This document shows positions 1-34,073 of a DNA stretch of 34,073 bases, piece after piece. The notes beneath the pieces were generated by a model. It did not search any database, was not told the origin of the DNA, and saw only the letters and a list, made by a program, of their open reading frames with translations. Position 1 is the stretch's first letter. Each line of letters begins with the position of its first letter. The position numbers were made by a program, and so were the translations under genes. Origin of the DNA: Hyphomicrobium sp. (GTDB taxonomy: Bacteria; Pseudomonadota; Alphaproteobacteria; Rhizobiales; Hyphomicrobiaceae). Location: positions 1 through 34,073 of the forward strand of contig PEQZ01000016.1 in NCBI GenBank assembly GCA_002928395.1. Reading direction: 5' to 3'.

Positions 1-2
1 AC

Positions 3-128
3 ATCTATCACATGCCTTGGAGCCCCTGGTATGGCAAGGTGAAGGTCGATGAGGCTCGCGGCGAACGCTGGTTCTGCTCGGAAACCGAGGCTGCCACCGC
101 TGGGTGGAGGCCCGCCAACGTAAGGTAA
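3..128 (+). CDS. C-terminal end of a secreted sunset-domain-like protein (partial)
   Basis: The frame is open from the left edge to a TAA at 126-128, giving 41 residues. The visible tail contains HMPWSPWYGK and then ERWFCSETEA...AGWRPA. This resembles the small C-terminal module, sometimes called the sunset domain, found at the end of thermonuclease-like and other secreted proteins in Rhizobiales. In that module a histidine and a cysteine probably contribute to a metal or structural site. The catalytic part, if any, lies outside the window, so the function of the whole protein cannot be stated. The gene reads in the same direction as the SoxYZ-like gene but is separated from it by 179 bp, so it is probably a separate transcription unit. 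Confidence 0.6.
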   Translation: MYHMPWSPWYGKVKVDEARGERWFCSETEAATAGWRPANVR

Positions 129-294
129 CCTCTTGAAGGCGGGCCAATGTCGGGGTGCGGTTTTCCCGCCGTCGATGGCCCCATCAACCGAAAACGGCCT
201 GAAATGCGAGGCGAGCTTGCAAGTCCGGGATTGTGCCTCTTGACTTGATGGTCAAGTCGATCAAACTCGTGTGCGAGCGATTAGGCTCGAGATC

Positions 295-299
295 AGGAG
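295..299 (+). promoter_or_regulatory. Shine-Dalgarno site deciding the SoxYZ-like start
   Basis: AGGAG sits 8 nt before the GTG at 308. No comparable site precedes the upstream in-frame GTG at 233, so this supports the shorter product with an intact signal peptide. Confidence 0.6.
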
Positions 300-307
300 C
301 TTCGACC

Positions 308-1138
308 GTGCTGAGATTGTCAAACCGGCTCAATCAGCGCGTGGCGATTGTCCTGTTCGGCATGGTGGCGGCAATCGCCGCGGCCACCGGTCCGGTGCGT
401 GCTGGCTCCTCGTGGCAGGGTGTCAAGACCGAGGTCTACGGCAGTCGTCCGATCGAGGACGGCACCGGCCTGATCAGCCTGAAAGCCCCATACCGGCCGG
501 ACGACGTCCGCGCCGTGCCGGTGTCCATCGACACCGCACTCCCCGCCGGCGGCTCCATCAAGGGGGTGAATATCTTCGTCGACGAAAACCCCTCGCCACT
601 GGCCGCAGCCTTCAAAGTCGGCGGCACACGGAGTCGAATGGCACTCGCCACGAAGGTCCGACTGAATCAGGAAAGTTTCATCCGCGCCGTGGTCGAAACC
701 AATGACGGTCGACTCTACATGGTGTCGTCGCTGGTCAAGTTCGCAGGCGGACAATCAGCCTGCTCGGCGCCGCCGACAGGAGATCCGGTCGAGATCGCGG
801 CCAACATGGGCAAGGCCAAACTCGCCGCCGTGCCGTCCTCAAAGGCCGTGTCGCAAGCGAGCCAGAAGGTGCGCCTCGACGTCCGCCACCCGAACCATAC
901 CGGCATGGCGCTCGACCAGATGACACTGCTCTACATTCCGCTCAGGATGGTATCGAAACTCGAAGTACGGCAGGGCGGCGAACCGGTGCTCGAGATGGAC
1001 GGCAGCATAACGCTGAGCGAAAATCCGTCTTTAGAATTCGACTTCCACAACAAGGGTGCCGAAACGCTGGATGTCACTTTGAAGGACAGCGACGGGGGAG
1101 AGTGGCGTCACGCCTTCGACGTTGGCCCCGCGACCTGA
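308..1138 (+). CDS. SoxYZ-like fused sulfur-carrier protein (quinoprotein dehydrogenase-associated type)
   Basis: This 276-residue exported protein fuses a SoxY-like N-terminal half to a SoxZ-like C-terminal half. The family is known as the quinoprotein dehydrogenase-associated SoxYZ-like carrier. A signal peptide is visible (RLSNRLNQR, a hydrophobic run, then GPVRAG), so it acts in the periplasm. The SoxY half ends near residue 152 with a cysteine in GGQSACSAP, the equivalent of the substrate-carrying cysteine of SoxY. The SoxZ half follows (LDVRHPNHTGM... to the end). I chose the GTG at 308 because AGGAG lies at 295-299, 8 nt upstream, and because it places the signal peptide at the N terminus. 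The frame is also open upstream to a GTG at 233. It converges on the soxXYZA operon. The true substrate of this carrier family is unknown, and I infer sulfur or related transfer chemistry only by homology. Confidence 0.85.
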   Translation: MLRLSNRLNQRVAIVLFGMVAAIAAATGPVRAGSSWQGVKTEVYGSRPIEDGTGLISLKAPYRPDDVRAVPVSIDTALPAGGSIKGVNIFVDENPSPLAAAFKVGGTRSRMALATKVRLNQESFIRAVVETNDGRLYMVSSLVKFAGGQSACSAPPTGDPVEIAANMGKAKLAAVPSSKAVSQASQKVRLDVRHPNHTGMALDQMTLLYIPLRMVSKLEVRQGGEPVLEMDGSITLSENPSLEFDFHNKGAETLDVTLKDSDGGEWRHAFDVGPAT

Positions 1139-1347
1139 CTATCCCGCCCTGGGCCACCGTGACCCGCTCGACACGACCAGTCGCGACCCTGCGACACCTC
1201 TCGACGCCATCTACCCACCTGCCAGCACTGTCCGCTCGCGGATCGTGGCTCGTCTCGGCTGGGGTCGCTTCGAGCGGAAGCGCGCTTGGTACGATCCCCT
1301 GTCGCGAGACGCGACGCTCGCTGCGCTCCAGTGAATGAAACCGGATG

Positions 1348-2166
1348 TCACCGCCGGAGTGCGGGCGCGTCGATCGGGTGCCGCCGGGCACGGGACTTGA
1401 GATAAAGCTCGAGGGCGAGGTATTCGCGCGATCCGAGCTCGAAGAGCTGCGCCCGGACACCGAGCTGGCAAGCGCGCAACCGGCGATGCAGCGATCCGAG
1501 TGTCTGCCACTCGAGGCGATAGGCCGGGTAACCGGTCGGTACCGCGCTCGAGATCGTGTCGCCGCGCAGCTTCCGCCCCACGCTCTGATCGTGGCATTGC
1601 GTGCAGGCGACGTTGAGCTGGCCTTGCCGCTCATTCCAGAGTTGCTGGCCGTAGGCGTAGAATGCGCTGGCCGGCCCGTCGATGGAAACGGCAAGCGGTT
1701 CGCCATTTGAAAGTGCCGTCAGATAGGCGGTCAGTGCGAGCAGTTCATCCGTCTCGTAGTCGAGCGGCGGCAGGCTCTGCCGCACGATGCGGCACTCATT
1801 GACGCGGCCTTCCAGATTGACCAGCTGGCCGCTTGCGGCATCGACCGCCGGCAGCCGCGCGGCGACCCCGCGCATAGAGGTCTCGGCACGGGCGTGGCAA
1901 GTGGCGCAGCTCGGAGCCCCGCCGGGAGGCGGCTGGGTGAACAGCCGCTCGCCCTGCTCGACCCACAACATTCCGCGGTTGCGAATGGGATCCGCTTGCT
2001 CGGCTCTGAGTGCAGGCGACAAAAACTCGCTTGCCGAGCGCAGGGGCTGTGCTTCGACCCGAAGCGGCCCGTCAGCGGCGAAGGCGCCGATCGTATGGCT
2101 GTGGATCAGGACAATTGCGATGCAAAGGACCCTGAGACCACCCATGGGCTTTCGACGCCCGCTCAC
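1348..2166 (-). CDS. soxA: Diheme cytochrome SoxA (thiosulfate oxidation)
   Basis: SoxA is the diheme subunit of periplasmic SoxAX, which oxidatively couples a sulfur substrate to the carrier cysteine of SoxY. An N-terminal signal peptide precedes AADG. Two c-type heme motifs are visible: CATCH (about residues 87-91) and CTQCH (about 188-192). Near the C terminus, RRLRACQLGVRAQ holds a cysteine at about 233 that matches the persulfide heme ligand of SoxA. The 272-residue length is typical. I chose the GTG whose first base is at 2166 because it overlaps the soxZ stop in a GTGA arrangement, which suggests translational coupling. An ATG at 2145 is an alternative that still leaves a signal peptide. 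It is the last gene of the operon. The 209 bp between it and the convergent SoxYZ-like gene show no convincing gene. Confidence 0.9.
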   Translation of the reverse strand: MSGRRKPMGGLRVLCIAIVLIHSHTIGAFAADGPLRVEAQPLRSASEFLSPALRAEQADPIRNRGMLWVEQGERLFTQPPPGGAPSCATCHARAETSMRGVAARLPAVDAASGQLVNLEGRVNECRIVRQSLPPLDYETDELLALTAYLTALSNGEPLAVSIDGPASAFYAYGQQLWNERQGQLNVACTQCHDQSVGRKLRGDTISSAVPTGYPAYRLEWQTLGSLHRRLRACQLGVRAQLFELGSREYLALELYLKSRARRHPIDAPALRR

Positions 2167-2492
2167 GTGACGGTCAATTGTCGCGTTTCGACGATCACCT
2201 CGCCGGTGTCGTCGATCCACGTGAACACGACGTCGCCGGACGATCGGGCACGCAGATTGAACGCGAAGAAGGGGTTGGCCGCAATCCCAGGGGCAACGTC
2301 TATGCGCAGCACTTCGGCGTCGAGATAGGCCACCGCGAACGTATGTATGATCTTGCGTGGCGCCACGTTCGGCCCTGCGTCCGTGTGCCCGGTGATCATC
2401 GGGTGCTGGATGGCAGTGCGGATCTTGATCGTCTCACCCGCCTGCGCCGTTGCTGGCATGACGATCCGTCTGGTTCTCTTTGACATGATCAC
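2163..2492 (-). CDS. soxZ: SoxZ sulfur-carrier scaffold subunit
   Basis: This 109-residue protein matches SoxZ, the immunoglobulin-fold partner that forms the SoxYZ heterodimer and presents the SoxY carrier arm to the Sox enzymes. Recognisable SoxZ features are IQHPMITGHTDAG early in the protein, then an acidic beta-rich C-terminal half with DDTG. It has no signal peptide, as expected, because SoxZ is co-exported with SoxY. The GTG start at 2492 overlaps the TGA of soxY (GTGA), and an ATG two codons later (2486) is equally possible. The stop overlaps the proposed soxA GTG. These overlaps on both sides indicate coupled translation of soxY, soxZ and soxA. Confidence 0.92.
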   Translation of the reverse strand: MIMSKRTRRIVMPATAQAGETIKIRTAIQHPMITGHTDAGPNVAPRKIIHTFAVAYLDAEVLRIDVAPGIAANPFFAFNLRARSSGDVVFTWIDDTGEVIVETRQLTVT

Positions 2493-2953
2493 CCCGCGTC
2501 CAGACAGGCGGCGAGCAGAACAACGCTCTCAGACTTGTCGGCATAGAGCGCGCCATCAGCCATCTGCGCGATGGCATGCACGCGTTGCGTCGTCCGCAGA
2601 CGGATCGACGTTTCGATCACGACGTCGCCAGTATCGGGCGCAATGTGAAACCGAGCAATCGTCGGAATAGGGTTTTGCTCCGATAGGAGATGAATGGTCT
2701 GCACCTGGTCGGGCGTCGCGAGCGCATTTTCGACGGTGATTTTGCATTCGACCGAGCTGCCACTCTCTGCGAGCGGCGATGTTTCCAACCTGATGCGTCC
2801 CGATTTGATCTCGCGGCCCTTGGTGAGTTCCGCAAGCGCGACGGTGAAAAGAGTCGAGGGCGGGGCACTCGTCTGGGCGAGAGATGGATAAGGAATCGCC
2901 GGGCTGGCAGCGATCCCGAACAGCACGCTACGGCGTCTCATCATCGGGGGCAT
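2489..2953 (-). CDS. soxY: SoxY-type sulfur carrier with altered C-terminal arm
   Basis: SoxY carries sulfur intermediates on a cysteine near its C terminus, in a mobile arm that usually reads GGCGG. This 154-residue protein has a signal peptide with an arginine triplet (MMRRRSVLFGIAAS), consistent with Tat export of the folded SoxYZ pair, although a hydrophobic Sec-type signal cannot be excluded. It then has a SoxY-like beta-rich body. The C terminus reads LLAACLDAG, with the cysteine at residue 150. The carrier cysteine is therefore kept but the flanking glycines are replaced. A second cysteine is at residue 70. It starts 4 nt after the soxX stop. An ATG at M4 or M5 is an alternative start. 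The assignment rests on position, length, terminal cysteine and partner genes. It is a divergent SoxY. Confidence 0.85.
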   Translation of the reverse strand: MPPMMRRRSVLFGIAASPAIPYPSLAQTSAPPSTLFTVALAELTKGREIKSGRIRLETSPLAESGSSVECKITVENALATPDQVQTIHLLSEQNPIPTIARFHIAPDTGDVVIETSIRLRTTQRVHAIAQMADGALYADKSESVVLLAACLDAG

Positions 2954-2957
2954 TGCG

Positions 2958-3416
2958 TCACCTCAATGTCTGCAGCCATGCCACCACGTCCTCGATCTCC
3001 TGCGCCGTCAAGACCGGCTTGCCTCGGAACTGTTCACCGACGCGCCGCAATCCGTCCACCCGGTAATAGGACGGCATGAGCGTCAGAGGCGCGATCACCG
3101 ACTGGTCGACCAGCCGCAAGCGGATTTGTCCCGCCGTCAGCCGCGCGCCGATGCCACTCAGATCCGGTCCCACGTCGCCCGGAAACAGTTCGCCTTCGAT
3201 CGGAACCCGGTGACAGATCAGGCAGTTCCCCTTGCCGCGATCGAGCGCGATGTCTCGGCCACGAGACCCGTCACCGGTCGCACCACCAAGAGGTGTGTCG
3301 ATTGCATCGCCCGCCACCAAGTACGACTCCAGTGGTGTCGCATCCGCGCTGGGACGCGCAAATGCCGCGAGAACCAGTGCCGATACCAACCAGCCTGCCG
3401 CTCGAACTGCAGTCAT
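2958..3416 (-). CDS. soxX: Monoheme cytochrome SoxX
   Basis: SoxX is the small c-type cytochrome that pairs with SoxA. The 152-residue product starts with a signal peptide (MTAVRAAGWLVSALVLAAF) and contains one heme motif, CLICH, at about residues 65-69. Downstream, LTLMPSYYRV supplies a methionine at about 114 that matches the axial ligand of SoxX, and the protein ends with a cytochrome-like helix (LTAQEIEDVVAWLQTL). I chose the ATG at 3416 because it begins the signal peptide and clears the upstream gene. The longer frame to 3500 would overlap the hydroxylase and hide the signal. It lies 19 nt after the hydroxylase stop. Besides serving SoxA, it could accept electrons from the neighbouring molybdenum enzyme, which is inference from gene order only. 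Confidence 0.9.
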   Translation of the reverse strand: MTAVRAAGWLVSALVLAAFARPSADATPLESYLVAGDAIDTPLGGATGDGSRGRDIALDRGKGNCLICHRVPIEGELFPGDVGPDLSGIGARLTAGQIRLRLVDQSVIAPLTLMPSYYRVDGLRRVGEQFRGKPVLTAQEIEDVVAWLQTLR

Positions 3417-3435
3417 CCCGCGAGCACCCACCAGA

Positions 3436-5649
3436 TCAAGCCCTGATACGCTGATCCTTGATCGGCAGCGAACGGATCCGCTGACCCGTCGCAGCGGCAA
3501 TGGCGTTCAAGACCGCTGGTGCCGCCACCGCGATCGTCGGCTCGCCCACGCCGCCCCACCAGCCGCCCGACGGCATCACGATGGTCTCGACCTTCGGCAT
3601 CTCCGAAAGCTTGAGTGTGGGGTAGGTGTCGAAGTTCGTCTCGACCGCCCCACCGTTCTTGATAGTGATCTCCTGATGCAGTGCCGCGCCGAGGCCATAC
3701 ACGAACGAGCCCTCGACCTGCATGGCGATCTGCTTCGGGTTGACAGCATAGCCACTGTCCGTCGCGGCCACGATACGATGCAACTTGAGCTTGCCGTCGG
3801 CCGAAACCGAAACCTCGGCCAGGGCCGCAGTATAGCTGCCGAACGAGCGCATCATGGCGAGTCCACGACCTTGCACGCCGTCCGGCATCGGTTTGCCCCA
3901 TCCTGCCTGCTCGGCGACAGCCTTCAGCACAGCCGCAGCTTTCGGCTGATTGCCGAGCAAAGCGAGGCGGAACTCGAGCGCATCCCTGCCCGCCGCTTCG
4001 GCCAGTTCGTCCATGAAGCATTCAACGTAAACGGCATTTTGGTTGACGTTCACACCCCGCCAGAAGCCAGGAGGAACCGCCGGATTGCGCATGGCATGGT
4101 CGATCAGAAGGTTCGGGACCGAGTAGCAGAATGCGTGCTCATTGGCCGTTGGTTTCACCGGGTCGTTGGGCGCGACACCTTGGAACACAACGGGGTCCTT
4201 GCCATTCTGCAGGCCCTCGGGCCGCACGACGGACAGGATCGACTGACCCGAAATGCGCATGTGCAGACCAGTGAGGTTACCCTTGTCGTCGAGGCCGCCG
4301 ACCATTCGCCCCATGGTCACAGGGTGATAGTGACCCTGTGTCATGTCTTCTTCGCGACTCCAGATCAGCTTCACGGGCACGCCCGGAACCTGTTTGGCGA
4401 TCAGCACCGCCTGAGTCACATAATCCTGAAACGAGCCGCGGCGACCAAATCCGCCGCCGATATGGATCTTATGAACGTCGCACTTGTTCTGGGCGTGCCC
4501 GGCGGCTTTGGCGGCCGCGGCGAGCGAACCCTCGCCATTCTGGGTCGGGCACCATACTTCGCACTTGTCCGCCGTCCACACCGCCGTCGCGTTCATCGGC
4601 TCGAGCGTGGCGTGGTTCTGGTATGGCACGCTGTAGATGGCTTCGACCGTCTTGGCAGCGCCCGACAATGCAGTTTTCGCGTCGCCGCTGCTGTTGCCGA
4701 CGAACACGTCCTTGTCGGATGTCAGGCCCTCGGTCAGCAACGCCTTGATCGCGGCGCTGGACAGGTCCTTGTTCGGACCGGGGTCCCAGGTGATGGGCAG
4801 TGAATCGAGCGCCATCTTCGCCCGCCACCACGTGTCGGCCACAACCGCCACCGCATTGTCGCCGACCTGCACCACGTACTTCACGCCAGGCATAGCCTTG
4901 ACTTTTGCGGCATCGAAACTCGTGACTTTTCCGCCGAATGTCGGACATGCCCTGATGGCCGCGTTGAGCATGCCCGGCAGCTTGAGATCGATGCCGTACA
5001 CGAGCTTGCCGTTGGTCTTGTCGGCCGTATCGAGGCGCGGCATCGGCTTGCCGATGATCTTCCAGTCCTTGGGATCTTTGAGCGCGACACCTTTGGGCTG
5101 CTCGATCTTCGCAGCGGCCGCAGCCATCTGGCCGAAACTGGCGGACTTCCCCGAAGCCTTGTGCGTGAGAATGCTTTCGGCCGCCACGATCTCGCCCACC
5201 GGCACCTTCCACTCGGCGGCCGCCGCGAGCTTCAGCATTTCGCGCGCTGTCGCCCCGCCCATCCTGACATAATCGTGCGACGTGCGAATGCCGCGCGAAC
5301 CACCCGTTCCGAAATCCTTCCAAATGCGGTCGCGAGCGAGATTTTGTCCCGGCGTCGGATACTCGGTGGTGACCTTGCTCCAATCGCACTCGAGTTCCTC
5401 GGCGACGAGCTGAGCGAGACCCGTCAGGGTGCCTTGGCCCATTTCCGACCGGGCGATGCGGATGACCACCGTATCGTCGGGCTTCACGACGACCCAGGCG
5501 TTGATTTCAGGAGCGGCAGCCCCGGCCGCACCCGCGGCGGCATGGGCCGGGTTGGCGTCAAACGGGATGTGGAAGCCGAATGTCATACCGCCAGCCGTGG
5601 CCGTGACGCCGCCGACGAACGACCGGCGCGAGATCTCATGAGCGTTCAT
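3436..5649 (-). CDS. Molybdopterin-binding hydroxylase large subunit (xanthine dehydrogenase / isoquinoline 1-oxidoreductase beta family)
   Basis: This 737-residue protein belongs to the xanthine oxidase superfamily, closest in layout to the IorB-type large subunits that are exported and lack a FAD subunit. The N terminus has a twin-arginine signal (SRRSFVGG followed by a hydrophobic stretch and NPAHAAAG). Recognisable segments are RIARSEMGQG, HIGGGFGRRG (molybdopterin region), PGFWRGVNVNQN, and near the end GVGEPTIA, whose glutamate (about residue 703) is the catalytic base of the family. The start at 5649 is fixed by AAGGAGG at 5655-5661. The 2Fe-2S subunit lies 10 nt upstream and soxX 19 nt downstream, so it is part of the same operon as soxXYZA. 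The natural substrate cannot be read from sequence. Aldehydes, N-heterocycles or a sulfur-linked compound are all possible. Confidence 0.9.
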   Translation of the reverse strand: MNAHEISRRSFVGGVTATAGGMTFGFHIPFDANPAHAAAGAAGAAAPEINAWVVVKPDDTVVIRIARSEMGQGTLTGLAQLVAEELECDWSKVTTEYPTPGQNLARDRIWKDFGTGGSRGIRTSHDYVRMGGATAREMLKLAAAAEWKVPVGEIVAAESILTHKASGKSASFGQMAAAAAKIEQPKGVALKDPKDWKIIGKPMPRLDTADKTNGKLVYGIDLKLPGMLNAAIRACPTFGGKVTSFDAAKVKAMPGVKYVVQVGDNAVAVVADTWWRAKMALDSLPITWDPGPNKDLSSAAIKALLTEGLTSDKDVFVGNSSGDAKTALSGAAKTVEAIYSVPYQNHATLEPMNATAVWTADKCEVWCPTQNGEGSLAAAAKAAGHAQNKCDVHKIHIGGGFGRRGSFQDYVTQAVLIAKQVPGVPVKLIWSREEDMTQGHYHPVTMGRMVGGLDDKGNLTGLHMRISGQSILSVVRPEGLQNGKDPVVFQGVAPNDPVKPTANEHAFCYSVPNLLIDHAMRNPAVPPGFWRGVNVNQNAVYVECFMDELAEAAGRDALEFRLALLGNQPKAAAVLKAVAEQAGWGKPMPDGVQGRGLAMMRSFGSYTAALAEVSVSADGKLKLHRIVAATDSGYAVNPKQIAMQVEGSFVYGLGAALHQEITIKNGGAVETNFDTYPTLKLSEMPKVETIVMPSGGWWGGVGEPTIAVAAPAVLNAIAAATGQRIRSLPIKDQRIRA

Positions 5650-5654
5650 GGCTG

Positions 5655-5661
5655 CCTCCTT
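5655..5661 (-). promoter_or_regulatory. Strong Shine-Dalgarno for the hydroxylase, overlapping the upstream stop codon
   Basis: AAGGAGG on the - strand ends 5 nt before the ATG at 5649. It overlaps the TAA of the 2Fe-2S subunit gene (5660-5662), a typical coupled arrangement. It rules out the longer open frame that extends to 5766. Confidence 0.75.
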
Positions 5662-6124
5662 AGCCTTTCGAGTTGCTGGTTCCGGCGGCCGAGTGGATCG
5701 CCGCCCTGACACGGACAAACGTCCCGCATCGGCAGATGTTCGCCATGGCGGCATCGATGTCGGCATCGGTCGGCTTCGGCTTCTCTGCGAGAAGTGCTGC
5801 GGCGGTCATGATCATTCCGCTCTGGCAATAGCCACATTGCGGCACGTCCATCGCCAGCCACGCCTTCTGCACGGGGTGGCTGCTGTCGGGAGACAGGCCC
5901 TCGATCGTGACAATCTTTTGCTGTGCCGTCACCGACGAGACAGCGATCCCGCAAGCGCGGGTCGCGCGGCCATCGATGTGGATCGTGCAGGCACCGCATG
6001 CGGCGATGCCGCAGCCGTACTTCGTTCCGGGCAGATCGAGCTGCTCACGCAGCACCCAAAGAAGCGGCGTCGATGGATCGGCGTCCACCTGCACCATCTT
6101 GCCATTGACGTTGAGCTGGGCCAT
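5660..6124 (-). CDS. 2Fe-2S subunit of the molybdenum hydroxylase
   Basis: This 154-residue protein is the small electron-transfer subunit that partners the molybdopterin-binding chain downstream. The plant-type 2Fe-2S cluster ligands are visible as CGIAACGAC plus RAC (C38, C43, C46, C58). The second cluster is formed by CGYC (C97, C100) and ICRCGTF (C131, C133). There is no signal peptide, which fits co-export with the Tat-bearing large subunit. The ATG at 6124 is preceded by AAAGGAG at 6134-6140 with 9 nt spacing. It is the first gene of the - strand operon that continues through soxA. No FAD-binding subunit gene is present nearby, so electrons probably pass to a cytochrome or another external acceptor. 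Confidence 0.92.
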
Positions 6125-6665
6125 GCGCGCCGTCTCCTTTCGGATCCACAATCGTGTTCAGGCGAAAAAAGTCACACTGCCGATCGGTCGGCCGTTCCAC
6201 AGGGTGGCACAGTGAGCAAGTCCCGACGATGACACGTGCAGTGCGCCTGCGGCTTGTTTCGCTCCCCGAAGTCCCGCCATGTTTACCGCGAGCACGAGCG
6301 TCGCCCTTGGGAAGTCTGGATCAGATCCTCGAGAACTCGACCATCAAAGAAACGTGACCTCGGATATGCGTTGTGTGGACTCGGTTCCGGAGCTCGGCCC
6401 AACTCGACCACGAAAGTCTCGGGCAAAAGCCGAAGTGGATCAACAATCCCGACCGTCCGCGCCACCCGAAACCCCCATATGCCACCCGTTGGTCACGATC
6501 CGGGCCGCGTGATGTTTTCGTCGAGTGCGTCGGCAAGAGTCTCGCATGGATGCCCGACGAGCTGTTTGGCGACGGCGGGTGCCGGCCTCCTGATGCTCGC
6601 AATGAATTCAAAGCTGCGATTTCGCGCGCAAGTCCAAGCCGAACGGCTTCGAAAGTCGCAAGTCA
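6125..6665. other. Non-coding interval upstream of the hydroxylase-sox operon
   Basis: These 541 bp separate the operon start at 6124 from the end of the transglutaminase gene. Open frames here (for example on + from 6236 or 6373) show no recognisable protein family and have arginine/serine-rich, shadow-like composition. The operon promoter should lie in the part near 6125-6300. I see no convincing -35/-10 pair and no terminator with a T run. Confidence 0.5.
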
Positions 6666-7547
6666 TCACCGCTCGGGAACCTGTGCGACGTCGACGCTGA
6701 CGGAAACCGTGTGATCCCCCCCGCCGACGATCACTCCGCTGATTGGGCAGACGTCCGCGTAGTCTCGCCCATGGGCGACGAGGACGTGCTCGTCCCCGAC
6801 GGCAAGGCCGTTGGTCGGATCGAACTCCCGCCATTTTGTTTCCGGCGCCCAGACCGCGATCCACGCGTGCGAGGCATCGGAGCCGGTGAGCTTAGGCTGA
6901 CCCGGCGGCGGGTGGGTGAGAACATAGCCGCTCATGTACCGGGCCGGTATGCCGTGGGCTCTCAAGGCGGCGAGCGTGAGGTGCGCAAAGTCCTGGCAGA
7001 CGCCACGGCGCGTCTTCAGAACTTGTGCGATCGGGGTCGAGATGTCGGTGGCGGTGGAATCGAATGTGAATTCCCGATAGACGCGCCGTGTCAGGTCGAA
7101 AACGGCTTCCAGCACCGGCCGGCCCGGGAGAAACGAGGACGCCGCGTAGTCCCGGATCGCCAGCGTCGCACCCGTGAGCCGCGAGGCACAGCGATTTTGC
7201 ACGACGCCGATGTCGATGCGTTCGCCGGGCGGATACAAGGTCTCATCGAGTGCATCCCATGGCGTGGTCTGCGCGAAGTCGAATGCGACCGGCTTGAACG
7301 TCCTGATCGCGCTACGCGCGTTGAGCACGAACTCTCTATGCGGCTCCTCGATGTCGAGGATCGAGACGTGATTGCCCAAGGCATCGATGCTGTCGTTGCG
7401 CATGAAGGGAGCCGGCTCGATCAGCATGCTGTGACGAATGACGGTCTGCCGGCCGTCTGAACGCGGCACCAAGTGCACGCGATGCTGCGACCGGGCGACG
7501 GGGTGGGTGTACCGGTAGTGCGTTTTGTGGGTGACCTCGAACATCAT
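6666..7547 (-). CDS. Transglutaminase-like cysteine protease family protein
   Basis: This 293-residue cytoplasmic protein has the bacterial transglutaminase N-terminal beta domain (FEVTHKTHYRYTHPV...HRVHLVPR, residues 1-80). A transglutaminase-like catalytic core follows, with cysteine in RRGVCQDFAHL (C184), histidine in SDASHAWIAVW (H227) and aspartate in FDPTNG (D243). All three catalytic positions are present. Members of this family in such clusters are thought to act as peptidases or amide-bond-forming enzymes, and the actual substrate is unknown. Its ATG overlaps the TGA of the ATP-grasp/alpha-E gene (ATGA at 7544-7547), so the two are translationally coupled. It is the last gene of the three-gene - strand cluster. 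Confidence 0.9.
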   Translation of the reverse strand: MMFEVTHKTHYRYTHPVARSQHRVHLVPRSDGRQTVIRHSMLIEPAPFMRNDSIDALGNHVSILDIEEPHREFVLNARSAIRTFKPVAFDFAQTTPWDALDETLYPPGERIDIGVVQNRCASRLTGATLAIRDYAASSFLPGRPVLEAVFDLTRRVYREFTFDSTATDISTPIAQVLKTRRGVCQDFAHLTLAALRAHGIPARYMSGYVLTHPPPGQPKLTGSDASHAWIAVWAPETKWREFDPTNGLAVGDEHVLVAHGRDYADVCPISGVIVGGGDHTVSVSVDVAQVPER

Positions 7548-10096
7548 GTGGGCAACCCCACCTGCATACGTTGCGAAGCCTCTTCGGCCAGATTGAAATA
7601 ATGGCGCCCTATCGCATTGGAGAGGTCAGGCAGCACCCGCACGTAGTCGCCGATGGTCGCCGCGAGTTTCATGCGGCCCGGCTCTGCCGCGAGCGCCTCC
7701 ACATCGGCAAGGCGCGCCGTTGTGAGGAGCGACAGGATAATCCGGCGGTCCTCGGACAGGCTCGCCCCGCGCTGGCCGCTCGGCAGGCCTTCCAGGTGGC
7801 TGGAAATTGCGGAGAGCTGGTAGGCGAGCGAACGAGGATTGGCTTCGTCCAGGAGCAAGAGATCGAGCACAAGCGGCAGGCAGGGATCGAGCCGGTAGCG
7901 CGAGCGGTAAGTGATGAAGCTATCGGCAAGCTCCAGGATCAGCTGCAGCGCCGGCATCTCCTCTTCCTGGTCGGCGGGTTCAGTGAACAGCACCAGAATG
8001 GCCTCGGAGAGATTGTAGGCCCGCTCCAGCCGACGGCCCATGTCGAGAAACGACCAGCCGAAATTTCTCGTCATGTTTTCATGCATGAGGCCGTTGAAGG
8101 CAGCGACCGAAGCAAGTCCTTCTTCGAGGAGATCAAGCAGCGCGTTGGGCTCGGCGCGGCTGAGCGAGGTGATGTAGGTATCGCCCGGCCGGAAGCGAGA
8201 CAGCGTCTGCCAAGCCTCGAACGATAGCCTGTCGCGGGCCAGGCTGGCGCACCGATAGATGTCCTCGAACGTACGCTCCAACGAGCGATCGCCGCGTCGG
8301 TCGGTGACGAGGATCTTGCACAGCTGCTCGATATCGTCCTCGCGCGCAAGCTGGCGACCGCCGTCGGGCGCCGTCTCGCCGATCAGCACCTTGAGGCCGC
8401 GCCGCGCCGCATCCAGACCGCCATCGGTATCCTCGACGAGCCTTCGGCAAGCGCCGCGCAACACGCGCATCACCCAATCGGCCCGCTCGTTGTAACGTCC
8501 CAGCCAGAACAGATCGTCCGCGACACGGCTCTGAATGACGCGCTGCGAGCGCTCGACCCTGGCGGTTTCGAGCATGGGGCGCCACAGGCTGACATGCGGG
8601 CGCTGCTCGTCGTCGGAGAGCACCCAGACATCGCGCGTATGGCCTTCTGGCGCACTCATACCCACCACGGACTCGGTGTTGACTGTCATGGCGAGGCCGC
8701 CGGGCATGACCTCATAGCCGCTTTTGGTGTGCACCACGTAGAGGCGCACGGCGAAGGGCCGGCGGACAAGCTGCCCACGGTCGAAGGCCGGTGCCTCACT
8801 GAACGCGATCGCTTCCTCGGCAACGAGGCTGCTGCCGAGCAGCGAGATCTGGGCGCCGAGCGTTTGCTTCTCAGAGTCGGAAAGCAACTGTGCGGCGGTG
8901 CCAAGCGCGGCGTGCCCAGGCCGACCGGTTCCTTCCTGCGCCTTGCGGACCACGTAGCGGTCGAGATTTTCGAGCACGTGCCGTCGCATTCGAGCGTCGC
9001 CGAGCCACAGTCGGGGCGCATCGGTCAGTGCAAGCGGCTCGCCCAAGATCTCCTGTGACAAGCGTTCCAGATAGGGGCCGAGCGCGCGATTCTGCACGAC
9101 CGCCGAGCCGATAGCGTTGACCACCAGGCGCGGGTTGGAGCGGTTGACCCGGAGCAGCCCCGGTGGCCCATGGAACCCGCCAGGGTCGAGCTCCAGGGCA
9201 TCAACCAGTCGACCATCGACGCAGCGGATGATGAGGTCGATCTCCTTGAGGCCTTCGAGCGTCTTCAGATAGACTTTGTTACCCTTGGTCCTGAGATCGG
9301 CTCCCTCGACCAGGAGATACCCGAGGTAGCGCGCCAAATATGCGTGAGAGAAATAATCATCGTGGTGCGGCCCCGGTGTCAGCAGTGCGATCCGGGCGTT
9401 GTCACGGCCCGCATGCGTCGCAAGAGCCGCCTGCACGTTGTGAAAGAACGGCGCCAGCCGCAGTGCGTTGCAGCGGTTGAAGATGTCACCTGCGACGTGG
9501 GTATGAACGACACGATTGGCAACCGCGAAACCGATACCTGCCAGTGTTTCGGTGTGACTGTCGATGACCATCCAGCGGCCATCCGCGCTGCGTGCCAGAT
9601 CGGCGGCGTAGGAGCGTAACGGACCCGCTCGAGGCACGATGCCCTGACACGTCATGATGTGTGACGGATCACTAAAGACAAGCTCGGGCGGCACGAGACC
9701 GCGCCGCAAGAAGTTCGCGTCACTATAGATGTCAGCAAGCAGGGTATCGAGCAGATGCGCCCGCTGGATCAAGGCGGCCTCGAGCCAGGACCACTCCGAC
9801 ACCGAAAACACGATCGGCGCAAGATCGAGCTGCCAGCGCTGCGCGGGATGTGTGGGGTGGGAAAAAATGTCGTAGGCTATGCCGGTCTCTCGCACCCGCC
9901 GGTCGATGCGGGCCGAGCGGGCCGCCAATTCCTCCGGAGCAAGTTCCTCGAAGGCGGAAAGCAGCGGATGCCAATGCGGGCGAACCTGGTCGGCGCTTGC
10001 CAAGGCCTCGTCGAACCCGTGCGGGGAGGAGGCCCTGTAAGCATCCAGCAGCGTCGAACGGGTCTCGCCGGCAGCGGCTCTTGCAGTCTTCACCAT
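7544..10096 (-). CDS. Circularly permuted ATP-grasp / alpha-E domain fusion protein
   Basis: This 850-residue protein joins two families usually encoded as adjacent genes. Residues from about 80 to 480 match the circularly permuted type 2 ATP-grasp domain, with recognisable segments DLAPIVFSVSEW, VIDSHTETLAGIGFAVANR, LTPGPHHDDYFSHAYLAR, and FHGPPGLLRVNRS. Residues from about 520 to 840 form the helical alpha-E (DUF403) domain, beginning RVADDLFWLGRYNERADWVMR and containing NFGWSFLDMGRRLERA. ATP-grasp enzymes of this group are predicted to make amide or peptide bonds, and alpha-E proteins are their constant partners. The fusion suggests a fixed complex. Upstream lies the large DUF2126 transglutaminase after a 154 bp gap. 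Downstream is the second transglutaminase with a 4 nt overlap. Confidence 0.9.
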   Translation of the reverse strand: MVKTARAAAGETRSTLLDAYRASSPHGFDEALASADQVRPHWHPLLSAFEELAPEELAARSARIDRRVRETGIAYDIFSHPTHPAQRWQLDLAPIVFSVSEWSWLEAALIQRAHLLDTLLADIYSDANFLRRGLVPPELVFSDPSHIMTCQGIVPRAGPLRSYAADLARSADGRWMVIDSHTETLAGIGFAVANRVVHTHVAGDIFNRCNALRLAPFFHNVQAALATHAGRDNARIALLTPGPHHDDYFSHAYLARYLGYLLVEGADLRTKGNKVYLKTLEGLKEIDLIIRCVDGRLVDALELDPGGFHGPPGLLRVNRSNPRLVVNAIGSAVVQNRALGPYLERLSQEILGEPLALTDAPRLWLGDARMRRHVLENLDRYVVRKAQEGTGRPGHAALGTAAQLLSDSEKQTLGAQISLLGSSLVAEEAIAFSEAPAFDRGQLVRRPFAVRLYVVHTKSGYEVMPGGLAMTVNTESVVGMSAPEGHTRDVWVLSDDEQRPHVSLWRPMLETARVERSQRVIQSRVADDLFWLGRYNERADWVMRVLRGACRRLVEDTDGGLDAARRGLKVLIGETAPDGGRQLAREDDIEQLCKILVTDRRGDRSLERTFEDIYRCASLARDRLSFEAWQTLSRFRPGDTYITSLSRAEPNALLDLLEEGLASVAAFNGLMHENMTRNFGWSFLDMGRRLERAYNLSEAILVLFTEPADQEEEMPALQLILELADSFITYRSRYRLDPCLPLVLDLLLLDEANPRSLAYQLSAISSHLEGLPSGQRGASLSEDRRIILSLLTTARLADVEALAAEPGRMKLAATIGDYVRVLPDLSNAIGRHYFNLAEEASQRMQVGLPT

Positions 10097-10190
10097 CCGG
10101 CTCCCGTTGGTTTCTCTGTATCTCGGCGGTCTGTTGCCGCCGTTTGGTCACCCCAGAGATTATCACGTAGCCAGCTGCCCGCCGCAAGGC

Positions 10191-10220
10191 CAGTGCCGGC
10201 CAGTGCCGGCCAGTGCGGCC
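10191..10220. repeat. Three 10-bp tandem repeats in the gap upstream of the ATP-grasp/alpha-E gene
   Basis: The unit CAGTGCCGGC occurs twice exactly (10191-10200, 10201-10210) and once with changes (10211-10220). It lies in the 154 bp between the DUF2126 gene and the ATP-grasp/alpha-E gene. Its role is unknown. The units could fold into small GC hairpins in the transcript. Confidence 0.7.
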
Positions 10221-10250
10221 AATCGCCAAAAGCGACGGGCGGCCGCGAAC

Positions 10251-13200
10251 TCAGGACTGCAGCCGGAGGTCGAGGGTCATCGGGTAGTCCGGATTGCGCG
10301 GGGTGGGCCGAGCCGACATTGTCCCGGCACTGTGACCGAAATCCTCGAATCTCGCCAGGCGCCGGCCTTCGGCCTCGTAGGCGTTGACTGGGAAGGCCTC
10401 GAAATACCGCCCGCCCGGATGCGACACGTGATATCGGCAGCCGGCCAGCGAGCGTCCGGTCCAACGATCGACAATGTCGAAGGTGAGGGGCACGTGGGGC
10501 GCAATTGTCGGATGCAGCGCCGACGGAGGCCCCCAGGCGCGGAAGCGCACGCCGGCGACCTGCTCGCCGAACGTTCCGGTCGGCGAAAAGGGCACCGCCC
10601 GGCCGTTGCACGCAACCGTGAACCGGTCGTCACTCAGGCCCCGCACGGTGACCTGTACACGCTCGAGCGACGAATCGACGTAGCGCGCGGTGCCCCCGGC
10701 GACGCCTTCCTCTCCCAGCACGTGCCAGGGCTCCAACGCATGCCGGATCTCGACCTCCAGGTTTCGGCCCTCCACCTTGCCGATGAAGGGAAAGCGGAAC
10801 TCGTAGTGGGGCAGGAACCAGTCGCGCGCCACCGGAAGCCCAGCGGTCTTCAAATCGTCGATCACATCGCAGAAGTCGGCCCAGATGAAATGCGGCAGCA
10901 TGAACCGGTCATGCAGCGCAGTGCCCCAGCGGACGAGTTTGTTGCGGTAGGGCTTCTCCCAGAACCTCGCGATCAGCGCACGCAGGAGCAGCTGTTGGGC
11001 AAGGCTCATGCGCGCGTGCGGCGGCATCTCGAAAGAGCGGAACTCGACGAGGCCCAGCCGCCCGGTCGGACTGTCGGGCGAGTATAGCTTGTCGATGCAG
11101 ATTTCGGCGCGGTGGGTGTTGCCCGTCACGTCGATCAGGAGATTGCGGAAAATGCGATCGACCACCCACGGGGGCACGTGCTGTGCGCCGGGATCAGGGA
11201 TTTGCGACATCGCAATTTCGAGTTCGTATAGTGCCTCGTGGCGGCCCTCGTCCACGCGCGGAGCCTGGCTGGTCGGCCCGATGAACATGCCGGAGAACAG
11301 GTAGGACAGCGACGGATGGTTCTGCCAGTAGGTGATGAGCGAGGCCAGCAGATCCGGACGGCGCAGGAACGGGCTGTCGCCCGGCGTCATGCCGCCCATC
11401 ACGATGTGATTGCCGCCGCCCGTGCCCGAGTGCCGGCCATCGAGCATGAATTTCTCGGTGCTGAGGCGGCTCTGGTGGGCGTCCTCGTAAAGTCCCGTCG
11501 TAATCGTGACGGCCTCGTCCCAGGTTCGCGCCGGCTGGATGTTGACCTCGATGACGCCGGGGTCTGGCGTGACCTTGATGACGTTGATGCGCGGATCGGC
11601 CGGCGGCGTATAGCCCTCGATGTGGATGGGCAACCGGGTCGATCGCGACGCCTCCTCGACGGCTGCAACGAGGGCCGCGTAGTCTTCGGCATCGGCAAGC
11701 GGCGGCATGAAGACGCAGACTTGGCCGCCTCGCGGCTCCACCGTCAACGCGGTGCGAACGCTGCCCATGATACCGGTCGGCGCCGACGACAGCTCGGACT
11801 GGGCATCCAGCGTGTCCTTGCGGCGGCCCTGCATCAGCACGTTCCGCTCTGGCAATGCGGGGGCATCCGCGAAGGGATCACGCTGCACGACATGGGGGAA
11901 GTGAACCGGTGCGAGATACGGCGCCGAACCGAGCGGGAGGCGAAAACCGAGCGGCGAATCGCCAGGCAACAGAAACAGCTTCTCGCGCCGCAAGGCCCAT
12001 CGCTCCGTGACCCAACGGCGGCCGCGAGCGCGTGAATGCCAGACCTGGATGGGCAGCGCATAGCCCACGGGCGACATCAACCCGCGGTCGAACACGTCGA
12101 TCACGCGTTGGCGCTCTACCGGATCTTCGAGCTTGTTGGACTTAGGTGTCACGTTGACCGGAAGCTTCTGCTCCACGAGCAGGAAATGCGCCGTGTCTTC
12201 GTACGCGGGCATGGCGCTCTGCGCGGGCAGACCCAGGCTTTCGCACAGCGCCGACATCAGCCGGCCGGCGTCGTCGGCGGTAACGGGCTTCTGCACGGAT
12301 GCCGGAGCGATGAGGCTCGGCTCCTCCCACAGCGGCAGACCGTCGGTTCTCCAGTAGAGGGCGAACGACCAGCGGGGAAGCTGCTCGCCTGGATACCATT
12401 TGCCCTGACCGTAATGCAGCAGGCCTCCCGGCGCGAACCGCTTCTGCAATCGACGGACGAGATCGTCGGCGAAGCGGCGCTTGGTCGGTCCGACGGCTGC
12501 CGTATTCCACTCCGCGGCATCGCGGTCGTCGCTGGCGACGAACGTCGGCTCGCCGCCCATGGTCAGGCGCACGTCTCCGGCATCGAGACGGGAATCGATC
12601 GTGTGACCGGCTTCGGTGATCTCCGCCCACACCTCCTCGGTGTAGGGTTTGGTGACGCGCGGTGTCTCGCGAACACGGGTAACGGCCATATGGAAGGCGA
12701 AGCTCACTTCGGCTTTCTCGTGTGAGCCGGTGATCGGCGCGGCGCTGACAGGATGCGGCGTAGCGGCGAGCGGAATGTGGCCTTCTCCGGCCAGCAGCCC
12801 CGAGGTCGGATCGAGGCCGATCCAGCCGGCCCCCGGAACGTAGACCTCGGCCCAGGCGTGCAGATCGGTGAAGTCGTTCTCGGCGCCTGTCGGCCCATCG
12901 AGAGCCTTCACGTCGGGCGTGAGCTGGATGAGATAGCCAGAAACGAAGCGGGCCGCGAGTCCCAGGTTTCTGAGAACTTGCACCATGAGCCAGGCGCTGT
13001 CGCGGCACGATCCGGATCGCGTTGCCAGCGTCTGCTCGCAGGTCTGGACGCCGGGCTCCATGCGGATCAAATAGCGCACGTGCTTTTCGAGCGCCCGATT
13101 GAGGTCGCACAGGAAGTCGATCGTCGTCATCGCGCTGTGATCGATCGTTGCGAGAAATGCGGCGAGCATCGGCCCCTTGGGATCGGGCTCCAAATACGGC

Positions 13201-13544
13201 TGCAATTCTTTCGCCGTCTGCGCGTCGTAGGTGAATGGCCAGTCCTTGGACGCGTCGTCAATGAAGAAGTCGAAGGGGTTGACGACGGCCATGTCGGCAA
13301 CAAGATCGATCGTGACCTTGAAGTGATCCGTGGTCTCGGGCAATACGACACGAGCCAGGAAATTTCCGAAAGGGTCCTGCTGCCAGTTTATGAAGTGGAC
13401 CGCCGGTTCGATCTTCATGCTGTAGCTGAGGATGGGTGTTCGCGCATGCGGCGCAGGTCTCAGCCGGATGATCTGTGCGTTCATCCCGATTTTGCGATCG
13501 TAGGTGTAGAAGGTCTCGTGTGTCAGCGCGACGTGTAATGCCAT
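10251..13544 (-). CDS. Large transglutaminase-DUF2126 protein
   Basis: This 1097-residue protein begins with a bacterial transglutaminase N-terminal domain (HVALTHETFYTYDRK). A transglutaminase core follows, with cysteine in TRSGSCRDSAW (C180), histidine in FTDLHAWAEVY (H229) and aspartate in GLDPTSGL (D245). From about residue 300 to the end it matches DUF2126 (VRLTMGGEPTFVASDDRD, GQGKWYPGEQLPRW, LDGRHSGTGGGNHIVMGG, SYLFSGMFIGPTSQAPRVDE). DUF2126 has been suggested to be related to glutamine-synthetase-like or amidoligase folds. The length is normal for the family. It opens the - strand cluster, is divergent from the zinc-ribbon metallopeptidase, and probably has its promoter in 13545-13805. 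One candidate there is TTGTCG and TATCGC separated by 17 bp (13645 down to 13617), which is weak. Confidence 0.92.
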   Translation of the reverse strand: MALHVALTHETFYTYDRKIGMNAQIIRLRPAPHARTPILSYSMKIEPAVHFINWQQDPFGNFLARVVLPETTDHFKVTIDLVADMAVVNPFDFFIDDASKDWPFTYDAQTAKELQPYLEPDPKGPMLAAFLATIDHSAMTTIDFLCDLNRALEKHVRYLIRMEPGVQTCEQTLATRSGSCRDSAWLMVQVLRNLGLAARFVSGYLIQLTPDVKALDGPTGAENDFTDLHAWAEVYVPGAGWIGLDPTSGLLAGEGHIPLAATPHPVSAAPITGSHEKAEVSFAFHMAVTRVRETPRVTKPYTEEVWAEITEAGHTIDSRLDAGDVRLTMGGEPTFVASDDRDAAEWNTAAVGPTKRRFADDLVRRLQKRFAPGGLLHYGQGKWYPGEQLPRWSFALYWRTDGLPLWEEPSLIAPASVQKPVTADDAGRLMSALCESLGLPAQSAMPAYEDTAHFLLVEQKLPVNVTPKSNKLEDPVERQRVIDVFDRGLMSPVGYALPIQVWHSRARGRRWVTERWALRREKLFLLPGDSPLGFRLPLGSAPYLAPVHFPHVVQRDPFADAPALPERNVLMQGRRKDTLDAQSELSSAPTGIMGSVRTALTVEPRGGQVCVFMPPLADAEDYAALVAAVEEASRSTRLPIHIEGYTPPADPRINVIKVTPDPGVIEVNIQPARTWDEAVTITTGLYEDAHQSRLSTEKFMLDGRHSGTGGGNHIVMGGMTPGDSPFLRRPDLLASLITYWQNHPSLSYLFSGMFIGPTSQAPRVDEGRHEALYELEIAMSQIPDPGAQHVPPWVVDRIFRNLLIDVTGNTHRAEICIDKLYSPDSPTGRLGLVEFRSFEMPPHARMSLAQQLLLRALIARFWEKPYRNKLVRWGTALHDRFMLPHFIWADFCDVIDDLKTAGLPVARDWFLPHYEFRFPFIGKVEGRNLEVEIRHALEPWHVLGEEGVAGGTARYVDSSLERVQVTVRGLSDDRFTVACNGRAVPFSPTGTFGEQVAGVRFRAWGPPSALHPTIAPHVPLTFDIVDRWTGRSLAGCRYHVSHPGGRYFEAFPVNAYEAEGRRLARFEDFGHSAGTMSARPTPRNPDYPMTLDLRLQS

Positions 13545-13805
13545 CGAAGCCAGCCAGCCTCTTGTTGTCGGTGAGATTGCCCAACGGCGAGCCAGATCCG
13601 CCCCGCGTCAGATTGAGCGATAGTTGGGCTACGAACGTGCGACAAGCTCGAACTTGCCCGAATGCCGATCAATTTGCTGCGGTGATCAAAGGCCGGGCCT
13701 TCGTCCGGCTTTTCGGGCGACTGATGCCTCAAAACTGGTCACAATTGAATTGTCTACCTGCGCCGGCGCGCATCACGGTTCAGTACTAAGGCGAGCAACG
13801 AGACC

Positions 13806-14870
13806 ATGAAGAACTTCGCGTGCCCAAAATGCAGCAACAAGATCTACTTCGAGAACGTCGAGTGCCTAAAGTGCGGATCCGATCTCGGGTTCGACGCAAC
13901 CACGCTTCAAATGGCAGTGCTGGTGCCGGCAGCCGAGCCCCGCCGATACAAGCTGGCCGACCGCTCCGGCGGCACTGTGGAGTATTGTCAGAATGCCCGG
14001 TACGCCGCCTGCAACTGGTTGATGGTTGCCAATGACACCACGGGACTTTGCCCGGCGTGCGATCTGAACCGCACTATTCCCAATCTTGGAGAACTGGGAA
14101 ACATCGAGGCGTGGCGAGATATGGAGCAGGCCAAAAAACGTCTGGTCTATTCGCTGCTGCGACTTGGCCTGCCGCTGGTGTCGCCCGTGCAGGGCCGCGG
14201 CAAACTCGCCTTCGACTTCGTGCGCAATGCCACGACGGGGCATAAGGACGGCGTGATCACCATTGATGTCCTCGAAGCCGACGCCGTCGAGCGAGAGCGC
14301 CAACGCCAGCGCTTCGCAGAACCCTACCGCGCGCTGCTCGGCCATCTGAGACACGAAAGTGGACATTTCTACTGGGCGCTGCTGGTCGAGGATGCGGGTA
14401 TGGCAAAGACGTTTCGCAAGCTCTTCGGCGACGAGCGAGAGGATTACGACGCCGCCCTCGCACGGCACCATATGGATGGGCCGCGTCCCGACTGGGCGCA
14501 GCAGTTCGTCTCCGCCTATGCTAGCGCGCATCCATGGGAGGACTGGGCCGAGACGTGGGCGCACTACCTGCATATCGTCGACGCCGTCGATACTGCAGAG
14601 GCCGAGGGCATGGAACCGCGCAGCCAGGGTTTGAGTTTCGGTGCTCTTTGGCCGTTCCGGAGAACAGACGTCTATCGCGACGAGACCTTCGCCACGCTGA
14701 CGAGCCGTTGGATACCCCTGTCGGCGGCGTTGAACAGCCTCAGCCGATGCATGGGGCACGGAGATTTCTATCCCTTCGTCATTCCCGAGCCGGCCTACGC
14801 GAAGCTCAACTTCGTGCACGACGTCATTCGTGGCTCAGTTCGCAGTCACCACGCGTTGCGATTGCCATGA
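13806..14870 (+). CDS. Zinc-ribbon putative zinc metallopeptidase
   Basis: This 354-residue protein starts with a zinc ribbon, CPKC (C6, C9) and CLKC (C20, C23). A second cysteine set follows (C61, C69, CPAC at 82-85). The catalytic motif HESGH is at residues 183-187 (LRHESGHFYW), the HExxH signature of zincins. A conserved helix follows (PWEDWAETWAHYLHIVD). This layout matches the putative zinc-binding metallopeptidase family found in many proteobacteria. It is predicted to be cytoplasmic, as no signal peptide is visible. The ATG at 13806 has an AAGGCGAG-like ribosome site upstream. The gene is transcribed away from the transglutaminase cluster, with a shared 261 bp control region, so a functional link is plausible but inferred. 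Confidence 0.88.
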   Translation: MKNFACPKCSNKIYFENVECLKCGSDLGFDATTLQMAVLVPAAEPRRYKLADRSGGTVEYCQNARYAACNWLMVANDTTGLCPACDLNRTIPNLGELGNIEAWRDMEQAKKRLVYSLLRLGLPLVSPVQGRGKLAFDFVRNATTGHKDGVITIDVLEADAVERERQRQRFAEPYRALLGHLRHESGHFYWALLVEDAGMAKTFRKLFGDEREDYDAALARHHMDGPRPDWAQQFVSAYASAHPWEDWAETWAHYLHIVDAVDTAEAEGMEPRSQGLSFGALWPFRRTDVYRDETFATLTSRWIPLSAALNSLSRCMGHGDFYPFVIPEPAYAKLNFVHDVIRGSVRSHHALRLP

Positions 14871-15112
14871 CGTTCTGTGACTGGGATGCGATCGCTGATT
14901 TTTTTTCGGCCAAGATGGGGTTCTTGCTCGCATCTGAGCCGGTGCGACAGCTCATCATGATGTACATCGAGAAGTCGGATCGAGAATGCCACAGCGGCAT
15001 AGCGATCGGTGCGCCGGCAGCAAACTTTGGCGTGGACCTGACATTCGCGGGACGACAATCCGGCATCCGCCGAACCCTCGCCCATGGGCATTCGGAACGG
15101 CTCAGCCGTTGA
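14867..15112 (+). CDS. Possible 81-residue protein coupled to the metallopeptidase gene
   Basis: An ATG at 14867 overlaps the metallopeptidase TGA in an ATGA arrangement, and the frame stays open for 81 codons to a TGA at 15110-15112. The first half looks protein-like (CDWDAIADFFSAKMGFLL, EPVRQLIMMYIEKSD). The last 30 residues are arginine/glycine-rich and less convincing. It overlaps the end of the convergent hypothetical gene by 11 bp. I recognise no family. It could be a real small partner protein, a decayed gene, or chance. The start overlap and the helical first half are the only supports. Confidence 0.3.
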   Translation: MTFCDWDAIADFFSAKMGFLLASEPVRQLIMMYIEKSDRECHSGIAIGAPAANFGVDLTFAGRQSGIRRTLAHGHSERLSR

Positions 15113-17066
15113 TCCCCACTGCCGCCTTCACCACCCTTCGCCGGGGCCGGAATAGGCGGAGGAAGAACAAGACTAGGAACATCGCCATGACGCCAGCGGC
15201 ACCGACGGCCGTCGGGTGGCGGTCCCACATCAGCAGCGGACTCACCCTGCCATCGAGCACAAGCTGCGTGTCGGCCCAGATCGCCTTCGGATCGAAACTG
15301 CTGGAACGCAGCATCATGTCCACCGCCGCGTTCTGGTCGCGGCTCGCGATAATGGCTTCACGCACACGTTCGGAGGCGAGCACCTGCATCGTGCGCGGCG
15401 CGGCGGCAACCGCGCGCAGCACACGCTCGCGCGGCTGCTGATGAAGCCCCGACAGATAGCGTGCCAGCGTGCCGAGTTCGGTGTCGGACAGACTCTTGGC
15501 CAATGATTTGAGCTCTGCCGCTTCAAGAGCAAAGAGCGTGTCGCGGGCCTCGCGCGTTACGGTTGCAAGCCGTGTGATCGCTTGCTTGTCGTCGACCGCG
15601 AACAACCGGATGAGCGAGGCCGTGGTGAAGGCGTCGGGCGGCGACCGCTTGTGCAACTCGTGCGCGATGACCGACCCGAGGTTCGGGCCCGCGAGCGTGC
15701 TCCACTTGATGGCGGCATCGACCGATCGGGTATCGCGTGCGATCTCCATCGCTGCCGCCGGCAAAACGTTCACCGCCAGGTTGAGGCTGCCGTCGTCGAG
15801 GCGCTTCAGGACGCCGGCTTCGCGTTCGGACGGAAGCAGCAGCCCGACCACCTCGTCCAATCGCGACAGACTGGCCGGCTTGACGCCGTCGACAAAACGT
15901 CTGAAAGGCTCGTTGCGCTCGGCGATATCGAGCACCTTGGCGTGATTACGGCGGAACTCTTGCCAAATCTCGACCACCCGATCGGCGGACTTGGTGCCGA
16001 TTTCCTTGACGTGCTCGCCGATCTGCTCGGCAATGGTGACGGCCAATTCATCCTTGACCTTGGCTTTGTTGTCGGCGGCCTTCATCTCATTGGCGATGAT
16101 TGGCATGACGCCGTGGCGCAGGTCCCAGATGTCCTTGGCGATCAGCACGAGACCGACCCCGCCGGCCGCAACCGAGACGAGCCGCGACAGCACGCTGCCG
16201 ACCAGCCGAGCGCCGACCCTTTGGGCAAGACCGGCGAGCTGCCGCCGGACCAGCAGGATCGCAGCTCCGGTGATGCCGTCGCTCGACTGCCGGAGCATCG
16301 CCCCTGGCGACACGTCAACGCCGGCCTTCGAAGGATCGAGCCCGAATTCTGTGCCGGCGTCTGCTACCACCGCGCGTGAAACCGCAGTGCCGTAGCGCGG
16401 CCCGAGGAAGGCCTGCAAGCACATGAGGGCAGGACCAGCCGCATCGATACTCGCGAATTCGATGCTTTTGCCGACCGCATTGCCGACGCCGTTGGCCAGC
16501 CCCTCGATGCCCGACTTGATCGCGTCCGACCGGTAGACCCGCTCGGCGACGGCGACCGCCAGCTTTTGGGCTTGCTCTGTATCGGCAAGCGAGGACAACA
16601 GATTGGACCAACTGGTTTCCGCGCGCACTTCGGCCACTGCGAGGTCGACACGTTTGTCGATGATGTCGTCAAGGCCGCCTTTGCGCCACTCGTCGGCGAC
16701 GAGCGCCTTGTAGTCGATGGTGGACGCGCCCTTTTGCAGCGCTCTTACGGTAATGGCCTCGATAGCCACACGGAACGCAGGCTCGTCTTGAGCGCGGCAC
16801 GTGTCATAATCGGCGCGCGAGATCAGCTCACCGGCCATCGCGGGTGTCGAGGCGGTCAGTACCGGCACCAGAGGCTGAACGAGAAGCGCGGCCGTGGCCG
16901 CAAAGGTTACGATGGCATGGGTCGGGTGTCGCGGTGACGATTGGACCAGCTTGTTCAAGACGCGTCTCACTAATCTCGGGGGCCTGGGACGTGGTGGCGT
17001 GCTCGATGTCGTCGCGCGGGTCCGCCGAGCCCGCCTCGTGATTTCGCCCGGACTATAGTGCAGCAA
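15102..17066 (-). CDS. Hypothetical membrane-anchored protein with large helical extramembrane region
   Basis: I do not recognise this family. The frame gives 654 residues, but the true start may be later, for example GTG at 16970 (VRRVLNKLVQ), since the first 32 residues are arginine/proline/threonine-rich. Near the N terminus HAIVTFAATAALLVQPLVP looks like a signal or anchor, followed by ASTPAMAGE, a possible cleavage site. A central hydrophobic segment (SVAAGGVGLVLIAKDIW) and a C-terminal one (VGAAGVMAMFLVLFFLRLF followed by RPRRR) look like membrane spans. The rest is mostly alpha-helical with many alternating charged residues. It is convergent with the metallopeptidase gene and divergent from the symporter, whose start is 142 bp away. 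No function is proposed. Confidence 0.75.
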   Translation of the reverse strand: MLHYSPGEITRRARRTRATTSSTPPRPRPPRLVRRVLNKLVQSSPRHPTHAIVTFAATAALLVQPLVPVLTASTPAMAGELISRADYDTCRAQDEPAFRVAIEAITVRALQKGASTIDYKALVADEWRKGGLDDIIDKRVDLAVAEVRAETSWSNLLSSLADTEQAQKLAVAVAERVYRSDAIKSGIEGLANGVGNAVGKSIEFASIDAAGPALMCLQAFLGPRYGTAVSRAVVADAGTEFGLDPSKAGVDVSPGAMLRQSSDGITGAAILLVRRQLAGLAQRVGARLVGSVLSRLVSVAAGGVGLVLIAKDIWDLRHGVMPIIANEMKAADNKAKVKDELAVTIAEQIGEHVKEIGTKSADRVVEIWQEFRRNHAKVLDIAERNEPFRRFVDGVKPASLSRLDEVVGLLLPSEREAGVLKRLDDGSLNLAVNVLPAAAMEIARDTRSVDAAIKWSTLAGPNLGSVIAHELHKRSPPDAFTTASLIRLFAVDDKQAITRLATVTREARDTLFALEAAELKSLAKSLSDTELGTLARYLSGLHQQPRERVLRAVAAAPRTMQVLASERVREAIIASRDQNAAVDMMLRSSSFDPKAIWADTQLVLDGRVSPLLMWDRHPTAVGAAGVMAMFLVLFFLRLFRPRRRVVKAAVGING

Positions 17067-17208
17067 ATACGCGTGACCAGTGACGCGTTCGCCTCAAGTT
17101 CGAACAAAGCTTCGTGGATCGCGTGTCTGGAATAGCCACGCGCGGCAAGCGCCAATAGATTGCGCAAACAGCAATAGCCGTCCGGTAACATCCAGCGGTG
17201 GGGGCACC

Positions 17209-18645
17209 ATGAACATCGTGCTGTTGGGTGTGCTGGCCTACATCCTCGTCCAGTTCGCCGTCGGCTTCTGGGTGTCGCGACGGATTTCGACCGAGAGCGA
17301 CTACATCAATGCCGGCCGCAGGCTGGGCCTCGGACTCGGAGCTTTCACCGTCTTCGCCACCTGGTTCGGAGCCGAAGCCGTCGTCGGCACGGCGGGGCAG
17401 GTCTACGAAAAGGGGCTCGCCGGGGCGGGGGCGGACCCGTTCGGCTATGCCATCGCGCTGGTGGTCGCCGGGATCTTTTTCGCAGCCACTCTCTGGCGCC
17501 GCGGGCTCGTCACCTTCGCCGATTTCTTCCGCCAGCGCTTCGGCCCGGGTGTCGAGTGGCTCGTGGTGATGGCGCTGCTGCCGGGGTCGATCTTCTGGGC
17601 GGCGGCGCAGATCCGCGCCTTCGGGCAGGTGGTGAGTTCGGTGTCCGACATCAATGTTCCCGTGGCGATCACGGTCGCGACGATCGTCGTGGTCGCCTAC
17701 ACGGCGCTCGGCGGGCTCTTGGCCGATGCCATCACCGATCTTGTCCAAGGCATCGCCATCATCGTGGGGCTTGCCGTGCTCGCGGTGCTGGCCGCGACGT
17801 CGGCCGGAGGTTTCGGCGCAAGCTTGGCCGCCGTTCCCGCGGACCGCATGGCCCTCGTCGACGCCCCTCTCATCGAGATGATCGAGCGGCTCGCGGTGCC
17901 GATCTGCGGCACGATCGTCGCGGTCGAGCTGGTCTCGCGCATGCTCGGCTGCCGCAGCGCGGCGACGGCGCGCAACGCGACCGTCACCGGCGGGCTGCTC
18001 TATCTCGTGGCCGGGCTCATTCCCGTCTACCTCGGATTGGTCGGCCCTGCGCTGGTGCCCGGACTTACCGGTGACGCCGCCGAACAGGTGGTGCCGCAGA
18101 TCGCCCAAAAACTCATGCCGGGCGCGCTGTTCATACTGTTCGTCGGCGCGATGATGTCGGCCATTCTTTCGACCGTCGATTCGGCACTCCTGGCCTCGGC
18201 CGCCCAGATTTCCCACAATATCCTGTTGCGGATCGTTCCCGAAGCGAGCGAAGCCGCCAAGGTCCGCTATGCGCGGGCATCCGTCATTGCGCTCGCGCTG
18301 GTTGCATCGATACTGGCGCTGACAGCCACGTCTATCCGCGGTCTGGTCGAGGTCGCATCTTCCGCCGGCAGCACGGGCATTTTCGTCGCGCTCCTGTTTG
18401 GGCTCCATTCCAGTTTCGGAGGCGCCGCGAGCGCTGCCGCCGCGATCGTGACAGGCGCGCTCGTGTGGCCAATCGGACACATCACGGGGGTCACTTCGAC
18501 GCCCTACCTCGTCGCGCTGGCCGCTGCAAGTCTCGCCTACGTCGCTACAGCGGTCTTCTTTCCGTCGCACAGGGGTGAGCGAACACATCAAAGTGCACTT
18601 GAATTTTTGCCGGTTGGCACGGTTGTGAAAGCGTGCGCCGGCTAA
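17209..18645 (+). CDS. Sodium:solute symporter family transporter
   Basis: This 478-residue integral membrane protein matches the sodium:solute symporter (SSF) family, which couples uptake of small organic solutes to the sodium gradient. It shows about 13 hydrophobic segments. SSF-like landmarks are ISTESDYINAGRRLG after the first span, FATWFGAEAVVGTAG in the second, the central TALGGLLADAITDLVQG, and AMMSAILSTVDSALLASAAQ in the later sodium-site region. The ATG at 17209 is preceded by a GGTGGGGG stretch. The open frame extends to 17080, but that extra part has no membrane character. Substrate cannot be predicted from the sequence, and the neighbours give no clue. Confidence 0.9.
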   Translation: MNIVLLGVLAYILVQFAVGFWVSRRISTESDYINAGRRLGLGLGAFTVFATWFGAEAVVGTAGQVYEKGLAGAGADPFGYAIALVVAGIFFAATLWRRGLVTFADFFRQRFGPGVEWLVVMALLPGSIFWAAAQIRAFGQVVSSVSDINVPVAITVATIVVVAYTALGGLLADAITDLVQGIAIIVGLAVLAVLAATSAGGFGASLAAVPADRMALVDAPLIEMIERLAVPICGTIVAVELVSRMLGCRSAATARNATVTGGLLYLVAGLIPVYLGLVGPALVPGLTGDAAEQVVPQIAQKLMPGALFILFVGAMMSAILSTVDSALLASAAQISHNILLRIVPEASEAAKVRYARASVIALALVASILALTATSIRGLVEVASSAGSTGIFVALLFGLHSSFGGAASAAAAIVTGALVWPIGHITGVTSTPYLVALAAASLAYVATAVFFPSHRGERTHQSALEFLPVGTVVKACAG

Positions 18646-19340
18646 AGTCCCTATTGTGTTCGCAGCAACAATTAACCGTATCTGGTCAACACACGAGAAC
18701 GCAAAGAACTTGTTCCCTAGTTTCAAGTATCTGATCAGTGATCTTCATGTGTTGTCCGTTGTGTCGCATGCGCGGGGCTGAAGCGTGCTTTGGAAGACCA
18801 GTTCGATGGCCGTACTGACGGCCGACCGCCCGCGGACGCCACGGGCGGCCATGCCCATTGGTCTTGGCTACGACCCACAATTCAAAGGACCCTTAGCCAC
18901 AATTTCGCCGCGCCGGTCGACGACCCAGCCCGCCTCGTGGCGGTCGGGCCAATGGCGGCTCGGGCTAAACCGGTCATACAACACGGGTTGCGGCTGGTTG
19001 CCGCAGCGCCACCACGTTCAATTGGCTTCAGAGGTTGCCGTAGCTAAACGGAGTAAGGTGTTGTCGGGGCGAGCGCCTCTCCCCGGGGCGTCAATAGAAT
19101 TCCCGAAGGAATTCAACGTTCACTCGACAAACCGAAGAACGGGCGAACGCTCAACCTGCCCGCTTATGGACTGCCAACCAACGAGATGTCGGGCGCTTCC
19201 GCGCACTGGCATCCGCCGAAAGGAAACGTCACGGATTGATTCGAGGTGCTTGAATTGCCCAGGCAACAAATGTCTTGGCAGTGAGGGCGCATGTGACGTA
19301 ACAGGATTTGTACAGCGTACGAGCGAGTGTGATCAGAGCC
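18646..19340. other. Long intergenic region with possible gene remnant and a hairpin
   Basis: These 695 bp separate the symporter from the hydrolase. No complete recognisable gene is present. On the - strand, 19017 down to 18868 is an open stretch of about 49 codons between stops with protein-like content rich in W, R, P and charged residues (PVLYDRFSPSRHWPDRHEAG) but no good start, so it may be a remnant. A perfect inverted repeat with 7-bp arms and a 4-nt loop lies at 19097-19114. A + frame at 18790-19047 shows no family. The hydrolase promoter should lie near the right end. Confidence 0.4.
19097..19114. repeat. Inverted repeat, 7-bp arms
   Basis: GAATTCC and GGAATTC flank a CGAA loop. There is no adjacent T run, so a terminator is unlikely. 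It lies 227 bp before the hydrolase start and could be an RNA hairpin or a chance palindrome. Confidence 0.5.
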
Positions 19341-20285
19341 ATGAATAAGAAAGAAAAAACAAGATCATTGCCCGGCAGCATATCGATCCCGGGCGGGCCT
19401 GTCGGAGTCCTTCTCATTCACAGTCTCGGAGGGACGCCACTCGAGCTTCGCTATGTGGCACAGTCGCTTGCACGGTTGGGATACACCGTTCATTGCCCAC
19501 TATTGCCCGGACTCGGGGGCGGGACCGACATCTCCGGCCTGTCGACATGGCAGGATTGGCATCGCAACGTCGAGATGGCCCACGACGATCTCCGCGAGAC
19601 CTGCGAAACGGTGCTGATCGGCGGACTGTCCGCAGGGGCCATGCTCGCTCTCAAGCTCGCAGCGGACCGGCCGCGGGACGTGCACGGCCTGATGCTGTTC
19701 GCGCCCACGATCTGGCCCAACGGTTGGGCGATACCGAAGGCGATTCATCTGTTCAAACTGGTCCGCGAAAAATACTTGGCCCGGATGTTCCACTTCCGCC
19801 AGCGTCCGCCCTACGGCATCAAGGACGACCGCATCCGCAATTTCATGCTGGACAGCTTCAACAAGGGTGACGGCCGGTCACTCGACGACCTGGTCGGCCG
19901 CAGCGGCAACGCCGTTCTCGAATTCCGCCGATTGGTTCAGCACGTCAAGAAACAGCTGGGCTCGATCACCCAGCACACGATCATTTTCCATCCGCGCTTC
20001 GACGATCAGAGCGATCTCAAGAACACGATACTGCTGCAGCGGAAGCTTGGCGGCCTGGTCGAAGTTTCGGTCTTGGACGACAGCTACCACATGGTGACGC
20101 TGGACCGGCAGCGGACCTATGTCGTCGAGCGCGCGATGGAGTTCTCTCGCCGCATCGTGCGTCGCATCGAAGAGCAGGCCGAGATCGAGCGCATCAAGTC
20201 ACGGGTGCCCACTGGTGGAGCACCCGCAACCGGGGCGACGACGCCGAAGCCGGCACTCAAGGCCGCAACGCTGGCTGCTGAATAG
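19341..20285 (+). CDS. Alpha/beta hydrolase, carboxylesterase / monoacylglycerol lipase-like
   Basis: This 314-residue protein has the alpha/beta hydrolase fold. An oxyanion-hole segment HSLGGTP (about 27-33) is followed by the nucleophile elbow GGLSAGA with S97, a candidate acid in HPRFDDQSD (D221/D222), and the catalytic histidine in DDSYHMVTLD (H250). The layout resembles Est30-type carboxylesterases and serine aminopeptidase S33 proteins, which cleave short-chain or monoacyl esters. No signal peptide is visible, so it is probably cytoplasmic. The C-terminal 35 residues are a proline/alanine/threonine-rich tail. The ATG at 19341 is chosen because homologous sequence begins near it. A GTG at 19329 is in frame. 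Its 3' end overlaps the convergent DUF2147 gene by 29 bp. Confidence 0.85.
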   Translation: MNKKEKTRSLPGSISIPGGPVGVLLIHSLGGTPLELRYVAQSLARLGYTVHCPLLPGLGGGTDISGLSTWQDWHRNVEMAHDDLRETCETVLIGGLSAGAMLALKLAADRPRDVHGLMLFAPTIWPNGWAIPKAIHLFKLVREKYLARMFHFRQRPPYGIKDDRIRNFMLDSFNKGDGRSLDDLVGRSGNAVLEFRRLVQHVKKQLGSITQHTIIFHPRFDDQSDLKNTILLQRKLGGLVEVSVLDDSYHMVTLDRQRTYVVERAMEFSRRIVRRIEEQAEIERIKSRVPTGGAPATGATTPKPALKAATLAAE

Positions 20286-21090
20286 GGACCGTCGCACGCT
20301 GAGTGGCAGTCGGCGGCGTCGATTTCGCGACCGGCGCCGCGCCAGCCCCTGGGCTTCTTGATGGCGTGCTTCTTGATGGCGTGCTTGGGGGCAACGGAGG
20401 CAGGTTGCTCACCACTCCGTCGCATCGCGGCAGCGGCACGTTGGCCCTGGTCCAAAGGAACGTCTTGCTCAAAAACTTCACACCCTTGTAACCCGTGACC
20501 TTCAACCGGTCCTTGGCATCGAGAGCGAATGCGACATCGAACGACTTGCCGACCTTCGGATCGTAGACCCAGCCTCGGTCCCAGGTGCCGTCAGGCTGAG
20601 GCATGACATCGCCCAGCACTTGCAGGCCGCAAACCGGTTGATTGCGCTTGGCCTTGTCGGGGTTGTAGCCGTCGTTTTGGAGTAACCCGTCCGCGCCGAG
20701 TGGTTGCGCCATCCACACGATGTTGCCGCAAAGGTTAGCACCGCACGGCTTGATTTCGACGGCACCCTTGCCGGTGTCGTCAAACCATATGCCGATCGGC
20801 CCAACGGGAGTGCTCGGAGCGACATTGGCGGCAGGCTGATTTGGACCAGGCTGTTTCGGCTGAGCGGCAGTCGCAGGTCGAGGCCCTGGGTTCTGACTAC
20901 CTGCTTTCTGACTACCTGGGTTCTGACTACCTGGGTTCTGGCTAACAGGGTTCTGGCTACCTGGGTTCTGGCCGGCCGCACTTTGGGCATCGGCGGGCGC
21001 TGACGCGACGACGTTCGCCATGGCGGCAAAAACGCCGAGAAGTGCGACACCAACGCCCGGCCTTAGCGTAGCAAACGGAGCCAACTGCAT
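20257..21090 (-). CDS. DUF2147 exported protein with SQNPG tandem repeats
   Basis: The 277-residue product has a signal peptide (LAPFATLRPGVGVALLGVF ... ASAPADAQ). It is followed by a low-complexity segment of six five-residue repeats, (S/G)QNPG with variants SQNPV and SQKAG. After a P/Q-rich linker comes a DUF2147 domain (IGIWFDDTGKGAVEIKPCG, LCGNIVWM, WDRGWVYDPKVGKSFDVAF, LKVTGYKG). DUF2147 proteins are small exported beta-barrel-like domains of unknown function. The C terminus is again proline/serine/threonine-rich with a duplicated TPSRS unit. The ATG at 21090 begins the signal peptide and has an AAGG site upstream. The longer frame to 21489 has no support. The repeats suggest a flexible stalk separating the domain from the N terminus or cell wall. 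Confidence 0.85.
   Translation of the reverse strand: MQLAPFATLRPGVGVALLGVFAAMANVVASAPADAQSAAGQNPGSQNPVSQNPGSQNPGSQKAGSQNPGPRPATAAQPKQPGPNQPAANVAPSTPVGPIGIWFDDTGKGAVEIKPCGANLCGNIVWMAQPLGADGLLQNDGYNPDKAKRNQPVCGLQVLGDVMPQPDGTWDRGWVYDPKVGKSFDVAFALDAKDRLKVTGYKGVKFLSKTFLWTRANVPLPRCDGVVSNLPPLPPSTPSRSTPSRSPGAGAAPVAKSTPPTATQRATVPIQQPALRP
20354..20383. repeat. Two exact 15-bp tandem copies in the DUF2147 gene
   Basis: CTTCTTGATGGCGTG occurs twice head to tail on + and encodes the duplicated TPSRS in the C-terminal tail on -. Fifteen bases keep the frame, so copy number could vary without truncation. Confidence 0.85.
20884..20973. repeat. Six 15-bp tandem repeats encoding SQNPG units
   Basis: Six consecutive 15-bp units on the + strand (core TGGGTTCTGACT) encode (S/G)QNPG on -. 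The third and fourth complete units are nearly identical at the DNA level, while one unit is altered to SQKAG and one to SQNPV. The near-identity of units suggests recent expansion by slippage or recombination. Confidence 0.9.
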
Positions 21091-21453
21091 GACAAACCTT
21101 CGAACTTTTGCGATTACTCGAAGCGGTGTAAGGGCGAAATGCGGCGAAACCCAAGCACGCCGACGCCAAAACGCGTTCCGATCCGGAACGGCGGATGCGA
21201 CGATTGCACGCGCGAGGCGCCCTCTTCGCGCCGCTGTATAGTGTGCTTTACCGAAAGCCGGGATCAAACATGGCGCGGATATCCTCCAAAGCCTATATAC
21301 CGTTCGCAGAAAGGCGCGCCGAGCGGTCCGGCCACGCGGCGAGACCGGCATCGCGCAGCGCTTATTTCCGAACTTGGAAAGCGGGCGACAGCTGGGCGTG
21401 TCACGCGGGCCGACTTGCAGTCCTAGTGCGCTATTTGTTCGATTGGTCGGGAA
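21091..21453. other. Divergent control region between DUF2147 and ABC exporter genes
   Basis: These 363 bp carry the promoters of both the - strand DUF2147 gene and the + strand exporter operon. The open frames here have no recognisable family. I see a TATATA at about 21294 but no convincing matching -35 element. Confidence 0.4.
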
Positions 21454-22583
21454 ATGATCTTCACGCTCGCGTTCCGAAATCTTTTTCATGACCGCATCCG
21501 GCTCGCGGTGACTCTCGTCGGGATTCTGTTCTCGATCGTCTTGGTGGCGTCCAACTCGGGCTGTACTTCGGTGCCAGCCGCATGATTACCGGCAACATCG
21601 ATCAAGCCCAAGGCGATCTCTGGATTACGACGTTCGGCGCCAAGAGTTTCGAGGACGGCGGCATTCTGCTGACCCCGCGCGAGCGTCATCAGGCGCTGGC
21701 CACACAGGGCGTGGCCAACGTCATACCGCTGGTCGTTGCCTTTGCCGAGTGGCGGAAGCCGGGTGGCGGGTCATCGCGGGTCGTGGTCGTCGGCGCCGAT
21801 GCCGAGGATGGTGGATTGGCCCCCTGGAACCTCGTGCAGGGAACATGGGAAGACATCAAGGCGCCCGAAGGCATCGGTATCGATCGCACGTACTTCAGCG
21901 AACTCGGTATCGGCGGTATGGGCGCCACCGCCCAGATCGCCCAGGGCCGCGTCCGCGTGCGCGCCCTGACCGACGGCGTCCGCTCGTTCACGCAATCACC
22001 GTATGCGTTCACCACGCTCAATCGCGCCCGCAGTCTGCTTGGCGTCGAGGGCGAGCGCGCGACCTTCTACCTGGTTCAGACAGAGCCGGGCGCCAACCCG
22101 GAATTGATCCGCGACGAGCTTCGGCAGCGGCTGGAAAGCGCCGAGGTTCTGACCAAGGCCGAGTTCCGAGACCGCAGCCTGAAACAGTGGCTGTTCCGAA
22201 CCGGCGCCGGCATCGCGCTGATCGGCGGGGCGCTGCTCGGCATCCTGGTCGGCACGGTGATTGTGGCGCAGACGCTCTACTCCAGCACCAAGGACCATCT
22301 GAACGAGTTCGCCACGCTGCGCGCGCTCGGGTCATCGTCGGGCTATATTCACAAGGTGATCCTGACCCAGGCAGGCCTCAGCGCGGTGTTTGGGTATCTG
22401 CTCGGCATGGCCATCGCGATTCTGATCGTGGCCGCCAGCCAAGGATCGGCGTTGCCCATCGTGATGACGCCGGCACTGGCATTCGGATTGTTCGTACTTA
22501 CCTTGTTCATGTGTGCGATCTCGGCACTCTCCGCAATCGTCAAAGTCACCAAGATCGACCCGGCAACGGTGTTCAGCAGATGA
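21454..22583 (+). pseudogene. ABC exporter permease (DevC/MacB-FtsX type), frameshifted
   Basis: Reading from ATG 21454 gives a canonical DevC-like N terminus (MIFTLAFRNLFHDRIRLA, then TLVGILFSIVLVA) that falls out of frame and stops at 21583-21585. The continuation is found in the next frame from about 21549 (VQLGLYFGASRMITG) and runs to the TGA at 22581-22583. One missing base near 21549 (GTGGCG|TCCAA, where GTGGCGGTCCAA would be continuous) explains the break. The remainder is normal: a large periplasmic domain and three C-terminal membrane spans (IALIGGALLGILVGTVIV, VFGYLLGMAIAILIV, FGLFVLTLFMCAISAL). A start at ATG 21582 would yield 333 residues lacking the first membrane span. Downstream genes look intact. 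This is either a real inactivating mutation or a sequencing error. Confidence 0.8.
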
Positions 22584-23353
22584 AGGCGGGCGTTCAGAAA
22601 ATGGCGGCGGAACCGGTTCTCGAAGCCAAGGATGTCGTGAAAGAACTCGGTCAAGGCGCGGCCAAGGTGGTGGCGCTGAAGGGCGTCAGCTTGTCGCTGA
22701 TTCCCGGCGAGCTCACGCTGCTCATGGGTCCCTCGGGCAGCGGCAAGACGACCCTGCTGTCGATACTCGGCTGCATTCTTTCCTCGACCTCGGGCTCTGT
22801 GGAGATCCGCGGTGTTCCCATAACAGGGTTGAGCCCCGAGGAATTAGCCGAGGTCAGGCGCAAGAATCTCGGATTCATTTTCCAGTCCTACAATCTTTTT
22901 CCAACCCTCTCGGCGCTCGAAAACGTGCGTATCGCCTTGGACGTGCGCGGCGAGACCGGTTACCCGGCGGCGGCGCGGGCGGAGGAAGTGCTGCGTGACG
23001 TGGGCCTCTCCAACCGGATGCGAAACTACCCTGGCAATCTCTCGGGCGGAGAGCAGCAGCGCGTGGCCGTGGCCCGCGCCATCGTCACATCGCCTGCGAT
23101 CGTTCTCGCCGACGAGCCCACTGCCGCACTCGACAGCGAGAACGGGCACGCCGTCATGGCGCTGTTGTCGCGCATCGCCAAGGAGCAGAACCGCTCCGTG
23201 CTCGCCGTCACGCACGACCCGCGCACACTGAGTTATGCCGACCGCGTCATCAAAATCGAGGACGGGCTCATCGTCGGCGAGGATCGCCGCCCGCCTGGAA
23301 TCGACGGCCCTCATATCACCGATCTCACCAAGAGGCGCAAAGCTCATGCCTAA
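22580..23353 (+). CDS. ABC exporter ATP-binding protein (DevA/MacB-like)
   Basis: This 257-residue ATPase energises the exporter whose membrane part is encoded just upstream. Walker A is GPSGSGKTT (about 50-58), the Q loop FQSYNLFPTL (about 101), the ABC signature LSGGEQQ (154-160), Walker B IVLADEP (174-180), and the switch histidine H212. The sequence type is that of LolD/DevA/MacB ATPases, which drive tripartite or mechanotransmission exporters rather than classic pumps. The ATG at 22580 overlaps the permease TGA (ATGA), so the two are translationally coupled. An ATG at 22601 is an alternative. The gene overlaps the adaptor gene by 8 nt at its end. Confidence 0.92.
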   Translation: MKAGVQKMAAEPVLEAKDVVKELGQGAAKVVALKGVSLSLIPGELTLLMGPSGSGKTTLLSILGCILSSTSGSVEIRGVPITGLSPEELAEVRRKNLGFIFQSYNLFPTLSALENVRIALDVRGETGYPAAARAEEVLRDVGLSNRMRNYPGNLSGGEQQRVAVARAIVTSPAIVLADEPTAALDSENGHAVMALLSRIAKEQNRSVLAVTHDPRTLSYADRVIKIEDGLIVGEDRRPPGIDGPHITDLTKRRKAHA

Positions 23354-24491
23354 AGTCGATTCCATGCTCGTAACCCTGCTTGTCGCCAGTGTTGCCGCCC
23401 TCGGCGTCGCCATTGCCTTGAAGCCGGGTCCGGCAACGAACGTGTCTACGGCCGAGGCCGGCTTGGCGACAGCCGCAAAGCCGCAAGACGGGTCGGCGGC
23501 TCATGCGCGTGCCGACGCCACCGGCCAACGTGCGCAGTGGGCTGCCTCGGCAACCGGGCGAATCGAACCGCGCAATGGCGAAATCCGGCTCGCGGCTCAG
23601 ATTTCCGGCCGCATCGTGGATGTTCCGGTCAAGTCGGCTGATCGGGTCAAGAAGGGCGAAGTTCTAGTTCGCCTCGACGACGAGGACTATTGGATCCGTC
23701 ATGCCGCGGCCGAATCCGAGGCTCACGTCAGGAAGCGAGAGCGCGACGAGGATACCGAGATCAAGAGCGGCCAGGAGCGCCGGCGCCTCGAGGATTCGTC
23801 GTTCGACGCCGAGCGGGCACTGTTCCGAACGCGAATGGCGTTCGACGAGGCCGCAAACGCACTGCGTGCTGGCAAGTCGGGTACGCCGCAATCGGTTGAA
23901 GAATTCCGTGCGATGATCCAGCCGGCCGAGGAAAAGGCGCTCGCGGATCGTGCGGCGCTCGCGCGACACGTTGCACTGGGGGCGCCGTTGCCGACCCGGC
24001 TCGAAGCTTCGCTGGCGGCTGCCCGGTCGGATCAGGCGCTTGCCGAGCAGGCGATCGAGCGCACCCGCATCCGCGCGCCGTTCGACGGCACCGTGCTCAG
24101 CGTCCCGGCGCGCGCGGGCGAATTGACGGCTGCGTCGGCAGAAGCTGTCTTGGTGACGTTCGGCGATCTCTCGGGTCTCCGCGTGCGCGCCGAAGTCGAG
24201 GAGCGGGACGCGACAAAGGTCAAGATCGGCCAGCGCGTCGTCGTGCGCGCGGACGCCTATCCTGATCGCGACTTCGAGGGCAAGGTGACGTCGATCGCCT
24301 CCGCGCTGGGTGCGCCGCGCATCAACACGCGTGGGCCACGCCGTCCGAACGACGTCGAGGTGCTGGAGGTGCAGGCCATGCTCGACGGCGATCCGCCGCT
24401 GTTGACTGGAATGCGCGTCGACGTGTTCTTCCGGAATGAGACGGCGGTCTCCGCAGCGCCTGCCGAGCCACCGGCTGCCACCAAGCCGTAA
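23346..24491 (+). CDS. HlyD/DevB-family periplasmic adaptor of the ABC exporter
   Basis: This 381-residue membrane-fusion protein would link the inner-membrane ABC exporter to an outer-membrane channel. A single N-terminal membrane anchor (MLVTLLVASVAALGVAIA) is followed by a lipoyl-like half (ATGRIEPRNGEIRLAAQISG), a long charged helical hairpin (about residues 115-235), the second lipoyl half (RTRIRAPFDGTVLSVPARAGE), and beta-barrel segments (LRVRAEVEERDATKVKIGQ). This order is diagnostic of the family. It starts 8 nt inside the ATPase gene, so the operon order is permease, ATPase, adaptor. No TolC-like gene is nearby. The operon ends at a hairpin terminator shared with the convergent gene. 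Confidence 0.9.
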   Translation: MPKVDSMLVTLLVASVAALGVAIALKPGPATNVSTAEAGLATAAKPQDGSAAHARADATGQRAQWAASATGRIEPRNGEIRLAAQISGRIVDVPVKSADRVKKGEVLVRLDDEDYWIRHAAAESEAHVRKRERDEDTEIKSGQERRRLEDSSFDAERALFRTRMAFDEAANALRAGKSGTPQSVEEFRAMIQPAEEKALADRAALARHVALGAPLPTRLEASLAAARSDQALAEQAIERTRIRAPFDGTVLSVPARAGELTAASAEAVLVTFGDLSGLRVRAEVEERDATKVKIGQRVVVRADAYPDRDFEGKVTSIASALGAPRINTRGPRRPNDVEVLEVQAMLDGDPPLLTGMRVDVFFRNETAVSAAPAEPPAATKP

Positions 24492-24512
24492 ATCGAACGG
24501 TTTTGGCAAAAA

Positions 24513-24546
24513 AAAGAGGTCCGCATCGTTGGGTGCGAACCTCTTT
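24513..24546. terminator. Bidirectional hairpin terminator
   Basis: A 15-bp stem with two weak positions (24513-24527 and 24532-24546, loop GTTG) is flanked by an A run on the left and CTCTTT on the right. It therefore gives a T run in both transcripts. It sits between the stops of the convergent adaptor (24491) and DUF533 (24573) genes. Confidence 0.85.
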
Positions 24547-24572
24547 CTGTTGCGAGGCGTCGAAGTGTCGAA

Positions 24573-25748
24573 TCAGGCAGTCGCGCTTCGGGCCGCTCCG
24601 TCGACGTGGGCGGCCAGATTGTCGTCGATGCCGAGGCCTTGGGCCAGCTCCGAAAGGAAGTTCTGCTCACCACGGGTATCGGGTTCGATTGCGATGCGCG
24701 CGGCCGTATAGACCTGGACCGCCTGTTCGGGCGTCTGGACGGCTGCGATGAGGTCCTGCGCCGTCGCGGGATTGTTGAGTTCGCCAGCCAGGAATTCTTC
24801 CGCCGCAGCGTCGATGCCGGCCTGTTTCAACGAGCCGACGATCTTCTGTTGCTCGGCGGCATCGATGCGCCCGTCGGCAGCTGCAGCGCCGATCATGGCG
24901 CGGATATAGAGTGTGGCCGTCTCGTTGGTGACGGCAGCTGGCTCGAAGCCCGAACCACCGGGCGCGGCTTCCGGCGCGAAGTTGCCGCCGATGACAGGGC
25001 GACCGGCGGCGTAGTTCTGGTAGGCCTTGTAGGCGAGACCGCCGATAAGCGCGAGGGCGCCGAGCTTGGCGGCGGTGGCCGCTGCCGAACGTCCTGTGCG
25101 CGTGCCGAGCACAACCGCGCCGAGACCGCCGAGTGCCGCGCCTGCACCGACCTGGTTCTTGGCGATCAAGTCCTGCAGCTGCCTCATCAGGTCGTCGGGC
25201 GAGCTGCCCGTGGCCTTGCCGACGGCATCCCGCATCCGCCCGCCGACGCCGGTCGCGTCCTCGATGCGGCCCGCGCCTTCCTTCACGCCTTGAGTTGCCT
25301 GACCAAGCACCTGGCCGAGAATGTCCATCAAGTTGCCACCACCCGGGCCCGCCCCGCCGGCAACTCCGCCACCTTGGCCCATCTGCTGCTGCAACTTGCC
25401 CAGGATGTCGCCGAGGCCGCCACCTCCGGCACCAGGGGCCGCATGACCCCCGCTCTGCTGCCCACCGGCACCCGGCAGCATCTGCCGCAACAGGTCTTCG
25501 AGGCCGCCCCCACCGGCACCGGCGCCGGGGGCCGCACTGCCGCCATGCTGCTGCGGAGCACCGCCAGGCAACATGTTGCGCAGCATGCCTTCCAGTGCGC
25601 CAGCGCCGCCCGCGCCACCGCCGCCCTTCTGCATCATCTGTCCGAGGATATCACCCAAGCCGCCGAGACCGCCGCCCTGCTGCGACGGAGATTGCGGCGC
25701 GATGGCGCCCTTCACAAGAGTTTCAAGCAGGCTTCTGGCGTCGAACAT
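24573..25748 (-). CDS. Glycine-rich DUF533 / TerB-like protein with N-terminal repeats
   Basis: The 391-residue protein has two parts. Residues 1 to about 160 are a low-complexity region in which short amphipathic units (GLGDILGQMM, ALEGMLRNML, GLEDLLRQML, GLGDILGKLQ, NLMDILGQVL) recur about five times, separated by glycine/alanine/glutamine-rich linkers. The second part (residues about 200-391) is the DUF533 region: a hydrophobic segment (AKLGALALIGGLAYKAYQNY), then a TerB-like helical domain (YIRAMIGAAAADGRIDAAEQQ). DUF533 proteins are inner-membrane proteins of unknown role, and TerB-like folds are linked to tellurite or stress responses. The ATG at 25748 has GGAGG at 25757-25761, 8 nt upstream. 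It follows the RND pump by 83 bp, so co-transcription is possible. Confidence 0.85.
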   Translation of the reverse strand: MFDARSLLETLVKGAIAPQSPSQQGGGLGGLGDILGQMMQKGGGGAGGAGALEGMLRNMLPGGAPQQHGGSAAPGAGAGGGGLEDLLRQMLPGAGGQQSGGHAAPGAGGGGLGDILGKLQQQMGQGGGVAGGAGPGGGNLMDILGQVLGQATQGVKEGAGRIEDATGVGGRMRDAVGKATGSSPDDLMRQLQDLIAKNQVGAGAALGGLGAVVLGTRTGRSAAATAAKLGALALIGGLAYKAYQNYAAGRPVIGGNFAPEAAPGGSGFEPAAVTNETATLYIRAMIGAAAADGRIDAAEQQKIVGSLKQAGIDAAAEEFLAGELNNPATAQDLIAAVQTPEQAVQVYTAARIAIEPDTRGEQNFLSELAQGLGIDDNLAAHVDGAARSATA

Positions 25749-25831
25749 GTCGGCATCCTCCAAGCGGGGCGAATTTTTGCGACCGTAAGTCGTCTGTTCT
25801 GGAGCCGCAACCCGATTGTGGCGGACTTCTC

Positions 25832-28800
25832 CTATTCCGCCGCCAGCGGACGCTCGGCGACCCGCCCCTGCTCAGACCGATCCAATTGAGATGCGGCTGG
25901 TTGCGATGTCTCACGCATGGCCCGCTGCTCGGCCAGTTGACTGGCCAGTTGTTTGGTATAGGCCGGGCTCTCGTCGACCGGTCCCACGAAGCGCCCGAAC
26001 ACGCGGCCGGCGAGCCACGAAAGGTCGTCCATCACGGTGAAAAACGAGGGCACGAACACCAAGGACAGCACGGTCGATACGAGCAGGCCGCCGATCACCG
26101 CAATGGCCATGGGCGCGCGAAACTCCCCGCCGTCGCCGATTGCGAACGCGCTCGGCAACATACCGGCTGCCATCGCCAGCGTCGTCATCACGATGGGTCG
26201 TGCGCGCTTGCGGCCGGCGTCGATCAGCGCTTCCGTCCGGCCGACGCCGTGCTTCATCTCCTCGACCGCGAAATCGACGAGCATGATCGCGTTCTTGGTC
26301 ACGATGCCCATCAGCATCAACAATCCGATGTAGACCGGCATGCTCACCGGGTTGTTGGTGGCCAACAACCCTACGACGACGCCGCCGAACGACAACGGCA
26401 GCGACAGCAACACGGTGATCGGCTGGAACAGGCTCGCGAACAGAAGGACCAGAACGCCGAGCACGATCAACAGGCCGGTGCCCATGGCCCTGATGAAGCC
26501 GCTCGCCACCTCGTCCTGGATTTCGGCATCGCCCGAAGGCTGCAGGCCGACGCCAGCCGGCAGCTTGACCTCGTCCACGACCTTCAGGAACTCGTCACGC
26601 GCGGTGCCGAGCGGCAGCCCGGGGGCGAGATCGACGCCGAGGTTCGCGCGCCGCTGCCGGTCGTAGCGTTCTATGGCGCTTGGGCCGCGTCCGAACGATA
26701 CGGTCGCCACCGCGCTCAAGGGGATTGCCGCGCCCGATTGCGACGTCACCCGCAGCGCTTCGATTTTGCTCAAGTCGGTGCGCGCATTCTCTTCGATCTG
26801 AACCCGGATCGGAACGAGACGGTCGCCGGCGTTGAACTTGGCAAGATTGGCGGCCGCGTCGCCGATGGTTGCGACCCTGACCGTCTCGGCGATGGCATCG
26901 GGGCTGACGCCGGCTTTGGCCGCTTCCTCGAACTTCGGCACGACGCGGATTTCCGGCCGGTCGAGCGCTGCGTTGGCCGCGACGTTGGAAAACCCTGGTA
27001 CGCGCCTCAACGCCGCCTCGAGCTTGCCGACCGCGGTGTCGAGCGCCGCCCCGTCGTTGGACAGCAGCGCGAACGACAGCTCGCGTTCGCCGCGCTCGTT
27101 GACGTACCAGGCGCGCGTGTCCGGGATGCCGGCGAGCTTCTCTGAGATCACCGATTTGAGCAGCTTCTGCTTGCGCGTCCGCTCGCTCTTGGGAACCAGC
27201 CGCACGATGACCGCCGCGCGCCGGATCTCGCGGCTGCCGGTCGGCGATGTTCCGCCGATGACGAAGGTCGTCTTGACCTCGGGAATGGTGCGCAGCGCGG
27301 CCACGATCCGATCCGTGGCCAGGCGCGTGTCGTCGAGGGTGGCGCCCGGCGGCAGCTCGGCCGATACGACGACCCGGCTCGTGTCCTCGTCCGGGATGAA
27401 GGCTGTCGGCAACACCGAGGTGGCGTAGATTGACCCCACGAACATCCCGAGTCCGACGACCAGCGTCACGTAGCGCCAGCGCAGCGTCATCGCCAGGAAC
27501 CGCGCGTATGTCGTCAGCACGAAGCCGGTTCCATGCTCCTCGGCAGGCAACGGCCGCATGAAATAGGCGGTCATCATGGGTGTTATGAGCCGCGCGACCA
27601 ACAGCGAGAACATCACCGCGACCGCGACCGTCAGGCCGAACTGTTTGAAGTACTGCCCCGCCACGCCACCCATGAACGAAACTGGAGCGAAGATCGCGAC
27701 GATGGTGAAGGTGATGGCGATGACCGCGAGCCCGATCTCGTCGGCGGCTTCCAGCGACGCGCGATAGGGCGATTTGCCCATTCGCATGTGGCGGACGATG
27801 TTCTCGATCTCGACGATGGCGTCGTCGACGAGAATGCCGGTGACAAGAGTAATGGCCAACAGGCTCACGAGGTTCAGCGAGAACCCCATCAGGTCCATGG
27901 CCCAGAATGTCGGGATAGCCGACAGCGGAAGCGCTACGGCCGCGATGAGCGTAGCCCGCCAGTTCTTGAGGAAAATCAGAACGACGAGAACGGCCAGCAC
28001 CGAGCCCTCGATCAGCGTCTCCATCGCCGAGTGGTAGTTGCCGATGGTGTAGGCGACCGCGTCGTCGATCTTCACAACGGAAACGTCGGGGTGGGTCTTG
28101 GCCAGTTCGGCGAGCTTTTTCTCGACGACTTTGGCAACCGAGAGCTCGCTCGCGCCCTTCGAGCGAAAGACCGCGAACGACACCACTGGCTGGCCGTCGA
28201 GGCGGGCGAACGAGCGCGCTTCCGTCGCATCGTCGATCACCTTGCCGAGCTCGGACAACCGTACCTCGCGCCCGCCGGGCAGCAGGATCTTGGTCCCCGC
28301 CAGCTCGTCGACCGTCCGCGCGCCCGCCAAAATGCGGATCGCCTGTTCCTGCCCGCCGACCTCGCCGCGGCCAGAGCCGAGATCGACATTGGTCGATCGC
28401 ACCTGGCGGTTGATCTCGACCGCGGTGACGCCGAACGACAACAGCCGGTCGGGGTCGAGCAGGATCCGGATTTCGCGCTCGACACCGCCGTTGCGTTCGA
28501 CGCGGCCGACGCCCTTCAGGCCCAGCAGCGCCCGCTTGATCACGTCGTCGACGTGCCATGACAGCTGTTCGAGCGTCATGGCCGGCGAAATGGCGGCATA
28601 GGTCACGATCGACTGGCCTTCGACGTCGAGCTTCTGCACGATCGGCTCGTCGATCGAACGCGGCAGCTCGGTGCGAATTTTGTCGATCGCATCCTTGACG
28701 TCAGCCTTGGCTTGCTCCGCATTGATCTCGAGGCGGAATTCGATCGCGGTTGTCGATGAACCATCGGTCAGCGTGGACAGTACGTGCTTCACACCGGTGA

Positions 28801-29026
28801 TGTTGGCGACCGCGTCCTCGACGATCTTGGTCACCTGTGTTTCGAGTTCAGCCGGTGAAGCACCCGATTGCGTGACGTTGACGCTGATCACCGGCACGTC
28901 GATGTTGGGGAACCGCGTAACCGGCAGCTTGAGAAAACTCAACACGCCCAGCAGCGCGAGCACGGCGAACAGAACGATGCCGGGCACCGGGTTGCGAATA
29001 GACCACGACGAAATGTTCCAGTTCAT
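25832..29026 (-). CDS. RND efflux pump inner-membrane transporter (AcrB/HAE1-type)
   Basis: This 1064-residue proton-driven pump exports hydrophobic or toxic compounds through a tripartite envelope complex. The first span (NPVPGIVLFAVLALLGVLSF) precedes a porter domain, and the second half repeats the layout. The proton-relay aspartates appear in GILVDDAIVEIEN (about residue 400). The second-half span bundle starts near AMGTGLLIVLGVLVLL. Its length and symmetry are complete, with no break. The ATG at 29026 overlaps the stop of the adaptor gene (ATGA), so both are coupled. Closer to heavy-metal/multidrug hybrids of Rhizobiales than to classical AcrB by general feel, but the substrate is not predictable. 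The regulator gene lies at the head of the operon. Confidence 0.93.
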   Translation of the reverse strand: MNWNISSWSIRNPVPGIVLFAVLALLGVLSFLKLPVTRFPNIDVPVISVNVTQSGASPAELETQVTKIVEDAVANITGVKHVLSTLTDGSSTTAIEFRLEINAEQAKADVKDAIDKIRTELPRSIDEPIVQKLDVEGQSIVTYAAISPAMTLEQLSWHVDDVIKRALLGLKGVGRVERNGGVEREIRILLDPDRLLSFGVTAVEINRQVRSTNVDLGSGRGEVGGQEQAIRILAGARTVDELAGTKILLPGGREVRLSELGKVIDDATEARSFARLDGQPVVSFAVFRSKGASELSVAKVVEKKLAELAKTHPDVSVVKIDDAVAYTIGNYHSAMETLIEGSVLAVLVVLIFLKNWRATLIAAVALPLSAIPTFWAMDLMGFSLNLVSLLAITLVTGILVDDAIVEIENIVRHMRMGKSPYRASLEAADEIGLAVIAITFTIVAIFAPVSFMGGVAGQYFKQFGLTVAVAVMFSLLVARLITPMMTAYFMRPLPAEEHGTGFVLTTYARFLAMTLRWRYVTLVVGLGMFVGSIYATSVLPTAFIPDEDTSRVVVSAELPPGATLDDTRLATDRIVAALRTIPEVKTTFVIGGTSPTGSREIRRAAVIVRLVPKSERTRKQKLLKSVISEKLAGIPDTRAWYVNERGERELSFALLSNDGAALDTAVGKLEAALRRVPGFSNVAANAALDRPEIRVVPKFEEAAKAGVSPDAIAETVRVATIGDAAANLAKFNAGDRLVPIRVQIEENARTDLSKIEALRVTSQSGAAIPLSAVATVSFGRGPSAIERYDRQRRANLGVDLAPGLPLGTARDEFLKVVDEVKLPAGVGLQPSGDAEIQDEVASGFIRAMGTGLLIVLGVLVLLFASLFQPITVLLSLPLSFGGVVVGLLATNNPVSMPVYIGLLMLMGIVTKNAIMLVDFAVEEMKHGVGRTEALIDAGRKRARPIVMTTLAMAAGMLPSAFAIGDGGEFRAPMAIAVIGGLLVSTVLSLVFVPSFFTVMDDLSWLAGRVFGRFVGPVDESPAYTKQLASQLAEQRAMRETSQPAASQLDRSEQGRVAERPLAAE

Positions 29027-30258
29027 TTTGTCGCCTCGCTGAGTTTGGGGTCGGGCGCGACGGTTCGCACGGTATCACCGTCTCTCAGGAAGCTGCCCGC
29101 GCGGGCGACGATAGTCTCGCCTTCGGCAATTCCGGATTTCACCTCGACGAGCCCTCCAGAAATGAGGCCGGTCTCGATGCGCCGGGTCTGGACCTTGCCA
29201 TCGATGACGATCTGCAGGCTGGCGCTCTGCTCCGAGTAGAGAATGGCAGAGGCGGGAACCGCCAAGCCGCGGCTCTTCCGGGTTTCGATGTTGCCGCGGC
29301 CGAACAGTCCGAGCTTCAGAGCCGGGTTCTTGCCGACGAAAATGCGGACGCGACCGAGCCGGCTGATCTTGTCGACCTCGGGCGAAACGAGCCGCAGCGT
29401 GCCTGTGACCTCGCCGACCCCGGCCACCTCGATGCGCGCGAGCTGTCCGATCTTGAGCTTTCCGATGCGGGTTTCTGGAACTTCGGCGTCGAGTTCGAAT
29501 TCGCCGTTCGAAATGAGGCGGAACATCGGGTCGCCGATGGCGGTCGCCATGGAACCGATCCGCGCGTTGCGGCGACTGACGATACCGTCGGCCGGCGCCC
29601 TTATCTCGGTTCGCTCGCGCCGAAACGCCAGCTCCCGGCGCTGCGCCTCGACGACCCCCTTATCGGATTCGGCGAGCTTGAGGCCGTCACGGGCGCTAAC
29701 GAGTTGGGCTTCCGCCGTGCGAGCGGCGCTTTCGCGCTGGTCGAACGTGCTTTCCGACAAATATCCCGATTGCTTGAGCGGTTTGGCGCGATCGAACTGA
29801 GCTTTCGATTCCTGCAGCCGTGCCTGGGCCTGGGCGATCCCGCTATGGGCTTGCGCGATCGCAGCGTTGGACCGGGCGAGCTGGGCCGTGTTCTGGGCAA
29901 GCTGCGCGTCCAGCGTCTCCTGCTCGACGCGGGCGAGCACGTCACCTTTGGTGACGGCCTGTCCTTCGTCGGCATTCAGCTCAAGCACCCGGAATCCCTC
30001 GATTTCGGGCGCCACCATGATCTCCTCACGTGGCACGATCGAGCCGGTTACGAGAACTGTTTCGGCGAAGTCCGCCATCTCGGCCTTGATCACCGACACC
30101 GCCGGCGCCGCCATGGTCGTCCGGTTGGGCGCCTTCACAGCGGCGCGGTCGCCGATCGATTTCGCGATCCCACCAGCGGGGTTGAAGCCGGTCCAAATCA
30201 GACCTGCCGCGGTAAGTCCCGCCACGCCAAGCCCCATGAACAGAAAGGTCCGTTTCAT
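29023..30258 (-). CDS. RND efflux periplasmic adaptor (membrane-fusion protein)
   Basis: This 411-residue adaptor pairs with the downstream RND transporter. It has an N-terminal anchor (TFLFMGLGVAGLTAAGLIW) without a lipoprotein cysteine, and then the usual order of lipoyl half (ETVLVTGSIVPREEIMVAPE and GFRVLELNADEGQAVTKG), a coiled-coil hairpin (about residues 105-195), the second lipoyl half (RTEIRAPADGIVSRRNARIG), and beta-barrel and membrane-proximal domains. It overlaps the regulator stop (ATGA at 30255-30258) and the RND start (29023-29026), which gives a tightly coupled three-gene operon. No outer-membrane channel gene is visible, so a TolC-like protein must be encoded elsewhere. Confidence 0.93.
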   Translation of the reverse strand: MKRTFLFMGLGVAGLTAAGLIWTGFNPAGGIAKSIGDRAAVKAPNRTTMAAPAVSVIKAEMADFAETVLVTGSIVPREEIMVAPEIEGFRVLELNADEGQAVTKGDVLARVEQETLDAQLAQNTAQLARSNAAIAQAHSGIAQAQARLQESKAQFDRAKPLKQSGYLSESTFDQRESAARTAEAQLVSARDGLKLAESDKGVVEAQRRELAFRRERTEIRAPADGIVSRRNARIGSMATAIGDPMFRLISNGEFELDAEVPETRIGKLKIGQLARIEVAGVGEVTGTLRLVSPEVDKISRLGRVRIFVGKNPALKLGLFGRGNIETRKSRGLAVPASAILYSEQSASLQIVIDGKVQTRRIETGLISGGLVEVKSGIAEGETIVARAGSFLRDGDTVRTVAPDPKLSEATK

Positions 30259-30904
30259 ACGTTCGCCTTTTGAATAGCGGGCGCTGCCGATCGGGCGTTC
30301 GCCGTGAGAGGTGGGATCGGATTGAGCAGCGCGGCCACGAGGTCGACCATCACGGGAAGCACGGCCTTGGCGTCGAAATCGGGATAAATCGCGCGGCGCC
30401 AGAACAATCCATCACCCATGACGTGGAACACACGCGCGATAGTCGGGATGTCGGCCGCAGGTGCAATACGCCCTTCGTCCTTCAGCCGCTGGAACAACTG
30501 CTCGAAGCTGTCCAGACAGAAGGCGTCGGCGGCGCGGCAGATCTCTGCGACGCGCGGGTTGCGCGTGGACTCGATGCCCATGTCGATCGCGACCCGCTGT
30601 TTGTCGACCGGATCGTCGAAAAAGTAATGCTGGCTCAGCGCCTGCAGCGCTTCGATGAAGTCAGGAGCCGACGCGAGAACGGCGAAGCGTTGCGCGAATT
30701 CGTTGCGATCACGCTCGCATAGGCCGGCGATCAGGGCCTCCTTGCTATCAAAATAGATGTAAAGTGCACCGGGGCTCAGCTCGCTTCGCGGCAGATGTCT
30801 TGGATCGTGGTGCGGTGGAAGCCCTGCCGCGCGAAGCAGGCGCCTGCGGCATCCAGAATATGCTCACGGCGGGCGCGTTGGGTATCGGGTTTGAGTTTCG
30901 GCAC
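30255..30904 (-). pseudogene. TetR-family repressor of the RND pump, frameshifted
   Basis: From GTG 30904 the frame gives a TetR DNA-binding domain (RARREHILDAAGACFARQGFHRTTIQDICREAS) and then stops at TGA 30778-30776. The recognition helix and the rest continue in the next frame (ELSPGALYIYFDSKEALIAG from 30782), and run to the TGA at 30255. One base is missing between GAA (30785-30787) and GAG (30780-30782), so the helix-turn-helix is cut. A short C-terminal frame from ATG 30581 remains readable. Start choice is supported by AGGAA upstream of the GTG. TetR proteins at the head of such operons normally repress the pump. If the deletion is real the pump would be constitutively expressed, and otherwise it is a sequencing error. 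Confidence 0.85.
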
Positions 30905-30979
30905 GGCGGATGTTCCTGTTGGCGGTGGCTTTGCCGTCGGGATGCACGCCGACACGATGAACTCACCGTAGGCAAAACG

Positions 30980-30991
30980 AATACTCGTATT
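30980..30991. promoter_or_regulatory. Candidate TetR operator palindrome
   Basis: AATAC-TC-GTATT is a near-palindrome in an A/T-rich segment 76 bp upstream of the repressor start. It lies downstream of the TTGACT element, where a repressor would block transcription. The pairing is inferred from position. Confidence 0.4.
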
Positions 30992-30999
30992 TTTTGGAT

Positions 31000-31009
31000 C
31001 ACGATCGTG
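31000..31009. promoter_or_regulatory. Second palindrome in the efflux promoter region
   Basis: CACGATCGTG is a perfect 10-bp palindrome lying between the - strand TTGACT (31014-31019) and the candidate operator. It may be a second regulator site or chance. Confidence 0.35.
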
Positions 31010-31234
31010 TCGCAGTCAAGGCGAATGGGCGTTCGCTTTGCTGCCGCTTATCGATTTTTCTTTCAGAACGACAGATCGTTTCTTCGGCAAACGGCAACGA
31101 CCTTTGCGAATAGGACACCACCCTTGGGCGGCCGCGGTTCCGGGCGAAACCGCTCGGCGGGCAATGGCCGCAGTTGCCGATAAACTTTAGGCCGAGACCG
31201 AAGGGTCGGGCCCGATCGCCGCTGAGGTCAGGGG

Positions 31235-32146
31235 CTAGAACTGGATGATCCAGTTGAGCGTGGCGTAGGGTCTCGTCCCCTCGTCGGGTGACGACGACAC
31301 ACCGCCTGCCAATGACACCTCGCCGCCGAACCATTCATAACGAATGAATGCGCCACCGCGGCGATTGAGGTGCTCTAGTTCGGGGGCCTCGACGAGTGCG
31401 CCGACGTCAAATCGCCGGTCTCCATTCACGATCGCCTCGGCGCCGAGCGAGACGGTTGGCCATGGACGGTACGCGCCGCGCCAGCGGGCGGCGAAGGTGT
31501 CGTGGGCGTCGGTCCAGTTGACATCGAGTGACGACCAGGCCCTCGACCCAAGGTTGAGCCAGAGTTCCAAGGCCAGCTTGACGCCAATTTCCCCTCCGGA
31601 GATCGGTTCTTCGCCAGGGTCGAAGCCGGTGCCATTCGGCAGCACGAGGTCGCGAATGCTGTGGCTGGATAACGTGAGGCCGGCAAAAGCCTTGGCGGTG
31701 AGCGGGCCGTACCGCTTCAGGTATCCGACGAGGCCGTCCACGTAAGTGAAATCGCCGGAGCCGCGGGCCCGCGCGCCATCCGCCGTCGTCGTCTTGCCTT
31801 GCCAGCGATATTGCCCGTAACCGCTGGCGAACCGGAACCGCAGACCGTCGTCATGGATGGCGCTGTAGGGCGCGATCGTCATGCCGGAATAGACGAGCCA
31901 GGAGCGGGACGTGGCGTCGGCACCAATCCAGACCTCACGCCACAGCGGCGGTGGCGGCTCCACGGCCGGGAGCCAAGTCGCGAGGTGGCCGGCGTCGCTG
32001 CCATCTTCGGCATCGGAGGCAACGCTTGTGGCAACCGTTGACGAAAGGGCCGCGACGAGAGCAAGAACAGCGGCCAAAAGTTTGAAGCGGCGCAACCCGT
32101 TAGGGCCCGCAATGTAAATGGCATCCAGGTCCCGCCAACCCAGCAC
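31235..32146 (-). CDS. bcsS: Cellulose biosynthesis protein BcsS
   Basis: This 303-residue protein matches BcsS, an exported beta-barrel-like protein found with alphaproteobacterial cellulose synthesis genes. An N-terminal signal (RFKLLAAVLALVAALSSTVA) is followed by the characteristic EVWIGADATSRSWLVYSG and GLRFRFASGYGQYRW. Alternating beta strands follow, and the protein ends in a terminal phenylalanine (NWIIQF), typical of outer-membrane proteins. I used the longest ATG at 32146. A later start, for example TTG at about 32095 (LRRFKLL), would give a more compact signal peptide. No bcsA, bcsB or bcsZ lies in this window, so it is an orphan here. A strong palindrome lies 39 bp upstream. Confidence 0.85.
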   Translation of the reverse strand: MLGWRDLDAIYIAGPNGLRRFKLLAAVLALVAALSSTVATSVASDAEDGSDAGHLATWLPAVEPPPPLWREVWIGADATSRSWLVYSGMTIAPYSAIHDDGLRFRFASGYGQYRWQGKTTTADGARARGSGDFTYVDGLVGYLKRYGPLTAKAFAGLTLSSHSIRDLVLPNGTGFDPGEEPISGGEIGVKLALELWLNLGSRAWSSLDVNWTDAHDTFAARWRGAYRPWPTVSLGAEAIVNGDRRFDVGALVEAPELEHLNRRGGAFIRYEWFGGEVSLAGGVSSSPDEGTRPYATLNWIIQF

Positions 32147-32184
32147 AGCTTACTCGAACAACAACGCAACATGACCAAGTCAGT

Positions 32185-32202
32185 CGGCAAAGTCCTTTGC
32201 CG
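32185..32202. promoter_or_regulatory. Operator-like palindrome upstream of bcsS
   Basis: CGGCAAAG and CTTTGCCG form perfect 8-bp arms around a 2-nt centre. The site starts 39 bp upstream of the bcsS ATG at 32146, a position compatible with a dimeric regulator. Confidence 0.4.
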
Positions 32203-32526
32203 TCCGCATGCGTCTATTTTCCGAGATAAGCTCTACGAAGTCTTTCGAGATGAGCTTTCAAGTTTGAATAATGGCTTAACTAATACCTGAATTTACTATC
32301 TAAGGTGGCATGAAGTCGGATTTGTACTACCGAAGATTGCGGTCGTATGGACTGCACACATCGACATGAAGGCTTTGCGTATGCCTCATGGGCACGCAAT
32401 GGGCGACCGAGCCCAACGCTCCGGGTACCTCCGTACCTGCCGGCCAGCATTTCGTGGCACGGCTTCTCGGTAGTTGTTGCGATGCTGCTCGTCAGGTCTT
32501 TGCGTCTTGTATGGATTGAAGTCGAA

Positions 32527-32555
32527 TTGCAGCGTTTGCCACCGTTGTCTATAGG
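32527..32555 (+). promoter_or_regulatory. Candidate sigma-70-type promoter of the phasin gene
   Basis: TTGCAG (32527-32532) and TATAGG (32550-32555) are separated by 17 bp, close to housekeeping promoter consensus. A transcript start near 32562 would leave a leader of about 55 nt. Confidence 0.4.
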
Positions 32556-32619
32556 TTGTTGTAGAAGAGGCGTGTATGATGATCCCCCGACCTCATTGCC
32601 TCCCGGAGTTTGCGTGTCC

Positions 32620-33207
32620 ATGGCCAGCCCACCGCCTTTCAATCCGTTCGCATTCAATCCCTTCCAGGACATGATGCAGGCCTACTTCTCCGGGCTTGAT
32701 GCTTTGGCCCAATCGGCCGGGTCCATGGCGAGCGGGGGCAAGCCGGATTCGGGCGCAGGCTTTGGAGCAATGCCCGGCTTCCAGCAGATGCCCGCCATGA
32801 ACCCGATGGCCGCGATGGAGCCCATGCTCAAGGGCATGGCGCGCTGCCAGCTCGAAACCATAGGCTTCGCCGCCAAACGCGCCCAAGCCTACATGGAGAT
32901 CCCGTCGCGCCTTGCGCTCGTCCGTACCCCGCAAGATCTCATGAACGAGCAGATGCGGTTCTGGCAGACGGCCGTGCAGCAATACCAGGACGGATCGCGC
33001 CGGATCATGGCATCGGTGACCTCGATGTCGCCGCACCAAGGGTTCGCAGCCAGCAATGCAAGCCCGAAGTCTCGACGACGCGATTACATGAACTTGGACG
33101 ATCCCGCCCCGGCCCGTGGCGCGAACGGCACATCGTCTTCATCGCAGGGTCCGTCGCACGCTCCTTCCAAGACCCCGACGCACGGTTCCCCGCTCCGCGT
33201 GGCGTAA
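32620..33207 (+). CDS. Phasin-family polyhydroxyalkanoate granule protein
   Basis: Phasins coat intracellular polyhydroxyalkanoate granules and control their number and surface. The 195-residue product begins with a phenylalanine-rich segment (PFNPFAFNPFQDMMQAYFSG). A methionine-rich stretch (PGFQQMPAMNPMAAMEPM) precedes the phasin helix region (ETIGFAAKRAQAYMEIPSRL, TPQDLMNEQMRFWQTAVQQY). The C-terminal 50 residues are a low-complexity S/P/A tail. I use ATG 32620. GTG at 32614 is six nt upstream in frame and better spaced (5 nt) from GGAG at 32605-32608. The longer frame to 32347 looks non-coding. The 3-hydroxybutyrate dehydrogenase gene follows after 30 bp, linking granule coat and polymer breakdown. 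Confidence 0.82.
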   Translation: MASPPPFNPFAFNPFQDMMQAYFSGLDALAQSAGSMASGGKPDSGAGFGAMPGFQQMPAMNPMAAMEPMLKGMARCQLETIGFAAKRAQAYMEIPSRLALVRTPQDLMNEQMRFWQTAVQQYQDGSRRIMASVTSMSPHQGFAASNASPKSRRRDYMNLDDPAPARGANGTSSSSQGPSHAPSKTPTHGSPLRVA

Positions 33208-33237
33208 GCGCTCGACCGAAAAAATGGGGGCGTCGTC

Positions 33238-34073
33238 ATGCAGCAGCCACGACTTCAACCCCGCGGCGTGAGTCCCGGCGCATCCGAGTTTGCGGGCAAG
33301 GTCGCGCTCGTCACCGGCTCCACCAGTGGCATCGGGCTCGGCATCGCAGAGGCGTTCGCAGCCGTTGGACTGAAGGTCGCGATCAACGGCTCGGGGGCGA
33401 CGCCCGCCAAGATCGCCGAGGGTGAGAAGCTGGCGGCCGGGCTCGCGGCCCGCTATGAGACCGACGTCGTTTTCCTCAAGGCGGATCTCCGTCAGCCGGC
33501 CGAAGCGCCACGCCTCGTTTCAGAGGTCTCCCGCGCACTCGGGCCCGTCGACGTCCTCGTCAATAACGCCGGCGTTCAGCACGTGGCGCCGGTAGAAGAC
33601 TTTCCGGCCGACAAGTGGGACGAGATCATCGCGCTCAATCTCTCCGCCGCCTTCCATGCCACCAAGGCCGTGGTGCCCGGCATGAAGGCGCGGAAATGGG
33701 GCCGCATCGTCAACGTGGCGTCCGCGCACTCGCTCGTCGCTTCGCCGATGAAGTCGGCCTACGTAGCGGCCAAGCACGGGCTCAATGGCTTGACCAAGAC
33801 GGTGGCGCTCGAAGTCGCCGAGCACGGCATCACGGTCAACGCACTATGTCCGGGTTACGTGCTGACGCCGCTGGTCGAAAGACAGATCCCCGACACAGCA
33901 AAGGCACGCGGCATGACCGAGATGGAAGTGGTGCGCGACGTTCTGTTGAAGGCGCAGCCGACGCGGCAGTTCGTGACCGCGGAGGAGGTGGCGGCGGCCG
34001 CCGTGTTCCTGTGTTCGGACGGCGCGCGCTCCATCACCGGCATCGCACTGCCCTTGGACGGCGGCTGGACAGC
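33238..34073 (+). CDS. bdhA: 3-hydroxybutyrate dehydrogenase, SDR family (partial at window end)
   Basis: This enzyme interconverts 3-hydroxybutyrate and acetoacetate with NAD, a step of polyhydroxybutyrate breakdown. The visible 278 residues include the cofactor loop TGSTSGIG (26-33), NNAG (109-112), the active-site serine in NVASAHS (S162), and YVAAK (Y175, K179). SAHSLVASPMKSAYVAAKH is characteristic of 3-hydroxybutyrate dehydrogenases. PGYVLTPLVERQIP also fits. An 18-residue N-terminal extension precedes the normal start of the fold. The reading frame is open at the window edge, just after GGWT, where the family usually ends within a few residues. It probably shares a transcript with the phasin gene 30 bp upstream. 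Other SDR substrates are possible but less likely. Confidence 0.82.
   Translation, partial: MQQPRLQPRGVSPGASEFAGKVALVTGSTSGIGLGIAEAFAAVGLKVAINGSGATPAKIAEGEKLAAGLAARYETDVVFLKADLRQPAEAPRLVSEVSRALGPVDVLVNNAGVQHVAPVEDFPADKWDEIIALNLSAAFHATKAVVPGMKARKWGRIVNVASAHSLVASPMKSAYVAAKHGLNGLTKTVALEVAEHGITVNALCPGYVLTPLVERQIPDTAKARGMTEMEVVRDVLLKAQPTRQFVTAEEVAAAAVFLCSDGARSITGIALPLDGGWT

Follow-up and report, generated by a model that had tools for sequence, protein, structure and literature searches.

A recurrent SoxXYZA operon with a xanthine-oxidase-family molybdenum enzyme as a possible periplasmic oxidation module

Main

Sox genes serve as markers of thiosulfate and sulfide oxidation in genomes and metagenomes. 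Here we ask what soxX, soxY, soxZ and soxA do when they share an operon with a molybdenum enzyme of the xanthine oxidase family, with neither soxB nor soxCD inside the cluster, as they do in a 34,073-nucleotide stretch of Hyphomicrobium sp. DNA (contig PEQZ01000016.1, hereafter the window). The arrangement has been known since 2013 from Starkeya novella, for which a second sox cluster, soxX2Y2Z2A2F2, together with a xanthine-oxidase-family molybdenum enzyme (Snov_1975-1982), was printed (PMC3797975). An earlier note on the window offered two ideas: that SoxXA loads a compound onto SoxY for the hydroxylase to oxidise, or that SoxX is simply the electron acceptor of the hydroxylase. Judged from sequence comparisons, the carrier-bound pathway appears the better of the two. 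We give about even chances to the broader reading that the six genes would form a conserved periplasmic oxidation module, with SoxXA loading a variant SoxYZ and the molybdenum enzyme oxidising the load.

Structure of the operon

The tight minus-strand arrangement described in the earlier note is borne out by coordinates and family matches. Six genes occupy positions 1348-6124 with at most 19 nt between neighbours, in the order [2Fe-2S] subunit, molybdenum-binding large subunit (MoL), soxX, soxY, soxZ, soxA:

5660..6124, minus strand: [2Fe-2S] small subunit of the molybdenum hydroxylase (Fer2, Fer2_2; small-subunit models of the xanthine oxidase family)
3436..5649, minus strand: MoL, Tat-type molybdenum-binding large subunit of the xanthine oxidase family (MoCoBD_1/2, TAT signal model, alignment)
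2958..3416, minus strand: SoxX, monohaem cytochrome c (TIGR04485 above cut-off; aligns with 1h31_B)
2489..2953, minus strand: SoxY variant with the arm AACLDAG (TIGR04487 the best family; alignment)
2163..2486, minus strand: SoxZ (PF08770 above cut-off; TIGR04490 below cut-off)
1348..2166, minus strand: SoxA, dihaem cytochrome (TIGR04484 above cut-off; alignment with 1h31_A)

With the start codons that we chose (ATG at 6124 for the iron–sulfur subunit, 5649 for MoL, 3416 for SoxX and 2486 for SoxZ, and GTG at 2166 for SoxA), the gaps are 10 nt before MoL, 19 nt before SoxX, 4 nt before SoxY and 2 nt before SoxZ, and SoxZ and SoxA overlap by 4 nt. An alternative SoxZ start, GTG at 2492, would overlap SoxY. 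All six genes are under purifying selection (dN/dS 0.05-0.36, against one genome of the same genus). A quinoprotein dehydrogenase-associated SoxYZ-like protein (TIGR04557) adjoins the cluster at 233-1138.

The description of the hydroxylase as Tat-exported and of the xanthine oxidase family also stands: MoL combines a twin-arginine motif with MoCoBD_1/2 domains, and its [2Fe-2S] partner has Fer2 and Fer2_2. MoL further carries the motif GVGEP, a form of the GxGE motif that contains the catalytic glutamate in this family and that is found in 124 of 126 loci, a count which, like that of 137 used below, includes the duplicates L048/L108, L120/L213, L070/L182 and probably L127/L159, and many Bradyrhizobium. 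The nearest solved relative is the molybdenum subunit of the membrane-bound aldehyde dehydrogenase of Gluconobacter oxydans, both by profile search (8gy3_C, 365 bits) and by fold (8gy3, TM 0.64). The AlphaFold model of MoL is of moderate confidence (mean pLDDT 75.5) and yields nothing past the family assignment.

The Sox proteins and a changed carrier arm

SoxX and SoxA score above their family cut-offs (68.7 bits against 61 for TIGR04485 and 198.6 bits against 110 for TIGR04484), and SoxZ below that of TIGR04490 (66.5 bits against 76). SoxX has the haem motif CLICH and a distal methionine, and in the alignment with 1h31_A a SoxA cysteine falls on the active-site haem ligand; across the 126-locus set, SoxA has two haem motifs at 125 loci, and conservation of the catalytic-cysteine column is 1.00 after rounding. 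SoxXA and SoxYZ share conserved haem ligands and catalytic cysteines with canonical Sox proteins.

The carrier arm is where the cluster departs from them. The best family for the window SoxY is TIGR04487, 'SoxY-related AACIE arm protein', at 110.2 bits against a cut-off of 172, and the match to true SoxY, TIGR04488, is weaker (74.3 bits, cut-off 125). Its arm, AACLDAG, is AACIE-like in its AACLD, as opposed to the canonical GGCGG, and 135 of 137 linked SoxY tails read xAC-x-[DE] instead of GGCGG, with an acid at Cys+2. Several MoL-linked SoxY score above the TIGR04487 cut-off, and at least 25 of 397 genomes of the order have a match above it. The window SoxY is a divergent member of TIGR04487 or a near relative.

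SoxA retains the arginines on either side of its catalytic cysteine, and a proposed role of such arginines in this family is to hold thiosulfate (PMC4423706). They fit an alternative that we consider unlikely, a Sox variant without SoxB. SoxXA would load thiosulfate, sulfide or polysulfide onto SoxYZ, and the sulfane sulfur would then be oxidised or unloaded by the molybdenum enzyme or a flavocytochrome c. A flavoprotein of the flavocytochrome c sulfide-dehydrogenase type, present at 75 of the 126 loci, points the same way; in the window, no flavocytochrome c (SoxF) lies between MoL and soxX. Enzymes of the xanthine oxidase family, however, hydroxylate carbon and not sulfur, to our knowledge. 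Further against an inorganic load, B. diazoefficiens can oxidise thiosulfate without a soxY2 whose type is unverified (PMC5748708), and the growth modes tried in S. novella, growth on thiosulfate among them, gave hardly any expression of its cluster, with SoxAX2 and SoxYZ2 undetected and transcripts very low (PMC3797975).

Recurrence and co-inheritance

The gene order is found again in Alpha-, Beta- and Gammaproteobacteria. At the order level, MoL is present at all 39 examined loci with SoxY of the window's type, among the matches listed, and at none of 12 loci with other SoxY types. At the class level it is present at 14 of 17 loci, and two of the remaining three are interrupted by contig ends; these 17 are the best-scoring ones outside the window's genome, followed in score by G522 and by several weaker SoxY matches that also reach the profile end. 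The six-gene order also recurs in the neighbourhoods of the nearest 80 MoL relatives, 58 of which have SoxXYZA and four more SoxYZ. Across 88 non-redundant loci (MoL identity <93%), distances for SoxX, Y, Z and A correlate with those for MoL at 0.52-0.59, the obligate iron–sulfur subunit at 0.50 and permuted distances at no more than 0.23 in 2000 permutations. Among 101 loci, a simple gene caller, which may miss small or overlapping genes, revealed no constant neighbour gene or substrate clue; recurrent neighbours include what we take to be a sensor-kinase/response-regulator-like pair at 10-11 loci and an XdhC-like gene at five.

This pattern bears on the possibility, which we regard as decidedly unlikely, that a free aldehyde or N-heterocycle is the substrate of the molybdenum enzyme, whose electrons go to SoxX/SoxA or the flavocytochrome haem subunit, with SoxYZ as a passenger. 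The accepting haem protein would then replace the cytochrome subunit of MoL's relatives; soxX directly follows MoL in the window, and the Gluconobacter enzyme comes with a cytochrome subunit of its own and is not known to have a Sox partner. SoxYZ, however, is kept with a uniform arm, the SoxA catalytic cysteine is conserved, and SoxXA minus SoxYZ occurs at none of the 80 nearest loci, whereas four operons have SoxYZ minus SoxXA beside MoL. Electrons may reach SoxX or SoxA under either view, but a role for SoxX as acceptor and nothing more, the second idea of the earlier note, leaves the retention of SoxYZ and of the SoxA active site unexplained.

The four operons with only the iron–sulfur subunit, MoL and SoxYZ (L074, L090, L124, L125) could be taken to mean that SoxXA is dispensable, an idea that we rejected because SoxA lies elsewhere in all four genomes, which also weakens their weight against SoxX or SoxA as electron acceptor. 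In each of these genomes there is also another SoxX-Y-Z-A locus, whose SoxY tail is related; one such locus comes with its own iron–sulfur subunit and MoL, and one is broken inside soxA by a contig end.

Several loci speak against the carrier-bound pathway. One gammaproteobacterial clade has MoL without linked Sox genes; a SoxY cluster-profile search of five of its genomes gave no match in two, a weak one in two and a strong one, bearing another tail, in one. Eight MoL loci with less than 2.5 kb downstream were excluded as contig-edge cases. Of 18 additional MoL loci from the family to which the window belongs, 5 likewise lack Sox genes, and L195, L239, L240 and L242 have SoxXYZA with a similar tail and no MoL in the stretch examined. 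The relatives of MoL, 8gy3 being the nearest solved, oxidise free aldehydes. The undetected SoxAX2 and SoxYZ2 and the very low transcripts of S. novella (PMC3797975) weigh on the same side, as does the lack of a substrate clue among the neighbour genes.

The gammaproteobacterial clade, in retaining MoL without linked Sox genes, also counts against a purely accessory role, in which SoxXA and SoxYZ would shield the periplasmic molybdenum enzyme from reactive sulfur or restore its sulfido ligand, with no pathway of their own. Cells normally install that ligand in the cytoplasm. We think this role very unlikely, even though the linked enzyme is of the aldehyde-dehydrogenase type and SoxYZ-like carriers near quinoprotein dehydrogenases have been proposed to act in disulfide formation or cofactor protection (PMC12997753).

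Canonical Sox genes and carriers without SoxB

The earlier note had described the operon as lacking SoxB and SoxCD, which holds within the cluster but, for SoxB and SoxC, not genome-wide. In the Hyphomicrobium sp. assembly (76% complete), contig C120 carries soxY(GGCGG)-soxZ-soxB-soxC, and contig C6 adds another SoxC, which scores above cut-off; the presence of soxB and soxC in this genome argues against an independent module. The note had also taken a soxBCD set elsewhere, together with a gene order found nowhere else, as the mark of chance adjacency; soxB and soxC were found, but the order recurs.

Many genomes with SoxY of the window's type lack SoxB, so the cluster is not merely a spare thiosulfate set. 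In three overlapping and hence non-additive counts, SoxB is absent from 10 of 41 order-level carriers among the matches listed (there are at least 41), from 16 of 18 class-level genomes (13 of the 14 where MoL was seen) and from 14 of 23 named genomes, which represent 23 of 58 named SoxXYZA loci, are mostly isolates and include Duganella, Microvirga, Bosea and Mesorhizobium among the carriers where SoxB was not found.

Chance adjacency is ruled out by recurrence at the order, class and MoL-relative levels. Taken together with the idea of a duplicated canonical Sox set in decay, it is hardly credible: soxYZBC in the same genome would fit, and the 2013 paper attached no functional significance to the S. 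novella cluster under the conditions used (PMC3797975), but cross-class recurrence, co-inheritance, the uniform arm, intact residues, purifying selection and the many SoxB-less carriers all stand against it.

A possible carrier-bound pathway

Because the same set recurs widely, often without the rest of the thiosulfate pathway, a separate oxidation route is probable. Three observations lead us to favour the carrier-bound pathway: both cysteines, that of the SoxY arm and the catalytic one of SoxA, persist; the arm has changed uniformly; and SoxB is often missing. The chemistry of the pathway we infer. As the conserved residues suggest, SoxXA would conjugate a sulfur compound to the variant SoxYZ at its arm cysteine. 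The Tat-exported hydroxylase would then replace SoxB and SoxCD and oxidise the carried load, for which linkage, co-inheritance and the changed arm argue. The 2Fe-2S subunit may pass the electrons on to c-type cytochromes, of which SoxXA could be one, and the flavocytochrome c of many loci could accept released sulfur.

The likeliest load would be an anionic organic thiol, hydroxylated at the carbon next to the sulfur. That this would release an aldehyde or acid and leave a persulfide on SoxY is doubtful, and is the least supported step. The full proposal, a SoxB/SoxCD-independent pathway in which SoxXA and acidic-arm SoxYZ carry an organic thiol and a xanthine-oxidase-type enzyme hydroxylates the bound substrate and cleaves its C-S bond, seems to us somewhat unlikely; if it held, a molybdenum hydroxylase would work on a carrier-bound substrate in Alpha-, Beta- and some Gammaproteobacteria.

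If SoxXYZA does work with another enzyme on another substrate, many marker-based assignments would be wrong, and soil bacteria would share a common pathway whose substrate nobody knows yet. The SoxYZ swinging-arm carrier would then be a general device, matchable to other oxidases. SoxB-less carriers such as Duganella, Microvirga, Bosea and Mesorhizobium make the pathway directly testable.

Comparison with known systems

Canonical Sox systems share SoxXA and SoxYZ, with their conserved catalytic residues, with the window cluster, but have SoxB, SoxCD and a GGCGG arm, none of which the cluster has, its molybdenum enzyme being of another family. TIGR04487 is the best family for the window SoxY and has a similar arm, although the match falls short of the curated cut-off (110 against 172 bits). 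The Gluconobacter aldehyde dehydrogenase holds the closest solved kin of MoL, at only 28% identity in the fold alignment. The quinoprotein dehydrogenase-associated SoxYZ-like carrier of the ped cluster (TIGR04557; PMC12997753) is likewise tied to a periplasmic dehydrogenase that acts on organic compounds, but is a fused SoxYZ beside a quinoprotein, whereas SoxY and SoxZ are separate in the window and accompany a molybdenum enzyme. The S. novella cluster, compared here through its published description, contains SoxF, which the window cluster does not, and unites SoxXYZA and the xanthine-oxidase-family pair in one operon without SoxB or SoxCD, in a genome that, like that of the window, has canonical Sox genes elsewhere.

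The cluster in its genome and genus

Gene positions and family assignments confirm the six-gene operon that the earlier note had described, a molybdenum hydroxylase pair followed by soxXYZA, and add its neighbours:

6124 down to 1348, minus strand: [2Fe-2S] subunit (FeS), Tat-type xanthine-oxidase-family molybdenum-binding large subunit (MoL), soxX, soxY, soxZ, soxA
233-1138, plus strand, convergent to soxA: fused SoxYZ-like carrier (TIGR04557, 217 bits, cut-off 140)
6666-13544, minus strand, upstream of the operon: transglutaminase-like gene, circularly permuted ATP-grasp/alpha-E protein, 1097-aa open reading frame

Successive genes of the operon are separated by gaps of 10, 19, 4 and 2 nt and, at the end, a 4-nt overlap. 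SoxA and SoxX pass the NCBIfam cut-offs, which SoxZ and SoxY miss; the best family for SoxY is TIGR04487, 'SoxY-related AACIE arm protein', at 110 bits against a cut-off of 172, and its C-terminus reads AACLDAG in place of GGCGG. Among solved structures, MoL comes closest to 8gy3, the large subunit of a membrane-bound aldehyde dehydrogenase from Gluconobacter.

The cluster recurs in unchanged order in the same-genus genome G391, with MoL 96% identical, and judged against this genome (dN/dS: FeS 0.05, MoL 0.12, SoxX 0.36, SoxY 0.18, SoxZ 0.05, SoxA 0.19) all six genes are under purifying selection. G391 also retains the adjoining SoxYZ fusion (locus L180) and the three upstream genes, and the window's genome holds another SoxYZ-fusion-like gene on contig C21 (L068). 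No MoL match was found in the same-genus genomes G344, at E 1e-200, and G713, but the latter is only 54% complete.

The absence of SoxB and SoxCD claimed in the earlier note holds for the cluster and fails for the genome. In the assembly (2.32 Mb, 76% complete), contig C120 carries soxY(GGCGG)-soxZ-soxB-soxC and contig C6 encodes another SoxC; a canonical Sox system is therefore very probably present too, with the six-gene cluster as an addition.

Recurrence and co-inheritance

How often the gene order recurs, a check proposed at the outset, was followed at several levels. When TIGR04487 was searched against 397 genomes of the order, 39 SoxY proteins among the matches listed reached the last two profile positions, and the wide stretches fetched around them contained MoL and SoxXYZA in 39/39, whether or not flavocytochrome c genes separated MoL from soxX. 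MoL was absent from all 12 wide loci whose SoxY match ends at position 144 (L052-L055, L060-L066, L169). From a class-level sample of 289 genomes, the 17 top-scoring loci were taken, those of the window's own genome excluded, and 14 of them contained MoL; L183 and L185 were cut by contig ends, and L195 held flavocytochrome c and SoxXYZA without MoL.

A scan with the MoL alignment of one genome per species (84,980 species) gave 58 loci with SoxXYZA among the best 80 matches kept, the Sox genes being divergent in one (L121); 4 had SoxYZ only, 8 ended too near MoL to judge, and 10 had neither set in the locus. The last include L085, where a SoxYZ pair (~10300-11066) lies 3.4 kb from the Mo enzyme and SoxY ends in another variant tail, GGAGACG. 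Bradyrhizobium accounts for 18 of these 80 loci, and the set also occurs in Mesorhizobium, Bosea, Microvirga, Ancylobacter, Azospirillum, Skermanella, Belnapia, Duganella, Noviherbaspirillum, Roseateles and one gammaproteobacterial MAG. Within the window's family, 18 further MoL loci comprised 11 with SoxXYZA, one with SoxXYZ cut before soxA (L212), one with SoxYZ (L204) and five lacking Sox genes (L202, L203, L205, L207, L211).

A putative response regulator and sensor kinase pair, which may regulate the cluster, lies beside it in L040, L043, L072, L084, L086, L089, L095, L098, L103 and L123. The names Bordetella parapertussis and Chitinophaga pinensis given to some environmental assemblies (L078, L094, L124, L125, L141; L074) may be mistaken; on the phylogeny their MoL groups with other proteobacterial MoL.

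Over 88 loci with MoL identity below 93%, the correlation of pairwise distances with those of MoL was 0.52 for SoxX, 0.59 for SoxY, 0.54 for SoxZ and 0.58 for SoxA, beside 0.50 for the obligate FeS subunit and a maximum of 0.23 in 2000 permutations, with shared species history contributing to all these values.

L239, L240 and L242 resemble L195 in having SoxXYZA with a related tail and no MoL in the fetched stretch, and FeS-MoL-SoxYZ lies elsewhere in their genomes; these split arrangements count against strict linkage, with both halves still in the genome. L074, L090, L124 and L125 are four-gene operons, FeS-MoL-SoxY(AACLEEL)-SoxZ, without SoxXA, each accompanied by a second SoxX-Y-Z-A locus elsewhere. 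On a FastTree phylogeny of MoL, loci without linked Sox genes fall into a single gammaproteobacterial clade, made up of Thiohalophilus and Chromatiales-like genomes, a group of Reyranella and Inquilinus, and a few isolated branches; the Reyranella genome has the complete cluster at another locus (L241). A profile of the cluster's SoxY, run on five genomes of the gammaproteobacterial clade, found no match in two, weak matches only in two and a strong one, with the other tail, in that of L085, and therefore MoL can exist without this carrier. Linked Sox genes are lacking beside the gammaproteobacterial Mo-enzyme relatives in L071, L077, L082, L091, L093 and L100; in L082, L091 and L100 the genes that follow resemble XdhC and MobA.

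Occurrence without SoxB

A search with TIGR04486 at strict E-values detected no SoxB in 10 of the 41 known order-level carriers (the 39 among the matches listed, plus G391 and the window's genome). Nine of these ten are at least 93% complete, and one, G065, is 100% complete in a single contig. SoxC above cut-off was lacking in eight of the ten and present in G315 and G375. SoxB was likewise not found in 16/18 class-level genomes with this SoxY (13/14 where MoL was also seen), nor in 14/23 named carriers of unstated completeness, including Duganella, Microvirga, Bosea, Mesorhizobium and Ancylobacter. Where SoxB is absent another component has to process the carrier once it is loaded; being usually encoded in the same operon, the Mo enzyme is the obvious candidate.

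Conserved residues and proposed function

Among 126 full-set loci, a count that includes duplicates, 125 encode a SoxA with two CxxCH motifs; the catalytic-site cysteine column of SoxA is conserved at 1.00 after rounding and the flanking arginines at 0.98-1.00. SoxX has its single haem motif in all 126 and MPx[YF] in 124, and MoL has G[VL]GE in 124. An acidic residue stands at Cys+2 in 135/137 SoxY tails (exceptions L081, L085). The arm is thus uniformly altered, and the loading enzyme is intact.

The linkage, the co-inheritance, the arm signature, the intact SoxXA residues and the SoxB-less carriers lend partial support to the earlier interpretation, that SoxXA would load SoxYZ and the Mo enzyme would act on the load. 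A rival reading gives SoxX an electron-acceptor role.

Xanthine-oxidase-family enzymes hydroxylate carbon. In the accepted view of the SoxA family, its haem-ligating cysteine serves to conjugate thiosulfate, the anion being thought to be held by arginines; a copper-based alternative has also been argued (PMC4423706). Together, these activities suggest that the load is an anionic sulfur compound whose carbon can be oxidized, and we tentatively propose an anionic organic thiol. A flavocytochrome c flavoprotein, present in 75/126 loci and absent from the window's cluster, would fit sulfane-sulfur removal. An inorganic-sulfur variant is a rival. A further rival is cofactor maintenance, like that discussed for SoxYZ-like carriers beside quinoprotein dehydrogenases (PMC12997753).

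Comparison with known systems

Our literature search did not find the cluster's breadth, its own arm signature or its SoxB independence in print, beyond the existence of TIGR04487. Other SoxY arm variants occur in symbionts and free-living bacteria, with changed substrate specificity proposed (PMC11237559), and soxY2 of B. diazoefficiens, which may or may not be of this type, is described as dispensable for thiosulfate oxidation (PMC5748708). The closest precedent is the second cluster of Starkeya novella, which PMC3797975 gives as soxX2Y2Z2A2F2 accompanied by a Mo enzyme of the xanthine-oxidase family, SoxB and SoxCD being absent; SoxAX and SoxYZ were undetected there, one SoxF subunit was low and transcripts were very low, and the authors inferred no functional significance while allowing for other growth conditions. 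As far as these accounts go, then, the gene order was already known in one species, and SoxY arm variants in general.
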